Position numbers and translations under genes: made by a program
Notes under the pieces: model-generated
What the model saw: the letters and a program-made list of their open reading frames with translations, nothing else
Databases searched by the model: none
Told to the model about the DNA's origin: nothing
Shown here: positions 1-64,000 of the stretch, piece after piece
Position numbering within the stretch: position 1 is the stretch's first letter
How the letters are laid out: every line of letters begins with the position of its first letter
Source: Halobacterium litoreum
Lineage (GTDB): Archaea; Halobacteriota; Halobacteria; Halobacteriales; Halobacteriaceae
DNA: 64,000 nucleotides
Assembly: GCF_021233415.1 (NCBI RefSeq)
Contig: NZ_CP089466.1
Span: 1,364,001 to 1,428,000 of the forward strand
Reading direction: 5' to 3'

Positions 1-109
1 GCTCGTCGCGTATCTCGAAGCCCACGACCTCGGCCCCGACGACTCGATTTCGGACCTCGTGTCGGCGGTCTCCGAGGAGGACGGCCTCGCGTTCCCGCGC
101 CGGCGGTAG
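1..109 (+). CDS. C-terminal end of an unknown protein (partial)
   Basis: An open frame enters from the left edge and ends at TAG 107-109, giving 35 residues that end in PRRR. Its codon use is GC-rich at third positions, as in the neighbours. The fragment is too short to name. It lies on the same strand as the chemotaxis operon but is separated from it by a promoter-like TTTTAG at about 121-126, so it is probably not part of that operon. Confidence 0.55.
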   Translation, partial: LVAYLEAHDLGPDDSISDLVSAVSEEDGLAFPRRR

Positions 110-153
110 CCGCGAAACAGTTTTAGTCGTGGTCGTCCGTGGTTCCGGCAGTG

Positions 154-684
154 ATGAACCTCGAAGACGCGGACCGCGTGGCCGAGAACGCCGCGCACGT
201 CGTCGAGTTCCAACTCGGCGACGAGGTCTGCGCCATCGACATCGACGCCGTTGACAGCATCGTCGAGTCGAAGCAAGTGACTCGCGTTCCGCGCGCCCCC
301 GAGGCCGTCGAGGGCGTGATGGACCTGCGCGGCGAGACGACCGCCATCGTCGACCCGCGGGAGTTCCTCGCCATCGGCGGCGACCACGACTCGGACAACA
401 TCCTCGTGTTGGACCGCGCCGACGACAAACAGAAGATCGGCCTCCGAGTCGCCGAAGTGACGGAAGTGTCGGGCTACGCGGACCACCAGATCGACCGCGG
501 TGACCGCGTGTCTCGCATCGGCACGTCGGCCATCGAGCGCGAACTCGTCGAGGGCGTCATCCGGAAGGGCGCGACCGAGGACGACGAGGACGAAGACCAC
601 GACGTCGAGTTGGTGTTGTGGCTCGACATCGACCGGCTCATCGAGTCGGTGTCTGCGGGCGAAAACGGCGACAATCAGCGCTGA
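154..684 (+). CDS. cheW: CheW chemotaxis coupling protein (first copy)
   Basis: CheW couples membrane or soluble transducers to the histidine kinase CheA. The 176-residue product has the CheW fold pattern: VVEFQLGDEVCAIDI near the N-terminus, VTRVPRAPEAVEGVMDLRGE in the middle, then the DPREFL and GLRVAEV strands. A GTG lies in frame at 139, but ATG 154 sits about 30 bases below a TTTTAG element, the leaderless spacing used across this window, so I prefer 154. It is the first gene of the che block, 47 bases ahead of cheY. A second, shorter cheW closes the motility island at 22933. Confidence 0.95.
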   Translation: MNLEDADRVAENAAHVVEFQLGDEVCAIDIDAVDSIVESKQVTRVPRAPEAVEGVMDLRGETTAIVDPREFLAIGGDHDSDNILVLDRADDKQKIGLRVAEVTEVSGYADHQIDRGDRVSRIGTSAIERELVEGVIRKGATEDDEDEDHDVELVLWLDIDRLIESVSAGENGDNQR

Positions 685-731
685 TAATCGGTCAGGAGAC
701 TTTATTAGCCCCTTTGCCAAAGACGCTTAGC

Positions 732-1094
732 ATGGCGAAGCAGGTCCTACTGGTGGACGACTCCGAGTTTATGCGGAACTTGCTCCGCGAGATTCTCGAA
801 GAGGAGTTCGAGATCGCGGACGAAGCCGAGAACGGAGTCGAAGCCGTAGAGATGTACAAGGAGTACGAGCCGGACCTCGTGATGATGGACATCGTGATGC
901 CGATTCGGGACGGCATCGAAGCGACCTCCGAAATCAAGGAGTACGACGGCAGCGCCCACATCATCATGTGTACGAGCATCGGGCAGGAGGAGAAGATGAA
1001 GAAGGCGGTGAAGGCTGGCGCCGACGGCTACATCACGAAGCCGTTCCAGAAGCCCAGCGTCATGGACGCCATCTCGGACGTGCTCACGGCATGA
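732..1094 (+). CDS. cheY: CheY chemotaxis response regulator
   Basis: This is a single-domain receiver of 120 residues that takes phosphate from CheA and signals to the archaellum switch through CheF. The acidic pair D9/D10, phospho-acceptor D53 (MMDIVMP), T81 and K103 (TKPF) are all present. The start at 732 lies about 27 bases below a TTTATTAG element at about 703-710, which suggests that it has its own promoter downstream of cheW. The last bases overlap cheB in an ATGA junction, so the two are translationally coupled. Confidence 0.97.
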   Translation: MAKQVLLVDDSEFMRNLLREILEEEFEIADEAENGVEAVEMYKEYEPDLVMMDIVMPIRDGIEATSEIKEYDGSAHIIMCTSIGQEEKMKKAVKAGADGYITKPFQKPSVMDAISDVLTA

Positions 1095-2125
1095 CGCGTG
1101 CGCTGGTGGTCGACGACTCGCATTTCATGCGAACGGTCATCAGCGACATCTTGGAGACCGGAGGCATCGACGTCGTCGACACCGCGTCGAACGGCGCGAA
1201 GGCGGTCGACAAAGTCGCCGACGTGGACCCGGACGTGGTGACGATGGACGTGGAGATGCCGGAGATGAACGGCATCGAAGCGGTCGAAGCCATCATGGAC
1301 GACCACCCGGTGCCGATTCTGATGCTGTCCGCGCTCACCACCGAGGACGCGGACGCCACCCTCGAAGCGATGGAGAAGGGCGCCGTGGACACGTTCGCGA
1401 AGCCCGGCGGCACCATCTCGACGGAGCTCTCCGGCCACAGCGAGGAACTCGTGGCGGCCGTCGAGGACGTCGCCGCCGCGGACCCGACGGCGGGCCACGA
1501 CGTCCAACAGACGACGTCCACGGCCGGCGGGGACGATTTCGTGGACGACCCGACGCTGCTCGTCGGCGCGTCCACGGGCGGGCCGAACGTCGTGGAGTCG
1601 ATTCTGGCGTCGCTCCCGCGGGAGGCGGACTTCCGGATTCTCGTCGTCCAGCACATGCCCGACCAGTTCACGTCGCGGTTCGCGAAGCGACTGGACGAGT
1701 CCAGCGACTACGACATCAAGGAAGCGGCGGACGGCGCGCGCATCGGCGGCGGCGAGGGGTTGGTCGCGCGCGGCGACTACCACATGCGCGTCTCGGGCTA
1801 CTCGAACGGCCGCCTGCGCGTGCGCCTCGACCAGAGCGAGCGACGCCACAGCGTGCGACCCGCCATCGACGTGACGATGGAGAGCGCGGCCGAGCGCGTG
1901 ACCGACCCGACGGTCGCGGCCGTCCTCACCGGGATGGGGACGGACGGCGCCGCGGGCGTTCGCGCAATCAAGGACGCGGGCGGCCACACGTTCGCACAGG
2001 ACGAGGAGACCAGCGCCGTGTTCGGCATCCCGGAGCGCGCCATCGAGACGGGGTGCGTGGACGAGGTGTTGCCGGCCGAACGGCTGACCGAAGCGATCAC
2101 CGACTCGATACGGAGGAGTACGTGA
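1091..2125 (+). CDS. cheB: CheB protein-glutamate methylesterase
   Basis: CheB demethylates and deamidates transducers to give adaptation. The N-terminal receiver has D53 (TMDVEMPEMNG). A linker at residues 120-150 leads to the esterase domain with the catalytic triad S161 (GASTGG), H188 (VVQHMP) and D285 (GMGTDGAAGV). The length of 344 residues is normal for the family. The start ATG overlaps the cheY stop, and the gene ends directly before cheA, so it is within the operon. Confidence 0.97.
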   Translation: MTRALVVDDSHFMRTVISDILETGGIDVVDTASNGAKAVDKVADVDPDVVTMDVEMPEMNGIEAVEAIMDDHPVPILMLSALTTEDADATLEAMEKGAVDTFAKPGGTISTELSGHSEELVAAVEDVAAADPTAGHDVQQTTSTAGGDDFVDDPTLLVGASTGGPNVVESILASLPREADFRILVVQHMPDQFTSRFAKRLDESSDYDIKEAADGARIGGGEGLVARGDYHMRVSGYSNGRLRVRLDQSERRHSVRPAIDVTMESAAERVTDPTVAAVLTGMGTDGAAGVRAIKDAGGHTFAQDEETSAVFGIPERAIETGCVDEVLPAERLTEAITDSIRRST

Positions 2126-4141
2126 ATGGACGACTATCTTGAAGCATTCGTGCGCGAGGGCGAAGAGCACGTCACGAACCTGAACAACGCCTTGCTCGAA
2201 CTGGAGTCGGACCCGGGCAACGAGGAGGCGATGGACGAGATATTCCGGACGGCCCACACGCTGAAGGGGAACTTCGGCGCGATGGGGTTCGAGGGCGCGA
2301 GCGACCTCGCGCACGCCGTCGAGGACCTCTTAGACGAGATGCGACAGGGGGAACTCGAAGTGACCGCGGACCGCATGGACCGCATCTTCGAGGGCATCGA
2401 CGCCATCGAAGCCTGCCTCGACGAAATCGAGGCGAACGGCGAAGTCCAGCGGGACGTGACAGACACCATCGAGTCCGTGCGCGCCGTCCTCGACGAGGCG
2501 GCGGCCGAAGCCGAAGCGGATGCCGCCGCCAGCGACGACGAGGACACCGCCGCCGGATTCGACCCCCTCTCGGTCGTCGACGAAGCGACGGTCGCGGACG
2601 TCGACGCCGGCGTCTACCACGTTCGCGTGGACATGTCCGACTCCGAGATGAAGGGCGTCGACGGGATGTTCGTGTTGGAGGCGGCGACCGAGTCCTTCGA
2701 CCTGCTCGGCGCCGACCCCGAACCGGACGCCATCAACGACGGCGAGTTCGAGGACGGCTTCGACCTCGTGGTCGCCACCGAGATGACGGACGTGAAAGCG
2801 ACCGTCGAGTCGTTCCCGAAACTCACGGGCGCGTCAGTCACCGAGGTCACCGATTTCGACGGCGCGACCGACGAGGAGGACGGCGAGGACGCGGACGACA
2901 CCGTCGACACCGACGACGCGACCGACGCGACGCCGGACGCAGACGAGAGTGCGCCCGCCAGCGACGACGGCAGCGGGGACGACGAGTCTGCGGTGCAGTC
3001 CACCGACACGGAGATTCAGTCCGTGCGCGTGGACGTCGACCAACTCGACGAACTCCACGGCCTCGTCGAGCAACTGGTGACGACGCGCATCAAACTCCGG
3101 CGCGGCGTCGAGGACAGCGAGCGACAGGTCCTCGACGAACTCGACGAACTCGACAAGATTACGTCGAGTCTGCAGGACACCGTGATGGACATGCGGCTGG
3201 TCCCGATGAAGAAAATCGTCGGGAAGTTCCCGCGGCTCGTCCGCGACCTCGCGCGCGAGCAGGACAAACAGATCGACTTCGTCGTGGAGGGCGACGACGT
3301 GGAACTCGACCGCACCATCCTCACCGAAATCAGCGACCCGCTGATGCACCTGCTCCGGAACGCGGTCGACCACGGCATCGAACCGCCCGAAGTCCGCGAG
3401 GCGAACGGCAAAGACCCCGAGGGGACCATCACGCTCTCGGCGGAGCGCGACCGCGACCGCGTGCTCATCCAGGTCGAGGACGACGGCGCCGGAATCGACC
3501 ACGAGACGATGCGGGAGAAAGCCGTCGAGAAGGGCGTCAAGAGCCGCGAGGAAGTCGAAGAGATGCCCGACGGGGAAGTCGAGGACCTCGTCTTCCACCC
3601 CGGCTTCTCCACGAACGAGGAGGTCACGGACGTCTCCGGGCGCGGCGTCGGGATGGACGTCGTGCGCGACACCGTGACCCGCCTCGACGGCTCCGTCTCC
3701 GTCTCCAGCGTCCCCGGCGAGGGGACGACGTTCACGATGACGCTCCCGGTGACCGTCGCCATCGTGAAGGTGCTGTTCGTGGAGAGCGGCGGCGAGGAGT
3801 ACGGCATCCCCATCAAGACCGTCGACGAGATTTCGCGGATGAAGCCCGTGAAGACCGTCGACGGCGAGGAAGTCATCACCTACGACGAGACGGTCTACCC
3901 GCTCGTGCGTCTCGGCGGCGCGCTGAACGTCCCCGGCGAGACGAAAAACGGCGACGGGATGCTCGTGCGCATCCGCGACTCCGAGCGGCAGGTCGCGATT
4001 CACTGCGACGACGTCCGCGGACAGGAGGAAGTCGTCGTCAAGCCATTCGAGGGCATCCTCTCGGGCATCCCCGGCCTGTCCGGCGCGGCGGTGCTCGGCG
4101 AAGGCGACGTGGTCACGATTCTGGACGTTGCGACGCTCTAA
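2126..4141 (+). CDS. cheA: CheA chemotaxis histidine kinase
   Basis: CheA autophosphorylates and feeds CheY and CheB. The 671 residues read in order: an Hpt/P1 domain with H44 in RTAHTLKGN; an acidic P2 region and linker to about residue 290, very rich in D and E; the P3 dimerization helices with the conserved MDMRLVPM; a P4 ATPase with the N box LLRNAVDHG, G1 VEDDGAGID and G2 GRGVGMD; and a C-terminal CheW-like P5 domain. Every catalytic motif is intact. ATG 2126 immediately follows the cheB stop. Confidence 0.97.
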   Translation: MDDYLEAFVREGEEHVTNLNNALLELESDPGNEEAMDEIFRTAHTLKGNFGAMGFEGASDLAHAVEDLLDEMRQGELEVTADRMDRIFEGIDAIEACLDEIEANGEVQRDVTDTIESVRAVLDEAAAEAEADAAASDDEDTAAGFDPLSVVDEATVADVDAGVYHVRVDMSDSEMKGVDGMFVLEAATESFDLLGADPEPDAINDGEFEDGFDLVVATEMTDVKATVESFPKLTGASVTEVTDFDGATDEEDGEDADDTVDTDDATDATPDADESAPASDDGSGDDESAVQSTDTEIQSVRVDVDQLDELHGLVEQLVTTRIKLRRGVEDSERQVLDELDELDKITSSLQDTVMDMRLVPMKKIVGKFPRLVRDLAREQDKQIDFVVEGDDVELDRTILTEISDPLMHLLRNAVDHGIEPPEVREANGKDPEGTITLSAERDRDRVLIQVEDDGAGIDHETMREKAVEKGVKSREEVEEMPDGEVEDLVFHPGFSTNEEVTDVSGRGVGMDVVRDTVTRLDGSVSVSSVPGEGTTFTMTLPVTVAIVKVLFVESGGEEYGIPIKTVDEISRMKPVKTVDGEEVITYDETVYPLVRLGGALNVPGETKNGDGMLVRIRDSERQVAIHCDDVRGQEEVVVKPFEGILSGIPGLSGAAVLGEGDVVTILDVATL

Positions 4142-4145
4142 AAGC

Positions 4146-4733
4146 ATGAGTACGATGATCGACATCCGGCGATTACAGACGGTGAACGAACTCGCCCGAG
4201 CGGGCGCGACGACGGTCGCGGACAACCTCAGCCAGCTCACGGGCGTCGAGACGGAGATGCAGATTACGAAAATCAACGTCATCGACGTCGAAGACCTCGG
4301 CGCTCACCTCGGCGACCAGAAACAGGTCGGCGTGAACGTCCCCCTGCAGGAACAGCCCTACGGCTCCGTGCTCGTGTTGTTCGACGACGAGAGCGCGCGC
4401 CGCGTCGCGTCCACGATGATGGGCGGCATCGAGAGCAGCGGCGGCGGGTACAGTGACATGGAGCGCTCGGCCATCCGCGAGGTCGGGAACATCATGACCA
4501 GCGGCTTCATCGACGGCTGGGCGAACGTCCTCGGGCGCACCATCGACATCTCGACGCCACAACTCATCCGCGCGGACGGCCACGAAATCGCCGACCACTG
4601 CGTCGACCCCGGCGAACACGAGATAGCGATGGTGTTCGACGCGACGCTCCACGCGCCGGACGCCGACGTCGAGGCGAAAATCTACTCGTTCCCCGACGTC
4701 GAGGAGTTCGTCGCGATGATCAACGACATCTGA
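4146..4733 (+). CDS. cheC: CheC-family CheY phosphatase (CheJ/CheC1)
   Basis: This is a 195-residue single CheC domain, called CheJ in H. salinarum. CheC proteins dephosphorylate CheY-P, and their activity is raised by CheD. The helix motif (D/S)xxxExxN is seen in MERSAIREVGNIMTSGF, followed by DGWANVLG. I use ATG 4146, four bases after the cheA stop; ATG 4155 is a possible alternative. The gene ends in a TGATG overlap with the next CheC-type gene. Confidence 0.92.
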   Translation: MSTMIDIRRLQTVNELARAGATTVADNLSQLTGVETEMQITKINVIDVEDLGAHLGDQKQVGVNVPLQEQPYGSVLVLFDDESARRVASTMMGGIESSGGGYSDMERSAIREVGNIMTSGFIDGWANVLGRTIDISTPQLIRADGHEIADHCVDPGEHEIAMVFDATLHAPDADVEAKIYSFPDVEEFVAMINDI

Positions 4734-5866
4734 TGCGAGTCGACCTCGACGCCGTCGCGTCGTTCAGCGAGACCGGCGACGAGGGCGGCCGCCGGGCCGC
4801 CGAGTCGCTGGAGACGATGACCGGCGTGGCCGCGAACTGCGATTTGACGCGCACGACGCTCGTGGACGCGGACGGCCTCGAAGCGTTTCTCGGCGACGAA
4901 CCGACCAGATTCGAGGTCGAGTTCGGCGGCGCGCTCTCCGGGCGCGCGTACGTCTCTTTCGACGGCGCGTTCGCCCGGAACGTCGCCGACGAACTGGCGA
5001 TGGGAGAGGCGGCGCTCCCGGAGATCGCGAACATCCTCACCAGCGGGTTCGTGGACGTGTGGGCGGAACGCGCCCCGGACACCATCGATATCCACCCGCC
5101 CGTCGAAGTCGAGGACGACGAGTCGCTCGCGCCGGACGCCAGCGTCGTCGACGGCGCGGCGTTCGTCTTCGAGAGCCAGGTGACGTTCGCGGGCGCCGGC
5201 GAGTGCCGGTTCGCCGTCGTACCCGACGCCGAATCCTTCGCCGAGTTCCTCGCCGCCGACGACGACGCGATGTCGTGGGATGGCCTCTCGGCGTACCTCC
5301 GGTTGGCGTCAGAGAGCGCGGCGAACGTCCAGTCCCACCTCGCCGCGATGACGGGCGTGGACGCCGAGCTGGTGGAGTCCCACGTCGACTTCGTGCCCGT
5401 CGAGCGCGTGCCGTCGCTGTTGGACGATGCTGCCTACGAGGGTGCCGTCTTCGAGAGCGAGGGCGCCGTCGAGAGCGTCATCGCCATCCTCTTCGACGAG
5501 GCCGAACCGGGCGCCGTCGCGGGCGCGATGCTCGGCGACGACCCGGACCCCGACCTCGCCGAGAGCGCGGTCGCCGAACTCGGCAACGTCACCGCGAGTG
5601 GCTTCCTCGACGAGTGGGCCAACGCCCTCGACACCACCATCGACGTGTCCACGCCGTCTCATGTCCGGGACGACGGGCGCGCCGTCCTCGACACGGTCGC
5701 GGCGGCCTACGGCCGACACGCCGACACCATCGCCGTCGTCAACACCACTGTCGCGCTCGGCGACGACCTCGTCTGCCGGGTGTGTGCGTTCCCGAACCCC
5801 GAGGACGCCGACACGCTCGGCGAAATCGCGGCGGCGCTCGACGCGAACGCGGGTGAGACGGAGTGA
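4733..5866 (+). CDS. cheC2: Tandem two-domain CheC protein (CheC2)
   Basis: The 377 residues form two consecutive CheC-like modules. Each carries its own E-x2-N helix: LPEIANILTSGFVDVWAE near residue 90 and AVAELGNVTASGFLDEWAN near residue 280. Each is followed by a T/S-IDxxxP strand. The gene overlaps its upstream neighbour by one base and cheD by four bases (GTGA), so it is co-translated. The double module suggests an internal duplication of the 195-residue neighbour. Whether both sites are active phosphatases cannot be read from the sequence. Confidence 0.88.
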   Translation: MRVDLDAVASFSETGDEGGRRAAESLETMTGVAANCDLTRTTLVDADGLEAFLGDEPTRFEVEFGGALSGRAYVSFDGAFARNVADELAMGEAALPEIANILTSGFVDVWAERAPDTIDIHPPVEVEDDESLAPDASVVDGAAFVFESQVTFAGAGECRFAVVPDAESFAEFLAADDDAMSWDGLSAYLRLASESAANVQSHLAAMTGVDAELVESHVDFVPVERVPSLLDDAAYEGAVFESEGAVESVIAILFDEAEPGAVAGAMLGDDPDPDLAESAVAELGNVTASGFLDEWANALDTTIDVSTPSHVRDDGRAVLDTVAAAYGRHADTIAVVNTTVALGDDLVCRVCAFPNPEDADTLGEIAAALDANAGETE

Positions 5867-6342
5867 CCGCCGACACGTCCACGGTCCGCGTCGGCGTCGC
5901 CGACTGGCGAGTCGCCGACGACGACTCGATTCTCGTCACCAGCGGCCTCGGGTCGTGTGTCGCCGTGGTCGTCTACGACCCCGACGCCGGCATCGGGGGG
6001 CTACTCCACGCGATGCTCCCGGAGGCCCCCGCGCCAGTCGACACGCCCGCGAAGTACGTCGACTCGGGGTTCGACGAGATGCGCGAAGCGCTCTCTGGGC
6101 TCGGCGCCGACCCCGAGAACCTCTCGGGGAAACTCGCCGGCGGCAGTTCGATGCTCGACATCTCCGTCGGCGACGCAATCGGCGACCGGAACGTCGCCGC
6201 CGCCGAGCGCGCGCTCGCCGACGCGGACGTCGACCTCGTCGCCGCCGAGACCGGCGGGAACAACGGCCGGTCGGTGTCCTTTAGTCCCACGAGCGGCGAC
6301 GTTACCATAGACCGGGTGGACTCCGAGGTGCAAGTAATTTGA
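5863..6342 (+). CDS. cheD: CheD chemoreceptor glutamine deamidase
   Basis: CheD deamidates transducer glutamines and binds CheC. Its catalytic Cys and His are visible as C32 in [14 protein letters not shown] and H49 in [10 protein letters not shown]. The 159-residue length is typical. The start is GTG, overlapping the cheC2 stop, and the TGA stop overlaps the TTG start of cheR. This tight coupling keeps the CheC-CheD-CheR adaptation proteins together. Confidence 0.95.
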
Positions 6343-7142
6343 CTGCGTTCGAGGATTTACTGCGGTTCGTCGAACGCGAAACGACGTTCGCGAGCAGTTA
6401 CTACGACGACGACTACCTCGACCGCCGCATCTCCGCGCGAATGCGTCGCTGTGGCACCGAGACCTACGAAGCGTACCTCGACGTGCTCCGCGACGACGAG
6501 GACGAGCGGGCGGAACTGCTGGACACGCTCAGCGTGAACGTCACGCAGTTCTTCCGCGATACGAAGGTCTGGACGGCGCTCAGGGACGTCCTCCTCGAAG
6601 CGGCCGAGGAGACGCGGTCGCTGAACGTCTGGTCGGCGGCCTGTGCCGACGGCCGAGAGCCCTACTCCATCGCGATGCTCGCGCTCGACGCCGGCATCCC
6701 CGCGCGCCGCATCGACATCCTCGCGACCGACATCGACGAGGACGCGCTCGCTCGCGCGCGAGCCGGGCGCTACGAGAGCACGCGCACCGCGGACATCCGC
6801 GAACAACTCGACTTCCTCGACGATCCCGGCGCGTACGTCGACAAGGACGGCGACCGCGGGTTCGTCGTCGCCGACCACGTCAAAGACCTCGTCACCTTCG
6901 AGCGCCACGACCTCATCACGGACGACCCGAAGTCCGGGTTCGACGTCGTCGCCTGCCGGAACGTCTGCATCTACATCGACAAACAGTACAAGCGACCGAT
7001 TCTCGACACCGTCAGCGCGTCCGTCAAGACGGGCGGCCACCTCGTGCTCGGACAGACCGAGACGCTGCCCGGCGAAGTCAAGGAGCGCTTCGAAGCCGCC
7101 GACCCCCGAATCCGCGTCTACCGCCGCCAACCCGAGGACTGA
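6339..7142 (+). CDS. cheR: CheR chemotaxis protein methyltransferase
   Basis: CheR transfers methyl groups from S-adenosylmethionine to transducer glutamates. The 267 residues show the N-terminal helical domain ([11 protein letters not shown]), the SAM-binding segment [18 protein letters not shown], and the late motif [13 protein letters not shown]. The start codon is TTG, embedded in the cheD stop, an unusual start but forced by the operon geometry. It is the last gene of the che operon; a 68-base gap with a new promoter separates it from cheF. Confidence 0.95.
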
Positions 7143-7210
7143 ATCGGGTTCGCGAGGAGTAACGCTTATTCGCTCCCGCCGACCATTCACGCTCGTACCT
7201 GAGGGGGACC

Positions 7211-8074
7211 ATGTCGGAATCAGCCATCGCGGACTTCGTCACGTCGTTCATCCCGAACACAGCCACGCACGTCGAACCGGTACGCGGACGCGTGGTGATG
7301 AGCAAACGCCGCATCGTCCTCGCGACGGACGACGCTAAGACAACCATCCCCCTCGGCGGCGTCTTCGACGTCCAACACGACACCGCGCCCGGCGACCTCG
7401 CGGAGTTCTTCGACGACACCGTCACGGTCGCCTACGAACGCGACGGCGAGAAACGCGTCGCCGTCATCGAGGGCGCCGGCAGCACGGTGGACAAGTTCGT
7501 CACGCTCGTGTTCAAGGGCTTGCTGAACGGCACCACCGTCTACGCCAAAGACCCGGCGCGACGCGGCGGCAGAGTCACCGACCAATCGTTCGAGTCCGGG
7601 AGCCTCTTTCTCGTCCCCGGCGCGGTCGAACTCCGGGGCGACGTCGGCGGCCGCATCGACCTCTCGACGGTCACGCACTTCGAACGCGTCGAACGCGACG
7701 TCAACGGCTCCACGCGACCGCTCCTCTCCGTCCGACACATGGGCGACGCCGGCGCCGTCACCACCGAACTCGTCCTCGACTCCGGGCGGAAGATGAATCT
7801 CCTCGGGCGCTACATCCGCCTGAAGTACACGCATCTCAAACAGAACCTCAAGGACGTCGACCTCACCGAGGAGGAGATCGAGGCGCTCGTCGCCATCTAC
7901 TCCAGTGGCCCGAACGCCAGTCTCGCGGCCGTCCTCGGCGTCGACGCCTCCCGCGTCACGATGTTCCTCAACGACCTCATCGACAAGGACCTCGTGAAAG
8001 ACGAGGACGGCCTCCACCTCACGTCGATGGGGCGAGCCGCCGTCAGCGAACACATCGAAGACGTCAACGTCTGA
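7211..8074 (+). CDS. cheF2: CheF2-like archaeal chemotaxis adaptor (DUF439)
   Basis: CheF proteins are archaea-specific and connect CheY to the archaellum motor; this gene takes the position of CheF2 (OE2404R) in H. salinarum. The 287 residues are a beta-rich DUF439 domain starting SESAIADFVTSFI. The last 70 residues (LTEEEIEALVAIYSS through SRVTMFLNDLIDKDLV) look like a winged helix. A TATA-like CTTATTC lies at about 7165, and a purine-rich GAGGGGG stands 5 bases before ATG 7211, a rare Shine-Dalgarno-like start here. It is convergent with the paralogue at 8123. Confidence 0.88.
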   Translation: MSESAIADFVTSFIPNTATHVEPVRGRVVMSKRRIVLATDDAKTTIPLGGVFDVQHDTAPGDLAEFFDDTVTVAYERDGEKRVAVIEGAGSTVDKFVTLVFKGLLNGTTVYAKDPARRGGRVTDQSFESGSLFLVPGAVELRGDVGGRIDLSTVTHFERVERDVNGSTRPLLSVRHMGDAGAVTTELVLDSGRKMNLLGRYIRLKYTHLKQNLKDVDLTEEEIEALVAIYSSGPNASLAAVLGVDASRVTMFLNDLIDKDLVKDEDGLHLTSMGRAAVSEHIEDVNV

Positions 8075-8110
8075 CGTCGGCGTCGACTCCACTCTCGAAA
8101 AACGCCTCCC

Positions 8111-8128
8111 GAGTAGCGCTCGCTACTC
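8111..8128. terminator. Inverted repeat between convergent cheF genes
   Basis: GAGTAGCG-CT-CGCTACTC is a perfect 8-bp-arm hairpin that spans the stop codon of the minus-strand cheF1 and lies 36 bases after the plus-strand cheF2 stop. Its place between two convergent genes fits a bidirectional terminator or a stabilising 3-prime hairpin. No long T tract follows on either side. Confidence 0.4.
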
Positions 8129-8992
8129 CTCGTTGATGGCTTCGCTCGCGATGTTCCGGCCGCGCGTCTTCATCGACACTTCGCGGCGCTTGCGCACCTC
8201 CTCGAGGACGTCCACTTCGACGAGGCGCTCGAAGATTGACTCCACCTCGTCGACGTCCATCCCGAGGAAGTCCGGAATCTCGAACGACGACACACCGGAG
8301 TACAGCGCCATCAACACGCGCTTTTCGGTCTCCGAGAGGTCGACCGACCCCTGGCTCTTTCGAGCCTCCTTACTCAACAGCGATTCGAGAATCGAACACG
8401 TGTGCGAGTCACTCGAGAAGTACGTCTGCACGCTCGTGTCGTCGACTGTGTGCTCGACTTTCAACACCGGGCTCTTCTCGCCCTGCACCTCCAGCGACGC
8501 CGCCTCCGCGGACCCAACGTCGTCTAACTCCACGGAGACGAACGACCCGTTCGACATCGCGACGCTCAACTGGTCCTCGTCGACCTTGATGCGCGCGCGC
8601 TCGAAGGACTCGTCTTGTACCACCCCGCCTTGCACCGCGGGGTGTTTCACGAGCATCTCCGTCTGGTCTAAGAGCGCGCCGTACAGTTTGCTCTCGAACT
8701 GCTCGGTATTCTCCCCCAGCGAGAGCAACACGACGCTCTCGTTGTTCATCTGGATGCTCACGTAGTCGCTGACCTGGGCGACCGTCTGGTTCACGTCGTA
8801 GCGGCCACTCAGACTGGCAATCTCCGACAGCGGGAGGTTGCGTTTCCCGTCGTTGCCCGCGAGCACGATGCGCTTGTTCGACAGGAGGATGCGACCGTTC
8901 GTCCACTCGGCGTCCTTCAAGCGACGACCGTCCTTGACGGCCTGCAGGAACTTCCCCGCGCCGTCGGCGACTTTGTACTCGGACTCGCTCAT
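8123..8992 (-). CDS. cheF1: CheF1-like archaeal chemotaxis adaptor (DUF439)
   Basis: This 289-residue paralogue of the 7211 gene corresponds by position and strand to CheF1 (OE2402F) of H. salinarum, which binds CheY, CheC2/CheD and the ArlCE proteins. It shares with CheF2 the pattern NKRIVLAGNDGKRNLPLSEI near the N-terminus and a C-terminal winged-helix-like part (LSETEKRVLMALYSG, then EIPDFLGMDVDEVESIFERL). It is read in the same direction as the HEAT gene and the archaellins. Confidence 0.88.
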   Translation of the reverse strand: MSESEYKVADGAGKFLQAVKDGRRLKDAEWTNGRILLSNKRIVLAGNDGKRNLPLSEIASLSGRYDVNQTVAQVSDYVSIQMNNESVVLLSLGENTEQFESKLYGALLDQTEMLVKHPAVQGGVVQDESFERARIKVDEDQLSVAMSNGSFVSVELDDVGSAEAASLEVQGEKSPVLKVEHTVDDTSVQTYFSSDSHTCSILESLLSKEARKSQGSVDLSETEKRVLMALYSGVSSFEIPDFLGMDVDEVESIFERLVEVDVLEEVRKRREVSMKTRGRNIASEAINEE

Positions 8993-9145
8993 TCCTCACC
9001 TGTGGCCGTCGTTCCGCACGCAGTGTCCCCCCGATTCCCGCGCCCACGCGACGCGTCCCGACTCATCGTTGTGCTACGTATTCAGGTGGCGTATTTAATG
9101 CTTTGCGTGCGATTCTCGCGAGTGAAATCGACGGCGGGCAGTCCG

Positions 9146-10366
9146 TTACGTGTGCCCGCCGAGTTTCGAGATGGCGGAGAACGCGCGCCGACGCACCTCC
9201 GCGTTCTCCGTCTCGTCCACCAGCTTCTCCAAGCGCTGCCGGGACCGGTCGCCGCCGACCTTCCCGAGCGCGAACGCCGCCATCGCCACCGCGTCCTCTC
9301 CGTACTGGTCGGTCTCGATGACCTCCAGCAGACGCGTCTCCACGGACCGCCCACCAATCTCCGAGAGCCCGGTCGCCGCGAACTGCGAGATGAGGTCGTC
9401 GTCCTCCCCGAGCACGTCACACAGCGCGTCGATGGCGTCCATCTTCGTCGCGTTGTCGCCCGCCACCCGTCCCAGCATCCACGTCGCGTTCCGCCGCTGG
9501 TGTAACTGCGTCCCCTCCTCGATGATCTCGATGAGTGACGCCACGATACTCGGGTCGCTGCGCGCCGACATCCGGTCGACGATGGTCTCCCGGAGCTCGT
9601 GGCTCTTGTCCGGCGGCACGTTCGACAGAATCTCGATGAGCGAGAACACCGCCGCCCGGCGCACCAGGTCGCTCTGGTCGCCGAGCCGCTCCACGAGCGC
9701 GTCCACCGGCTTCGCGTTCCCGAACTGCCCGAGCGAACTCACCGCCGTCCGACGCAACGCCTCGCTGTCGTCCTCCACGACCGACAACAACCCCCGGAGC
9801 GACTCCGGGTTCGTCAACCGCCCGAGCGACTCGGCGGCCTCCCGCCGAACCTTCAACGGTTGCCCGTGCAGACACTCCACGAGAATCCCCGTCACCGCCG
9901 GGTCGCCCACCCGTCCGAGCGCGCGAGCGATGCGCGCCCGCACCCCCGGGTGCGGCTCGGACTGCAAGCGCTCGGCCAGCGGCCGCGCCGACTCCGAGAC
10001 CTCCAACAACCCCAACACGTTCGCCGCCGCCATCCGCAACTCCGGCGTGTCCGACGACAGATTCTCCACGAACACCTCCGCCTGCGCCCACGTCGCGCCA
10101 GAATCCGGGACCTCCTGTCCCAGCCCCTTCATCAGCGCGTCCACGGCCTCCTGTTGCGTGAGCGCGTCGATGGCTTCCGCCCGAACGACCTCGTCCTCGT
10201 CGCTCATCGCGTCGACCAACGCGTCGATACCCTCCGACCCGGGCTCGTCGAGGTTCCCCAGAATCTCGGCGGCCCGCTGCCGGACCGTCTCCTTCCCGCT
10301 CTCCTGGAGCAACTCCACTAACTTCTCGACGTCCCCGGAGCGCTCCAGTCCGTACAGCGATGGCAC
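9146..10366 (-). CDS. HEAT-repeat chemotaxis/motility protein (OE2401F-type)
   Basis: These 406 residues are built almost wholly from about 12 HEAT/PBS-lyase-type repeats, for example RRTAVSSLGQFGNAKPVDAL and VRREAAESLGRLTNPESL. HEAT arrays are protein-binding scaffolds. In H. salinarum the gene in this place (OE2401F) interacts with Che and archaellum proteins, so this one is likely part of the CheF switch interface. The start is GTG at 10366, about 26 bases below a TTTTGTAG element on the minus strand. A perfect hairpin lies directly upstream (10367-10381). Confidence 0.85.
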   Translation of the reverse strand: MPSLYGLERSGDVEKLVELLQESGKETVRQRAAEILGNLDEPGSEGIDALVDAMSDEDEVVRAEAIDALTQQEAVDALMKGLGQEVPDSGATWAQAEVFVENLSSDTPELRMAAANVLGLLEVSESARPLAERLQSEPHPGVRARIARALGRVGDPAVTGILVECLHGQPLKVRREAAESLGRLTNPESLRGLLSVVEDDSEALRRTAVSSLGQFGNAKPVDALVERLGDQSDLVRRAAVFSLIEILSNVPPDKSHELRETIVDRMSARSDPSIVASLIEIIEEGTQLHQRRNATWMLGRVAGDNATKMDAIDALCDVLGEDDDLISQFAATGLSEIGGRSVETRLLEVIETDQYGEDAVAMAAFALGKVGGDRSRQRLEKLVDETENAEVRRRAFSAISKLGGHT

Positions 10367-10381
10367 ACCTAGATGCTAGGT
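10367..10381. promoter_or_regulatory. Inverted repeat at the HEAT gene start
   Basis: ACCTAG-ATG-CTAGGT has 6-bp perfect arms. It lies between the putative TATA element (about 10388-10396, minus strand) and the GTG start of the HEAT gene, that is, over the expected transcription start. It could be an operator or a short 5-prime hairpin. Confidence 0.35.
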
Positions 10382-10443
10382 ACGCGTCTACAAAATGATG
10401 ACGTTCAGAAAGCGATACGGGAAGTGAACGAAAAGCGGCCGCG

Positions 10444-11034
10444 TTACAGCGTGACGGCCTGCTTATCCTTCAGGGACTCCGGCACGTTCGCCCAGTAGGT
10501 GGTCTTCGAGCCGTACTGCGTCGTGACCGTCAGCTGGACTTCCTCGCCAGCCAAGAGACCGTCCGTGGTGATCTGACCGGCAGCAAGCACGACTTTGATG
10601 CGGTCGGACTGGTCGACGAGCACGTCGGGGTTCTCGCCCTTGATGGACTCGGTGGTGAACTCCGTGCCGTTCGCGGCGGAGCTGTCGTAGGTGAGGGTGG
10701 TGGCGGTGTCCGGGCCGATCCACTGAATCGTACTCTTCGAGAGGTTGATGTTGTCGGCGCCCGCGGACTGCCGCACCGTCAGATTCGCGAAGTCGACAAC
10801 TTCCGTAGTGTCACTGTCGTTGACGTTACCGTAGGCGGAGACGACGTTGATGCGGTTCGACACTTGCGCGGAGGCTTCTTCGCCAGTCGCTTGGCCTTTG
10901 GACTGGAGGAAGCCGGCCGTGTTGATGAGGACGCCCGCGGCGATCGCGGCGACCAGGACCATCGCGATGAACACGATGAGCGTCCCGATCCCCACCTGAC
11001 CGCGCTCGTCTTCGTCGTTGATGAACTCGAACAT
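10444..11034 (-). CDS. arlB: Archaellin (archaeal flagellin), distal copy
   Basis: This is a structural subunit of the archaellum filament, 196 residues. It has a class III signal peptide: charged [12 protein letters not shown], predicted cleavage before [10 protein letters not shown], then the hydrophobic assembly helix. Possible N-glycosylation sequons are seen (NDS, NLT, NLS, NGT). The C-terminus [17 protein letters not shown] matches the other copy. It lies 9 bases below the first archaellin, so the two are co-transcribed. Codons 1-68 are identical at the DNA level to the upstream copy, while the rest has diverged. Confidence 0.95.
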
Positions 11035-11043
11035 TGAACTAAT

Positions 11044-11616
11044 TTACAGCTTGACTGCGTTCTTGTCTTTCAGCGATTCGGGCACGTTCGCCCAGTAGGT
11101 GGTCTTCGAACCGTACTGCGTCGTAATCGTCAGCTGCACTTCGTCGCCAGCTTCGAGATTACTGGTCACCGCGTTGGCGTCGATAATGACCTCAAGACGG
11201 TCGGACTGGTCGACGAGAACCGGGTTGTTCTCACCCTTGACTTGGTTCGTCGTGAAGTTCCCGGCATCAGCGGAACCGTTGTACGTCAGCGTCTTTGCTT
11301 TGTCCGGGCCGATCCACTGGATCGTAGTCTTCGAGAGGTTGATATTGTCGGCGCCCGCGGCCTGCCGCACGACCAGGCTCACCTCGTCAACGTTTTCGTT
11401 CGTAACGTTGCCGTAGGCGGAGACGACGTTGATGCGGTTCGACACTTGCGCGGAGGCTTCTTCGCCAGTCGCTTGGCCTTTGGACTGGAGGAAGCCGGCC
11501 GTGTTGATGAGGACGCCCGCGGCGATCGCGGCGACCAGGACCATCGCGATGAACACGATGAGCGTCCCGATCCCCACCTGACCGCGCTCGTCTTCGTCGT
11601 TGATGAACTCGAACAT
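11044..11616 (-). CDS. arlB: Archaellin (archaeal flagellin), proximal copy
   Basis: This is the first gene of the two-archaellin operon, 190 residues, with the same preflagellin leader and hydrophobic helix as its partner. Sequons include NVT, NLS, NGS and NFT. The central surface-exposed part differs from the second copy, as expected for archaellins that build different filament segments or carry different glycans. The promoter is probably CTTTTAGTAAAG (minus strand, about 11683-11694), giving a leader of roughly 40 bases. Confidence 0.95.
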
Positions 11617-11680
11617 TGTTGGTTTGCTGCCCCCCTACCCGTAGCGGGTTTCCTGGGGCTCGACTCGAACGTTGATGGAC

Positions 11681-11696
11681 CTTTACTAAAAGGTAC
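11681..11696 (-). promoter_or_regulatory. Probable archaellin promoter (TATA element)
   Basis: Read on the minus strand the segment is TACCTTTTAGTAAAGG, a strong haloarchaeal TATA-like box in a GC-rich setting. It lies about 70 bases upstream of the first archaellin ATG, so transcription would start near 11655-11660. It is separate from the promoter of the divergent 11776 gene. Confidence 0.5.
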
Positions 11697-11775
11697 GCCC
11701 CCGGTTATCAGCGATGAAAAGTTCTCAGCCGTCGCTTACCAAACACCTAAGCCGGTCCGCCGGGCGAAGGGTGAC

Positions 11776-12009
11776 GTGTCCACTGTCATCGACTTCGAGG
11801 CGGTCCGCCACCGCGTCAAACTCGTGCGGGACTCGGGCGAGACGAAACTGTACGAGAATCGTGACGGCGTGGCGTGCCCGGTCTGTGACGAGCCGTTCGA
11901 CGAGGGGTTAGTAACGGAGTGTTCGTCGCGACAGGTCACGCCGGGCGGGGGCGTTCGGCTTTGCCTGGCTCGAGACGACGACCAATTATTCATCTTCACG
12001 CACGCGTGA
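11776..12009 (+). CDS. Small CxxC 'flagella cluster' protein
   Basis: This 77-residue protein has a zinc-knuckle-like ACPVCDEPF (CxxC) and a further Cys in TECSSR. The end, LARDDDQLFIFTHA, is conserved-looking. It fits the small family annotated in haloarchaea only as a flagella cluster protein (DUF7385, from memory); no function is known to me. I choose GTG 11776, about 29 bases below CACCTAAG, over much longer in-frame starts that would run through the archaellin gene. It is divergent from the archaellins and precedes the soluble transducer. Confidence 0.7.
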   Translation: MSTVIDFEAVRHRVKLVRDSGETKLYENRDGVACPVCDEPFDEGLVTECSSRQVTPGGGVRLCLARDDDQLFIFTHA

Positions 12010-12056
12010 GTAATCCGCGCTTACCTGATTCTTAGAACTGGTAACCGTGGGGGAAA

Positions 12057-12066
12057 CCTTTTATAC
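12057..12066 (+). promoter_or_regulatory. TATA box of the soluble transducer operon
   Basis: CTTTTATACC is preceded by a purine-rich GGGGGAAA (BRE-like) and lies about 30 bases before ATG 12092. It decides the start of the transducer gene and is the cleanest promoter of the motility block. Confidence 0.65.
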
Positions 12067-12091
12067 CTACTTGGGACGAATTACGTCAGGA

Positions 12092-13978
12092 ATGTTGGGT
12101 ACGCTCCGCAAACTACTCGGTGGGGGGTCCGAGAGGGCGGCGACGGACGGCGGTACCGACGCCGGCCAGTTCTCCTTCGGCGACCACGATAGACACGCGA
12201 GCGCGGTTCGGGAACGGTACGAGGTCGACACGGCGAGACTCGACCCGGGACTGCCGGACGACGCTCGCGAACACTTCGCTGGTCTGTTCGACGAGAACGC
12301 GCCCGAGACGGCGACGTACGTGCCCGCGTACCAGAGTGCGGGCGTGACGCCCGCCGACTTCGTCTCTGCTCACGGTGCGTCGGTCGACGCCGTCGTCGAC
12401 GCGGTGTTCGACCGGCTCCGCGAGGAGGGGTTAGACGAGTCCTCGCTGGACCGCGCGGAGAAGGAACTCCGCGTCGGTCTCGACACCGTCGTCGAGGACG
12501 CTGCGGCGGGCGTCGCAGCGTACGACGTTGGCGAGGAAGACGAGGACGAACTGAACGTCGAGGACGACGAACTCCTCGACGGCATCGGGATGCCGGTATT
12601 CATGCTGGACGCGGAGGGAGAGGTCGTCGCGTGGAACAAAGCGCTCGTCGACCTGACCGGCTGTCCGGAGTCGGAGGCCGTCGGGTCGAGTCACGTCAGC
12701 GAGGCGTTCTACCCCGACGGGCGTCGCGTCAAGACGCTCGCCGATAAAATCTGCGAGGCGCCGGAGGACGCCGCCGCCGAGTTCGACGTGGACCGCGCCG
12801 ACACGGAGTACACGCTCTACGAGGACTCCAGTACGATGGTCGACCGGGACGGGAACGAACGCCGCATCACGTTCTCTGCGCGCCCGATATTCGACGACAA
12901 CGGCGACCTCCTCGCGGTCGTGGAGACCGTCGACGACCGGACCGAGGACGTCGAGCGCGCCGAAGCCATCGAGACGCTCGTCACGGAACTGCGGACGACG
13001 ATGCAGGCGCTGCAGGCGGGACACCTCGAGTCGCGCGCGTCGTTCGAGGGCAACGCGCACGTCGACGACAAACTCGTCGGCGTCGTGAGCGACCTGAACG
13101 ACATGGCCGACCAGTTCGAGCGACTCGTCGGCCAGGTCGACGGCCAGACTCAGGAGTTGGCGTCCTCGATTCAGAAGGCGGCGGCGGAGGCCAACGACAT
13201 CGCCGACGTGGTCGGCGAGCAAAACGACATGCTGTCGGACGCGGCGAGCGAGATGCAGAACTTCTCCGCGAGCATGCAGGAGGTCGCCGCGAGCTCCGAC
13301 CAGGTCGCGGCGGCCGCCGAGCAGGCACAGACCGCCGCGGAGAACGGCCTGGAGGCCAGCGAGGGCGCGAGTACGGCGACGAACGAGGTCATCGACATCA
13401 GTGACGACCTCGTTGACAGCGTCTCCGAGTTGGAGGAGAAGATGGACGAAATCGAGGGCGTCGTCGAGGTCATCGCGGAGGTGGCAGACCAGACGAACCT
13501 CCTCGCGTTGAACGCGAACATCGAGGCCGCACGCGCGGGCGAAGCGGGCAGCGGCTTCGAGGTCGTCGCGGACGAGGTGAAGGAACTCGCGAACGAGACC
13601 CGCGAGCACACCGAGCGCATCGCGGGGAGCATCGACGAGGTCCAACAGCAGGCCAACGAGACCGTCGTCGCCGTCGAGGAGTCCCACCAGCAGATTCACC
13701 GCGCCGGCGACGAGATCGACGACGCGCTCACGGCGCTCGAAGAGATCGCCGACGCCGTCGACGAGGCCGCGACGGGTATCACGGAGGTCGCGCGCGCGAA
13801 CGACGAACAGGCCGAGACCGTCGAGGACGTCATCGTCACCATCGAGGAGGTCCAAGACCAAGCCGAGGAGGCGTCCGAGGCGTCCGAGCGCATCGTCGAC
13901 GCTACCCAGGAGCAGTCCCGTGCGGTCCAGGAACTGAATTCGCGGGTTGATCAACTCACCACGGAGGAGGATAACTGA
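12092..13978 (+). CDS. htr15: Soluble methyl-accepting transducer, Htr15-type
   Basis: This cytoplasmic chemoreceptor has 628 residues and no membrane segments. The N-terminal 150 residues are helical and unassigned. A PAS domain follows ([19 protein letters not shown] to [13 protein letters not shown], about 168-290), then a coiled coil and the signalling domain with the hairpin tip [20 protein letters not shown] near residue 475. Glu/Gln pairs suited to methylation by CheR are present (for example [16 protein letters not shown]). An earlier GTG at 12047 is rejected because the TATA box lies between it and ATG 12092. In H. salinarum Htr15 sits in the same place. Confidence 0.9.
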
Positions 13979-14448
13979 TGACCCTGAATCCACGCGAGTA
14001 CGACGCAGAGGAGTTGCGCAGTGCGGCCCGGAAGAGCGACGACGAGAACATCCGGGAACTGAAAGAGCGGCTGGCGGAACACGAGCAGACCGCGGACGAG
14101 GCGGTTCGTTCGGGGCAACTGAAACAGCTCCTGTTCATGCACTCGAGCGCCGACGAGGAGCGTCTCCAGCGTCCGTACCTGGAGTCGATGCCGGGGAAGT
14201 ACGCCGCTGAAATCACGCTGTTCGAGTGGCTGGACTTCCTGCTGGAGCGCGGGGGCGTGAAGCGCTCGCTGGAAGCCATCGAGTACTACGAGAACATCGG
14301 CTGGGTCGGGGACGAGGCAGCGGAGAAACTTCGGAACCACGTTCGCGGGTTCGCGGGGCCGGCCGACGAGGAGAGCCACTCGGACTTCGAGATGGCCGAC
14401 CACGTCCTGAGTCTGGTGTTCATCGCACGGCTGGCGTCGATGGAGTAA
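13978..14448 (+). CDS. arlD: ArlD/FlaD archaellum accessory protein
   Basis: These 156 residues contain the ArlD/E domain, recognisable from LESMPGKYAAEITLFEWLDF and the YYENIGW motif shared with the C-terminus of the next protein. ArlC/D/E proteins form the switch ring at the motor and receive the CheY signal through CheF. The ATG overlaps the transducer stop by one base, so receptor and switch component are co-translated. Confidence 0.85.
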   Translation: MTLNPREYDAEELRSAARKSDDENIRELKERLAEHEQTADEAVRSGQLKQLLFMHSSADEERLQRPYLESMPGKYAAEITLFEWLDFLLERGGVKRSLEAIEYYENIGWVGDEAAEKLRNHVRGFAGPADEESHSDFEMADHVLSLVFIARLASME

Positions 14449-14490
14449 GGCGAGCCTACCCGATTAATCGAATTGAGAACTGGGGGAGAA

Positions 14491-14500
14491 CATTAATTAC
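14491..14500 (+). promoter_or_regulatory. TATA-like element before arlCE
   Basis: CATTAATTAC follows GGGGGAGAA in the 76-base gap between arlD and arlCE, the same BRE-plus-TATA layout as at 12057. It lies about 30 bases above ATG 14525, arguing for an internal promoter of the arl operon and for that start. Confidence 0.5.
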
Positions 14501-14524
14501 GCGGGGCTCTCGTGTATTATCCCG

Positions 14525-15871
14525 ATGAAGTTTATCCACCTCACCCCGACTGCCCTGGTCTTCCTGCAGTTCGGGGCGCTGGCCGTCGGTATGGCCAGTT
14601 GGCTCGACGACGACGAGGGGTCGGGGGACTCCGGAGGGGACGATGAGTTCGAGATGGACGACGACTTCGACGACGACTTCGACGACGAGTTCGGTTCCTT
14701 CGACGACATGGAGGACGGCGGTGGCGGGGCGGGCGGTGCGGACGCCTCGGTGAACGAACTGGAACACCGAATCGAGGAACTCGAGACCGAGGTGTCGAAC
14801 GTCGCGTCGAAAGCGAACACCGTCCGGAGCGAGAACGAACAGATCAGCGAGAGCGTCGAGGACGTCGAGGAGAACGTCCGGAAGCTCCTGGAGATCTACG
14901 AGATGGTGACGCGCGGCGTGAACCCGTTCGTGGACGACGTCGAAACCGAGGCCATGGGCGGCGGCGCCAGTGGCCAGAGTTTCGGGCTCTTCGACGACGA
15001 GGAAGAGGACGGCGGTGACGGCGGCGGCGGTGGGGAGGACCTCGACGCCGACATCGCGGACGCGGACGCCGACGACTTCTTCGAGGACGACGCGTTCGAC
15101 GACGGGATGGAGGAAGGCGACGACATGGGCGGCTTCGACGACTTCGAAGAGGAAGAAGGGGCGGACGACGAGATGGACGGATTCGGCGATTTCGAGGACG
15201 AGGACGGCGGCGAGGAGGCCGCCGGCGACGGTGGCGGGACGTCCTTCGACGAGTTGAAAGAGGAGTACGAATCCGGCGAGGCCGACTGGGCGGAAGGCGA
15301 GGAGGGTGGAGACGACGCGATAGACGCCGAGGAGAAACCCGACCTCGGGTTCGACGACTCCGACCTCGAAGAAGACGAGGAAGCGACGGACGAGGTGGCC
15401 GAGGACGACGGCTTCGACTTCGAGGAAGAGGAGACCGAAGACGCGGGCGGCGCCGAGTCCGGGACGGACATCGACGAGTCGTCCGGAACGGCACCCGCGC
15501 TCGGCCTGCGGACGCGCGGAGACGGCCCGCACCTCGAAGAGCACCCGAACGGCTACCTCGCGGACGTCGTCTCGTTGGAGTGGCTGAACTACTTGCTCGC
15601 GGAGTTCGGGCCGAAGAACACGGTGCGGACGCTGAACTACTACGAGCGCATCGGGTGGATCGGCGAGCCGGCCCGCGACCAGTTGTTCGACTACTTGGAG
15701 GGGTTGACCGACTCCGATTACCTCTACCGCGAGGAGTTCGGGACGACCGAACTGACCATGGACGACCACTTGAAGAGTCTCGATTACATCGAGGAGTTGG
15801 CGAGCGAGGACATAGAGCGAGCAATCGTGGACCGGTGCGAGGACCTCCATAGAAATGGGATTCAGCGTTAG
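14525..15871 (+). CDS. arlCE: ArlCE (FlaCE) archaellum switch protein
   Basis: This is an ArlC-ArlE fusion of up to 448 residues. The ArlC coiled coil (VNELEHRIEELETEVSNVAS, about 75-95) ends in LLEIYEMVTRGVNPFVDDVE. A long, extremely acidic, Gly-rich linker (about 150-310) follows, then the ArlD/E domain (GYLADVVSLEWLNYLLAEFG, YYERIGWIG). The protein forms the switch ring below ArlH/I. Start choice matters: ATG 14525 fits the promoter but adds a hydrophobic stretch, TPTALVFLQFGALAVG, not expected in a cytoplasmic protein; ATG 14591 (MASWLDDDEG) would remove it. The 3-prime end overlaps arlF by 17 bases. Confidence 0.88.
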   Translation: MKFIHLTPTALVFLQFGALAVGMASWLDDDEGSGDSGGDDEFEMDDDFDDDFDDEFGSFDDMEDGGGGAGGADASVNELEHRIEELETEVSNVASKANTVRSENEQISESVEDVEENVRKLLEIYEMVTRGVNPFVDDVETEAMGGGASGQSFGLFDDEEEDGGDGGGGGEDLDADIADADADDFFEDDAFDDGMEEGDDMGGFDDFEEEEGADDEMDGFGDFEDEDGGEEAAGDGGGTSFDELKEEYESGEADWAEGEEGGDDAIDAEEKPDLGFDDSDLEEDEEATDEVAEDDGFDFEEEETEDAGGAESGTDIDESSGTAPALGLRTRGDGPHLEEHPNGYLADVVSLEWLNYLLAEFGPKNTVRTLNYYERIGWIGEPARDQLFDYLEGLTDSDYLYREEFGTTELTMDDHLKSLDYIEELASEDIERAIVDRCEDLHRNGIQR

Positions 15872-16292
15872 TGGTTCGGCGGCGATACTGTTCATCGCCG
15901 CGTTCGTGAGTGTCGGTATCCTGTACTCGGCGGCGTTCAACGGGTACGAGCGCGTACAGGACGCCGACGACAGACACGGGGAGCGCGTCCTGGAGCGTCG
16001 CAACACGGTCGTCGACGTGACGAACGTAACGTACAACACGACCTCGGACGAACTGACAGTGAACGTGACGAACTCGGGGGCGACGTCGCTGTCGGTGAAC
16101 GAGACCGACTTGCTGTTGGACGGGGAGTTCCGGAGTCGGAGCGGTTACGACAGCTGGAGCGTCGGCGGGCAGACGGATACGACGCTGTGGCTCCCCGGCG
16201 AGACGTACAGCGTCACCGTGACGACGGCGAGCCAGCCCGACCGCGTGAAAGTGGTGACGTCGTCGGGTGTGGCGGCGACGGAGGTGGTCTGA
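15855..16292 (+). CDS. arlF: ArlF (FlaF) archaellum stator protein
   Basis: The 145 residues have an N-terminal hydrophobic helix (SAAILFIAAFVSVGILYSAA) and an extracytoplasmic beta-sandwich with many Thr/Val strands. ArlF anchors the motor to the S-layer. The ATG lies inside the end of arlCE. The stop directly abuts the GTG of arlG. Confidence 0.93.
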   Translation: MGFSVSGSAAILFIAAFVSVGILYSAAFNGYERVQDADDRHGERVLERRNTVVDVTNVTYNTTSDELTVNVTNSGATSLSVNETDLLLDGEFRSRSGYDSWSVGGQTDTTLWLPGETYSVTVTTASQPDRVKVVTSSGVAATEVV

Positions 16293-16739
16293 GTGGCCAG
16301 TGTCTCATCCTCGACGCTCATCATCTTCATCGCGAGCATCCTCGTGGCGGCGTCCGTCGCGGGGACGATGACGAACGGCGTCCAGCGGTTGAGCGACGCG
16401 TTGGGGGACCGGAGCGTCGACGTCAGCCAGGAGATTCAGACGGACGTGGAGATAATCAGCGACTCCGCGAGTTCGTCGTCCATCTACGACGGGGGTAATC
16501 TGACGCTGCTCGTGAAGAATACGGGCTCAGGCGGATTGGCCGCGGACCCGAGTGTCGTCGACGTCATCGTCGACGGGACGTACGTGACGAACGTGTCGCT
16601 GTCCGTGGTCGACGGCTCCAGTTGGGGGCCGGGGAACGTCGTCCGGGTGACGGCGTCGGGTGTGGATCTGTCGAGTGGCGACCACCGCGCGGTCGTCATC
16701 GTTCACGGCGACCGTGAGGTGTTGGAGTTCAGAACATGA
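16293..16739 (+). CDS. arlG: ArlG (FlaG) archaellum stator protein
   Basis: The 148 residues have one N-terminal membrane helix ([18 protein letters not shown]) and a beta-rich outer domain, the ArlF/G architecture. ArlF and ArlG form the stator filament between membrane and S-layer. The start is GTG immediately after the arlF stop, and the end overlaps arlH in an ATGA junction. Confidence 0.92.
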
Positions 16740-17506
16740 GCACGAACACACTGTACTCGCTCGGGTTGGACGAGCACGACCGACTGAACAACGAGCTCGG
16801 GGGCGGCATTCCCGGCGGGAGCATCGTCCTCATCGAGGGAGATTACGGCGCGGGGAAGTCCGCGATGAGCCAGCGGTTCACGTACGGCCTCTGTGAGGAG
16901 GGACACTCCGTGACGTTGGTGTCGACGGAGTTGACCGTCCGTGGGTTCATCGACCAAATGCACTCCCTGAGTTACGACATGGAAGAGCACCTGTTGAACG
17001 AGAACCTGTTGTTCTTCCACGCGGACGTCGACACGGGGAAGAGCGCGCTCCGGAGTACCGGGGCCGTCGACGACGAGGACGGCAACCGCAAGCAGTTGCT
17101 CAAGCGGTTGATGGAGGCCGACAAGATGTGGCAGGCCGACACCGTCGTCATCGACACGTTCGACGCCATCCTCCGGAACGACCCGAAGTTCGAGGCGCTG
17201 GTCCGGCAGAACGACGAGCGGCAGGCCGCCCTCGAAATCATATCGTTCTTTAGGGATTTGGTCTCGCAAGGAAAGGTCATCGTTTTGACCGTGGACCCCA
17301 GTACTGTCGACGAGGAGGCAATCGGGCCGTTCCGGTCTATCGCCGACGTGTACTTGGAGTTACAGATGGTGGAGGTCGGGAACGACGTCCGGCGCTCCAT
17401 CGCCGTTCGCCGGTTCGCCGGGATGGGCGAGCAGGTGGGTGACACGATCGGGTACTCGGTGCGGTCCGGCACGGGAATCGTCATCGAAAGCCGCAGCGTG
17501 GCATAG
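16736..17506 (+). CDS. arlH: ArlH (FlaH) KaiC-like ATP-binding motor protein
   Basis: These 256 residues belong to the RecA/KaiC superfamily. Walker A is at about 34-42 ([10 protein letters not shown]), and Walker B is in [13 protein letters not shown] near residue 140. ArlH sits under ArlI and regulates assembly and switching by ATP binding. It is fully embedded in the operon (4-base overlap with arlG, 12-base gap to arlI). Confidence 0.95.
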
Positions 17507-17518
17507 CAGGGACACCTC

Positions 17519-19408
17519 ATGGCAGACCACGGGAGCAGACAGATCGGGCACGAACTCCGGGAGACGTCGAGTCGCCACACCCACCTCCGGGAGTACCTCC
17601 AGCGGTTCAAGCAGTTCACGGGCGAGTTCCCGGAGCTCATCGACGAGCCGACCGACGACTGGGAGGCCGCGAAGCCGAACGTGCTCTACCCCGTGGGCGG
17701 CCCCATCTTCTGTCACGTGTACGGCGACCTGGGGAAGGACACGAAGTACTACACCATCGAACCCGAACTGTCGGGCCCCGAGGCCGCGGTCTTCAAGAAC
17801 GTCCAAGAGCGCATCCTCGAGAAGTCGGTGACGAAGCCGGCGCCCGAGGAGGAGGCCGAGTACGACGACCGCATCGAGGAACTGCTCCAGGAGACGGTGC
17901 GCATCGACGGCGACGAGGACGACGGCGTGTTCCACCGCGTCCGCCAGCTCCCGAACAACCTCGGGTCGCTGGTGAAGGACTTCGACTCGTCGACGCTCGC
18001 GGACCGGATGACCGGCGACGAGCGCGGGCAGATGTCGATGGACTCCGGCGACCTCTCCACCAAGCAGGTGAAGGCGGGCGCGCGACAGGTCGCCTCGGCG
18101 CCGAAGAACTTCGCGCAGTCGTTCCGTCGCGCCGTGCCGATGTTCCGCGAGGCGATGGAGGAGGCATTCGGATTCGGTCGCATCCCCGTCTCGCAGGCGA
18201 CGTACGAGAACATCCGGTACCAGTTGAACCGCGACATCGTCGGGTTCGGACCGCTGGAGCCGGTGATGCGCGACCCGTACAACGAGGACATTCACGTCAT
18301 CGGCCCGAGTGGCTGTTACGTCGACCACGGGACGTTCGGGATGCTGGAGACCACCGTCGACTTCGGGACGCCCGAGGAGTTCGACGGCTGGCTCCGGAAC
18401 ATGGGCGAGCGCATCGGCGACCCGGTGTCCGACTCCGACCCCATCGTGGACTCGACGCTCCCGGACGGGTCGCGTGTGAACATCATCTACAGCGACGACG
18501 TGTCGCTGAAGGGGCCGTCGCTCACCATCCGTCAGGGCGAGGACGTGCCGCTGTCCGTCGGCCAGATTACGAAGTGGGGGACGCTGTCTCCCGAGTTGGC
18601 GGCGTACCTCTGGCTCTGCCTCGAAAACGAGCAGACGGTGTTCGTCGTCGGGGAGACGGCGTCCGGGAAGACGACGACGCTGAACTCCATCATGGCGTTC
18701 ATCCCCCGGGACTCGAAGATTTACACCGCGGAGGACACCGCGGAGGTCATCCCGCCACACGACACGTGGCAGCAACTCCTCACCCGGGAGGGGCAGGGCG
18801 AGAACTCCGCGGACGTGGACATGTTCGACCTGGTCGCGGCCGCGCTGCGTTCGCGTCCCGACTACATCATCGTCGGTGAGGTGCGTGGCGAGGAGGGTCG
18901 GATGGCGTTCCAGGCGGCACAGACCGGTCACCCCGTGATGCTGACGTTCCACGCGAGCGACATCGTCTCGATGATTCAGCGCTTCACTGGGGAGCCCATC
19001 AACGTCCCGGAGACGTTCATGGACAACGCCGACGTGGCGCTGTTCCAGAACCGCGTGAAGCAGGGCGACGACGTCCTGCGTCGCGTCACCTCCGTGCAGG
19101 AAATCGAGGGGTACTCGAAGGAGATGGGCGGCGTCGTCACGCGGCAGGCGTTCTACTGGGACCCCGTCGAGGACGAAATCGTCTTCCAGGGCCGGAACAA
19201 CTCCTACGTGCTCGAAGAGCAGATTGCGACCCTGCTCGGGTACGCGGACACGCGCGAAATCTACGACGAACTGGACTTCCGCGCGGAAATCATCGAGCGC
19301 ATTATCCAGGAGGACCTGATCGAGTACCACGACTTCAACGACGCCGTCGCGTCGTTCCAGCGGGACGGCGTCGAGGGCCTCCCGTTCACGATATCTCGCG
19401 GGTTCTAG
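17519..19408 (+). CDS. arlI: ArlI (FlaI) archaellum motor ATPase
   Basis: This type II/IV secretion-type hexameric ATPase drives assembly and rotation. It has 629 residues, longer than the methanogen or Sulfolobus proteins because of an acidic N-terminal domain of about 200 residues. Walker A GETASGKTTT is near residue 378, Walker B is DYIIVGEVRGEE, and the His box is VMLTFHAS. The gene is separated from arlJ by one base only. Confidence 0.96.
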   Translation: MADHGSRQIGHELRETSSRHTHLREYLQRFKQFTGEFPELIDEPTDDWEAAKPNVLYPVGGPIFCHVYGDLGKDTKYYTIEPELSGPEAAVFKNVQERILEKSVTKPAPEEEAEYDDRIEELLQETVRIDGDEDDGVFHRVRQLPNNLGSLVKDFDSSTLADRMTGDERGQMSMDSGDLSTKQVKAGARQVASAPKNFAQSFRRAVPMFREAMEEAFGFGRIPVSQATYENIRYQLNRDIVGFGPLEPVMRDPYNEDIHVIGPSGCYVDHGTFGMLETTVDFGTPEEFDGWLRNMGERIGDPVSDSDPIVDSTLPDGSRVNIIYSDDVSLKGPSLTIRQGEDVPLSVGQITKWGTLSPELAAYLWLCLENEQTVFVVGETASGKTTTLNSIMAFIPRDSKIYTAEDTAEVIPPHDTWQQLLTREGQGENSADVDMFDLVAAALRSRPDYIIVGEVRGEEGRMAFQAAQTGHPVMLTFHASDIVSMIQRFTGEPINVPETFMDNADVALFQNRVKQGDDVLRRVTSVQEIEGYSKEMGGVVTRQAFYWDPVEDEIVFQGRNNSYVLEEQIATLLGYADTREIYDELDFRAEIIERIIQEDLIEYHDFNDAVASFQRDGVEGLPFTISRGF

Positions 19409-19409
19409 C

Positions 19410-21143
19410 ATGGCGGCGGAGGAAGCCGAAGCGACCTCGTCGCTCGAAAACATCGAGTTAGGCGACCTCGTCGACTCGGTGCTGGCGTCCTACCGTCGGA
19501 TGACGATGCCGACGTTCCAGTACATCCTGTTCATCGTCGTGCCGTCGGTGGTGTTCTTCCTCGCGACGGTGGTGACGGTGTTCGTGGTGTCGCTGCCGAC
19601 GTTCCTCACCGTCCCGATTCCGATGCTCGGCCTGCTGGCGGTCGTGACGGCCGTGATGTACCCGAAGATTCGACAGGACCAGCGCCGGACGCGCATGGAG
19701 AACCGGTTCCACCTGTTCGTGACGCATATGACCATCCTGTCGACGACGAACATCGACCGCGTGGAGGTGTTCCGGCGCATCGGCGCCGAGGAGGAGTACG
19801 GCCCTCTCGCGGAGGAGGCGCGTCGCATCGTTCAACTCATCGACGCGTGGAATCAGAGCCTCGACGACGCGTGCCGGATGCGCGCGGACAAGGTGCCGAG
19901 TGACCTGCTCGCGGACTTCCTCGACCGGCTCGCGTACACCATCAACTCCGGTGAGAGCCTGGAGTCCTACCTCGTTACCGAGCAGGACGCCATCATCCGG
20001 AACTACGCCACGTCCTACGAGGGGAAACTGGAGAACCTCCAGGTGATGAAAGACCTCTACCTGTCGATGGTGTTGTCCGTGACGTTCGCGCTCGTGTTCG
20101 CGACGGTGCTCCCGATTCTCTCCGGAACGAATCCGACGATGACGGTGTCGTCGGTCGTCGTGCTGTACTCCTTTATCCAGATCGGGTTCCTGTACGCCAT
20201 CTACACGCTCGCGCCGAGCGACCCGCTGTGGTACTTCCCGGAGGAGCGCACGACGCGCACGGAGTGGAAGCTCCGCGTCTCGACGGCGGTCGGCGGGCTG
20301 TTGTCGGCGCTGCTCGTCGTCGTGGTGCTGGCGGTGATGCTCGGGTGGACGGGCATCGAGTCCGACTCGGTTCCCCTCCCGCTGTACGCGGCGCTCCCGA
20401 CGACGCCGCTGCTCATTCCCGGTATCGTCGCGCGGTCGGCCGAGGAGCGCGTGAAAGACCGCGACGACGCCTTTACGAGTTTCATTCGCGCGCTCGGGTC
20501 GAGCGAGACGGCCCGCCAGACCACGACGACGCGGGTGTTGGAGTCGCTGCGCGACAAGAACTTCGGGTCGCTGACCGGCCTCGTCGACGACCTGTTCAAG
20601 CGCCTGAACCTCCGCGTGGACGCCTCGCAGGCGTGGCGGCACTTCACGTCGGACGCCCACTCGTATCTCATCCAGAAGTTCAGCGAGATGTACCTCGTCG
20701 GGCGCCAGATGGGTGGCGAGCCGAAACACCTCGGCGAACTCATCTCGAACAACATGAGCGAAGTCCTCCAGCTCCGTCAGCGCCGCAGTCAGGCGGCGTC
20801 GACGCTCGTCGGCGTCCTGTACGGCATCACGGCGGCGGCGACGTTCGCGTTCTTCATCGGTCTCGGTATCGTGGACGTCATCTCGGGGCTGGGCATCGAC
20901 TTCTCGAATTCGGCGTTCAACGTCGGGACGCTCATCAACACGCAGGTGTACGACCTCGAACTCATCGAGTACCTGCTCGTGTTGACGATTCTCGTGAACG
21001 CCGTGCTGTCGGCGCTGATGATTCGGGTCGTGGACGGCGGCCACAAGATAAACGCGTACATTCACTTCGTGGTGTTGACGTGGATTTCCGCGGTCATCGG
21101 GTCGCTGACCCTGGAGCTGGTCAGCTCGCTGCTGTCGGTGTAA
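19410..21143 (+). CDS. arlJ: ArlJ (FlaJ) archaellum membrane platform protein
   Basis: This 577-residue polytopic membrane protein has hydrophobic segments at about 35-65, 215-255, 290-340 and 460-570. The cytoplasmic T2SF-type domain occurs twice (around 95-200 and 355-455, the latter with LGELISNNMSEVLQLRQRRS). It anchors ArlI in the membrane. It is the last arl gene; a new promoter follows. Confidence 0.95.
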   Translation: MAAEEAEATSSLENIELGDLVDSVLASYRRMTMPTFQYILFIVVPSVVFFLATVVTVFVVSLPTFLTVPIPMLGLLAVVTAVMYPKIRQDQRRTRMENRFHLFVTHMTILSTTNIDRVEVFRRIGAEEEYGPLAEEARRIVQLIDAWNQSLDDACRMRADKVPSDLLADFLDRLAYTINSGESLESYLVTEQDAIIRNYATSYEGKLENLQVMKDLYLSMVLSVTFALVFATVLPILSGTNPTMTVSSVVVLYSFIQIGFLYAIYTLAPSDPLWYFPEERTTRTEWKLRVSTAVGGLLSALLVVVVLAVMLGWTGIESDSVPLPLYAALPTTPLLIPGIVARSAEERVKDRDDAFTSFIRALGSSETARQTTTTRVLESLRDKNFGSLTGLVDDLFKRLNLRVDASQAWRHFTSDAHSYLIQKFSEMYLVGRQMGGEPKHLGELISNNMSEVLQLRQRRSQAASTLVGVLYGITAAATFAFFIGLGIVDVISGLGIDFSNSAFNVGTLINTQVYDLELIEYLLVLTILVNAVLSALMIRVVDGGHKINAYIHFVVLTWISAVIGSLTLELVSSLLSV

Positions 21144-21165
21144 CCGCGGAGCCACACTTATGTAT

Positions 21166-21179
21166 CGTAGCCCGCTACG
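21166..21179. promoter_or_regulatory. Inverted repeat in the parA promoter region
   Basis: CGTAGC-CC-GCTACG has perfect 6-bp arms. It lies between a TATA-like CACTTATG (about 21155-21162) and ATG 21189, over the probable transcription start. It may be an operator, or the 3-prime hairpin of the arl transcript. Confidence 0.35.
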
Positions 21180-21188
21180 TGGTTCACG

Positions 21189-22136
21189 ATGAACGAGGTC
21201 GGAGGTGACGGGTACGTGTTCGCCGTCGCCAGCGGGAAGGGCGGCGTCGGGAAGTCGACGACGACGGCGAACCTCGGTGTCGCGCTCGCGGACGACGGGT
21301 TCGACGTCGCCGTCGTGGACGTCGACCTCGGGATGGCGAACCTCGCGGGCTTGCTCGGCGTGAATCCGGACGAGACGCTTCACGACGTGCTCGCGGGGCA
21401 GGCGTCGCCGGCGGACGCGAGTTACGACACGACCGGCCTCACGCTCGTACCGGGGTCGACGGAGTTAGAGCAGTTCGCGGAGGCGGACGCGAAGTCCCTC
21501 CACCGCGTGGTGGAGTACCTCCGGGACCGCAACGACGTCGTCCTGCTGGACGCGGGCGCCGGACTGAGTTACGACATCGCGATGGCGATGAGCGTCGCGG
21601 ACGGCGTGTTGTTGGTGACGACGGCGGAGTTGGCGTCGCTGACGGACGCGACGAAGACGGGGAAACTCGTGTCGAAGTTGGAGAAACCCGTGGTCGGCGC
21701 GGTGTTTACGCGCACCGGCGACGGCGGGTTCGACGACGTGGAGGGCATCGCGGCGGCGCTCGGGACGACGGACGCCGTGACGGTGAGCGTCCCGCACGAC
21801 GACGCCGTGAAACTCGCGGTGCGCAAGAGCCGTCCGGTCGTGGACATCAAACCGGAGAGCCCGGCGGCGCGCGCGTACGACCGGCTCGCCGCCCAACTCG
21901 CGGACAGCGTCGGCATGGAGCCGCCCGAGCCCGAACCCGAGGACGGCGGATTCGAGTGGGTCGACCCCGACACCGGTGAGAGCGAGGGGGAGGATGGCGA
22001 CGAGGAAGTCGAAGACGGCCCGGTGTACGAGATTTCGCTGGAGGAGATGATTCAGGAGGCGGGACTGGAGGACGACGAGGAAGCGACGGAGCGACGCGTG
22101 AAACTGTTCGACCGCGTGAAATCGAAGTTCTCGTAG
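21189..22136 (+). CDS. parA: ParA/MinD-family ATPase next to the arl operon
   Basis: A 315-residue P-loop ATPase with the deviant Walker A KGGVGKST at 17-24, DVDLGMANLAGLLG and VLLDAGAGLSYD. An acidic tail from about residue 235 ends in a basic, amphipathic segment (ERRVKLFDRVKSKFS) that could bind membrane. A parA gene lies at this spot in H. salinarum, and in Haloferax the related MinD4 places archaella and chemosensory arrays at the cell pole, so a positioning role is a reasonable inference. Confidence 0.88.
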   Translation: MNEVGGDGYVFAVASGKGGVGKSTTTANLGVALADDGFDVAVVDVDLGMANLAGLLGVNPDETLHDVLAGQASPADASYDTTGLTLVPGSTELEQFAEADAKSLHRVVEYLRDRNDVVLLDAGAGLSYDIAMAMSVADGVLLVTTAELASLTDATKTGKLVSKLEKPVVGAVFTRTGDGGFDDVEGIAAALGTTDAVTVSVPHDDAVKLAVRKSRPVVDIKPESPAARAYDRLAAQLADSVGMEPPEPEPEDGGFEWVDPDTGESEGEDGDEEVEDGPVYEISLEEMIQEAGLEDDEEATERRVKLFDRVKSKFS

Positions 22137-22143
22137 TCCGCGT

Positions 22144-22425
22144 TCAGTCGGGCGTGACGATGCTGTACATCACGAACAGGTAGCCGGCGGTACTGAACAG
22201 GTAGTTCAGCGTGAGCAGCGAGCGCGTGTCCTCGAAGCCGACGAGGAACGCGGAGATCGTCGTCCCGATGGAGGCGGCGACGACGAGTGTGAACCCGAGA
22301 GACAGGTGCAACATCGCTTCTCTGCCGGTGTCGCGGTAGGCGCGCACCGCGAACCCGACCATGCTGAGACCCGCCACCGCGAGGGTGACGCTGAATACGA
22401 GGTAGAGTGCTTCGATGAGTCGCAT
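22144..22425 (-). CDS. Small three-helix membrane protein (DUF7521-like)
   Basis: The 93 residues form about three hydrophobic helices (YLVFSVTLAVAGLSMVGFAV; LGFTLVVAASIGTTISAFLV; LNYLFSTAGYLFVMYSIV). Small proteins of this kind often sit beside HTH regulators in haloarchaea, as here, where the gene at 22503 is on the same strand upstream. Its function is unknown. It is convergent with parA, with 7 bases between the stops. Confidence 0.75.
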   Translation of the reverse strand: MRLIEALYLVFSVTLAVAGLSMVGFAVRAYRDTGREAMLHLSLGFTLVVAASIGTTISAFLVGFEDTRSLLTLNYLFSTAGYLFVMYSIVTPD

Positions 22426-22502
22426 ACGGGTCGTTCGTACACGACGTCTAGGACATTCAGTATAAAATTGTCCCCGTGATTATTAGTTCGTAGAATCGCC
22501 CG

Positions 22503-22844
22503 CTACCCCTCCGACCGGAGGTCGCTCCACACGTCCACGAGCGCGTTCTTCGCTTCCGTGCGCTCGGTGGTCTCGATGGTCGTCTCGTCGACGCCGAACT
22601 GCACGGAGATTTCGTCGACCTGTCGCCGGTAGACTTTGGTGCGCCGGCCCTCGTCGGAGAGTTCCTTGCCTTCGAGTTTGAGCAGGTCGTGTTCGCTCAA
22701 CTCCTCGATGCGGCGGTAACTGGTCGCGATGGGGATGTCGAGTTCCTCGCTGAGTTCCTGCGCAGACTTCGGCGCGTGGGTTGCTTCGAGAATCTCGGCG
22801 TTGTACTTGTTGCCGAGTACCCGCAACACGTCCACCGGGTCCAT
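22503..22844 (-). CDS. ArsR-like winged-helix regulator
   Basis: The 113 residues start DPVDVLRVLGNKYNAEIL, followed by a helix-turn-helix (AQELSEELDIPIATSYRRIEEL) and a wing (LKLEGKELSDEGRRTKVYRR), the haloarchaeal ArsR-like HTH type. I choose ATG 22844 because CTCTTTTTTCG lies about 28 bases above it on the minus strand. It probably shares a transcript with the membrane protein at 22144 and is divergent from the second cheW, so it might act on either promoter. Confidence 0.82.
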   Translation of the reverse strand: MDPVDVLRVLGNKYNAEILEATHAPKSAQELSEELDIPIATSYRRIEELSEHDLLKLEGKELSDEGRRTKVYRRQVDEISVQFGVDETTIETTERTEAKNALVDVWSDLRSEG

Positions 22845-22932
22845 CGAGATGACAGTGGGAATCGAGCGAAAAAAGAGTGTCGGGGTTGGCGTCAACCAAA
22901 CGCTTAATTCGGTGCCCGGTAGATTCGCCCGT

Positions 22933-23331
22933 ATGGCTGACGACGAGACCGACGTCTTGGAGTTCTCTCTCGGTGACGGTCGCTACTGCATCGACATCGC
23001 GCACGTGGACGAAATCGTCGACGCCACCGAGGACATCACGTCGATTCCGAACGCGGACGCGAACGTCGTCGGTGTCGTCGACCTCCGCGGCGAGACGACG
23101 ACCGTCGTCGACCCGCGGGTCGGACTCGACGTGAACGGCGACCCGGCCGGAAACCGCATCGTGGTGCTCTCGGAGCACGACGCCACCGGCCTGCTGGTCG
23201 ACGACGTCCACGAGGTCGAGTCCGTCACCGAGGCGGAACTGGACGACTCGGCGGCGTCGGAGACGACGCGCGGCGTCCTCCGCCGCGACGACCGGTTCGT
23301 CGTCTGGGTCGACCCGGACGCCCTAGTCTAG
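22933..23331 (+). CDS. cheW2: CheW chemotaxis coupling protein (second copy)
   Basis: This compact 132-residue CheW has the same core as the first copy: VLEFSLGDGRYCIDIAHVDE, then VVGVVDLRGETTTVVDPR. It lacks the acidic insertions and C-terminal extension of the 154 gene. The TATA-like CTTAATTC at about 22901-22908 lies 30 bases before the ATG (leaderless). H. salinarum also has a second cheW on this side of the island. Two CheW types may serve different receptor classes. Confidence 0.93.
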   Translation: MADDETDVLEFSLGDGRYCIDIAHVDEIVDATEDITSIPNADANVVGVVDLRGETTTVVDPRVGLDVNGDPAGNRIVVLSEHDATGLLVDDVHEVESVTEAELDDSAASETTRGVLRRDDRFVVWVDPDALV

Positions 23332-24381
23332 GAGGGCGTCGACGTCGGCGTGGTCGTAGAGCAGCCCCTGCATCACGTCGACGGTCTTCTCGTCTCGCAC
23401 GCGGCCGCCGCGGACGAGGCCTTCGGCGCGTTCGACGGCGGTGAGCGTGTCGGACTGCACCGCGATGACGGGCACTCCCTTCTCCGCGGCTTTCCCGAGG
23501 ACGGCGCCCGAGGGCCGGTGGCCGCCCGTGAGGACGAGACACCGGACGCCGGGCGCGTCGAGCGCGGCGGTCTGGACGTCGGCGCGGTCGCCGCCCGTGA
23601 TGACCGCGGCGTCTTTCGTGCGCCGGAAGTGACTGAGCGCGCTCTCGCCGCTCATCGCACCGACGAGGAAGCGTTCGACGACCGCGTCGTCGTCGGCGCC
23701 CTCGGTGAGCACGTCGCCGCCGAGTTCGTCGGCGAGGTCCGCGACGGTGACCCCCGAGAGGCTGCGGTCGCTCGGGAGCACGCCGAGGACGGGGACGCCA
23801 CGCGATTCGAGGAACGGAGCGACTTCGCTCTCAACGTCGTCGTAGGTGGCGTCCGCGACGGCGTTGAAGACGACGCCGGCACACCGGTCGCCGAGCGCGT
23901 CGGCGGCGGCGAGCACGTCGTCGACGTCGCCGGGTTCCTCGTAGCGCGCGAGCACGATGGCTCGGGCGTCCAGTAGGTCCGCGATTTCGGGGTCGGTGAG
24001 GTCGACGATGCCGCCGGTGGCGAGGTCGTCGGCGCCCTCGACGACCATCAGGTCGCGGTCGGCGGCGAGGGCGTCGAACGCCTCGCGGACGCGCTCGCGG
24101 AGTTCGTCGGCGTCCTCGCGGCCCTGAATCGCGCCCTTCACGAACGTCGGCGAGTAGACGACGGGTTCGAGTTCGTGCATCTCGGCGTCGAGGCCGAGCA
24201 GTTCCCGCGCGAGCATCGGGTCCGCGTCGAGGGTCTTCCCGACGTTGCTCTGGAGTCGGGTGCCCTTCGGTTTCATGTAGCCCACCGAGCGGTCGCGTTC
24301 CTGCGCGAGGCGCGCGAGCGCGAGCGAGACGGCGGTCTTGCCGGTGCCTGCTTCGGTCGAGGTGACGAGTAGCGTGTTCAT
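23323..24381 (-). CDS. BioD-like/DRTGG-domain protein (phosphotransacetylase N-terminal type)
   Basis: The 352 residues have a P-loop dethiobiotin-synthetase-like domain (LLVTSTEAGTGKTAVSLALA) and a C-terminal DRTGG domain (about 215-330). This is the arrangement found N-terminal to bacterial phosphotransacetylases but without the catalytic PTA part. It overlaps the ADP-forming acyl-CoA synthetase gene upstream by 4 bases (ATGA), so the two act together; a regulatory role in acetyl-CoA/acetate conversion is inferred. The 3-prime end overlaps cheW2 by 9 bases. Confidence 0.8.
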   Translation of the reverse strand: MNTLLVTSTEAGTGKTAVSLALARLAQERDRSVGYMKPKGTRLQSNVGKTLDADPMLARELLGLDAEMHELEPVVYSPTFVKGAIQGREDADELRERVREAFDALAADRDLMVVEGADDLATGGIVDLTDPEIADLLDARAIVLARYEEPGDVDDVLAAADALGDRCAGVVFNAVADATYDDVESEVAPFLESRGVPVLGVLPSDRSLSGVTVADLADELGGDVLTEGADDDAVVERFLVGAMSGESALSHFRRTKDAAVITGGDRADVQTAALDAPGVRCLVLTGGHRPSGAVLGKAAEKGVPVIAVQSDTLTAVERAEGLVRGGRVRDEKTVDVMQGLLYDHADVDALLD

Positions 24382-26507
24382 AGTTCGTCGGGGTCGATGG
24401 TCAGTCGGACGTCCAGTGCCTGCACGCCGTCGCCGGTGGCGAGCAGCGGGTTCACGTCGAGTTCGAGGATGGCTGGGAAGTCGGTGACGAGCTGGCTGAG
24501 CCGCTGGACGCTCTCCACGATGGCGTCCTCGTCGGCCGGGTCGCGGCCGCGCGCGCCCCGAAGGAGCGGCGCGGAGTCGAGTTCGTCAATCATCTCCCCG
24601 GCTTCGCGCTCGGAGACGGGCGCGACGCGGACGCTGGTGTCCTCCAGAATCTCGACGAAGATGCCGCCCAGTCCGAACAGCAACAGGGGACCGAACTGGG
24701 GGTCGCGGTTCGTGCCGAGGATGGTCTCCGTGCCGGCGTCGGTGTCGACCATCTCCTGGACTTGGACGCCGAGAATGGTGGCGTCGGGCTGGTAGTTCTT
24801 CGCTCGCGTGACGAGGTCCTCGTAGGCGTCGGCGACCTCCTCGTCGGGGACGCCGACTTTCACGCCGCCGATGTCGGACTTGTGGAGGATGTCCGGGCTG
24901 ACGATTTTCATGACGACGTCGCCCTCGATGTCGTTGGCGACCCAGCGCGCGTCGGCGGGGTCGTCGACGACCTCGCCCTCGGGCGTGGGGATGCCGTAGG
25001 CGTCGAGCAGGTCCATCGCTTCGACGCCGAGGCGGGTCGACCCGCGGTCGGCGGCGTCGGTCAGAATCTCGCGGGCGCGCTCGCGGTCCACGTCGAACTC
25101 GCGGGGCGCCTCGTACTCGCGGGCTTCGACCGCGCGCTGGACGGCGAGCGCGTCGAGGCTGCTGACGGCGCGCGCCGGGTCGAAGTAGTTCGGGATGCCG
25201 GCTTCGCCGAGCACGTCGGCGGCCTTCTCGGTGCGTTCGCCGCCCATCAGGCACGTCACGACGGGTTTTCCGTGCTCGTTCTGGAGGTCGGCGACGACGC
25301 CGGCGAGTTCCTCGTAGTCGATGATGGCGGTGGGCGCGGAGACGACGACCGCACAGCCGACGTTGTCGTCGGCGAGGACGGCGTCGATGGCCGTCTCGAA
25401 GCGGTCGAGGTCGGCGTCCCCGATGACGTCCACGGGGTTGTAGACGTTCGCCTCCTCGGGCATCGAGTCGAGGAGCGCGTCCAGGGTCTCCTCCTCGAAG
25501 GAGGCCATCGAGAGCCGGGAGTCGCCGACGGCGTCGGTCGCCATGACGCCGGGGCCGCCGGCGTTCGTGACGACGGCGACGTTCTCGGAGTCGGGCATCG
25601 GGAGGCCGTCGAGGGCGCGCGCGAAGTCGAACAGTTCCTGGACGTTCTCGGCGCGCACGACGCCGGCCTGCTCGAAGCCGGCCTCGTAGGCGGCCTCGCT
25701 CCCGGCGATGGTGCCGGTGTGGGAGGACGCGGCCTGCGCGCCCGCCTCGGTGCGACCGGACTTCACGACGACGGCGGGCGTGTCCTGTGTCACGTCGCGG
25801 GCGGTGTCGACGAACTCGCGGCCGTCCTCGATGCCTTCGAGGTAGCCGAGGACGACGTTCGTGTCAGGGTCGTCGCGCCACTGGCGCATGAAGTCGGTCT
25901 CGTCGAGGACGGCCTTGTTGCCGAGGCTGACGACGTCCTTGAAGCCGATTCCCTGGTCGTTCGCCCAGTCGAGGACGGCGGTGATGAATGCGCCCGACTG
26001 GCTCATGAAGGATAGGTTGCCGGGGAGCGCGTTCGACGGGCCGAACGTGGCGTTCAGGCCGGTCGGCGTGGAGAGCACGCCGAGGCTGTTCGGACCGACG
26101 AGGTTGAGGCCGTACTCCTCGGCGACCGCCGCGAGTTCGCGCTCGCGTTCGGCGCCCTCGCCGCCGGTCTCGCTGAAGCCCGCGGTGATGACGACGACGT
26201 TGGTCACGCCCGCTTCGCCCGCGTCCCGCACCGCGTCGACGGCGATAGAGGGCGGCACCACGACCACCGCGAGGTCCACGTCGGGCGCGGCGCCGAGGTC
26301 CGGGTAGCAGTCGTACCCGAGGACGGACTCCCGCTTAGGGTTGACCGGAACGACCGTCCCGTCGAAGTCCGCGAGGTTCTCGACGATGGCGCGACCGATC
26401 GACCCCTCGCGTTCCGTCGCGCCGACCACGGCGACGGCGTTGGGGGCGAACAGTCCGCCGGCATCGCTTGGTGTCTTCACGTCCGAACCGACGGCGGCAG
26501 CCAGCAT
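24378..26507 (-). CDS. acd: ADP-forming acyl-CoA (acetyl-CoA) synthetase, fused alpha-beta
   Basis: This enzyme converts acyl-CoA, ADP and phosphate to acid, CoA and ATP. The 709 residues contain the CoA-binding domain (FAPNAVAVVGATEREGSIG), the succinyl-CoA-synthetase-like middle domains (catalytic-His region SSHTGTIAGSEAAYEAGFEQ), and a C-terminal ATP-grasp domain (VVMKIVSPDILHKSDIGGVK). The single-chain fusion is normal in haloarchaea, where it replaces acetate kinase for acetate production. The start at 26507 could also be a few codons later. Confidence 0.9.
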   Translation of the reverse strand: MLAAAVGSDVKTPSDAGGLFAPNAVAVVGATEREGSIGRAIVENLADFDGTVVPVNPKRESVLGYDCYPDLGAAPDVDLAVVVVPPSIAVDAVRDAGEAGVTNVVVITAGFSETGGEGAERERELAAVAEEYGLNLVGPNSLGVLSTPTGLNATFGPSNALPGNLSFMSQSGAFITAVLDWANDQGIGFKDVVSLGNKAVLDETDFMRQWRDDPDTNVVLGYLEGIEDGREFVDTARDVTQDTPAVVVKSGRTEAGAQAASSHTGTIAGSEAAYEAGFEQAGVVRAENVQELFDFARALDGLPMPDSENVAVVTNAGGPGVMATDAVGDSRLSMASFEEETLDALLDSMPEEANVYNPVDVIGDADLDRFETAIDAVLADDNVGCAVVVSAPTAIIDYEELAGVVADLQNEHGKPVVTCLMGGERTEKAADVLGEAGIPNYFDPARAVSSLDALAVQRAVEAREYEAPREFDVDRERAREILTDAADRGSTRLGVEAMDLLDAYGIPTPEGEVVDDPADARWVANDIEGDVVMKIVSPDILHKSDIGGVKVGVPDEEVADAYEDLVTRAKNYQPDATILGVQVQEMVDTDAGTETILGTNRDPQFGPLLLFGLGGIFVEILEDTSVRVAPVSEREAGEMIDELDSAPLLRGARGRDPADEDAIVESVQRLSQLVTDFPAILELDVNPLLATGDGVQALDVRLTIDPDEL

Positions 26508-26570
26508 AAAACCGGGCGAGTCGCGGGCCGTGCGGGAGTCGTCGTCACTCGGCGTGGGCCGGCGTGACAG

Positions 26571-26873
26571 TCACTCGCCGGACCCGGCGCTCCCGGAGTC
26601 GGCGATGCGCTCTTCGTACTTCGCGAGCGCTTCGTCGAGGGCGGCGCCGGCGTCGTAGTCGAGTTCGTCGGCGAGCGCGAGCAGGCAGAACAGCGCGTCG
26701 CCGAGTTCGTCGCGGTCGACGTCCGCGCCGTCGCCGGCGCCGTAGTCGGTGGATTCGTTGACGTTCTTCGCGAGTTCGCCGACTTCGCTGGCGAGGTCGA
26801 GGACGCGGTTGGCGGGCGGCGCGTGGAGATTCTCCTCGTCGAGGAACGCGGCGACGCGTGCTTGTTCGTCCAT
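26571..26873 (-). CDS. MazG-like nucleotide pyrophosphohydrolase
   Basis: The 100 residues form an all-alpha NTP-PPase fold: an ExxE pair in LASEVGELAKNVNE and the ExxxA-type helix RDELGDALFCLLALADEL. Such proteins hydrolyse noncanonical NTPs (house-cleaning). ATG 26873 is chosen over the longer start at 26897 because the domain begins directly after it. Confidence 0.8.
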   Translation of the reverse strand: MDEQARVAAFLDEENLHAPPANRVLDLASEVGELAKNVNESTDYGAGDGADVDRDELGDALFCLLALADELDYDAGAALDEALAKYEERIADSGSAGSGE

Positions 26874-26912
26874 GCGGGGAGCGTCGCAGTCGGCCACCTT
26901 CAGGCGCCCGAT

Positions 26913-26928
26913 TTTAGGTTAACCAAAT
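26913..26928. promoter_or_regulatory. DtxR-type metal box before the ZIP transporter
   Basis: TTTAGG-TTAA-CCAAAT is an imperfect inverted repeat with a GGTTAACC core. It overlaps the expected TATA position 29 bases above ATG 26942. It is the same motif as at 39632, 40853 and 48013, here in front of a predicted divalent-metal transporter, which supports binding by a metal-responsive DtxR-family repressor (SirR/Idr type). Confidence 0.55.
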
Positions 26929-26941
26929 ATTTCTTTCCGAG

Positions 26942-27781
26942 ATGGAAAAGAGTATTGTCGAGACGTTCGTAGCCTCGGGCATGGAACTCACGGGTGCGCT
27001 CGCGTTCGTCTTCCTCGCCGGCCTCCTGACGGACCTCGCCACGGGGCTCGGCGCACTCCCCTTCTTCTTCGTCGACGACGTGGACGACCGCTGGCGCGTC
27101 GGCCTCTGGGGACTCGCGTCCGGCATCATGCTCTCGGCGTCCGGATTCGGCCTCTTCCGCGAAGGCCTCAACTACGGCACTCCTCTCGAAGTCGCCGCGG
27201 GCGCCGGCGCCGGCGTCCTCCTGGTCGTCGCCGCCGAGCGGATCATCGACGACTACGAGTTCGCGCCCCGAGAAATCGCGGCCGCCGACTTCAAGAAACT
27301 CGTCCTCATCGCGGGCGTCCTCACCGTCCACTCGTTCCCCGAGGGCGTCGCCGTCGGCGTCTCCTTCGCCGACATGGGCCTTGACGGCGGCTACCCGATT
27401 CTCGGCTTCTCGGTGCCGCTGCTCGCGGTGTTCATGACCATCGCCATCTCCATCCACAACATCCCCGAGGGCCTCGCGGTGTCCATCCCGCTCCACGAAC
27501 ACGGCGCGCGCCGCTGGAAACTCGTCGGCGTCGCCGTGTTCACGAGCGTCCCCCAGCCCATCGGCGCGGTGCTCGCGTTCGGCTTCGTGCAAGTCGCGCG
27601 CACCCTCCTCCCCGTCGGCTACGGCTTCGCGGGCGGCGCGATGGTGTTCCTCGTCCTCCACGAGTTCATCCCCGAGGCCCGCGAGGTCGGCGCTCGTCTC
27701 CCGAACGACGGCACGCGCGAACTCGTGACCGGTCTCACGGTGGGCGTGGCCGGAATGGTGCCGATGCTGTTCGTCGCGTGA
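26942..27781 (+). CDS. ZIP-family divalent metal transporter
   Basis: This 279-residue membrane protein has about eight helices. Metal-binding motifs lie in TM4, LTVHSFPEGVAVG, and TM5, SIHNIPEGLAVS, the ZIP signature. The family imports Zn, Fe or Mn; which one cannot be told. ATG 26942 lies 29 bases below the TTTAGG half of the metal box; ATG 26981 is an alternative. Confidence 0.9.
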   Translation: MEKSIVETFVASGMELTGALAFVFLAGLLTDLATGLGALPFFFVDDVDDRWRVGLWGLASGIMLSASGFGLFREGLNYGTPLEVAAGAGAGVLLVVAAERIIDDYEFAPREIAAADFKKLVLIAGVLTVHSFPEGVAVGVSFADMGLDGGYPILGFSVPLLAVFMTIAISIHNIPEGLAVSIPLHEHGARRWKLVGVAVFTSVPQPIGAVLAFGFVQVARTLLPVGYGFAGGAMVFLVLHEFIPEAREVGARLPNDGTRELVTGLTVGVAGMVPMLFVA

Positions 27782-27820
27782 GAACGGAGCAAGCGACGGC
27801 GCGGCGTCGACCGCGCCGAT

Positions 27821-29263
27821 TCAGAGGACGATGGACTTCTTCCGCACGAACTCGTGGATGGTCGAATCGAGGCCCTCCCGGCCGATACCGGAGGCGTCGT
27901 TCCCGCCGAACGGGATGTCGCCGAGGCCGTGGCTCGGCGCGCCGTTGATGCGGACCGCGCCCGCGTCGATGCGCTCTGCGGCGTCGAGCGCGCGGTCGTA
28001 GTCGCTCGTGAACACGCAGGCGTCCAACGCGAGGTCCGACGCGTTCGCCAACTCGATTGCGTCGGCGTCGTCGCTGAACGTCGTCACCGCACAGACCGGC
28101 CCGAACTGCTCCTCGTGGACGATGCGCGCGTCCTGTGGCACGTCCGCGAGCAGCGTCGGCTCGAAGAAGTGGACGCCGTTTTCCTCGTAGCGCTCGCCGC
28201 CGCGAACGACCGTCGCGCCGCGCTCGATTGCGTCCTCGACCAGTTCCTCGACCCAGTCGGCCTGCTCCTCGCTGACGAGGGGGCCGAGGTCGGTGTCCTC
28301 GTCGAAGAGGTCACCGACCGTCCAGTCGTCCATCCCGCTGTCGATGCGCTCCACGAGGTCGTCGTGGACGGACTCGTGGGCGAGCACGCGCGAGACGGCT
28401 GAACAGCGTTGGCCGGCGTACTTCAGCGACCCCTTGGCGGCGGCCGCGGCGGCCTCGTCGAGGTCGGCGTCCTCGAAGACGACCTCGGGCGCGTTTCCGC
28501 CGAGTTCCATGTGGAGGCGCGTGATGCCGGACTGTTTGGCGACGTGTTTGCCGGCGCCCGACGACCCCGTCATCGCGATGGCGTTCACGCGGTCGTCGCC
28601 CGCGAGTTTGTCGCCGACGACGCTCGCCTTCCCCGGCACGAAGTTGAACGCGCCGTCCGGCACGTCGGTCTTCGCGATGACGTCCGCGAGGATGGCCGCG
28701 CTCACGGGCGTCTTGCTCGCGGGCTTCAGGACGACGGCGTTCCCCGCGGCGAGCGCGGGCGCGACCTGCAGCGCGGTTGTCGCGAGCGGGTAGTTGTACG
28801 GCGTGATACAGAGCACCGCGCCGACCGGCTCGTGCTTGACGAGAGCCTTCCAGCCCTCGTGGCCGCCGGTGGTTCCCTCGCGGTACTCGCCCTTGAGGTG
28901 GCGAATCTCGCCGACCGCGCGCTCGAAGCGCTCGGCGGCCTGCTCGACTTCGCCGCGCGCACTCGAAATCGGCTTCCCGGCTTCGCGCACGATGACCTCG
29001 GCGAGTTCGGATTTGCGGGCGCGGAGGCCCTCGGCGATGGCTTCCAGCCACGCCACGCGCTCCGGAATCGTCGTCTCGCGGAGCGGCGCTTTCGCGGCTT
29101 CGGCGGCCGCGAGCGCTGCTTCGGCGTCGTCCTCGTCGGCGCCGGCGACGGACGCGAACGTGCCGCCGTCAGCGAGGTCCGTGACGGGCACGGCGTCCCC
29201 GCCGGACACCCACTCCCCGCCGACGTAGGGGCGCTCCCGGCGTCGAATTGCTCTCTGTCCCAT
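27821..29263 (-). CDS. NAD(P)-dependent aldehyde dehydrogenase (GapN-like)
   Basis: The 480 residues show the ALDH fold: cofactor region ITPYNYPLATTALQVAPALA and GNAVVLKPASKTP, Glu in MELGGNAPEVVFEDAD, and catalytic Cys in YAGQRCSAVSRV. The TPYNYPL and GQRCS motifs resemble non-phosphorylating glyceraldehyde-3-phosphate dehydrogenase and lactaldehyde dehydrogenases; the exact substrate is not settled. It is divergent from the nitrilase gene. Confidence 0.85.
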   Translation of the reverse strand: MGQRAIRRRERPYVGGEWVSGGDAVPVTDLADGGTFASVAGADEDDAEAALAAAEAAKAPLRETTIPERVAWLEAIAEGLRARKSELAEVIVREAGKPISSARGEVEQAAERFERAVGEIRHLKGEYREGTTGGHEGWKALVKHEPVGAVLCITPYNYPLATTALQVAPALAAGNAVVLKPASKTPVSAAILADVIAKTDVPDGAFNFVPGKASVVGDKLAGDDRVNAIAMTGSSGAGKHVAKQSGITRLHMELGGNAPEVVFEDADLDEAAAAAAKGSLKYAGQRCSAVSRVLAHESVHDDLVERIDSGMDDWTVGDLFDEDTDLGPLVSEEQADWVEELVEDAIERGATVVRGGERYEENGVHFFEPTLLADVPQDARIVHEEQFGPVCAVTTFSDDADAIELANASDLALDACVFTSDYDRALDAAERIDAGAVRINGAPSHGLGDIPFGGNDASGIGREGLDSTIHEFVRKKSIVL

Positions 29264-29359
29264 ACCACGGTCCTTGGCAGCCCGACTGTAAAGATTTTAC
29301 TCACAAACGAATAAGCGTGGTTCGCGCGTTTCTTGTCGGCCGCACGCCTACCCGCGAGC

Positions 29360-30133
29360 GTGCCAGACCCGACCGTCGCCGCCTGCCAGACCGACCTCAC
29401 GGACCTCGACCCGGCCGCCAACCTCGCCACCGTCGGCGAACGCCTCGCCGCCCTCGACGACGGCGTGGACGTCGCGCTGTTCCCCGAGTACGCGCTCACC
29501 GGCTTCGTCGCCGACGACCGCGTCCACGACGCCGCGCTCGACCGCGACGGCGACGAACTCGCCCGCCTCGCGACCTACGCCGACGACCACGACACCGCGA
29601 TTCTCGCGGGGTTCGTCGAAGCCGGCGACGACGCCCACTACAACACGGTCGCCTACGTCACCCCGGACGGCGACCGCACCTTCTACCGGAAGCGCAACCT
29701 CTGGGCGGGCGAAGCGAGCGTGCTCGCGACCGGCGACGACGCCGTCACCGTCGACACGCCCGCCGGCGAGACCGGCCTCGTGACGTGTTACGACCTGAAC
29801 TTCGTGGACGTGAGCGCCGAGTTCGCCCGCGAGCGCGTCGACGCCCTGTTCGTCGTCGGCGCGTGGCCCGGCGCGTACAGCGAGAACTGGCGACTCCTCC
29901 TGCGCGCCCGCGCGCTCGACGGCGTGCGCTGGGTCGTCGGCTGTGGCCGCACGGGTCGCCGCGACCTCCCCGACTCGCCCGCCGTCGACTACGCGGGACG
30001 CTCGGCGGTCGTCCGCCCCGACGGCGCCGTCAGCGCCGCGCTCAACCGCGACGAACGCACGCTCGTCGCCGACCTCGACAGCGACGTCCTCGCCGAACAG
30101 CGCGAGTTCATCCCCGTCCTCGCAGAAGAGTGA
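29360..30133 (+). CDS. Carbon-nitrogen hydrolase (nitrilase family)
   Basis: The 257 residues have the full Glu-Lys-Cys triad: Glu in VALFPEYALTG, Lys in FYRKRNLW, Cys in LVTCYDLNFVD. These are the three conserved residues of amidase-type nitrilase-superfamily enzymes. I take GTG 29360 because VAACQTDL, the usual first strand, follows at once; a TTG at 29333 is possible. A TATA-like GAATAAGC lies at about 29309. Confidence 0.88.
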   Translation: MPDPTVAACQTDLTDLDPAANLATVGERLAALDDGVDVALFPEYALTGFVADDRVHDAALDRDGDELARLATYADDHDTAILAGFVEAGDDAHYNTVAYVTPDGDRTFYRKRNLWAGEASVLATGDDAVTVDTPAGETGLVTCYDLNFVDVSAEFARERVDALFVVGAWPGAYSENWRLLLRARALDGVRWVVGCGRTGRRDLPDSPAVDYAGRSAVVRPDGAVSAALNRDERTLVADLDSDVLAEQREFIPVLAEE

Positions 30134-30138
30134 CCGGC

Positions 30139-31008
30139 TCAGTCGGCGCTCAGCGCCGACGTGCGGTCGTGAATCTCGGTCGACGAACAGCCCGACGGCG
30201 TCTTCAGCGCCTTCATCCCGATGGGGCGGCCCGCCCGGTCGCTGGCCACCCGGAGCGCGGCGGCCGCCCACGCCGCCGGCGCCTCGTCCACGTCCTCCGC
30301 GTCGGCCACGCGCTCCAAGAGGTCGCGAGCCGACGAGTGGACGTACTCCGACGTCGACAGGTACGTCTCGTACCAGTCCAGCGCCGCGACCGCGCGCTCC
30401 GGCGGCGGATTGCGCTCGCGGAGCACCTCGCGTTGGTCCTGGTAGCGGTTCCGAATCGTGACGTGGGTGACGTCCGCGAGTTCGGTGAGCGTGTCCTGTC
30501 GCACGTCCAGGTCGGCCTCGACGCAGGCGTTGTAGACGGCGGCCGCCGCCCACCCGCTCGGCGACTTCCCGCCCGCGATACCCGCTTCCTCACAGCAGTT
30601 CACGATTTCGACGGCGCGCTCTCGCACCGCAGTCGGCAGTTCGAGGTCGTCGGCGTACCGCTCGACGTACTGGGTCGCGTCCGCGAACCCCGAGAGGTCA
30701 ACGCCGAGCGTGCTCGTCACGTCCTTCGCGCGCCGCAGGAGGTGGGTGCGGTCCACGTCCGCCGCCGCCACCACCTCGTCGACCGTCCGCGGGACGCGCT
30801 CGACCTTGCACGCGACGTAGAGACAGGCCGCGCCGGTCGTCCGCACGGAGTTCGGCGGGCCGTCGCGTTGGTCGCGGTAGCGCCGAAACACCGTCGTCGC
30901 CGTCTCCTCCGTGGCGGCCGGTACGCCGAGTTCTGTCGCTGCGGACCGAATCGTATCGAGCGCACGCCCCACTGTGCGGTGGTGTGCGCTCATCTCCTCT
31001 GACGTCAT
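30139..31008 (-). CDS. TFB-like transcription factor with three cyclin-like repeats and no zinc ribbon
   Basis: TFB recruits RNA polymerase to TBP-bound promoters. These 289 residues hold cyclin repeats at about 13-97 (TTGAACLYVACKVERVPRTV) and 105-195 (SGWAAAAVYNACVEADLDVR), plus a third similar unit at about 200-285 (AAWAAAALRVASDRAGRPIG). The N-terminal zinc ribbon and B-reader of normal TFB (about 100 residues) are absent. ATG 31008 lies 30 bases below GAGTTATTTGG, so the short N-terminus is probably real. Without these parts it may tune TBP/TFB rather than start transcription itself. Confidence 0.8.
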   Translation of the reverse strand: MTSEEMSAHHRTVGRALDTIRSAATELGVPAATEETATTVFRRYRDQRDGPPNSVRTTGAACLYVACKVERVPRTVDEVVAAADVDRTHLLRRAKDVTSTLGVDLSGFADATQYVERYADDLELPTAVRERAVEIVNCCEEAGIAGGKSPSGWAAAAVYNACVEADLDVRQDTLTELADVTHVTIRNRYQDQREVLRERNPPPERAVAALDWYETYLSTSEYVHSSARDLLERVADAEDVDEAPAAWAAAALRVASDRAGRPIGMKALKTPSGCSSTEIHDRTSALSAD

Positions 31009-31083
31009 TAGATGTGTCTCGGTGTGTGGTACGTCGCCAAATAACTCGGGGTAGGTGCCAGTCCTTGCGGGACGCCACGCCGC

Positions 31084-31563
31084 CTACTCGGCCGCCGCCC
31101 GGACCGCGTCGAGGACGGCGTCGTAGTCCGGCTCGTTCGTCGGGTCGTCGGCGACCCAGTCGTAGGTCACCGTGCCGTCGGCGTCCAGTACGAACACCGC
31201 GCGGTTCGCGACGCCGTACAGGCCGAGCTCGGGGATGTCGATTTCGACCCCGTAGTCGCGAATCGCCGCCCCCGCGGTGTCGCTCACCAACTCGAACTCG
31301 ATGCCGTGTTCGTCCCGGAACGCGCCCTGACAGAACGGGGAGTCGGCGCTCACGCCGAACACGTCCGCACCGGCGTCGGCGAACTCGCCGCGTCGCTCCT
31401 GCAGCGCGACCATCTCGTTCGTACACGGCGGCGTGAACGCGCCGGGGAAGAACGCGAGGACGACCGGGCCGTCGCCGAGGTGGTCGCCGAGCGCGAAGTC
31501 CTCGTGGTCGCTGGTGCCGACTGTCGCCGCGATTCGGGGTGCGCTGTCGCCTCGTGAGACCAT
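31084..31563 (-). CDS. Peroxiredoxin (AhpE/Bcp-like)
   Basis: The 159 residues form a thioredoxin fold with the peroxidatic Cys in PGAFTPPCTNEM (P-x3-T-x2-C). A second Cys in SPFCQGAF may resolve. It reduces peroxides. ATG 31563 is chosen since upstream codons have no family match. It is divergent from the acidic small gene at 31766. Confidence 0.9.
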   Translation of the reverse strand: MVSRGDSAPRIAATVGTSDHEDFALGDHLGDGPVVLAFFPGAFTPPCTNEMVALQERRGEFADAGADVFGVSADSPFCQGAFRDEHGIEFELVSDTAGAAIRDYGVEIDIPELGLYGVANRAVFVLDADGTVTYDWVADDPTNEPDYDAVLDAVRAAAE

Positions 31564-31765
31564 GGGCGTTCGTTCGACGCGCCACCGCATAAGCACCGTC
31601 CCGAACACGACCGAGGAGAATTCTGTATAGCGCTTTAGAGTGTACGGGTCGTATCCCAGGCAGCGAGATAGTGCTGTATGATAGCACACTACACTACCAA
31701 GTTCGGCGAAAGAGAACTCCACACGGCCCCCGCACTCTTCTATCTGGGCCGCGAACTGTCGGTCG

Positions 31766-32026
31766 ATGTCAGACGTCTACGTCGACACCGAAATCGAGGT
31801 CGAAGTGGACTCGTCCGAACTCGAAGTCGAACACGGCGATGCCGAGGCCTTCGAGGCCGAACTGAACGCGCCCGGCCTCGAAATCGAGGTCGAAGCCGAG
31901 GTACACGTCGCGGACGCCGACAGCGAAACGGAAGACGACGGAGACGAAGCCGAAGAAGCAGCGGAAGACGAAGCGTACGAGGACCCGGAGATGGAGGACG
32001 CGGCGACGCTCGACGAGGAGGACTAG
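31766..32026 (+). CDS. Small very acidic protein of unknown function
   Basis: The 86 residues are more than half D and E, with a regular alternation in the first half (DTEIEVEVDSSELEVE) that would form beta strands and an acidic tail. I do not recognise the family. GC3 is high as in real genes here. Its last 4 bases overlap the stop of the convergent DUF7504 gene. An inverted repeat GTGCT-N7-AGCAC lies 79-95 bases upstream (31671-31687). Confidence 0.5.
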   Translation: MSDVYVDTEIEVEVDSSELEVEHGDAEAFEAELNAPGLEIEVEAEVHVADADSETEDDGDEAEEAAEDEAYEDPEMEDAATLDEED

Positions 32027-32691
32027 AGGTCGAGCCACTCGGTCGACAGGGACTCGTCGGGGAGGTGCCAGCGCTGGCGGGCGTCGCCGGCGTCTGCCAC
32101 CTCGACGACCGCGTCGAACTGCTTGAGGAGCGCCTCGACTGCCGTCGCGGGCACGCGGTCGTCGACGTGGACGTGACCCATGCCGTCGGCGGCCGTGACG
32201 GTCTCGCGGAGGCGTCGCACGTAGGAGACGACCGCGGCGAGGTCGTCGTCGGCGAGCAGGTCCCCGACGCCGCCGAGGCAGACGCGGAGTTGGCCGGATT
32301 CGAACCCGGAGGGCGGCGCGAGCGACTGGACGGCGTCTTCGGTCGCACCGGCGAGCGCGTCGACGTCGCCCACCGCCGCGGTCGGCGCGTCGGCGCGGTT
32401 CGACGCGGCCGCTGTCGCCGTGCGCGCGCCGGTTCGGTAGACGACCGTTTCGCGCGCCGTGGCGTCGGGAGCCGCCGCGTCCACGTGGGGTGACGCCGCC
32501 GTGTCCGCGCGGACGAACAACCGACGGCGGTCTTCGGTCGTCGCGTCCCCGAGCATCCGGTCACAGCCGACGTGGTCGGTCGCGCCGTCGACGACGAGCA
32601 GCATGCAGCCGTCCGCCTTCAGGTCGTCGAGCGCCTCGGTGAACGTGTCGGGCGCCGTCGTCCACTCGCCATCGGACTGAGAGTCTCCCAT
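32023..32691 (-). CDS. DUF7504-type RecA-like signalling protein
   Basis: The 222 residues resemble a degenerate KaiC/RecA-like domain without a Walker A loop (GCMLLVVDGATDHVGCDRML; LRVCLGGVGDLLADDDLAAV). The protein at 60592 is a second member. ATG 32691 is 30 bases below AATATTTATC (minus strand), a clean leaderless promoter; upstream of that lies CCAAC-CT-GTTGG (32736-32747), an operator-like repeat. Confidence 0.65.
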   Translation of the reverse strand: MGDSQSDGEWTTAPDTFTEALDDLKADGCMLLVVDGATDHVGCDRMLGDATTEDRRRLFVRADTAASPHVDAAAPDATARETVVYRTGARTATAAASNRADAPTAAVGDVDALAGATEDAVQSLAPPSGFESGQLRVCLGGVGDLLADDDLAAVVSYVRRLRETVTAADGMGHVHVDDRVPATAVEALLKQFDAVVEVADAGDARQRWHLPDESLSTEWLDL

Positions 32692-32735
32692 CGCTGCGCG
32701 AACACACGGCACACACTCTGATAAATATTTTGTAA

Positions 32736-32747
32736 CCAACCTGTTGG
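32736..32747. promoter_or_regulatory. Operator-like inverted repeat upstream of a DUF7504 gene
   Basis: CCAAC-CT-GTTGG has perfect 5-bp arms and lies directly upstream of the TATA element (about 32720-32730) of the minus-strand gene at 32691. The position suits an activator or repressor site. Confidence 0.35.
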
Positions 32748-32823
32748 ATTAAATCCGAGAGGTGGCGGCGAGACGCTCCCTCGCCACCACCGCTATACCG
32801 CTGGCGGCGGTACGGAGCGACGA

Positions 32824-33921
32824 ATGGTAGACGACGTCTTCTCGCCGCTGGAACTGCGCGAAACCACGGTGCGAAACCGGTTCGCCGTGTCGCCGATGTG
32901 CCAGTACTCCTGTGAGGACCGCGACGGCCTCGCGACCGACTGGCACCGCGTCCACCTCGGGTCGCGTGCCGTCGGCGGCGCCGGTCTCGTGTTGACCGAA
33001 GCCACCGCCGTCGAGCCCCGGGGCCGCATCTCGCCGGAGGACCTCGGCATCTGGAGCGACGACCACCGCGACGCGCTCGCGCCCGTCGCCGAATTCGTGA
33101 AATCACAGGGCGCCACGCCCGGCATCCAACTCGCGCACGCCGGCCGGAAAGCCGGCACCGCGCGTCCCTGGGAGGACGGGCGCGTGCTCGACTACGACGA
33201 CGGCGGCTGGGACGCGGTCGCGCCGAGCGCCGTCCCGTACCCGTACGACGACGACCCGACGGAGACGCGGAAACTCTCCCGCGACGAGATTTCGGGCGTC
33301 GTCGACTCGTTCCGCGAGGGCGCGCGGCGCGCTCGCGAGGCCGGCTTCGAGGTGGCGGAAATCCACGCCGCTCACGGCTACCTCCTCCACGAGTTCCTGT
33401 CGCCGGTCGCGAACCGTCGCGACGACGAGTACGGCGGGAACTTCGAGAACCGGACCCGACTCCTGCGCGAGGTCACCGAGGCCGTGCGCGAGGAGTGGCC
33501 CGACGGGATGCCAGTGCTCGTCCGCATCTCCGCGACGGACTGGATAGACGACCGGGAGTCGTGGGACGTCGAGCAGTCGATTCGGCTCGCCGACCGCCTC
33601 GCAGACCTCGGCGTGGACCTGATAGACGTTTCCTCGGGCGGTATCCACCCGGACCAGGACATCGACTGGGTGGGCCCGAACTACCAGACGCGGTTCGCCG
33701 AGCGCATCGGCTCTGAGACGGCGTCCGACATCGCCGTCGGCGCCGTCGGCGGCATCACGACCGGCGAGCAGGCCGACGACGTGATTCGCAACGGGCGCGC
33801 GGACCTCGCAATCGTCGGCCGCGAGTTCCTGCGTGACCCCTACTTCCCGCTGCACGCCGCCCGCGACCTCGGCCGCGAGGACGCCATCGACGTCCCGCCG
33901 CAGTACCGCCGCGGATTCTGA
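32824..33921 (+). CDS. NADH:flavin oxidoreductase / Old Yellow Enzyme (YqjM type)
   Basis: This 365-residue FMN-binding TIM barrel starts FSPLELRETTVRNRFAVSPM with CQYSCEDRDG (the YqjM-class Cys that tunes FMN). It has the substrate-binding pair in IQLAHAGRKA, the HAAHGYLLHEFLSP segment and the C-terminal phosphate-binding VGAVGGITTG. It is predicted to reduce activated C=C bonds with NAD(P)H. It stands alone between a minus-strand gene and a GNAT gene. Confidence 0.92.
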   Translation: MVDDVFSPLELRETTVRNRFAVSPMCQYSCEDRDGLATDWHRVHLGSRAVGGAGLVLTEATAVEPRGRISPEDLGIWSDDHRDALAPVAEFVKSQGATPGIQLAHAGRKAGTARPWEDGRVLDYDDGGWDAVAPSAVPYPYDDDPTETRKLSRDEISGVVDSFREGARRAREAGFEVAEIHAAHGYLLHEFLSPVANRRDDEYGGNFENRTRLLREVTEAVREEWPDGMPVLVRISATDWIDDRESWDVEQSIRLADRLADLGVDLIDVSSGGIHPDQDIDWVGPNYQTRFAERIGSETASDIAVGAVGGITTGEQADDVIRNGRADLAIVGREFLRDPYFPLHAARDLGREDAIDVPPQYRRGF

Positions 33922-33963
33922 ACTCCCGGTACCTTCAAGCACGCCGGCGCCGCGTCCTCCCGT

Positions 33964-35154
33964 ATGCCCGAGTTCCGACGCGTCCCCGAGGCCGACACCG
34001 AGACGTTCCGCGACCTCGTGCGGTACGCGTTCCGCCCGGAGGCCGGCCCGCCAGACGACGAGGACGAGGAGACGCCCGCCGCCTGGGAGGTCGGCACGCG
34101 GTACGGCCTCTACGACGACGGCGACCTCCGCACCGTCTGCAAACTCGTCGACTTCGAGACGCGCGTCCGCGGCGACGTCCACGCGCTCGACGGCCTGTCG
34201 GCGGTCGCGAGCCCGCCCGAGTCCCGGCGCCAGGGGTACGTCCGCGACCTGCTCGCGGGCGCGCTCCGCGAGTCCCGCGAGAACGACGTCCACCTCTCGG
34301 CGCTCTGGCCGTTCAAGCGCACGTTCTACGGGCAGTACGGCTGGGCGACGTGTAGCCGCGGCGTCGAACACGAGTGCGACCCCGGCGACCTCGCGTTCGC
34401 CCGCGACCGAGACGGCGGCGAATTCGTGCGACTGGACGCCGACGACTGGGAGCGCATGGACGCCGTCCACGACGCGCACGGCGAGCGCTACGAACTCACG
34501 ATGGATCGGACCGAGGAGTGGTGGCGCAAACGCGTGCTGACGGGCTGGGGCGACGACCCGTACGCGTACGGCTTCGAGCGCGACGGCGACCTCGCGGCGT
34601 ACGTCGTCTACGACGTGGACGGCGAGGACGACGGGAAGGTCCTGCGCGCGCAGGACGTGGCGGCCGTCGACCACGACGCGATGCTCGCGCTCCTCCAGTT
34701 TTACGCTGACCACGACTCGCAGGTCGACCGCGTGCGCTTCTGGACGCCCGCCGACGCCGACCTCATGGACGTGATTCCGGACGCCGACGACGTCGAGGCG
34801 TCCCTGCACGTCGGGCCGATGTTCCGGCTCGTGGACGTGCCCGCGGCCCTCGAAGCGCTCTCGTACCCCGAGAGCGTCGCCGGGTCGGTGACGCTCGCGG
34901 TCGCGGACCCGCTGGCCGACTGGAACGACGAGACGTTCCGCCTCTCCGTGGCGGACGGCGAGGGACGGGTCGAGCCCACCGCAGACGACCCGGCGGTCAA
35001 ACTCGGCGTCGGCGCGCTCTCGCAACTGTACGTCGGCTACCGGAGCGCCGAGGAGTTGGCGACGGTCGGCGACCTCGCGGGCGGCGACGAGGCCGCCGAC
35101 TTCCTCGCGAGCGCGTTCCCCGAGCGCCCGACGCTCCTCAGAGAGGGGTTCTGA
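33964..35154 (+). CDS. Eis-like GNAT N-acetyltransferase
   Basis: The 396 residues have an N-terminal GNAT domain with acetyl-CoA loop PESRRQGYVRDLL, the FYGQYGWATCSRGVEHEC segment, a second GNAT-like half, and a C-terminal SCP2-like domain (ADDPAVKLGVGALSQLYVGY). This order is that of Eis/RRNAD-type acetyltransferases, which modify aminoglycosides or other amines in bacteria; the haloarchaeal substrate is unknown. Confidence 0.82.
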   Translation: MPEFRRVPEADTETFRDLVRYAFRPEAGPPDDEDEETPAAWEVGTRYGLYDDGDLRTVCKLVDFETRVRGDVHALDGLSAVASPPESRRQGYVRDLLAGALRESRENDVHLSALWPFKRTFYGQYGWATCSRGVEHECDPGDLAFARDRDGGEFVRLDADDWERMDAVHDAHGERYELTMDRTEEWWRKRVLTGWGDDPYAYGFERDGDLAAYVVYDVDGEDDGKVLRAQDVAAVDHDAMLALLQFYADHDSQVDRVRFWTPADADLMDVIPDADDVEASLHVGPMFRLVDVPAALEALSYPESVAGSVTLAVADPLADWNDETFRLSVADGEGRVEPTADDPAVKLGVGALSQLYVGYRSAEELATVGDLAGGDEAADFLASAFPERPTLLREGF

Positions 35155-35168
35155 GGCGCGCTCCTATC

Positions 35169-35252
35169 CTAACAGCGACAGACACAACAGCAACAGCAGT
35201 CACTCGCGGTCGGTTCGTCGGCGTCCGTCGGTTCACAGCAGTCGGCTGGCAT
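35169..35252 (-). CDS. 27-residue cysteine-rich microprotein
   Basis: A complete small frame with ATG 35250-35252 and TAG 35169-35171 encodes MPADCCEP, a short spacer, and the tail DCCCCCVCRC: nine cysteines in 27 residues. A TATA element GGCTTTATCG (35279-35288, minus strand) lies about 30 bases upstream, exactly the leaderless spacing of other genes here. The Cys density suggests thiolate metal binding, metallothionein-like, but no family is known to me. It is divergent from an HxlR-type regulator with its own Cys-rich tail, so the two probably form a metal or redox response pair. Confidence 0.6.
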   Translation of the reverse strand: MPADCCEPTDADEPTASDCCCCCVCRC

Positions 35253-35278
35253 CGCGTCTCTCACTCGGTCCGCGACTC

Positions 35279-35288
35279 CGATAAAGCC
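35279..35288 (-). promoter_or_regulatory. TATA box of the Cys-rich microprotein gene
   Basis: On the minus strand the bases read GGCTTTATCG. The centre is about 31 bases above ATG 35252, typical for leaderless haloarchaeal transcripts. It is the main evidence that the microprotein frame is expressed. Confidence 0.5.
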
Positions 35289-35309
35289 GCAGTAGCCGCC
35301 CGAATACGA

Positions 35310-35327
35310 GGTTTCCGCGCGGAAACC
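35310..35327. promoter_or_regulatory. Perfect 18-bp palindrome between microprotein and HxlR gene
   Basis: GGTTTCCGCGCGGAAACC is its own reverse complement over all 18 bases. It ends 14 bases before ATG 35342 of the HxlR-family regulator and lies 57 bases above the microprotein ATG. A homodimeric winged-helix protein would bind such a site; autoregulation with control of the divergent gene is the simplest reading. Confidence 0.6.
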
Positions 35328-35341
35328 GCGCCCGACAATTG

Positions 35342-35728
35342 ATGCCCGTGGAGCGCGACCCGTCGGACATGGACGACTGGCAGGAGACCTGGCACCGCGT
35401 TCACGACGTGCTCGGCCACAAGTGGGCGTTCCACGTGCTCCGCGCGCTCGCCGACGGCGACCGCGGCTTCAACGGACTGAAAGACGACCTCCGCGTCCGG
35501 TCGAAGGCGCTGTCCGCGCGCCTCTCTGACCTGCGGTGTGCCGGCCTCGTCGAGCGAGAGGTCGAGGCGACGACGCCGCCGCGGACGACCTACCGACTCA
35601 CCGAGGAAGGGGCGGAGTTCGTCGGCGCGCTCCTGCGCATCGAGGAGATGGCCGACGTGGTGCCGTGTGGCTGTGGCGACGACTGCGAGACGCTGTCCGT
35701 CGCCGACCCGCCGACCTGCGAGTGTTGA
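35342..35728 (+). CDS. HxlR-family winged-helix regulator with a Cys-rich C-terminus
   Basis: The 128 residues match HxlR regulators: HRVHDVLGHKWAFHVLRALA, GFNGLKDDL, the recognition helix SKALSARLSDLRCAGLV and a wing with TTYRLTEEGAEF. Added to the usual fold is a tail with C109, C111, C115, C126 and C128 (CGCGDDC, then CEC), plus C66 in the helix region. This suggests control by thiol oxidation or metal binding. ATG 35369 is an alternative start. The perfect palindrome lies just upstream. Confidence 0.85.
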   Translation: MPVERDPSDMDDWQETWHRVHDVLGHKWAFHVLRALADGDRGFNGLKDDLRVRSKALSARLSDLRCAGLVEREVEATTPPRTTYRLTEEGAEFVGALLRIEEMADVVPCGCGDDCETLSVADPPTCEC

Positions 35729-35746
35729 GTCTGGCGCGGTGGGCTC

Positions 35747-36157
35747 TCAGACCGGCTCGAACCGGTAGCCGTCCCACTCCTGACTCTCGGGTTCGCGGAT
35801 GCCCGCGCCGGGTTCGCGGAGTTCCTCGACGTAGACGGGTTCGACCTCGTCGCCGATTTCGACGCCGTCGGCGGTCGTGAGTTGGCCGAGCGCGCGCACG
35901 GTCTCGCCGTCGACACCGGCAGACGAGTCCGACGAGCCATCCGAGTGTGACTCGGAGACCTCGAACTCGACGATTGCGAGGTGGTTCGGTTCGCGGACGC
36001 CCGGCGGCGTCGCCGTCGAGGTGGTCCACGTGACTACCTCGCCCGTCTCCTCGGAGAGGTCCACGGTGTCGGTCTGGGGTTCGCCGCAGTCGGGACACCG
36101 GGTGTGGCCGGGGTACGTGACGTGACCGTTCTCGCAGCGGTATGCGTCGAGTGTCAT
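35747..36157 (-). CDS. DUF35 OB-fold acyl-CoA-associated protein with zinc ribbon
   Basis: The 136 residues carry a rubredoxin-like zinc ribbon CENGH and CPDCGEP, then an OB-fold (VVTWTTSTATPPGVREPNHL). DUF35 proteins bind thiolases or HMG-CoA synthase and channel acyl groups. The start overlaps the thiolase stop in an ATGA junction, matching the known thiolase-DUF35 complex. Confidence 0.88.
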   Translation of the reverse strand: MTLDAYRCENGHVTYPGHTRCPDCGEPQTDTVDLSEETGEVVTWTTSTATPPGVREPNHLAIVEFEVSESHSDGSSDSSAGVDGETVRALGQLTTADGVEIGDEVEPVYVEELREPGAGIREPESQEWDGYRFEPV

Positions 36158-37305
36158 GGCTGTTCGAGGATGGTGGTGGAGACGCAGTTCCCGAACCCGC
36201 CGACGTTGCACGCGAGGCCGACCTCCGCGTCGACCTGTCGCGCGCCGGCGTCGCCGAGCAACTGCTGGTAGAGTTCGTACGCCTGTGCGACGCCGGAGGC
36301 GCCGAGCGGGTGGCCCTTCGACTTGAGGCCGCCCGAGGTGTTGATGGGGAGGTCGCCGTCGCGGTCGGTGACGCCCTCCTCGACGGCCTTCCAGCCCTCG
36401 CCCTTCTCGAAGAAGCCGAGGTCCTCGCTCTGGAGGAACTCGAGGATGGTGAACATGTCGTGGAGTTCCGCCACGTCGATGTCCTCGGGGCCGCGGTCGG
36501 CCATCTCGTAGGCGATTTGCGAGGACTCGACGACGCCGCCCATCGTCGTCGGGTCGTCGCGCTCGTGGACGACGTGCGTGTCCGTCGCGCCGCCGACGCC
36601 CGACACCACGACGTAGTCGTCGGTGTACTCCCGAGCGACGGACTCGGGGCAGAACACGAGCGCCGCGCTCCCGTCCGTGATGGGACAGAAGTCGTAGAGG
36701 CGCAGGGGGTCCGCGACGATTGGCGAGTCGAGTACGGTGTCGAGGTCGACCTCCTTCCGGAACTGCGCGTGGGGGTTGTCCAGTCCGTTCTTGTGGTTCT
36801 TGACGGCGACCTTCCCGAGGCTCTCGCGGGGCGCGTCGTACTCGTCTAAGTACTTGCGCGCGGTCATCCCCGCGAAACTCGGGAGCGTGACGCCGTGCTT
36901 GTACTCCACGGGGTGCGTGAGGCTGGCGATGACGTCCGTCGCCTCGCCCGTGGTGCGGTGGGTCATCTTCTCGCCGCCGACGAGCATCGTCATCTCGCTG
37001 GCGCCCGACGCGACGGACTGCCACGCGGCGAAGATGCCGGCGCCGCCGGAGGAACTCGTCTGGTCGATGCGCGCCGTGTACGCCGGCACGGCGTTCAGGT
37101 CGTGGGCGAGCGCGTTCGGGACGCCGGTCTGCCCCTCGAACTCGCCGCTCGCCATGTTCGAGACGTAGAGGTGGTCGAGGTCGCTGCCGTCGACGCCCGC
37201 GTCGCGGAGCGCGCTGTCGCCGGCCTCGGCCAGCAACTCGCGTATCCACGCGTCGCGGTCGCCGAACTGCGTCATCGACGCACCGATTATCGCTACGCGG
37301 TCCAT
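36154..37305 (-). CDS. Thiolase-family acetyl-CoA acyltransferase (SCP-x type)
   Basis: The 383 residues have a thiolase fold with the active-site region ARIDQTSSSGGAGIFAAW (the usual nucleophilic Cys position reads Ser here), INTSGGLKSKGHPLGASG with catalytic His, and a late Cys in GGFGNCVSTTIL. This variation is typical of archaeal thiolases that need a DUF35 partner. It is encoded with that partner, and likely acts in acetoacetyl-CoA formation or fatty acid metabolism. Confidence 0.88.
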   Translation of the reverse strand: MDRVAIIGASMTQFGDRDAWIRELLAEAGDSALRDAGVDGSDLDHLYVSNMASGEFEGQTGVPNALAHDLNAVPAYTARIDQTSSSGGAGIFAAWQSVASGASEMTMLVGGEKMTHRTTGEATDVIASLTHPVEYKHGVTLPSFAGMTARKYLDEYDAPRESLGKVAVKNHKNGLDNPHAQFRKEVDLDTVLDSPIVADPLRLYDFCPITDGSAALVFCPESVAREYTDDYVVVSGVGGATDTHVVHERDDPTTMGGVVESSQIAYEMADRGPEDIDVAELHDMFTILEFLQSEDLGFFEKGEGWKAVEEGVTDRDGDLPINTSGGLKSKGHPLGASGVAQAYELYQQLLGDAGARQVDAEVGLACNVGGFGNCVSTTILEQP

Positions 37306-37404
37306 ACGCCACCGACGACGGACCGCTCCTTTACGTTTTCTTCGCGTCCGACACCCAAAGTTCAATGAGGCCTGACATCCGAGTACGCGGAGACACAGCA
37401 CCGC

Positions 37405-38907
37405 ATGGACCCCGACACAGCAGGCCGCGAGGTCGACTCGGACCAAATCGCCGCGCTCAGGGGCGCCGTCGACGCGGACGGCGTCGAATCGCTCGTCGAG
37501 GCGCTCGACAGCGACGACGCCGACGTGCGCGCCGGCGCCGCGTGGCGCCTCGTGGAATCCGCGACCAGCGAACCGACGACGGTGCGCGCGCACCTCGACA
37601 GCGTCGTCGAGTGCGTGAGCGACGACGACGTGTGGGTGCGCCGGGGCGCGACGTGGGTGCTCGCGGAACTCGCGGAGGAGCAACCCGACGCGCTCTCCGT
37701 GAAGTTCTCGGACCTCGTGGAGTTGACGCGCGCCGACGACCCGCTCGTCCGGCAGAACGGCGTGGTCGCCGTGGCGGGCGTGACGAAGTCGTATCCGGCG
37801 CGCGCGACGGCGGGGCTGACGAGTATCGCGCCGCTGACGCGCTCCGAGGACGCGCTGTTGCGGCGGTACGCGAAGCAGGCGGTCCGCGAGGTGACGAAGG
37901 CGATAGCCGAGCGCGCCGACGACGCCGGCTACCCGATGCTGGTTCGCGCGCACCCGGCGTACGCCGAGTTGTTCCCCGAGGGCGTCTCCGTCGTCACGAC
38001 GACCGAGGACGAGCAGCCACAGCCGGTGTACGTCTCGTTCGGCGAGGACGCGCCGAAGCAGGTGGACGACGACGAGTCGTCGGTCGCTGACCGCCCGCCG
38101 GAAGACGTGCCGGCGCCGCCCGACCTCTCGCTGTCGCGGGACGAACTCGACCCGAACATGGAACTCCGCGAGGGCGTGCTGACGACGGACCACCGGGCGG
38201 CCGTCGACGAGGACACGCTGGAGCACGGGCTGGTGACGTTCCGGCGACTGCACGTGGACGACCCGTCGGTCCGGTCGGCGTTCCGCGACGGCGTGGACGC
38301 GTGGGCGGCGGTCGACGGGCACGACCACGTGATGCCCGTGCTGGGACGGGGCGACGACTGGGTGGCGACCCAGTACGACGACGGCGCGACGCTCGACCGG
38401 CGGGGCGCGCCGGAGACGCTGCGCGCGGCGGTGTGGACGGCGGGCGCGGTGACGAAGGCAGTGAGTCACGCGCACGCTCGCGGCGTCGTCCACGGGGGGC
38501 TCCACCCGGGCGCGGTTCGGTTCGTGGACACCGGGTCGGGCTACTGGGACGCGCCCGTCGTGGGCGGCTGGGGGTTCGCGCACGCCGCGAGCGCCGTCTA
38601 CACGCCGCCCGTGCCGGACGCGTTCGCGGCGCCGGAACACCGCGAGCCGGAGACGTACGGGCGCTTCGACCAGGCGACGGACGTGTTCGGCCTCGGCGCG
38701 GTGACGTACTTCCTGTTGACCGGCGAGAGGCCCGTGACCGGCGGCGAGTTGGTGCCCGCGACCCGGCAGAACCCGGCGCTCCCGGCGTCCGCCGACGACC
38801 TGTTCGCGCTCTCCGTCGTCGACGAGAAGCCGGGGCGCTTCGACACCGTGTTGGACTTCCAGCGCGCGCTCGACGGCGTCGCGGCCGACGTCGGAGGTGA
38901 GGCCTGA
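37405..38907 (+). CDS. HEAT-repeat protein fused to a pseudokinase domain
   Basis: The first 190 of 500 residues form HEAT repeats (DVRAGAAWRLVESATS; DVWVRRGATWVLAEL). A linker of about 80 acidic residues leads to a protein-kinase-like domain (about 255-495). The catalytic loop reads VVHGGLHPGAVRF (HGG at 363-365 for HRD), the DFG position reads WGF (389-391), while the APE-like AAPEHREPE and DVFGLGAVTYFLLTGERP remain. The catalytic Asp and metal-binding Asp are therefore gone. It shares a 1-base overlap with a membrane protein and is probably a signalling scaffold. Confidence 0.78.
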   Translation: MDPDTAGREVDSDQIAALRGAVDADGVESLVEALDSDDADVRAGAAWRLVESATSEPTTVRAHLDSVVECVSDDDVWVRRGATWVLAELAEEQPDALSVKFSDLVELTRADDPLVRQNGVVAVAGVTKSYPARATAGLTSIAPLTRSEDALLRRYAKQAVREVTKAIAERADDAGYPMLVRAHPAYAELFPEGVSVVTTTEDEQPQPVYVSFGEDAPKQVDDDESSVADRPPEDVPAPPDLSLSRDELDPNMELREGVLTTDHRAAVDEDTLEHGLVTFRRLHVDDPSVRSAFRDGVDAWAAVDGHDHVMPVLGRGDDWVATQYDDGATLDRRGAPETLRAAVWTAGAVTKAVSHAHARGVVHGGLHPGAVRFVDTGSGYWDAPVVGGWGFAHAASAVYTPPVPDAFAAPEHREPETYGRFDQATDVFGLGAVTYFLLTGERPVTGGELVPATRQNPALPASADDLFALSVVDEKPGRFDTVLDFQRALDGVAADVGGEA

Positions 38908-39617
38908 TGGCGTCGCCGGCGGACGTGCTGGACGCCGTGGCGTTCACGGGCTACGGCATCCTCGTGGTGGCGGGCGCGGCGTTCACGTACTACGCGCTCC
39001 AGAACTACGCGCTCGACCGGATGGAGGGGTACGACCAGTTCTGGGGCTACCTGACGTATCTCGGGCTGGCGGTGGCGGCGTTCGGCGTCTGCGGCCTCGG
39101 TCTCGTCGCCGGCGGCGGCGTCGTGGTGCGAGCGTTCGCGGACGTGGCGCTGTTGTTCTCGATTGCGTTCGTGGCGTTCTCGATGCGGGAGGTGTACTTC
39201 GACAGCGCGCTCGCGCCGCCGCCCGAGGAGCGTGAGACGTCCCTGGAGACGCTGCGCGCGCTGGAGTTCGGGTTCGTCGTCGTCATCGCGCTGGAGTGGG
39301 TGGTCGTGGTGTGGCTCGGCGACACGACGACGACGGCCGTGTTGCGCGGCGTCGGCGCGCTCGGGTTCGCGGCGTACGGCGTGGCGTTCAGCGAGCGCTT
39401 GGAGGCGCTCGCGCACGGCACGACGATGGACACGCTGCGTCGCCACCTGCTCATCGTGATGGTGTGTGCGACGGGCGTCGCGGCGACGGGGCTGGTGGCG
39501 CTGGTCGCGCCGGGCGCCGTCGCGGACAGCATGGAGTACGTCTTCCTCGTGCTGTTGGGCGGGCTGCTGGTGCCGCCGACGATTCGGCTCCAGCAGTCCG
39601 TAGCGAGCCTCGCGTAG
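38907..39617 (+). CDS. Seven-helix membrane protein, unknown function
   Basis: The 236 residues have about seven hydrophobic helices (for example GYGILVVAGAAFTYYALQNY, LEFGFVVVIALEWVVVVWLG, YVFLVLLGGLLVPPTIRL). The spacing resembles haloarchaeal 7TM sensor-like proteins, but I do not recognise a family. ATG lies in the stop of the HEAT-pseudokinase gene (TGATG), so the two products probably form a unit at the membrane. Confidence 0.75.
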   Translation: MASPADVLDAVAFTGYGILVVAGAAFTYYALQNYALDRMEGYDQFWGYLTYLGLAVAAFGVCGLGLVAGGGVVVRAFADVALLFSIAFVAFSMREVYFDSALAPPPEERETSLETLRALEFGFVVVIALEWVVVVWLGDTTTTAVLRGVGALGFAAYGVAFSERLEALAHGTTMDTLRRHLLIVMVCATGVAATGLVALVAPGAVADSMEYVFLVLLGGLLVPPTIRLQQSVASLA

Positions 39618-39631
39618 ACAACGACACCTAC

Positions 39632-39647
39632 TTTAGGGTGGCCTAAA
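39632..39647. promoter_or_regulatory. DtxR-type metal box before the RGP-like gene
   Basis: TTTAGG-GTGG-CCTAAA is a perfect 6+6 inverted repeat. The left half stands 32 bases above ATG 39664, where the TATA element is expected, so a bound regulator would block TBP/TFB. It is the best example of the motif in the window. Confidence 0.65.
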
Positions 39648-39663
39648 TAGTGTGGCGTAACGG

Positions 39664-40812
39664 ATGACCCGAGACGTCTGCGTGGTCGTGCCCACCATCC
39701 GCGAGTACGAGTGCATGCGCTCGTACTTCCGGAACGCGCGCGACCACGGCTTCGACCTGGATCGCCTGTTCGTCGCCCTCGTCACCGAGGACTTCTGTGA
39801 CACCGACGGGATGCGCGAGATGCTCGACGAGGAGGGCGTCGCCGGCGCCGTCTTCGACGAGTCGGACCGCGAGGAGTGGTTCGCCGAGCAGGGCGTCGCC
39901 GAGTACGACCACCTGATTCCCGCGGCGAGTCACGCCCAGACCTCCTTCGGCCTGCTGTACATGTGGGCCAACGAGTTCGAGTACGGCGTGTTCATCGACG
40001 ACGACACGCTCCCCCACGACGACCACGGCTTCTTCGGCACGCACCTCGAGAACCTCGCGTTCGAGGGCGAAACCGAGGGCGTCGCCTCGGACGAGGAGTG
40101 GGTGAACGTCCTCTACCAGTCCGACACCGACCTCTACCCGCGGGGCTACCCGTACTCCGCGATGGACGAGACCGTCGAGACGGAACCGACCGAGGTCGAC
40201 CACGTCGTCGCGTCGCAGGGCCTCTGGACGAACGTTCCGGACCTCGACGCGGTGCGCATCCTGATGGACGGAGACCTGCAGGGACAGGCCCAGACGCGCA
40301 CCGAGACGGGGGACTTCGACCGGGACTTCGTCGCCCGGGAGGGCAACTACCTCACCGTCTGCTCGATGAACCTCGCGTTCCGCCGCGAGGTCATTCCGGC
40401 GTTCTACCAGTTCCCGATGGACGAGAACGCGTGGGACGTGGGCCGCTTCGACGACATCTGGAGCGGCGTCCTGTTGAAGCGCGCGGCCGACGTGGTGGGC
40501 GGCCACGTCTACAACGGCGACCCGCTCTGCGAGCACAACAAGGCGCCGCGGTCGACGTTCGACGACCTCGCGAACGAGGTCGCGGGCCTCGAACTGAACG
40601 AGCACTTCTGGAAGGAGGTCGCGGCCGTCGACCCCGAGGAGGCGAGTTACGCGGCGGTCGCGCAGGCCGTCGGTCGACGGCTCACGGACGGCGACTACGG
40701 CGAGTACAACAACGGCGCGTTCCTGAACGAGTGCGGCGAGTACCTGCTCGATTGGGTGCAGTGTCTGGACGCATTGGCGGACCGCGAGGTCGCGGTCCCG
40801 GCAGACGACTGA
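39664..40812 (+). CDS. RGP/UDP-arabinopyranose-mutase-like glycosyltransferase-fold protein
   Basis: The 382 residues resemble plant reversibly glycosylated polypeptides: VVVPTIREYECMRSYFRNA, the acidic motif IDDDTLP (DDD 112-114), RGYPYS with R160 at the place of the plant self-glycosylated Arg, QGLWTNVPDLDAV and VCSMNLAFRREVIPAFY. RGPs interconvert UDP-arabinopyranose and furanose or self-glucosylate. The archaeal substrate is unknown. A perfect metal box controls it, and an iron ABC operon follows downstream. Confidence 0.8.
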   Translation: MTRDVCVVVPTIREYECMRSYFRNARDHGFDLDRLFVALVTEDFCDTDGMREMLDEEGVAGAVFDESDREEWFAEQGVAEYDHLIPAASHAQTSFGLLYMWANEFEYGVFIDDDTLPHDDHGFFGTHLENLAFEGETEGVASDEEWVNVLYQSDTDLYPRGYPYSAMDETVETEPTEVDHVVASQGLWTNVPDLDAVRILMDGDLQGQAQTRTETGDFDRDFVAREGNYLTVCSMNLAFRREVIPAFYQFPMDENAWDVGRFDDIWSGVLLKRAADVVGGHVYNGDPLCEHNKAPRSTFDDLANEVAGLELNEHFWKEVAAVDPEEASYAAVAQAVGRRLTDGDYGEYNNGAFLNECGEYLLDWVQCLDALADREVAVPADD

Positions 40813-40840
40813 CGGCGTTCGCGGTCGCCCGCGAACCGGT

Positions 40841-40850
40841 AATTATAAAC
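40841..40850 (+). promoter_or_regulatory. TATA box of the iron ABC operon
   Basis: AATTATAAAC, centred 30 bases above ATG 40876, is a good archaeal TATA element. The metal box at 40853 lies just after it. Confidence 0.55.
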
Positions 40851-40852
40851 GT

Positions 40853-40868
40853 TTTAGGCCGACCTAAT
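40853..40868. promoter_or_regulatory. DtxR-type metal box of the iron ABC operon
   Basis: TTTAGG-CCGA-CCTAAT is an inverted repeat with 11 of 12 arm positions matching. It lies between the TATA box and ATG 40876, over the transcription start, as expected for iron-dependent repression by an Idr/SirR-type protein. Confidence 0.65.
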
Positions 40869-40875
40869 TCAGAGT

Positions 40876-42030
40876 ATGAGCGAACGATTCGGACAGTCTC
40901 GACGCCGATTCCTCGCGGCGACGGGCGCAGCGACGCTGACTGGTCTCTCCGGCTGTACCGGCATCCTCGGCGGCGGCTCGGACGGCTCCGACGGCGACAA
41001 GCCGACGCTCGCGGACTTCCGGGGCTCCGGGCAGTTCGTCTCCGACCGCCCCGCCCCCGGCGGCACCTCCATCGAAGACCTCCCGGACCTCGAAGGCGAC
41101 CTCTCGGTCTACCTCGGCGGCGGCGAGGGCGGCCGGTACGTCAACCTCATGGAACTGTTCAACAGTTACTACGACGGCTTCGAGGCGACGTGGGACACCC
41201 AGCCCTCCAGCCAACTCGCGAACACCGTCGTCCAGGAACACGAGAGCGGCACCACGCAGGCCGACGTCTTCTGGTCGGTCGACATCGGGTCGCTGGCGTA
41301 CGTCTCCGAGAACGGCGCGACCACCACGCTCTCCAGTGACACCGTCTCCCCGGCCTTCGAGCGCTACCACCCGAACGACCAGTGGGTCGGCGTCGCGGGC
41401 CGCTCGCGGGCCATCCCGTACAACACCGACGAGTTCAGCGAGTCCGACATGCCCACGAGCATCGACGCGTTCACCACCGAGTCCCGGTTCGCCGGGAACG
41501 TCGGCTGGGCGCCGACCTACGGCGCGTTCCACGGGTTCGTCACCGCGATGCGACTCATCCGCGGCGAGGAAGCCACCCGCGAGTGGCTCAACGGGATGCT
41601 CGACCAGAACGTCAACCGCTACAACAACGAGTACCTCGTCGCGCAGGCGACGTCGAACGGCGAACTCGGCGCCGGCTTCGCGAACCACTACTACACGATG
41701 CTCGTGCTCGCCGGCCGGCCCGACGCCCCCCTCGACGTGACGTTCACGCAGAACGACGCCGGGTCGCTCGTGAACGCCGCCGGCGCCTCCGTCCTGAAGG
41801 GGTCGAACAAGAGCGACCTCGCCGAGAACTTCGTCCGTCACCTGCTCTCCGCGGAGGCCCAGGAGTTCCTCGCCACGCGCGGCTTCGCGTACCCGATGAT
41901 CGAGGGCGTCGACCCGGTCGGCCCGCTCCCGCCGCTCAGCGAACTCCAGCCGCCGGAACTCGACCTCCAGAAGCTGTCGAACGTCCAGCCCACCCTCGAA
42001 CTGCTCCGGGACGTCGGCATCCTCTCGTAG
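40876..42030 (+). CDS. Fe(III) ABC transporter substrate-binding lipoprotein
   Basis: This is an FbpA/Sfu-type extracellular binding protein of 384 residues. The N-terminus has a Tat signal (SRRRFLAATGAATLTG) with a lipobox LSGC, so the mature protein is a membrane-anchored lipoprotein. The domain shows LANTVVQEHESGTTQADVFW and NTDEFSESDMPTSIDAF. It is first in an operon with permease, ATPase and a glycosyltransferase, under a metal box. Confidence 0.88.
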   Translation: MSERFGQSRRRFLAATGAATLTGLSGCTGILGGGSDGSDGDKPTLADFRGSGQFVSDRPAPGGTSIEDLPDLEGDLSVYLGGGEGGRYVNLMELFNSYYDGFEATWDTQPSSQLANTVVQEHESGTTQADVFWSVDIGSLAYVSENGATTTLSSDTVSPAFERYHPNDQWVGVAGRSRAIPYNTDEFSESDMPTSIDAFTTESRFAGNVGWAPTYGAFHGFVTAMRLIRGEEATREWLNGMLDQNVNRYNNEYLVAQATSNGELGAGFANHYYTMLVLAGRPDAPLDVTFTQNDAGSLVNAAGASVLKGSNKSDLAENFVRHLLSAEAQEFLATRGFAYPMIEGVDPVGPLPPLSELQPPELDLQKLSNVQPTLELLRDVGILS

Positions 42031-43695
42031 ATGGCCACCAGCGACCGCCTCGACAGGCTCCGGAACGACGCCAGCGACGACGCCGACGAAGACACCGGGT
42101 TCTCGCTGGCCGCCACCGCCGGCGCCGTCGCGGCGGTCGTCTCGCTCCCCGTGGTCGTCCTCTTGGCGCGCGCCTCCGACTACGGCCTCGGCCACCTGCT
42201 CGGGCTCGTCGCGAAGCCCAGCAGCGTGCAGGTGCTCGTCAACAGCCTCGTGCTCACCGGCATCGTGACCGTCGGCTGTATTGCCGTCGGCGTCCCGCTC
42301 GCGGTGCTCACCGTCCAGACCGACCTGCCGTTCCGGCGGTTCTGGACCATCGTCGGCGCGCTCCCCCTCGTCGTCCCGAGTTACATCGGCGCGTTCACGT
42401 TCATCGCGGCGTTCGGCCCGCGGGGCGAACTCGCGGACCTGCTCGCGCCCCTCGGTATCGAGCGCATCCCCGCCATCTACGGGCTGCACGGCGCCGCGCT
42501 CGTGTTGGTTCTGTTCACGTACCCGTACGTGTTCCTCACCACGCGGGCCGCGCTCCTCTCGTTCGACGGCACGCTCGTCGAGGCGGCGCGCACGCTCAAT
42601 CATTCCCGCTGGGAGGCGTTCAAGCGCGTGACGCTCCCCCAGATTCTCCCCGGCATCACCGCGGGCGGCCTGCTCGCGTCGCTGTACGCGCTCTCTGACT
42701 TCGGGACGCCGTCGCTGATGCGCTACCAGGTGTTCACACAGCAGATTTACGTCGCCCAGCGCAGCCTCGGCGTGCCCGAGGGCTACCCCGCGATGCTGTC
42801 CCTGCAGTTGCTCGCCGTCGTCGCCGTCGTGCTCGCACTGGAGTCCCGCATCGGCGGCTCGACGACGTCGTACATCTCTCGGGGGTCCCGGCAGCCCAAC
42901 CGCATCGAACTCGGCGCCTGGAAGTGGCCGGCGCTCGCGTTCTGCGCGCTCGTCGCCGTCCTCTGTCTCGGCGTGCCGCTGGGCGTGCTCGGCTGGTGGC
43001 TCTACCGCGGCGGCGAGACCGTCTTCCAGTTCGACCCCGCCGTCGCGTGGAACTCCCTGAAGGTCGCCGTCGCCGCGGCGCTCGTCGCCACCCTGATGGC
43101 GCTCCCGGTCGCGGGCTACGGCGCGCGCTCGGACTCGCTGACGTCGACGGTCGTCGACCGCCTCACGTACGTCGGGTACGCGATTCCCGGCGTCGTCATC
43201 GGCCTCGCGCTCATCTACCTGACGACGAGCGCTGACCTCCTGACGTGGTGGCTGCCGGTCGGCGCCGAGTCGGTCACGGGCCTCCTCCAGTCCGTCTACA
43301 AGACCGTCCCGCTGCTCGTGTTCGCGTACGTCGTGCGCTTCCTCCCGCAGGCCGTCGGCACCGTCAAGTCCTCCGTCCTGCAGGTCGACCCGAAGCTCAC
43401 GGAGGCCGCCCAGACGCTCGGGCGGTCGCCGTTCGCGGCGTTCCGCGAGGTCACGCTCCCGCTCATCGCGCCCGGCGTCGCCGCCGGCGCCGCGCTCGTG
43501 TTCCTCACGACGATGAAGGAACTCCCGGCGACGCTCTTGCTGAGTCCGATAGGCTTTGAAACCCTCGTGTCCTACATCTGGCTCGTCAGAGGAGCCGGCT
43601 CGTACGGCGCGGCGGCGATTCCCGCGCTCGTGCTCGTGGGCGTCTCCGCGCTCTCGATGGTCGTCATCCTCGCTCAGGAACGATACAATGGCTGA
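42031..43695 (+). CDS. Fe(III) ABC transporter permease (FbpB type, fused halves)
   Basis: This 554-residue membrane protein has about 12 helices and two permease halves. The first EAA-like loop is VEAARTLNHSRWEAFKRVTL, the second LTEAAQTLGRSPFAAFREVT. This double layout is normal for FbpB-type iron permeases. The gene starts directly after the binding protein stop and overlaps the ATPase by 8 bases. Confidence 0.9.
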   Translation: MATSDRLDRLRNDASDDADEDTGFSLAATAGAVAAVVSLPVVVLLARASDYGLGHLLGLVAKPSSVQVLVNSLVLTGIVTVGCIAVGVPLAVLTVQTDLPFRRFWTIVGALPLVVPSYIGAFTFIAAFGPRGELADLLAPLGIERIPAIYGLHGAALVLVLFTYPYVFLTTRAALLSFDGTLVEAARTLNHSRWEAFKRVTLPQILPGITAGGLLASLYALSDFGTPSLMRYQVFTQQIYVAQRSLGVPEGYPAMLSLQLLAVVAVVLALESRIGGSTTSYISRGSRQPNRIELGAWKWPALAFCALVAVLCLGVPLGVLGWWLYRGGETVFQFDPAVAWNSLKVAVAAALVATLMALPVAGYGARSDSLTSTVVDRLTYVGYAIPGVVIGLALIYLTTSADLLTWWLPVGAESVTGLLQSVYKTVPLLVFAYVVRFLPQAVGTVKSSVLQVDPKLTEAAQTLGRSPFAAFREVTLPLIAPGVAAGAALVFLTTMKELPATLLLSPIGFETLVSYIWLVRGAGSYGAAAIPALVLVGVSALSMVVILAQERYNG

Positions 43696-44821
43696 CCCGA
43701 CACCCGCGACGGACACGCGAACCGACGACGCGTCGCCGCCCGAGGCCGACGCGACCGACCGCGACACCGTCCTCGAACTCGACGGCGTGACGAAGGCCTA
43801 CGGCGCCGAGGACGCGGTCACGGACCTCGAACTCGACGTCCGGGACGGCGAACTGCTCACGCTGCTCGGGCCGTCGGGCTGCGGGAAGACGACGACGCTG
43901 CGGATGCTCGCCGGCCTCGAACGCCCGACCGAGGGCACCATCACGCTCGCCGGCGAGACGGTCGCGGACGACGACACGTTCGTCGACCCGGAGACCCGCG
44001 GCGTCGGCATCGTCTTCCAGGACTTCGCGCTGTTCCCCCACCTCTCCGTCCGTGAGAACGTCGCGTTCGGGCTCAAGGAGTGGGACGCCGACGCGACCCG
44101 CGAGCGCGTCGACGACCTGCTCGACCTCGTGGACATGCCCGAGATGGGCGACCGGTCGCCGGACCAACTCTCGGGCGGCCAGCAACAGCGCGTCGCGCTC
44201 GCCCGGAGCCTCGCGCCCGAACCGGACATCCTCCTGCTCGACGAACCGTTCTCGAATCTGGACGTGCGCCTGCGCGTCGAGATGCGCGAGGAGGTCCGGC
44301 GCATCCTCAAGGAGGCCGGCGTCACCGCCGTCTCCGTCACGCACGACCAGGAAGAAGCACTCTCGATTTCGGACCGCGTCGCCGTCCTGAACGACGGCCG
44401 CCTCGAACAGGTCGGCGAACCCGAGGGCGTCTTCGAACACCCCGAGTCGCGGTTCGTCGCGTCCTTCCTCGGGCAGGCGGGGTTCCTCTCGGGGCGCGTC
44501 GGCGAGGAGACGGTCGACACCTGCATCGGCTCCTACGACCGCACGCTCCTGAAGGGGCTCTCGGACGGCTACGCCGGCGCGATGGTCGACGTGCTCGTTC
44601 GCCCCGACGACCTGCGCGCCGTCCCCGCGAACGAGGCCACCGCGAACGGCCAAATCGTGAAACGCCAGTACACCGGCCCCTCCTTCATCTACCACGTCGA
44701 ACTCGACAACGGCGACGTGGTGCGCTGTCTGCACAACCACGCAGAGGACATGGACGTCGGCGAGTCGGTCGCGGTCGACCTCGTCTCCGACCACTCGCTG
44801 GCGTGGTATCCGACGCGATGA
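43688..44821 (+). CDS. Fe(III) ABC transporter ATPase
   Basis: The 377 residues contain Walker A GPSGCGKTTT, Q-loop VFQDFALFPHLSVREN, signature LSGGQQQRVALA, Walker B ILLLDEPFSNLD and a switch His in SVTHDQEEA. A C-terminal TOBE-like domain follows. ATG 43688 is used because the open frame above it runs through the permease. It energises the permease before it, and its stop overlaps the start of the membrane glycosyltransferase. Confidence 0.93.
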   Translation: MADPTPATDTRTDDASPPEADATDRDTVLELDGVTKAYGAEDAVTDLELDVRDGELLTLLGPSGCGKTTTLRMLAGLERPTEGTITLAGETVADDDTFVDPETRGVGIVFQDFALFPHLSVRENVAFGLKEWDADATRERVDDLLDLVDMPEMGDRSPDQLSGGQQQRVALARSLAPEPDILLLDEPFSNLDVRLRVEMREEVRRILKEAGVTAVSVTHDQEEALSISDRVAVLNDGRLEQVGEPEGVFEHPESRFVASFLGQAGFLSGRVGEETVDTCIGSYDRTLLKGLSDGYAGAMVDVLVRPDDLRAVPANEATANGQIVKRQYTGPSFIYHVELDNGDVVRCLHNHAEDMDVGESVAVDLVSDHSLAWYPTR

Positions 44822-46860
44822 CTCGCTGGCGGCGCGTCCGCGACGCGCTCGCCGCCGCTCCCGTCGGCCCGCTCGCCGTCGCCGCGCTCGCCGGCGCGCT
44901 CGCGTACGCCGTCTCCGTCCTCGTCTTCCCGTACCACTCCACGAACCACGACGAGGCCGTCTACCTCCAGCAGGCCGCGATGCTGCTGGACGGCCAACTG
45001 TTCCTCCGGCCGCCCGTCGACGGCGCGTTCCGGCCGTGGTTCTTCGTCGAGTCCGCACAGGGTCTCTACCCGAAGTACGCGCCGCCGACCGCCGTCGTCT
45101 ACGCGCTCGGCGAACTCGCCGGAGACTACCGGTACGCGCTGCCCGCCGTCGCCGCCGCGAACGTCGGCCTGCTGTACGGCGTCGTCCGCGAGGCGTTCGA
45201 CCACCGCACCGGCCTGCTCGCAGCGGTCTGTCTCGTCTGCTCGCCGATGTTCGTCGTGCAGTCCGGCGTCTTCCTGCCGTACGCGCCGACGACGATGCTG
45301 AACCTCGCGTTCGCGTTCGCGTACTTCCGGGCCGAGCGCACCGGGAGCGCGCGCTGGGCCACAATCGCGGGCGCCGCCGTCGGCGCGGCGTTCTTCTCGC
45401 GCCCGTTCACGTCGGTGCTGTTCGCCGCGCCGTTCGTCGTCCACGCCGTCTGGACGCTCCGAGGCCCGCTCCGCGAGCGCGCCGTCACGCCCCTGTTCCG
45501 CCGGCGCGTCGCCACCGCCGGCCTCGGCCTCGCGGGCGTCGCCACCGCGCTCGGGTACAACGCCGTCGTCACCGGGCACGCGCTCGTGTTCCCGTATCAG
45601 GCGTTCGCGCCGCTGGACGGCCTCGGGTTCGGCCACCGCGAGATTCTCGGCTACGAGCAACAGTACACGGTTCGGCTCGCGCTCCGGTCGAACGCCGAGG
45701 TCGCGTGGGAGTTCCTCGCCGAGTGGGGGCCGTTCGGCGCGCTCGGCCCCGTGCTCGCCGTCCTCGGCGGCGTCGCCGTCCACCGACGCGGGTGGGCGTG
45801 GCGCCAGCGCGTGCTCGCCGGCGTCGCCGCGAGCGTCCTCGTCGGGAACGTCTACTTCTGGGGGAACCGGAACGTCCTCGGCGACCTCGCGGACCACTCC
45901 GACGGCCTGATAGACACACTCGGTCCGTACTACCACTTCGACCTGCTCGTGCCCGCGAGCGCGTTCGCCGCGGTCGGAATTCTCGCCGCGTTCGACGGCC
46001 TGCGCGGCGTCCTCGACGCCCGACTCTCGGACGCGCGAGCGCGACCCGTCGCCGTCGCCGTCCTGCTCGTCGGGAGCGCCGCGCTCGGCGGTGTGGCGGC
46101 GTCAGCGACCGCCGAGCCGGTGCGCGAGAACGCCGCGTTCACGGACCACTACGAGGTCGCCTACGAACCGTTCGAGCCGTCGCCGCCCGACGACGCCGTC
46201 GTGCTCCTGCCGGACCCCTACGGCGACTGGCTGAACCACCCGTTCCAGTACCTCCGGAACGACCCCGGGTTCGACGGCGACACGGTGTACGCGCTCCGCG
46301 ACCACAGTTTCGAGGTGTGGGACGCGTACCCCGACCGCGAGACCTACCGGTACGTCTACCGGGGGCCGTGGTCGCCGTACTCCGCCGAACCCGTCGACCC
46401 CGACCTCCACCGCGTCAGCATGGTCTCCGGGGACGCGCTCACCGCGGACGTCGAAGTCGGCCTGCCTGACTGGACGGCGGGCGTCACGCTCACGCTCGAG
46501 TCGGGCGACCGGAGCGCGTACTACACGCTCGACGGCGCGGCGACGAGGGAGCGCGCGGCGTTCGACATCGTCGTTCGGGACGGCCGCGTCGGCCTCGACG
46601 GCCCGGTGTCGCCGACGGGGAACGCGACGATTCCGCTGAACGGCACCGTCGAGGTGCGCGCGCTCGTCGACGGCGGCTACGGCGCGGGGTTCTCGTACGG
46701 CGTGCGCCTGCCCGTCGAGGAGACGGCGGACGGCTACCGCGCGCTCACGCCGTACCGAGAACTCTGTACCGACCTCCAGACCTGCGAGGGGAGCGCCGTC
46801 TACGTGCCGGGCGTCGGCCCCGAGGGCGCGTCACTGAACGTCAGCGTGCGCGCGAACTGA
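44818..46860 (+). CDS. Membrane glycosyltransferase, GT39/ArnT-like
   Basis: These 680 residues have about ten N-terminal membrane helices and a soluble C-terminal domain from about residue 430. The first loop has the Asp-rich motif TNHDEAVYLQQAAMLLDG, typical of GT-C enzymes that use lipid-linked sugars. It is the fourth gene of the iron transporter operon (ATGA overlap), so it too should respond to metal, which is unexpected for a glycosyltransferase. The substrate is unknown. Confidence 0.8.
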   Translation: MTRWRRVRDALAAAPVGPLAVAALAGALAYAVSVLVFPYHSTNHDEAVYLQQAAMLLDGQLFLRPPVDGAFRPWFFVESAQGLYPKYAPPTAVVYALGELAGDYRYALPAVAAANVGLLYGVVREAFDHRTGLLAAVCLVCSPMFVVQSGVFLPYAPTTMLNLAFAFAYFRAERTGSARWATIAGAAVGAAFFSRPFTSVLFAAPFVVHAVWTLRGPLRERAVTPLFRRRVATAGLGLAGVATALGYNAVVTGHALVFPYQAFAPLDGLGFGHREILGYEQQYTVRLALRSNAEVAWEFLAEWGPFGALGPVLAVLGGVAVHRRGWAWRQRVLAGVAASVLVGNVYFWGNRNVLGDLADHSDGLIDTLGPYYHFDLLVPASAFAAVGILAAFDGLRGVLDARLSDARARPVAVAVLLVGSAALGGVAASATAEPVRENAAFTDHYEVAYEPFEPSPPDDAVVLLPDPYGDWLNHPFQYLRNDPGFDGDTVYALRDHSFEVWDAYPDRETYRYVYRGPWSPYSAEPVDPDLHRVSMVSGDALTADVEVGLPDWTAGVTLTLESGDRSAYYTLDGAATRERAAFDIVVRDGRVGLDGPVSPTGNATIPLNGTVEVRALVDGGYGAGFSYGVRLPVEETADGYRALTPYRELCTDLQTCEGSAVYVPGVGPEGASLNVSVRAN

Positions 46861-46880
46861 CTACCGAGAGAAAGAGCGAG

Positions 46881-47201
46881 TCAGCGGCCGTACTGCGCGG
46901 CGTTCCGGCGTCGCCGGTACGCGCCGACGGCGCCGAGCGCCCCGAGCCCCGCGGCGAAGACGACGGTGCCGGCGACGAACAGCCACGCCATCCAGAACAT
47001 CATCGCGCCGATCTGCCGGAACGCTTCCGTGCTGGCGTACGTGTTCACGGCGAGGCCGAGGAGAATCCACGCGGCGTAGAACGCGCCGACTCGCAGGCCG
47101 ACGTGGTACCACCCGGAGAGGTGTCGGTGGAGCGACCCGACGCTCCGCGTGCCCGCTCGCCCAATTTTGTTCGCCCGGCTATTAATTGATAACTTTACCA
47201 T
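46881..47201 (-). CDS. Small two-helix membrane protein
   Basis: The 106 residues have a basic N-terminus (MVKLSINSRANKIGRAGTRS), two hydrophobic helices (GAFYAAWILLGLAVNTYA; MMFWMAWLFVAGTVVFAAGL) and an Arg-rich end (AYRRRRNAAQYGR). I do not recognise the family. ATG 47201 is 27 bases below a TATA-like AAGTATAT that lies inside a perfect inverted repeat (47224-47239). Confidence 0.65.
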   Translation of the reverse strand: MVKLSINSRANKIGRAGTRSVGSLHRHLSGWYHVGLRVGAFYAAWILLGLAVNTYASTEAFRQIGAMMFWMAWLFVAGTVVFAAGLGALGAVGAYRRRRNAAQYGR

Positions 47202-47223
47202 ACTGTTCTGGACGACGCCGAAC

Positions 47224-47239
47224 GGCATATACTTATGCC
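47224..47239. promoter_or_regulatory. Inverted repeat over the promoter of the small membrane protein
   Basis: GGCATA-TACT-TATGCC has perfect 6-bp arms. It covers the putative TATA element of the minus-strand gene at 47201. A regulator bound here would block transcription. The motif differs from the metal boxes. Confidence 0.4.
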
Positions 47240-47290
47240 CCGAGTGGCGTTCTCGGACCTCTCGGTGCGCGTAGGAGAACCGAAGCAGAG

Positions 47291-47986
47291 TCAGCGCAGG
47301 CGTTCCTCGACGGCGACCTTCAGGATGGAGCCGAGAATCTCGGCGCCGCCCGAGAGCGGGTCGAGTTTCGTCTCGCCGAGGCGCTCGTCGTACTCGATCG
47401 GCGTCTCCAGGACGTCGTAGTCCCGGCAGAGCGGGCGCACGAGCAGTTCCGCGGAGAGGCCGGTGTTCTGCGTCCACTCGATGTCCTCGATGACGTCGCG
47501 GCGGTAGGCGCGCATCCCCGTGGTGGTGTCGTGGACGCGCTCGCCCACCAGCGCGGACGCGACGGCGGCGAACGCGGCGTTCCCGAGGCGGTTGACGGCG
47601 GGCATCTCGTCGGCGCCCCAGTAGAGGCGGTCGCCGCTCACCACGTCGTAGCCCTCGTTGATGCGGTCGAGGAAGTCGGGGATGCGCTCCATCGGGTACG
47701 TGTCGTCGCAGTCCGTGGTGACGACGACGGGCGTGTCGGCGGCGGTGAGCGCGGCGTGGACGGCGACGCCGTAGCCGCGCGGTTCCTGTTCGTAGACGCG
47801 AGCGCCGTGGTCGCGCGCGATTTCGGGGGTGCGGTCGCTGGAGCCGTCGACGCAGACGACGCTGGCGCGACCGTCGGTCGCGGCGTCGATGTCGTCGAGG
47901 ACGGTGCCGATTGCGGCCTCCTCGTTGTACGTCCCCATCACGACGGTGACGTCGTCGAGCGTGTGGGGGGCGCCGGTGTCGCTCAT
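47291..47986 (-). CDS. GT2 family glycosyltransferase (dolichyl-phosphate-mannose-synthase-like)
   Basis: The 231 residues form a GT-A fold: VTVVMGTYNEEAAIGTVLDD, VVCVDGSSDRTPEIARDHGA, the metal site TTDCDDTYPMERIPDF, GDRLYWGADEMPAVNRLGN and TTTGMRAYRRDVIE. It lacks a membrane tail. It is likely to transfer a sugar from a nucleotide sugar to a lipid carrier. A metal box stands at its promoter, 27 bases above the ATG. Confidence 0.87.
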   Translation of the reverse strand: MSDTGAPHTLDDVTVVMGTYNEEAAIGTVLDDIDAATDGRASVVCVDGSSDRTPEIARDHGARVYEQEPRGYGVAVHAALTAADTPVVVTTDCDDTYPMERIPDFLDRINEGYDVVSGDRLYWGADEMPAVNRLGNAAFAAVASALVGERVHDTTTGMRAYRRDVIEDIEWTQNTGLSAELLVRPLCRDYDVLETPIEYDERLGETKLDPLSGGAEILGSILKVAVEERLR

Positions 47987-48012
47987 CGCCGTTCGGTAGC
48001 CCCCGCAGCCAT

Positions 48013-48028
48013 TTTAGGCTTGCCAAAA
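48013..48028. promoter_or_regulatory. DtxR-type metal box before the GT2 gene
   Basis: TTTAGG-CTTG-CCAAAA is an inverted repeat with one arm mismatch. On the minus strand it lies 27-42 bases above ATG 47986, again over the TATA position. It also lies 73 bases upstream of the divergent response-regulator gene, so an effect there is possible but less likely. Confidence 0.5.
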
Positions 48029-48100
48029 TAATCGGGTCGGGGAACAAGTGATAAATACGTCCGAATCAATTGTCGGGTCAGACCGCGGGACGCCACAACC

Positions 48101-48712
48101 ATGAGTGACGAAGACACGGTCGAGGGACGCGAAGGGGACGAACCCACGGTTCTCGTCGTCGACGACGAACAGGGGCTCGCGGACCTCTACACCATCTGGC
48201 TCGAAGACGACTACGCCGTCCACACCGCCTACAGCGGCGACGACGCGCTCGACGCGCTCGACGACACTGTCGACGTCGTGTTACTCGACCGGCAGATGCC
48301 CGACGTGTCCGGCGACGAAGTGCTGGACACGCTCCGGGAGCGCGACCTCAGCTGCCGCGTGGCGATGGTCACCGCCGTCGAACCCGAACTCGACATCATC
48401 GACCTCGGGTTCGACGACTACCTCCGCAAACCCGTCGACAAGGAAACGCTACTGAAGACGGTCGAGCGGCTCCGCCGCCGCTCCACGTACGACGACGCCG
48501 TCCGCGACTACTTCTCGGCGTCCCGAAAGCACGCCCTCCTCGCCGACTCCGAAGACCCGCGCGTCACGGAATCCGAGGAGTTCGAGGAACTCGAAGCGAG
48601 ACTCGCCGACCTCAGGTCGGACCTCGACCGAGTGGTAGCGGACTTCGAAGACGAGGACTACGAGGTGCTGTTCCGGCGTCTCGACGACTCCGAGGACGGC
48701 GATGACGAGTGA
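48101..48712 (+). CDS. Response regulator with HalX domain
   Basis: The 203 residues comprise a receiver (LVVDDEQGLADLY; acceptor Asp in VVLLDRQMPDVSG; Lys in DYLRKPVD) and the haloarchaeal HalX domain (STYDDAVRDYFSASRKHALL, then a coiled coil). There is no DNA-binding domain. The end overlaps the histidine kinase start by 11 bases, so they form one two-component pair. Confidence 0.92.
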   Translation: MSDEDTVEGREGDEPTVLVVDDEQGLADLYTIWLEDDYAVHTAYSGDDALDALDDTVDVVLLDRQMPDVSGDEVLDTLRERDLSCRVAMVTAVEPELDIIDLGFDDYLRKPVDKETLLKTVERLRRRSTYDDAVRDYFSASRKHALLADSEDPRVTESEEFEELEARLADLRSDLDRVVADFEDEDYEVLFRRLDDSEDGDDE

Positions 48713-51026
48713 GTTCGCCGACACTCGGAGCGAACTGCTCGCGTACGCCACCGCCGTCGCGAGCGCCGACGACGTCGAGACCGTCTACGACGAGATGGCG
48801 GCGGCCGCCAGTTCCGTCTTCGACTTCTCGTCTGCGGCCGTGGAAGCCGCCGACGACGGCGTCCTCTCCGTTCGCTCGTGGAGCGGTCGGCCGCCGGGCG
48901 TAGACGGCATCGACACGGACGAAGGCATCGCCGGTCGCACGTACCAGACCGGCGAGACGGTCCGCGTTCCGGACGTCCGCAGCGACGACCGCGTGACCGA
49001 CCCGCCGGAGGGCGCGCCCCGGTGTGTCATCAGCGTCCCCATCGGCGACGTCGGCGTGTTCCAAGTGGGCCGGGACGAACCACGCGCGTTCGACGACGAG
49101 GACGTCGAAATCGCGGAACTGCTCGCGTCACACGCGGGCCACGCCATCGAACGCATCCGGTCCCAGCGCGAACTCCGGGAGAGCGAACAGCGCTTCCGCG
49201 CGCTGTTCGAGGAGGCCGACGACGCCTTCCTGCTGTACGACACGCCGTTCGGCCGCCCGGGAACGGTCGAACACGCCAACGGCGCCGCGGAGCGACTGTT
49301 CGACGCGACGGAGGCGGAACTCCGCGAGCGCTCGCTCGACGAACTGCTCGCGGGCGACCCCGAGCAGTTCGTCCCCGGCGGCGCCGAGTCGACGTTCCAG
49401 ACGGCACCGGCCACCGGCGACGACCGCGTCTTCGAAGTGGCGGTGAAACCGTTCTTCGACGGCGGCGGCCCGGACGCGTTCGCCGTCGTCAGCGACGTCA
49501 CGGAACAACACCACCGCGAGCAGACGCTTACCCACCTCCACGACGCGACGCGACGGATGCTCGCCGCGAACAGCACCGAGGAGATAGCCGACGTCATCGT
49601 GGACGCCGCGAAGGAACTGCTCGGCCTGCCGTACGTCGGCGTGTACTTCGACGGCGGCGACGCGACGCTCCGCCCGGCGTCGGTCTCCGGTCCGGTCGGC
49701 GACGAGGGTCCGCCGGTGTTGCGCCGCGGCGCGAGCCTCGCGTGGCAGGTGTACGAGGCGGGCGTCCCCCGGATGTTCGAGGACGTGGCGAGCCGAGACC
49801 ACGTCCACAACGAGGACACCATCGTCGTCGAGGAGTTCATCCACCCGCTCGGCGAACACGGCGTGTTGCTCGTCGGCGCCGAGGAAGTCGGCGTCCTGAC
49901 GAAGACGGACCGCGACCTGTTGAGCGTCCTCGCGACGAACGGCGAGGCCGCCCTCGACCGCGCGGAGCGCGTGCGGATGCTCCGCGACCGGGAGGCCGAA
50001 CTCCGCCGGGAGCGAAACCGCCTCGCGGCGCTGTTCGAGAACATCCCGAGTCCGACCGCGAGTTTCGTCGTCGAGCACGGCGAACCGGTCGTGAAGTCGG
50101 TGAACCCCGCCTTCGAGCGCGTGTTCGGCTACGACGAGGAGACGCTCGTCGGCGAGAACATCGACGACTACATTGTGCCCGCCGACCACCAGACCGAGGC
50201 CGAAGTGTACAACGAGAAACTGATGGCGGGCCAGAACGTGAACGTGGAGGTCAGGCGGGTCACCGAGGACGGCCCGAAGGACTTCCTGCTCGACGTGGTG
50301 CCGTTCCGACTCGACGAACCGAACGTCCACGGCTACGCGATGTACACGGACATCACCGACCGGAAGGAACGTGAACGCGAACTCGAACGGCAGAACGACC
50401 GGCTGGAGGAGTTCGCGGGCATCGTCAGCCACGACCTCCGGAACCCCCTGAACGTCGCGCGCGGCTACCTCGAACTCGCCGCGGAGACGGAGTCCGAGGA
50501 GCACTTCGAGCGCGCCGACGACGCGCTCGAGCGCATGCACGACATCATCGAGAGCGTGCTGACGCTCGCCCGCCACGGCCGCAGTCTGGAGGAGACCGTC
50601 GACGTGTCCCTGGAGAACGCCGTCGACCGGGCGTGGAAGAACGTGACGACGGCCGAAGCCGACGTGACGGTGACCGCCGACGCGACGCTGGCAGCCGACC
50701 CGTCGCGGCTCGGGTCGCTGCTGGAGAATCTCTTCCGGAACGCCGTCGAGCACGGCGGCGACGCGGTGCGCGTGACGGTCGGCCCCATCGACGGCGACGG
50801 CGGCGATTTGGCGGGGTTCTACGTCGCGGACGACGGGCCGGGCATCCCGCCGGACCACCGCGAGGAGGTGTTCCGGTCGGGCAAGACCCACAGCGAGGAC
50901 GGCACCGGGTTCGGCCTCGCCATCGTCAAGAGCGTCGCGGACGCGCACGGGTGGCGCGTCGAACTCGCCGAGAGCGAGAACGGGGGCGCGCGATTCGAGT
51001 TCTACACCGACGAGTCGACCGCGTAG
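48702..51026 (+). CDS. Soluble sensor histidine kinase (GAF-PAS-GAF-PAS)
   Basis: The 774 residues have no membrane helix. The order is GAF (about 1-150), PAS (about 160-270), GAF (about 280-425), PAS (about 440-560), HisKA with H in IVSHDLRNPLNVARGYLELA, then HATPase with LFRNAVEHGG, VADDGPGIP and GFGLAIVKS. It should sense a cytoplasmic small molecule, light or redox cue and phosphorylate the HalX regulator encoded just before it. Confidence 0.93.
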   Translation: MTSEFADTRSELLAYATAVASADDVETVYDEMAAAASSVFDFSSAAVEAADDGVLSVRSWSGRPPGVDGIDTDEGIAGRTYQTGETVRVPDVRSDDRVTDPPEGAPRCVISVPIGDVGVFQVGRDEPRAFDDEDVEIAELLASHAGHAIERIRSQRELRESEQRFRALFEEADDAFLLYDTPFGRPGTVEHANGAAERLFDATEAELRERSLDELLAGDPEQFVPGGAESTFQTAPATGDDRVFEVAVKPFFDGGGPDAFAVVSDVTEQHHREQTLTHLHDATRRMLAANSTEEIADVIVDAAKELLGLPYVGVYFDGGDATLRPASVSGPVGDEGPPVLRRGASLAWQVYEAGVPRMFEDVASRDHVHNEDTIVVEEFIHPLGEHGVLLVGAEEVGVLTKTDRDLLSVLATNGEAALDRAERVRMLRDREAELRRERNRLAALFENIPSPTASFVVEHGEPVVKSVNPAFERVFGYDEETLVGENIDDYIVPADHQTEAEVYNEKLMAGQNVNVEVRRVTEDGPKDFLLDVVPFRLDEPNVHGYAMYTDITDRKERERELERQNDRLEEFAGIVSHDLRNPLNVARGYLELAAETESEEHFERADDALERMHDIIESVLTLARHGRSLEETVDVSLENAVDRAWKNVTTAEADVTVTADATLAADPSRLGSLLENLFRNAVEHGGDAVRVTVGPIDGDGGDLAGFYVADDGPGIPPDHREEVFRSGKTHSEDGTGFGLAIVKSVADAHGWRVELAESENGGARFEFYTDESTA

Positions 51027-52298
51027 TCAGGTCACGGTCGCGTCGTCGTCGGCGTACGCGCGGTGAGCGTCCGCGTCGAGAATGTCGCGGAGTTCGTCGA
51101 CCGCCGTCCACACGTCCTCGAAACCGACGTAGTACGGCGAGGGTGCGACGCGCACGACGTCCGGCGGCCGGTAGTCGACGACGACACCGCGGTCGCGGAG
51201 CGCGCGACTCACCAGTCCCGCCTCCGGGTGTTCGACGGCGACGTGGCCGCCGCGTCGCTCGGCCTCGCGGGGCGTGCCGACCGAGCACTCGGGGAGGCGT
51301 TCGTCCACGAGGCTAATCAGGTACCGCGTGAGGGAAAGCGAGTGGTCGCGGAGTTGGTCGATGCCCGCGGCCTCGACGACGTCGAGCGTGCCGAAGAGGG
51401 GCGCCGCGGAGAACACGGGGACGGTGCCGATTTGGAACGCGCTCGCGTCCTCGGCGGGGTCGAAGCGGGTGTCGAGGTCGAACTGCGTCGCGTCGTCGTT
51501 CCCCCACCAGCCCGCGAGCGATGGCTCGACGTCGAAGTTGTCCTCGTGGACGTAGAGCCCGCCGATTGCGCCGGGGCCGGCGTTCAGGTACTTGTAACTA
51601 CACCAGACCGCGAAGTCCACGCCGTCGAAGTGGAGGTCGTGGGGGACGACGCCGACGGAGTGCGCGAGGTCGAACCCCGCGAAGGCGTCGTGGTCGTGGG
51701 CGAGTTCCGTGATTGCTTCGAGGTCGAACAGTTGGCCGCTCCGGTAGAGCACCGACGGCATGAACACGATGGCGGTGTCGTCGTCGACGGCGTCGGCGAT
51801 GGCGTCCGTCGAAATCGTGCGGCCGTCGTCGCTCTCCACGACGACGAGGTGGTCGTCCGGGTCGAGGCCGCGGGCGGCCAACTGCGAGCGAATCGCGTAG
51901 TGGTCGGTCGGGAAGTCGAGTTCGTTGACGACGACGTCGGTGCCGTCGGCGGCGTCGAGGAAACTCCCGACGAGCGCGTGGATGTTCACCGTCGTGGAGT
52001 TCGCGGCGACACACTCCGCGGGGAGCGCGCCCACGACGTCCGCGAGGCGGTCGCCGAGGCGCTCGCCGTACGCGAACCACGGCGGGTCGGCTTCCGTCCA
52101 CGCCTCGATGCCCAACTCGCGCCACTGGTCGACTGCGCGTTCGAGCGCGCGGTCGGCGTCCTCGCCGTGCAGACCGAGGCTGTTCCCGTCCATGTAGACG
52201 CCGTCGTCGGGCGTCGTGAATCGCTCCCTGAGCCCCGTCAGCGAGGCTTCGGCGTCCCGCATTCGGGCGGCTGACTGGGACGCGTCGAAGTCGTCCAT
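51027..52298 (-). CDS. kynU: Kynureninase
   Basis: This PLP-dependent enzyme cleaves kynurenine to anthranilate and alanine. The 423 residues contain YMDGNSLGL, the phosphate-binding NSTTVNIHALVGSFLDA, FAGFDLAHSVG, the PLP Lys in WCSYKYLNAGPGAIGGLYV, and the C-terminal YRPPDVVRVAPSPYYVGFED. All match kynureninases in length and motif. It is divergent from an esterase gene. Confidence 0.93.
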   Translation of the reverse strand: MDDFDASQSAARMRDAEASLTGLRERFTTPDDGVYMDGNSLGLHGEDADRALERAVDQWRELGIEAWTEADPPWFAYGERLGDRLADVVGALPAECVAANSTTVNIHALVGSFLDAADGTDVVVNELDFPTDHYAIRSQLAARGLDPDDHLVVVESDDGRTISTDAIADAVDDDTAIVFMPSVLYRSGQLFDLEAITELAHDHDAFAGFDLAHSVGVVPHDLHFDGVDFAVWCSYKYLNAGPGAIGGLYVHEDNFDVEPSLAGWWGNDDATQFDLDTRFDPAEDASAFQIGTVPVFSAAPLFGTLDVVEAAGIDQLRDHSLSLTRYLISLVDERLPECSVGTPREAERRGGHVAVEHPEAGLVSRALRDRGVVVDYRPPDVVRVAPSPYYVGFEDVWTAVDELRDILDADAHRAYADDDATVT

Positions 52299-52390
52299 AC
52301 TCCGAACGTCGCGTGTCGGTCCGATAAGCGTAGTGTTGCCCGCGTGTCGAGAGCCGAAGATTCACGTCGCCGCCACCCGAGAACGCGGAC

Positions 52391-53326
52391 GTGACCGACC
52401 TGGACCCCGACCTCGCCGCCGAAATCGACCGCATCGAGGCGGCGGGCGTGCCCGAGTGGCACCAGTTGTCCGTCGCGAGCGCGCGCCGCGTCGAGGACGA
52501 GGTGTTCGCCGCCAGCGACGCCCGCGACGTAGCGTTCGTTCGCGACCTCTCGTTCGCCGGGCCCGCGGGCGACGTGCCGGTTCGCGTCTACCGCGACGAC
52601 CCCTACCCCGAGTCTCCCGCGCCCGTCGTCGTGTTCTACCACGGCGGCGGGTGGACGCTCGGCACGCTCGACTCCATCGGCGGCGTCTGCCGCGAACTCG
52701 CGGCGCGCGCCGACTGCGTCGTCGTCAGCGTGGACTATCGCCTCGCGCCCGAACACCCGTTCCCGGCGGCCCACGACGACGCCGACGCCGCGCTCCAGTG
52801 GGTCGTCGACAACGCCGACTCGTTCGGCGGCGACCCCGAGCGCGTCGCCGTCGCGGGCACGAGCGCGGGCGGGAACCTCGCCGCGAGCGTCGCGCTCCGC
52901 GCCCGCGAGACCGACGGCCCCGAGCTCGCCCACCAAGCCCTCCTCTACCCGATGACCGACCGCGACACGTCCCGGGACTCGTACGACGAACACGGCGACG
53001 GGCCGCTGCTCACGCGAGCGGACGTCGAGTGGTTCTGGGACAACTACTGCCGGAGTCCCGTCGACGCCGCGAACCCCTACGCGAGCGTGCTCCGGGCGCG
53101 CGACCACGGCGACCTCCCGACCGCCACGGTCGTCACGGCGGGCCACGACCCGCTCCGCGACGAAGGCGCGGCGTACGCCGACGCGCTCGCCGACGACGGC
53201 ACGCCCGTCGACCACCAGCACTACCCGTCGATGGCCCACGGCTTCCTCAGCCTCACCGACGACGTGGGCGTCGCCGACGACGCGATGGACGCCGTCGCCG
53301 CCCGCCTCCGGGACGCACTCGCCTGA
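52391..53326 (+). CDS. Alpha/beta hydrolase, HSL-type esterase
   Basis: The 311 residues have the oxyanion motif YHGGGWTLGTL, nucleophile Ser in AGTSAGGNLAA, Asp in VTAGHDPLRDEG and His in MAHGFLSL, the hormone-sensitive-lipase family. The start is GTG 52391 (no ATG near). It sits divergent from kynureninase, so a formamidase role in the kynurenine pathway is conceivable, but general esterase is the safer call. Confidence 0.88.
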   Translation: MTDLDPDLAAEIDRIEAAGVPEWHQLSVASARRVEDEVFAASDARDVAFVRDLSFAGPAGDVPVRVYRDDPYPESPAPVVVFYHGGGWTLGTLDSIGGVCRELAARADCVVVSVDYRLAPEHPFPAAHDDADAALQWVVDNADSFGGDPERVAVAGTSAGGNLAASVALRARETDGPELAHQALLYPMTDRDTSRDSYDEHGDGPLLTRADVEWFWDNYCRSPVDAANPYASVLRARDHGDLPTATVVTAGHDPLRDEGAAYADALADDGTPVDHQHYPSMAHGFLSLTDDVGVADDAMDAVAARLRDALA

Positions 53327-53379
53327 CGGATTGCCCGCTTCGACGGGCCTTTTGCCGTCCGCCGGCGACGACTAGCCGA

Positions 53380-54297
53380 ATGGGACGCTACCGAACGCCC
53401 GGTCTGTTTCTCCTGCTCGCCGCCGTCTGGGGGACCGCGTTTCCCGCCACGGACGCCGGCCTCGCCGACCTCCCGCCCGTGCTGTTCGCCGCGGTGCGCT
53501 TCGACGTGGCCGCCGTCCTCCTGTTCGCGTACGTGTTCGTCACGGACACCGACTGGCGGCCGACCGGTCGCGAGGACTACGCGTACGTCGCCGTCGGCGG
53601 GACGTTCGCCATCGCCGCCCACCACGCCTTCCTGTTCGCCGGCCAGCAGTACGTCACCGGCGGCGTCGCCGCCGTCCTCCTCGGCCTCGTCCCCGTCGTC
53701 ACGCCCGCGCTCACCCGAGTCGTCTCGCCCGGCGAGGAGTTCACCGCGCGCACCGCCGTCGGCGTCGCCCTCGGGTTCGTCGGCGTCGCCGTCATCGCGA
53801 ACCCCGACCCCGCGAACCTCGCGGACAGCGTCACCGGGGTCGCGCTCGTGCTCGCCGCCGCGCTCGCGTTCGCAATCGCGTCCGTCGGCACGCACGCCCG
53901 CGACCCCGGCCTCCCGCTCGCCGCGACGCAAGCGTGGATGATGGCCGTCGGCGCCGTCCTCCTGCACGCCGTCGGTCTCGTCGTCCCCGGCGACGGCTTC
54001 GCCGCCGCGACGTGGACGCCAAACGCGCTCGCCGCGCTCGCGTACCTCGGCGCCGTCGCGGGCGCCGCCGGCTTCCTGCTTTACTTCACGCTCCTGGACG
54101 AACTCGGCCCCATCGAGTCGAGTTTCATCGAGTACGTCATCCCCGTGTTCGCCGCGCTCGGCGGCTGGCTACTGCTCGGGCAGGCCGTCACCGCGACTGC
54201 CGTCGCCGGGTTCGCGTGCATCTTCGCGGGGTTCGTCGCGGCGAAGTTCCCCGCGATTCGCGCGGAACTCCGGCACCTCGACGCGACGCGTCGCTGA
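53380..54297 (+). CDS. EamA/DMT-family transporter
   Basis: The 305 residues have about ten helices in two EamA repeats: YRTPGLFLLLAAVWGTAFPA starts the first, and TGVALVLAAALAFAIASVGT the second. The family exports amino acids or other metabolites. ATG 53380 is used, since the frame above it overlaps the esterase gene in another frame. A single-gene unit is likely. Confidence 0.88.
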   Translation: MGRYRTPGLFLLLAAVWGTAFPATDAGLADLPPVLFAAVRFDVAAVLLFAYVFVTDTDWRPTGREDYAYVAVGGTFAIAAHHAFLFAGQQYVTGGVAAVLLGLVPVVTPALTRVVSPGEEFTARTAVGVALGFVGVAVIANPDPANLADSVTGVALVLAAALAFAIASVGTHARDPGLPLAATQAWMMAVGAVLLHAVGLVVPGDGFAAATWTPNALAALAYLGAVAGAAGFLLYFTLLDELGPIESSFIEYVIPVFAALGGWLLLGQAVTATAVAGFACIFAGFVAAKFPAIRAELRHLDATRR

Positions 54298-54332
54298 CCG
54301 ACCGAAAGCGAGAGAAAGAGCCCGTCAGTGAT

Positions 54333-55031
54333 TCAGTCGGCCGAGCCCGGCGTCTCGTCCGACGGCTCGTCGCGTGGTTCGCCGGGGATGTGCATCTCCT
54401 CGTCGTCCAGTTCGATGGGGCCGCGGGAGCTGTCCATGCCCGTCGTCATCAGGAACCGGATGGCGGCGCGCACGGACATGTCCGACTCGTGGACGTTGCT
54501 CTCGGGCACCATGATGAGCGACCCCTGGGTGGGGTTCGGGCTCCCCGGGAAGAAGACGTTCTGTGCGGGTTCGCCGGCGTACGTCTCCAGGTCGTCGGGG
54601 CTGTCGCCGGTCATCAGGCCGAGTCGGTAGACGCCCTTCCGGGGGTACTCGACGTAGACGACCGACTCGTAGTCGGTGCTCCGGGAGACGACGGACGTCG
54701 CCATCCCGCGGATGGTGCCGTAGATGGTGCGGAACACCGGCAGGAAGTTCACGAGGCGGCCGGTGCGACCGAACAGCCGCTTGCCCGCGCTCCGCTGTGC
54801 GAGGAATCCGAGCGCCGTCACCAGCAGGAAGAACAACACGAGCACGAGGAGTTGGGCGAGCAGGAGGTTGTTCGCGGTGAACGTCTCCAGTCGCGTCCCC
54901 TCGACCACCGGCACGAGCACGCCGCCGAGCCACCCCATCACGGTCCGGAGGACGAACAGCGTCACGAGCAGCGGCCCGACGAGAATCAAGCCGGTCGTGA
55001 AGTTGCTCTTTAACGTCGTCTTGATTCGCAT
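54333..55031 (-). CDS. DUF502 family membrane protein
   Basis: The 232 residues have two N-terminal membrane helices (FTTGLILVGPLLVTLFVLRT; LLLAQLLVLVLFFLLVTALG) and a soluble domain with GRLVNFLPVFRTIYGTIRGM and NVFFPGSPNPTQGSLIMVPE, the DUF502 pattern. The C-terminus is acidic. ATG 55031 is chosen, as residues above it look random. Function is unknown. Confidence 0.88.
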   Translation of the reverse strand: MRIKTTLKSNFTTGLILVGPLLVTLFVLRTVMGWLGGVLVPVVEGTRLETFTANNLLLAQLLVLVLFFLLVTALGFLAQRSAGKRLFGRTGRLVNFLPVFRTIYGTIRGMATSVVSRSTDYESVVYVEYPRKGVYRLGLMTGDSPDDLETYAGEPAQNVFFPGSPNPTQGSLIMVPESNVHESDMSVRAAIRFLMTTGMDSSRGPIELDDEEMHIPGEPRDEPSDETPGSAD

Positions 55032-55204
55032 ACACGAACACGGGAGTGGCACCGAAATAAACCCTCGGCACGCCACGAGGCGGTCACCGGCGCTCGAACG
55101 GTCGCTCTTGTGCTGTCCGCCCGGTACTCATAAGCCCCGCGGGTCAGTATCGGGAGACAATGGCACGCATGGGGACTCCGGCCCGGCGGTCTGGGTGACT
55201 GACA

Positions 55205-55858
55205 GTGACCGCGCTCGGCGACGCCGTCCTGCAGGCACACGTCGTCGCGGGGTTCGCCGCGCTGTTCGCCGGTCTCGGCGCGCTCGCAACCGAGAAAGGC
55301 GGGCGTCGCCACCGGCAGTCGGGCCGAATCTACGTCTACGCGATGGCGTTCGTCTCCGGCACGTCGCTCGCACTGTACGCCGTCGAACCGACGTTCATGC
55401 GCCTGTTCCTCGGGCTCGTCGCGGTGTTCAGTTTCTACTTCGCGTTCTCCGGCTACCGCGTGCTCGGACGGAAGCGCCCGAGCGACGACCCAGCGCTCCC
55501 CGACTGGGTGGCGGTCGGTCTGCTCGGCGCGGCCAGCGTCGGCCTGCTCGCGGTCGGCGCCACCTACTACCTCGACGGCGCCGACTTCGCCGCCGTCGTC
55601 CTCGTGTTCGGCGCCATCGCGGGCGCGTTCGCCGTGACCGACGCTCGGAAGTTCCGACGCGAGCGGGACCGCTTCGCGTGGGTCGGCGAGCACGTCGTCC
55701 GGATGGGCGCGGGCTACATCGCCACTGTCAGCGCGTTCTCCACGGTGAACTTCACCGCCCTCCCCTCGATTGCGCGGTGGCTCTGGCCGACGGTCCTCGG
55801 AACGCCGCTCTTGGTCTACCTCCAGTACAAGTACGAGGACGAGTTCGCGTCGAACTGA
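55205..55858 (+). CDS. DUF2306-like membrane protein
   Basis: The 217 residues have six to seven helices. The start VLQAHVVAGFAALFAGLGAL, HRQSGRIYVYAMAFVSGTSL and the late WVGEHVVRMGAGYIATVSAF with His residues are DUF2306 features. It may bind heme or quinone through these His, but this is not shown. The start is GTG 55205. Confidence 0.8.
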   Translation: MTALGDAVLQAHVVAGFAALFAGLGALATEKGGRRHRQSGRIYVYAMAFVSGTSLALYAVEPTFMRLFLGLVAVFSFYFAFSGYRVLGRKRPSDDPALPDWVAVGLLGAASVGLLAVGATYYLDGADFAAVVLVFGAIAGAFAVTDARKFRRERDRFAWVGEHVVRMGAGYIATVSAFSTVNFTALPSIARWLWPTVLGTPLLVYLQYKYEDEFASN

Positions 55859-56516
55859 CCGGCCGGCGACGCGCCGGAAATCCGCCCGACTCGAACCCCA
55901 GACTAGATATCGCGGCATACGATTCATCGGTTCGGCGCAGCGCGGACGGGGGACGCGTTGAGCGAGTCAGCGTGTGACGATAGGCGACGAATCGCATCTC
56001 ACGCGGACCGCTGAACGCGATGGTGATGGTCTGGAAGACCGAGCGCGGTGAGTCGAGCACGCGGGCGGCCTCGGCGGCAGCGCCGCCTTGAGAGCGACGA
56101 ACGGCGACCGAGTGAATACTGTGTCGCCTGCAGGTCGGTTCGCGCCATCGAATCGTGTCCGCCGACGAGAGCCGACCGCCGCGCGACCCGACTGCGATTC
56201 GCTCGCGTGACGAATACCAATCACCGAGGTTGGCGCGAGACCGCGCCTGGCTCCTGCCCGTGACGCGGGAGTGAGCGCGAGCGACTCGCGTCGGCGACCC
56301 CCAGCAGGTTCGATACCACCGCCACAGAAATTTTGCTTATGATTGAAGGTAGTACTATCAGAGGAATAGTTTTATCTCTGAATTCGGCATGCTCTAACTG
56401 CTGTATCCTTTTCTGTAGTACTACATTTGGGCAGAATGGGGGTGCCTAACGAGTGATAAGACACCTTATCCGCTCGGAGAGGAACATTGATGGTGGCGGG
56501 CCGAAACGCACCCGAT
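55859..56516. other. 658-base noncoding spacer with an AT-rich island
   Basis: No convincing gene is seen. Bases 55859-56330 are GC-rich but with frames full of Arg and Ser and no family match, possibly decayed sequence. From 56330 to 56470 composition drops to AT-rich and contains TATA-like GTTTTATC (56369-56376), the inverted repeat TCAGAG-N12-CTCTGA (56358-56381), and two copies of GTAGTACTA (56349-56357 and 56415-56423). This island is likely regulatory for the downstream recombinase pair. Confidence 0.55.
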
Positions 56517-56888
56517 ATGGGCGACGAGGACCGCGCGGTCGTGAAGACCTACGTGCCGACCGAGCAGAAGTCGGCGTGGCGAGAGCACGCAGACGAACTG
56601 GACATGTCCCAGAGCGAGTATCTGCGGACGATGGTGCAGGCCGGGAGACGCGGCTTTCTGGCCGACCGCGAGGAAGGCGGTTCTGGGGACGCTACCCCTG
56701 GGGGTGAAGGCCTCGAAGACCGGGTCCTCCGAGCGCTCGATTCGGAGGACGTCGTGTCGTGGGACGAACTGGTCGCGGACCTCTCCGGTGACTTCGAGGA
56801 CCGCCTCGACGAAGCCGTCCAATCGCTGTCCGAGGACGGCCGGATTCGCTTCGACCCGCGCCGCGGCGGGTACGTCCGTCAGTCATGA
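56517..56888 (+). CDS. DUF5805-type protein preceding the recombinase
   Basis: The 123 residues start with a ribbon-helix-helix-like segment (VVKTYVPTEQKSAWREHADE, DMSQSEYLRTMVQAGRRGFL) and have a C-terminal winged-helix-like half (LEDRVLRALDSEDVVSWDEL; DGRIRFDPRRGGYVR). In haloarchaea this family is usually found just before a XerC-like gene, as here (4-base overlap). It may be a DNA-binding partner of the recombinase. ATG 56490 is an alternative start, about 26 bases below CCTTATCC. Confidence 0.8.
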   Translation: MGDEDRAVVKTYVPTEQKSAWREHADELDMSQSEYLRTMVQAGRRGFLADREEGGSGDATPGGEGLEDRVLRALDSEDVVSWDELVADLSGDFEDRLDEAVQSLSEDGRIRFDPRRGGYVRQS

Positions 56889-57937
56889 GCGGGGAGGCGC
56901 CGGCCGCGCGGCGCGGCCACGACGAGGACGTCGAGGACCCGGTGGCGTACTTCCTCGAAGACATGGCCTACCACGGGAAGAGCGAGCGAACGCGGGAGGC
57001 CTACGGCCGCGTGCTCCGGGACTTCGAGGCGTTTCTCACGGAGTTCGACGCGGCGCCCGCGGACGCCGACCGCCGGGACTGCCTCGCGTGGGTCCACGAA
57101 CTCCGCGGCGACCACGCGGAGAGCACCGTCGCGACGTACGCCTCCTACCTGAATCGGTTCTACGGCTACATGACCCAAGTCGGCGCGTTCGACGGGAACC
57201 CGATGGCGCTCGTGATGCAGGAGATGGACGAAGCCATCGACACGGACCCCGCCCGCAGGGAGGTGTCCGTCGAGCGGATGCGCGAGTTCGTCGCCGGCGT
57301 GACCCACCCGCTCGAACGCGCGGTGGTCGTGACGCTGCTGAAGACCGGGCTGCGGGTCGGCGAACTGTGCAACCTCGACGTGCGGGACCTCGCGTTGGAC
57401 GCGCCGGCGGTCGAATCCGCGTACGACGTCGGGACGCGCGCCCAACTGGACGGGAAGCCGGACACGCTGTTCGTCGACCCAGACGTCTCGCGGGGGGCGG
57501 TGACGAACGGCGAGGAGCGCACGGCGTCGAACAAGCGAAAGCGCGCGACCCTCGTTCCGATAGACGGCGAGTTGAAGCGCGCGCTCGTGGCGTGGCTGGC
57601 GATTCGGCCGGACGCGCCGTCCCCGGCGGAGCCGCTGTTCGTGAGCACGCGGGACGCGTGGGGAAAGCGGCTGACGCCGGAGATGGTGCGGTCCGTGGTC
57701 CGCCGACACGCCGAGGACGCGGGCTGGTACCGCGAGGGCGGGGACGCCGCGGAGAACGTCACCCCGCACTACTTCCGGCACTTCTTCACGACGCACCTGC
57801 GTGACCGCACGGGCGACCGCGGCGTCGTGAAGTACCTCCGCGGGGACGTCGCCGACGACATCATCGACACGTACACGCACAACTGGGGCGACAGGGTGCG
57901 GGAGGTGTACTCGGAACACATCTACTCGCTGACGTAG
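56885..57937 (+). CDS. Tyrosine recombinase (XerC/XerA-like)
   Basis: The 350 residues have an N-terminal SAM-like domain (YFLEDMAYHGKSERTREAYG) and a catalytic domain. Catalytic residues are Arg in LLKTGLRVGELCNL, His and Arg in TPHYFRHFFTTHL, and the C-terminal Tyr in DDIIDTYTHNWGDRVREVY. Together with the DUF5805 gene it forms a conserved pair, which speaks for a chromosomal function rather than a phage remnant. A palindrome TATAGCGCTATA lies 26 bases after the stop. Confidence 0.88.
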   Translation: MSGEAPAARRGHDEDVEDPVAYFLEDMAYHGKSERTREAYGRVLRDFEAFLTEFDAAPADADRRDCLAWVHELRGDHAESTVATYASYLNRFYGYMTQVGAFDGNPMALVMQEMDEAIDTDPARREVSVERMREFVAGVTHPLERAVVVTLLKTGLRVGELCNLDVRDLALDAPAVESAYDVGTRAQLDGKPDTLFVDPDVSRGAVTNGEERTASNKRKRATLVPIDGELKRALVAWLAIRPDAPSPAEPLFVSTRDAWGKRLTPEMVRSVVRRHAEDAGWYREGGDAAENVTPHYFRHFFTTHLRDRTGDRGVVKYLRGDVADDIIDTYTHNWGDRVREVYSEHIYSLT

Positions 57938-57962
57938 CGTCAGAGAACGCACTCGTAAATTC

Positions 57963-57974
57963 TATAGCGCTATA
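57963..57974. repeat. 12-bp palindrome downstream of the recombinase
   Basis: TATAGCGCTATA is a perfect palindrome in an AT-rich patch between the recombinase gene and the sugar kinase gene. A close variant, TATAGCGCTTTA, occurs at 31626-31637. It could be a regulator site for the kinase gene 84 bases away or a recombination site. Confidence 0.35.
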
Positions 57975-58046
57975 CAGAAGTCGAGAGGGGCGCGGGCGGC
58001 GAGCGACCCCTGGCTTTACGTGGTGACGCCCGCGATAGCACGTTCG

Positions 58047-59090
58047 ATGGTGACGGTGGAAGACGCCGGGAGAACGCCGTACGAAGCGCTCTCGCCCGAC
58101 GAGTTCGGGACGCCGTCGGTCAGGTGTCTGCCCGACGGGAGTGTCGACCAGTACTACCGACTGTTCGACGGGCGGAGCGACCGCGTCGCGTCCAGGGCCG
58201 CGTTCGCCGACTTGGTCGCGGGCGACGACGCCGAGTCCGTGACGACCGTCCCGCACGGCGTCGACGGCGGCGGACAGGCGGTCAACGCCGCTCGACAGGT
58301 CCACGCGCTCGGGGGCGACGCGGGCGTCTTCGGCCACCTCGACCACGACGTCTTCGCCGACCTCCCGTTCGCGACCCGGTCGATGGGCCGGCCCGCACAG
58401 ATTCGCGTCCTCGAGTTCGAGGACCGCGAGTTCATGCTCTCCGAGGAGTCGACCGACCTCCGTGACTGGACGCCGGAAGCGCTCCGGTCGGTCGACCCGG
58501 GGTTCGCGTCGCTCGCGGACGCGGACGCCGTGTTCGTCGGGAACTGGGTGTCCGCCCGCGGCGTCGCGGATGCGCTGGAAGCGTTCGCGTCCGTCGATGG
58601 GCTCGGCCCGGTCGTGTTCGACCCCGGCGACCTGACACACCACGACCCCGGCGACGTGGCGTCGCTGCTGGCGTCGGTGTCGGTGCTGGCGGCGGAACGC
58701 GACGTGGTGCTCAGCACGAACGCGGGCGAGATGCGGCAAATCGCCGCCTCGTTCGCCGAGGACGACGGCTCGCTGGCCGAACAGACCGCCGCCGTGCAGT
58801 CCGAGACCGGAGTTCTGGCGGCAGTCGTCCACGACGTGACGCGAGCGCTCGCCGCGACCGAGCGCGGCGTCCACCGGGTACCCAACGTGGTCGTCGACGA
58901 CGTGGAGCGGACGACCGGCGCGGGCGACCGGTTCGGGGGCGCGCTCGCGTTCGGCCTCGGGGACGGCCTCTCGTTGGTGCCGGCGCTCTCGCTGGCGAAC
59001 GCGTGTGCGTCGCGGTTCGTCGCGACCGCCGAAACCGCCGGCAGGGAGACTGTCGCGTCCGTCGTCGCGGACGCGTCGCTCCACCGGTGA
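58047..59090 (+). CDS. PfkB-family carbohydrate kinase
   Basis: The 347 residues have a ribokinase fold with early GVDGGGQAVNAARQVHALGG and the C-terminal signature VERTTGAGDRFGGALAFGL containing the catalytic Asp. The sugar or nucleoside substrate is not clear. ATG 58047 lies about 33 bases below GGCTTTACG, so an earlier GTG at 58020 is unlikely. Confidence 0.87.
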   Translation: MVTVEDAGRTPYEALSPDEFGTPSVRCLPDGSVDQYYRLFDGRSDRVASRAAFADLVAGDDAESVTTVPHGVDGGGQAVNAARQVHALGGDAGVFGHLDHDVFADLPFATRSMGRPAQIRVLEFEDREFMLSEESTDLRDWTPEALRSVDPGFASLADADAVFVGNWVSARGVADALEAFASVDGLGPVVFDPGDLTHHDPGDVASLLASVSVLAAERDVVLSTNAGEMRQIAASFAEDDGSLAEQTAAVQSETGVLAAVVHDVTRALAATERGVHRVPNVVVDDVERTTGAGDRFGGALAFGLGDGLSLVPALSLANACASRFVATAETAGRETVASVVADASLHR

Positions 59091-59144
59091 CGTGCGTGCC
59101 GCCGCCACCGAAGACTTATTCTCGGGCGGCGGGGAGTCCGTGTC

Positions 59145-60602
59145 GTGTCTCTCCGCGCCGCCCTGCGGCGACGGTTCGCGGTCGACTCGCGCGCGCTCGC
59201 CGCACTCCGGGTCTCGCTCGCTGCGCTCGTCGTCCTCGATTTGGCGCTGCGGTCGCGGAGTCTCGTCGCCTTCTACACCGACTCGGGCGTCCTCCCGCGA
59301 GCGCGCCTGTTCGAGGTCGCGCCGACGCTCGGGCGACTCTCACTGCACGCGCTCTCGGGCGCGGCGTGGTTCCAGTGGGCGCTGTTCGCGCTCACCGGCG
59401 TCGCCGCGGTCGCGATGCTCGCGGGCTACCGGACGACGCTCGCGACGCTCGCGACCGGCCTCCTCGTGGTGTCCCTCCAGTACCGGAACCCGCTCGTGTT
59501 GAACAGCGGCGACACGCTCCTCCGAATGCTGTTCCTCTGGGCCGTGTTCCTCCCCCTCGGTGAACGCTGGTCCGTCGACGCCCTGCGGTCCGCGGACCAT
59601 CGAACGCGGGTCGTCTCCGTGGCGACGGCGGGATTGCTCCTGCAGGTCGTCGCCCTCTACTCGGTGAACGCGGCGCTGAAACTTCGGAGTGACGCGTGGC
59701 TCTCCGGCGAAGCAGTGCGGTACGTGTTCAGCCTCGACATGTTCGTCGTCGGCCTCGGTGACGTGCTCGCGGGCCATTCCGGCGTGCTGGTGACGTTCTC
59801 CCACCTGTGGCTCGCGCTCGTCTCCCTGTCCGTGCTGCTCGTCGCGCTGACTGGGTGGCCGCGCGCCGCGCTCGCCGGCGCGTTCGCCGCGATGCACCTC
59901 GGGATGCTCGCCACGATGCAACTGGGCGTCTTCCCGCTGGTGTCGGTCGCCGCGCTCCTGCCGTTCCTCCCGTCTCGCGCCTGGGACGCGCTCCCGACCA
60001 GAGAGCGCGTGCCCGGCCTCCGGTCGGTACCGGTCGCGCGGTGGCGTGAGGCGCTCTCGACTCGCCTCCCGGTAGTCGCCCTCCCGGACCTTCCTCCCGC
60101 CGTCGCGTTCGTCCGGGAGCGCGTCGTTCCCGTCGGCCTCGCCGTCGTGCTCGCGGGAGTTCTCGTCTGGAACGCCGCCACCGTCGGCGCCGTCCCGGTA
60201 CCCGACGCCGCGCCGGTCGACGAGTCGCCGGACGCGCGCTGGAACATGTTCGCGCCGTCGCCGCTCGGCACGGACTACTGGTTCGTCGCGCCCGCGCCCC
60301 TCGACTCCGGTGAGCGCGTGGACGCCTTCGACGGCGGGGCGGTGTCGTGGGATAAACCGCCGGACGTCGCCGACTCCTACCGGTCGGCGCGCTGGCGGAA
60401 GTACCTCACTAACGTCCAGCGAGAGGACTCGCCGGTGATTTCACGGGGGCTGGCGGGCCACCTCTGCCGGCGACTCGAAGCCAGGGGCCTGGACCCACAG
60501 TCGGTGTCGGTGTCAGCCGTCGCGCAACCGACGCGACTCGGCGGTCCGGAGCCGACGGAGAAAAAGAGAATCGTCGAGCGGAACTGCTCGGTTACAGGCT
60601 GA
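59145..60602 (+). CDS. HTTM-domain membrane protein (gamma-carboxylase-like)
   Basis: The 485 residues have four to six helices of the HTTM module (RALAALRVSLAALVVLDLAL, LGVLPLVS-type helices), related to vitamin K-dependent gamma-carboxylase, and a C-terminal soluble part with RWNMFAPSPLGTDYWFVAPA. The enzymatic role in haloarchaea is unknown. The start is GTG 59145, 29 bases below GACTTATTC. The 3-prime end overlaps the convergent gene by 11 bases. Confidence 0.85.
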   Translation: MSLRAALRRRFAVDSRALAALRVSLAALVVLDLALRSRSLVAFYTDSGVLPRARLFEVAPTLGRLSLHALSGAAWFQWALFALTGVAAVAMLAGYRTTLATLATGLLVVSLQYRNPLVLNSGDTLLRMLFLWAVFLPLGERWSVDALRSADHRTRVVSVATAGLLLQVVALYSVNAALKLRSDAWLSGEAVRYVFSLDMFVVGLGDVLAGHSGVLVTFSHLWLALVSLSVLLVALTGWPRAALAGAFAAMHLGMLATMQLGVFPLVSVAALLPFLPSRAWDALPTRERVPGLRSVPVARWREALSTRLPVVALPDLPPAVAFVRERVVPVGLAVVLAGVLVWNAATVGAVPVPDAAPVDESPDARWNMFAPSPLGTDYWFVAPAPLDSGERVDAFDGGAVSWDKPPDVADSYRSARWRKYLTNVQREDSPVISRGLAGHLCRRLEARGLDPQSVSVSAVAQPTRLGGPEPTEKKRIVERNCSVTG

Positions 60603-61233
60603 CGGTGTACTCGCCGTTCTGTGTGCCGAGCCCCGAGACCGTCACCGTGGCCTCGCGCCGGGTAGCGTCCTCGACGTGGACGCGCCCGGAGAACGACGTT
60701 TCGAGCCCCTTGATGGTGCTCCGGGTGCCGCCGCCGAGGTCGATGCTGGTGTCCACCGCGCAGACGCCGATACCGTCACCGCGGCGGAAGTGGTTGAGGA
60801 AATTCGAGTTCAGGAACCGGTAGACCGAGCGCGTGTCCTCGACGGCGTCGAGAATCGAAGAACAGAGCAGGATGCCGGCGCGGAACCGGTCGCGTTCGAC
60901 CTGCGCCTCCGCGACTTCGGTGGAGAACTCCATGCCGAGCGCGGTGAGGTCAGTGAGGTCCTCGATTTTCCGCACGTCGTCGGCGCGGTCCGGCCCGTCG
61001 CCGATGAGGATGCGCGCGCCGTCGGCCGAGTCGCCGAGGCCGCGCTTGACCGTGCGGGCCGACGAGTCGGTCGCGAGCACGACGCTGTTCTCGTCGTCGC
61101 CGCCCGCGACCAGTTGGTAGAACAGCGTCTCGATGGCGTCCGAGTCCTCGCCCGTGAGGAGGACGCTCGTTCCGTTCGCCACGGGGTCGAGGCCGAGGTC
61201 GCCGAAGGCGAAGTCGTCGGTGGTGGCGCTCAC
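60592..61233 (-). CDS. DUF7504-type RecA-like signalling protein (second member)
   Basis: The 213 residues have a RecA-like core without Walker A lysine (GTSVLLTGEDSDAIETLFYQ) and the family end DGIGVCAVDTSIDLGGGTRS. The GTG start overlaps the stop of the receiver/GAF gene, so the two are translated together. This makes a role as output partner of that sensor likely. A paralogue without such a partner lies at 32023. Confidence 0.72.
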   Translation of the reverse strand: MSATTDDFAFGDLGLDPVANGTSVLLTGEDSDAIETLFYQLVAGGDDENSVVLATDSSARTVKRGLGDSADGARILIGDGPDRADDVRKIEDLTDLTALGMEFSTEVAEAQVERDRFRAGILLCSSILDAVEDTRSVYRFLNSNFLNHFRRGDGIGVCAVDTSIDLGGGTRSTIKGLETSFSGRVHVEDATRREATVTVSGLGTQNGEYTVSL

Positions 61234-62123
61234 TGTGCCACCTCCATCTCGGCGTCGATGACGCGTTGCCGGAGTTCGAGCATCTCCATCGCCTCGTCGG
61301 CGAACTGCTGGAGGTCGGCTCGCTGGTCTGCGTCGTACGTGCGCGGTTCGTGGTCGATGAGACACACCTGCCCGATGACTTCGCCGGAGTCGGTGGTCAT
61401 GTTCGCGCCCGCGTAGGAGACGATGCCGAGGTTGTGGAGGCCCTCGTTGCTGTCGAAGCGCTTGTCCGAACTGATGTCCTCGACGACCATCACGTCCTCC
61501 TGGAGCATGCTGTGCGTGCAGATGGTGTCTTCGCGAGTGATTGACCCCCAGTCGGCGCCGTGGCACGCGAGGATGTCCTCCTCGTCCCGTTCGACGAGGC
61601 CGATGAACGCGACGGCCGTGTCGAAGTGGCTGGCGATGAGGTCGGTGAGACGCTCGAAACTCTCCTCGATGGGGAGTTCGTCGACGTCGTACTCGGCGAG
61701 GGCTTCGAGGCGTTCGTCCTCGTTGTCGGGCAGGAGGAAGCCGACTTGGCTGGAGTGCGTGATGACGTCGTCCACGACGAACCCGAGGCGGTCGTGGGCG
61801 TCCGGAAGGTGTTTCCCGAGGTACTCGACGATGAGATCCTCGAAGGAACTGGTGTCCACGTCGCCGGGGCGAGCGTCGGTGAACAGCACGCAGGGCGTCT
61901 GCGGGGTCTCCTCGCGGATGGCATCCACGACTTCGAGGCCGCTACCGTCTTCGAGTTCGTACTCGGTGACGACGCAGTCAACGGCCTCGGATTCGAGGGT
62001 CGACCGCGCGTCTGCGACCGTCGTCGCTTCGACTGCCGTCAGAGTGGGTTCGTCCTCGACCGTCGAGGCTGTCGCACCCACGTCGTCCTCCGTGTCGACA
62101 CAGAGGACAGTTCGTTCCGTCAT
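61230..62123 (-). CDS. Receiver-GAF signalling protein lacking the acceptor Asp
   Basis: The 297 residues comprise an N-terminal receiver-like domain (VLCVDTEDDVGATASTVEDE) and a C-terminal GAF domain (LIASHFDTAVAFIGLVERDE, ACHGADWGSITREDTICTHS, FADEAMEMLELRQRVI). At the acceptor site the motif is CVVTEYELEDGSG, with E54 in place of Asp, so it would not be phosphorylated in the normal way. ATG 62123 is 28 bases below ACTTACTTA. It is translationally coupled to a DUF7504 gene. Confidence 0.8.
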   Translation of the reverse strand: MTERTVLCVDTEDDVGATASTVEDEPTLTAVEATTVADARSTLESEAVDCVVTEYELEDGSGLEVVDAIREETPQTPCVLFTDARPGDVDTSSFEDLIVEYLGKHLPDAHDRLGFVVDDVITHSSQVGFLLPDNEDERLEALAEYDVDELPIEESFERLTDLIASHFDTAVAFIGLVERDEEDILACHGADWGSITREDTICTHSMLQEDVMVVEDISSDKRFDSNEGLHNLGIVSYAGANMTTDSGEVIGQVCLIDHEPRTYDADQRADLQQFADEAMEMLELRQRVIDAEMEVAQ

Positions 62124-62340
62124 GCCTCTCGTGGAAACCCGGCCGGACGTAAGTAAGTACACCCAGGGTTATCATCGTTGAACATTGGACAATTCTGTAC
62201 GAACACGTTCGCGGTGTGAGTGCGCGTCCACGAAACAGGGCCGCTATCACCCGTTTGCGGCGCCCCCACTATTCACGCATTTATATAGGGGGGGGAAATA
62301 TTCCTGACAGGAGCGGGCGCCTGCGGGGCGCGCCGCTCGC

Positions 62341-63249
62341 CTACTGGGGCGGAATCGCGGTTTCGGTCGGCTCGGTCGCGAGCGCGCGCTTCGCCGCGGC
62401 CACGTCCTCGCCGTCGGCCTCGCACTGGTTCTCCATCAACACCGTCTCGCTCGGGAACAGGCGCTCCCCGAGGTCGAGGCCGTGGTCGCGCGCCGTCGAA
62501 CCCGTCACCGTCAGGTAGACGCCGACGCCCGTGTCCGCGATGGCGGCCTCCTCCTCGCGCCCGCCGTCGGGGTAGACGAAGGAGACGCCGTCAGTCGCGT
62601 CCGTCCCGAGGACGGCCTCCACGAGGCGCTCGTACCGAGGGCTGATGCAGATTTCGCCCTCGTAGGCCGCGAGGAACTCGCGGTCCAGTTCGGGCGCGGC
62701 CACGTCCCGCTGGACCGACGGCGTCGCCAGCAGCGTGTGGTAGACCGTGTCGCCGAGCCCGGAGACCACGCGCACGTCCGTGTCCACCGGGTCGATGCGG
62801 TCGTTCACGTCCGCGATGCTCGTCAGCGGCTCCGGCCGCAGTTCCACGACCTCCTCCAACACGAGGTCCGCGCTGTCGAACCCGAGCGCGAACTCGTGGG
62901 TGCGCAGCGCGCGGAACGGCTCCTCGCGCCCGACCAACTGGACGGGCGTCCCGTCCACGTCGAGGGTCAGCGAGTCGAAGACGATGCGGCGGGGCTTCCC
63001 GGCGCGCGCGTCCCGCAGCAGCGTGAAGTCCGGTCGATGCGAGTTCGACGGTTCGCTGTACGCCGCGAGCCGGTCGTAGACGCCGCGGTCGTCGGACTGC
63101 TCGCCTTTCGCCACCGCCTTCTCGTAGCGGAGCGTCGACACGACGTCGTCCGCGACCGCGGTCGCGTCCGCGCGAGCGGCGAAACGGTCGAGGACGGCTT
63201 CCAGCGGCCGCCCCTTCCGCGGGACGGCGACGCGAACCGGCGCTGTCAT
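62341..63249 (-). CDS. HisG-like protein of unknown function
   Basis: The 302 residues start VRVAVPRKGRPLEAVLDRFA, like the first strand and loop of ATP phosphoribosyltransferase, but the rest (DFTLLRDARAGKPRRIVFDS; YLTVTGSTARDHGLDLGERL) lacks clear HisG motifs. It may be a periplasmic-binding-type fold with another role. The left end (from the stop) faces a 217-base gap carrying a TATATA element. Confidence 0.6.
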   Translation of the reverse strand: MTAPVRVAVPRKGRPLEAVLDRFAARADATAVADDVVSTLRYEKAVAKGEQSDDRGVYDRLAAYSEPSNSHRPDFTLLRDARAGKPRRIVFDSLTLDVDGTPVQLVGREEPFRALRTHEFALGFDSADLVLEEVVELRPEPLTSIADVNDRIDPVDTDVRVVSGLGDTVYHTLLATPSVQRDVAAPELDREFLAAYEGEICISPRYERLVEAVLGTDATDGVSFVYPDGGREEEAAIADTGVGVYLTVTGSTARDHGLDLGERLFPSETVLMENQCEADGEDVAAAKRALATEPTETAIPPQ

Positions 63250-63305
63250 TGTCGAGAACAGCGTCCGAGCGCCGAAAACGATTGTGATTCCGGGGGTTCG
63301 TCGGT

Positions 63306-64000
63306 CTACGTCCCGAAGACGTCCGAGAGCTGGTCGCGCCACGCCTCGATTTCCTCGACGTGCTCCTCCACGTCGTCGAGGTCGGATTCGAGGCGGTCCA
63401 CGTCCTCTTCGACGTCCTCGACGTCCAGCACGGCGTCTTCCGCGTCCGCGACGCGCTCGTCGAGCGCGTCGAGGTCGCCGCGGAGGCGTTCGAGGTCGCC
63501 CTCCAGGTCGTCAATCGCGCCGAGGCTCTCCTCGACGTCGGCGACGCGCCCGCGGATGGTCTCGCGCTCGTCGGCGGCGTTCTCCACACTCGCCTCGACC
63601 TCGGCGAGGTCGTTCTCGAGGCTCGCCACGTCGTCTTCCATCTCCGCGAGGAGGTCCTGTGCCGGACCGTTCTCGTCGATGAACGCCTCCAGCGCGTCCG
63701 TGTACGCTTCGAGTTCGGAGACGCGGCTCTGGACGTGCTCGATTTCGACCTGCGTGGAGTTCGGCACGCCGCCGAACGCCTCCTGGATGGTCTCGAGGTC
63801 GTCGTCGTCGACGGCGTCCTCGCGAATCGCGGTGGCGAGCGCGCCGGCCACGTCGCCCGCGTCGAACGTCGGCGCGACAGACTCGCTCTCGTCGACCGCG
63901 ACGGGGTCGTCGTCCGCGACCGGTTCGGTCGACTCCTCGACCACGGGGTCGTCGTCGAGTTCCGCGGAGAGACCGGGGTCGGCCGGTGCGGCGTCCTCGT
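63306..64000 (-). CDS. Acidic coiled-coil protein (partial, continues past the right edge)
   Basis: The visible 231 residues begin at the window edge in a D/E-rich segment. The frame is open from base 63998 down, so the GTG at 63944 is probably internal. From about residue 110 a continuous heptad pattern (LENDLAEVEASVENAADERE; LERLRGDLDALDERVADAED) forms a long coiled coil up to the C-terminus SDVFGT. Function is unknown; such proteins serve as structural or partitioning factors in haloarchaea. Confidence 0.75.
   Translation of the reverse strand, partial: EDAAPADPGLSAELDDDPVVEESTEPVADDDPVAVDESESVAPTFDAGDVAGALATAIREDAVDDDDLETIQEAFGGVPNSTQVEIEHVQSRVSELEAYTDALEAFIDENGPAQDLLAEMEDDVASLENDLAEVEASVENAADERETIRGRVADVEESLGAIDDLEGDLERLRGDLDALDERVADAEDAVLDVEDVEEDVDRLESDLDDVEEHVEEIEAWRDQLSDVFGT

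Follow-up and report, generated by a model that had tools for sequence, protein, structure and literature searches.

A Cys-rich microprotein and a divergent Cys-tailed HxlR regulator form a conserved haloarchaeal module that probably protects, in a way not described before, from toxic metals or other chemicals that attack thiols

Divergent pairing of a winged-helix sensor with a small Cys-rich protein is known from cyanobacteria, where the gene of the ArsR-family repressor SmtB is divergent from the metallothionein gene of the SmtB-SmtA system. In Firmicutes, the MarR/DUF24 sensors YodB, HypR, QsrR and HxlR are small winged-helix regulators with palindromic operators and an N-terminal sensing Cys (Cys14 in HypR, Cys6 in YodB; PMC6943732, PMC8063818). 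In YodB, the C-terminal Cys101 is used too: when diamide is present, it becomes disulfide-bonded to Cys6 of the opposite subunit (PMC8063818). Three further systems are relevant. The haloarchaeal ars cluster (acr3-arsR / arsD-arsA-hcsL-hcsS), as on pHLAC01 of Halorubrum lacusprofundi, includes a Cys-tailed HxlR regulator of a clade sister to the one described here, together with HcsL and HcsS, which end in CC. Haloferax encodes C(P)XCG zinc-finger micro-proteins of <70 aa with metal-type Cys motifs (PMC11241148). Finally, mycobacterial polycysteine leaderless sORFs mediate Cys-responsive attenuation (Canestrari et al. 2020, cited in PMC9031893).

We analysed a window of 64,000 nucleotides from Halobacterium litoreum (contig NZ_CP089466.1, positions 1,364,001 to 1,428,000). 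An earlier note, made from the sequence of this window, had described a 27-codon frame with nine Cys and a well-placed promoter, divergent from an HxlR regulator with five C-terminal Cys, and a perfect 18-bp palindrome between the two genes. Each of these elements was recovered (Table 1). The TATA-like box lies 27 nt upstream of the microprotein ATG, and the regulator carries one further Cys in its winged-helix domain. Agreeing also with the note, which knew of no such haloarchaeal system, we found no description of the microprotein-HxlR module in the open-access literature searched.

Table 1. Features of the module, in positions of the window
Feature	Position	Strand	Basis
Cys-rich microprotein CDS	35169..35252	-	Frame read directly; homologous position in relatives and purifying selection; promoter spacing
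Microprotein TATA-like box, CTTTATC	35280..35286	-	Sequence; matches TA-rich columns of 30 loci
TCAGT box (GCAGT in the window)	35289..35293		Conservation at fixed distance from the dyad, 30 loci
Putative operator dyad, perfect 18-bp palindrome GGTTTCCGCGCGGAAACC	35310..35327		Sequence, uniqueness, recurrence at related loci
HxlR/DUF24 winged-helix regulator, 119 aa	35369..35728	+	PF01638; AlphaFold/Foldseek; start by comparison with relatives

The module resembles SmtB-SmtA in that a divergent winged-helix sensor and a small Cys-rich protein share one control region, but the window regulator belongs to PF01638 HxlR and not to ArsR/SmtB, the peptide has no Pfam match, and the dyad precedes the partner TATA box. 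With the Firmicutes DUF24 sensors it shares Pfam family, fold and small size, a palindrome as putative operator and, as in YodB, a Cys near the C-terminus. In place of their N-terminal sensing Cys, however, it has a winged-helix Cys and a five-Cys tail, and regulators of the window type differ further in facing a divergent Cys-rich microprotein or DUF2703 partner. The pHLAC01-type ars cluster contains no microprotein of this kind (HcsL, a YlbF-type protein of 122 aa, is unlike it) and no dyad, and the window module has no adjacent ars genes. Unlike the Haloferax proteins, the window peptide has a consecutive Cys run and no C(P)XCG, and is tied to an HxlR regulator.

The microprotein, MPADCCEPTDADEPTASDCCCCCVCRC, is 27 aa long and contains 9 Cys (33% Cys), its minus-strand frame starting with ATG at 35252 and stopping with TAG at 35169-35171. 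Among 2,399 ATG/GTG start-stop combinations scanned in the window, no other frame of 20 codons or more reached 25% Cys, and its five consecutive Cys codons occur once in the 2.7-Mb genome. Like metallothioneins, it and its relatives (27-78 aa, 8-17 Cys) are small and very Cys-rich; it matched no recognised sequence family in Pfam or NCBIfam, and the halo-CC-star NCBIfam models matched neither it nor four relatives. Searches of family libraries with the relatives returned nothing significant, apart from one homologue that scored 16.8 bits with the streptolysin S family, below the cut-off of 35. That match would be in keeping with a modified-peptide precursor (RiPP or TOMM-like), but it looks compositional. 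As no maturation enzyme or exporter was present among the neighbouring genes read, we rejected this reading as scarcely credible.

We searched 392 genomes of the order and found a close regulator in 40 (E up to 1e-18); searches of two families added more. Tailed HxlR regulators divergent from a Cys-rich microprotein were present at 22 loci spanning five haloarchaeal families (f1, f5, f6, f8 and f17). Such conservation of the pairing among the relatives examined strongly supports the note's proposal of a single module made up of microprotein, tailed regulator and palindrome, which thereby passes the conservation test that the note had set for it. Microprotein dN/dS was 0.12-0.64 in the six pairs with defined dS, drawn from three groups of relatives, ratios that are rough because the frames are short. 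Cys positions were kept (8/8, 10/10 or 10/11) while TGC and TGT swapped, which rules out a triplet-repeat artefact as the origin of the poly-Cys frame. Judged from these substitution patterns, the frame is a protein gene under purifying selection.

A phylum-wide search of 247 genomes identified no close relative outside the order, and the sole match in a GTDB pattern scan with the window regulator was a Corynebacterium protein, 38% identical. Within the genus, the NOX, GNAT and OB-fold neighbours surround the same site, partly or wholly, in 13 genomes. The window genome alone has the module, and its absence from the 12 other genomes of the genus indicates that it is dispensable. In the f5 family, the module occupies a matching site beside NOX and an OB-fold gene. 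This suggests that the module has been inherited with frequent loss, or else exchanged at the same site.

The microprotein mRNA is probably leaderless, and its frame is short with consecutive Cys codons near the end, as in the mycobacterial sORFs. In addition, a co-oriented CDF cation-efflux gene directly follows the microprotein, ∼53-78 nt downstream, at 7/7 of the f17 loci. A poly-Cys leader peptide, slowly translated at Cys shortage and thereby controlling a downstream gene, would have these properties. By contrast with the mycobacterial case, however, the window has a dedicated divergent regulator and dyad, and no co-oriented downstream operon. Both in the window (GNAT, ending at 35154) and in f5 (DUF7547), the neighbouring gene is convergent, leaving nothing to attenuate, and the frames of relatives can be as long as 78 aa, with Cys clusters over their whole length. 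With a convergent neighbour and no co-oriented operon in the window, attenuation was rejected as highly improbable.

We then turned to the regulator, which matched PF01638 HxlR with E=1.7e-15 and 57.1 bits (cut-off 20.8). Its likely start is the ATG at 35369; other in-frame starts lie at 35339, 35342 and 35348. The AlphaFold model (pLDDT 89.9) has the winged-helix DUF24 fold, with HypR, QsrR and YodB as best Foldseek matches (TM-score 0.65-0.83), and YodB was also the top PDB sequence match. Cys57 lies in the winged-helix domain and the five tail Cys (101, 103, 107, 117 and 119) all fall within the last 19 residues. The first tail Cys aligns with YodB Cys101, or one residue off at most. All tailed regulators aligned have a winged-helix Cys within an L-x-C segment (LRCAGL in the window regulator) as well as tail Cys, and none has an N-terminal redox Cys, the window regulator having LGHKW there. 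Among eight untailed relatives, 6/8 keep the N-terminal Cys (GCKW/SCKW), and none has a Cys-rich partner beside it. Lack of the N-terminal Cys, presence of winged-helix and tail Cys, and the near-coincidence with YodB Cys101 make it seem that the sensing Cys of tailed regulators has been re-sited from the N-terminus. One untailed HxlR gene (L063 of G189; 1-534, 1459-1806, 1992-3248) lies between homologues of the window NADH:flavin oxidoreductase and GNAT genes, so that HxlR genes are met with here again where both tail and microprotein are missing.

A palindrome does not by itself argue strongly for an operator, since a second perfect 18-bp palindrome, GTCCTGCGCGCGCAGGAC, is present at 34639-34656 inside the GNAT/SCP2 gene (33964-35154), probably by chance within coding sequence. 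What gives the dyad its weight is that GGTTTC-N6-GAAACC occurs exactly once in the window genome and is found again at the corresponding position of related loci. Allowing ≤2 mismatches, it was found at 17/22 microprotein loci against 8/440 dinucleotide shuffles, and at 9/14 loci with a DUF2703 partner against 0/280; a good dyad was wanting at 5/22 microprotein loci. No dyad was found at ars-linked regulator loci, and 1/8 untailed loci reached it, with two mismatches.

We aligned the control regions of 30 loci with a microprotein or DUF2703 partner, anchored on the dyad (positions 0-17). The partner start codon lies at about -60, a TA-rich box at -31 to -26, and TCAGT at -21 to -17 (CAGT positions 90-97% conserved), followed by an A-rich stretch to -4; at microprotein loci, a regulator TTTA box lies ∼30 beyond the dyad. 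On this alignment, the palindrome is part of a composite promoter in which start codon, TATA, TCAGT and GGTTTC-N6-GAAACC keep a fixed spacing. The TCAGT box is possibly half of a second, degenerate operator. The regulator presumably binds the dyad as its operator. L077 and L078, microprotein loci that belong to a single subclade, lack the common dyad; GACTGTC/GACAGTC inverted repeats were seen by eye instead in the intergenic regions upstream of their regulators, and the recognition-helix residues there are EKSLA or EKTLS versus AKTLS. That operator and residues both differ hints that the operator changed with the DNA-reading helix.

Exact dyads in 24 related genomes numbered nine in the module and seven elsewhere. 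Six of these seven were inspected, four being in coding sequence and two between genes, and they revealed no common target. This, and the single exact dyad of the window genome, make the regulator look local. One of the two dyads between genes (G224, L111 1501-1518) lies just upstream of a zinc-ribbon-like frame, MGYCPYC..., and is possibly a second target, or chance.

The genes adjoining the window module encode a GNAT/SCP2 protein, an NADH:flavin oxidoreductase, an OB-fold-type protein and a thiolase-like protein. As the gene after the regulator is convergent, like GNAT on the microprotein side, the module is a two-gene island. A 500-aa protein farther along (37405-38907) carries HEAT repeats at its N-terminus and, in its C-terminal part, a weak match to protein kinases that stays below threshold.

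Regulators of this group cluster by neighbour: 22 with a microprotein, 14 with DUF2703 and seven ars-linked. Opposite the 14, most of which have the same promoter architecture, lies a gene for a thioredoxin-like DUF2703 protein whose tail is Cys-rich. A Rhodococcus DUF2703 member lies within an ars cluster and is arsenate-induced (PMC6514093). A DUF2703 search gave no match in the window genome, nor in any control genome, so the window genome may nonetheless encode such a protein. The seven sister regulators are located downstream of an Rdx gene, with named examples on Halorubrum and Halorussus plasmids, and one further Rdx-linked regulator is on a Halosimplex plasmid. Where the wider context was read, these loci belonged to arsenic clusters that also encode Acr3, ArsR, ArsD, ArsA and halo-CC-star proteins; other Rdx-linked regulators adjoin ArsM-like and ArsR genes. 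Small HcsL/HcsS proteins of such clusters (L092 5188-5556, L119 4838-5385) end in CC like many microproteins, and no model links the two.

DUF2703 partners also bear on whether the chief role of the microprotein is regulatory, as feedback on the regulator by metal or disulfide exchange with its Cys tail. Both partners are Cys-rich and co-occur, and the untailed relatives are partnerless, as such feedback might lead one to expect. Against this, at 14 loci a larger DUF2703 protein fills the same position, as would suit an effector better than a peptide ligand made for this purpose, and we regard a mainly regulatory role as unlikely.

Taken together, the ars-linked sister regulators, the DUF2703 partners and the f17 CDF gene hint at metal(loid) stress. 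They constitute indirect support only for thiol or metal sensing by the module. The absence of the module from the 12 other genomes of the genus and of a good dyad from 5/22 microprotein loci counts against such a switch, and further points weaken the metal reading. Linkage to ars transport or reduction genes was found for sister clades and not at the window module or in its own clade, and one mobile ars cluster could account for it. Furthermore, the DUF24 proteins described in PMC6943732 and PMC8063818 sense quinones, diamide, aldehydes or hypochlorite, not metals.

The main rival is an electrophile or disulfide-stress switch. In it, the regulator would sense quinones, aldehydes, hypochlorite or diamide through modification of its thiols, in the manner of bacterial DUF24 proteins, and the peptide would not bind metal but supply thiols to be sacrificed. 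The nearest solved structures are all electrophile or redox sensors, the first tail Cys aligns to within one residue with the diamide-reactive Cys101 of YodB, and an old-yellow-enzyme-type NADH:flavin oxidoreductase lies near the module both in f5 and in the window. These points must be set against tailed regulators that have no N-terminal redox Cys, sister regulators that sit within arsenic clusters, CDF efflux genes that follow the f17 microproteins, and CC and CCCC clusters that would fit metal binding. We consider this rival a serious but distinctly less probable explanation.

Our preferred reading, which we hold with moderate confidence, takes the module for a thiol-based switch that answers to metal(loid) or thiol stress and has a metallothionein-like peptide for its effector; it probably serves as a hitherto undescribed protection from toxic metals or other chemicals that attack thiols. 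In this self-contained switch, a dimeric HxlR/DUF24 regulator would bind the GGTTTC-N6-GAAACC dyad between the two promoters. Its tail and winged-helix Cys would bind a soft metal or metalloid, either As(III)/Sb(III) or one of Cu, Zn, Cd and Hg, or be otherwise modified, and the ligand-bound or modified regulator would alter how the divergent gene is transcribed. Given that both dyad and TCAGT box precede the partner TATA box, the regulator probably activates the partner gene, while also autoregulating its own; repression of the partner is the less likely alternative. The divergent gene would then give a leaderless mRNA and a very small peptide, up to one-third Cys, that may sequester the ion like a metallothionein. 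More tentatively, and at somewhat less than even chances, the tailed regulators may represent a haloarchaeal DUF24 branch of metal(loid) sensors in which the sensing Cys moved to the winged-helix domain and tail, and in which one promoter architecture serves interchangeable thiol-rich effectors, either a poly-Cys peptide from 27 residues or DUF2703.

In the part consulted, a review of haloarchaeal metal resistance gives gamma-glutamylcysteine as the haloarchaeal thiol chelator and describes no such Cys-rich peptide in haloarchaea (PMC3600143). If the preferred reading is true, archaea would gain a metallothionein-like peptide family, so short that gene finders may skip its members, together with an HxlR/DUF24 regulator whose sensing relies on a Cys tail and not on the known N-terminal Cys. 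The conserved composite promoter offers a ready test of transcription control by an archaeal thiol/metal sensor.
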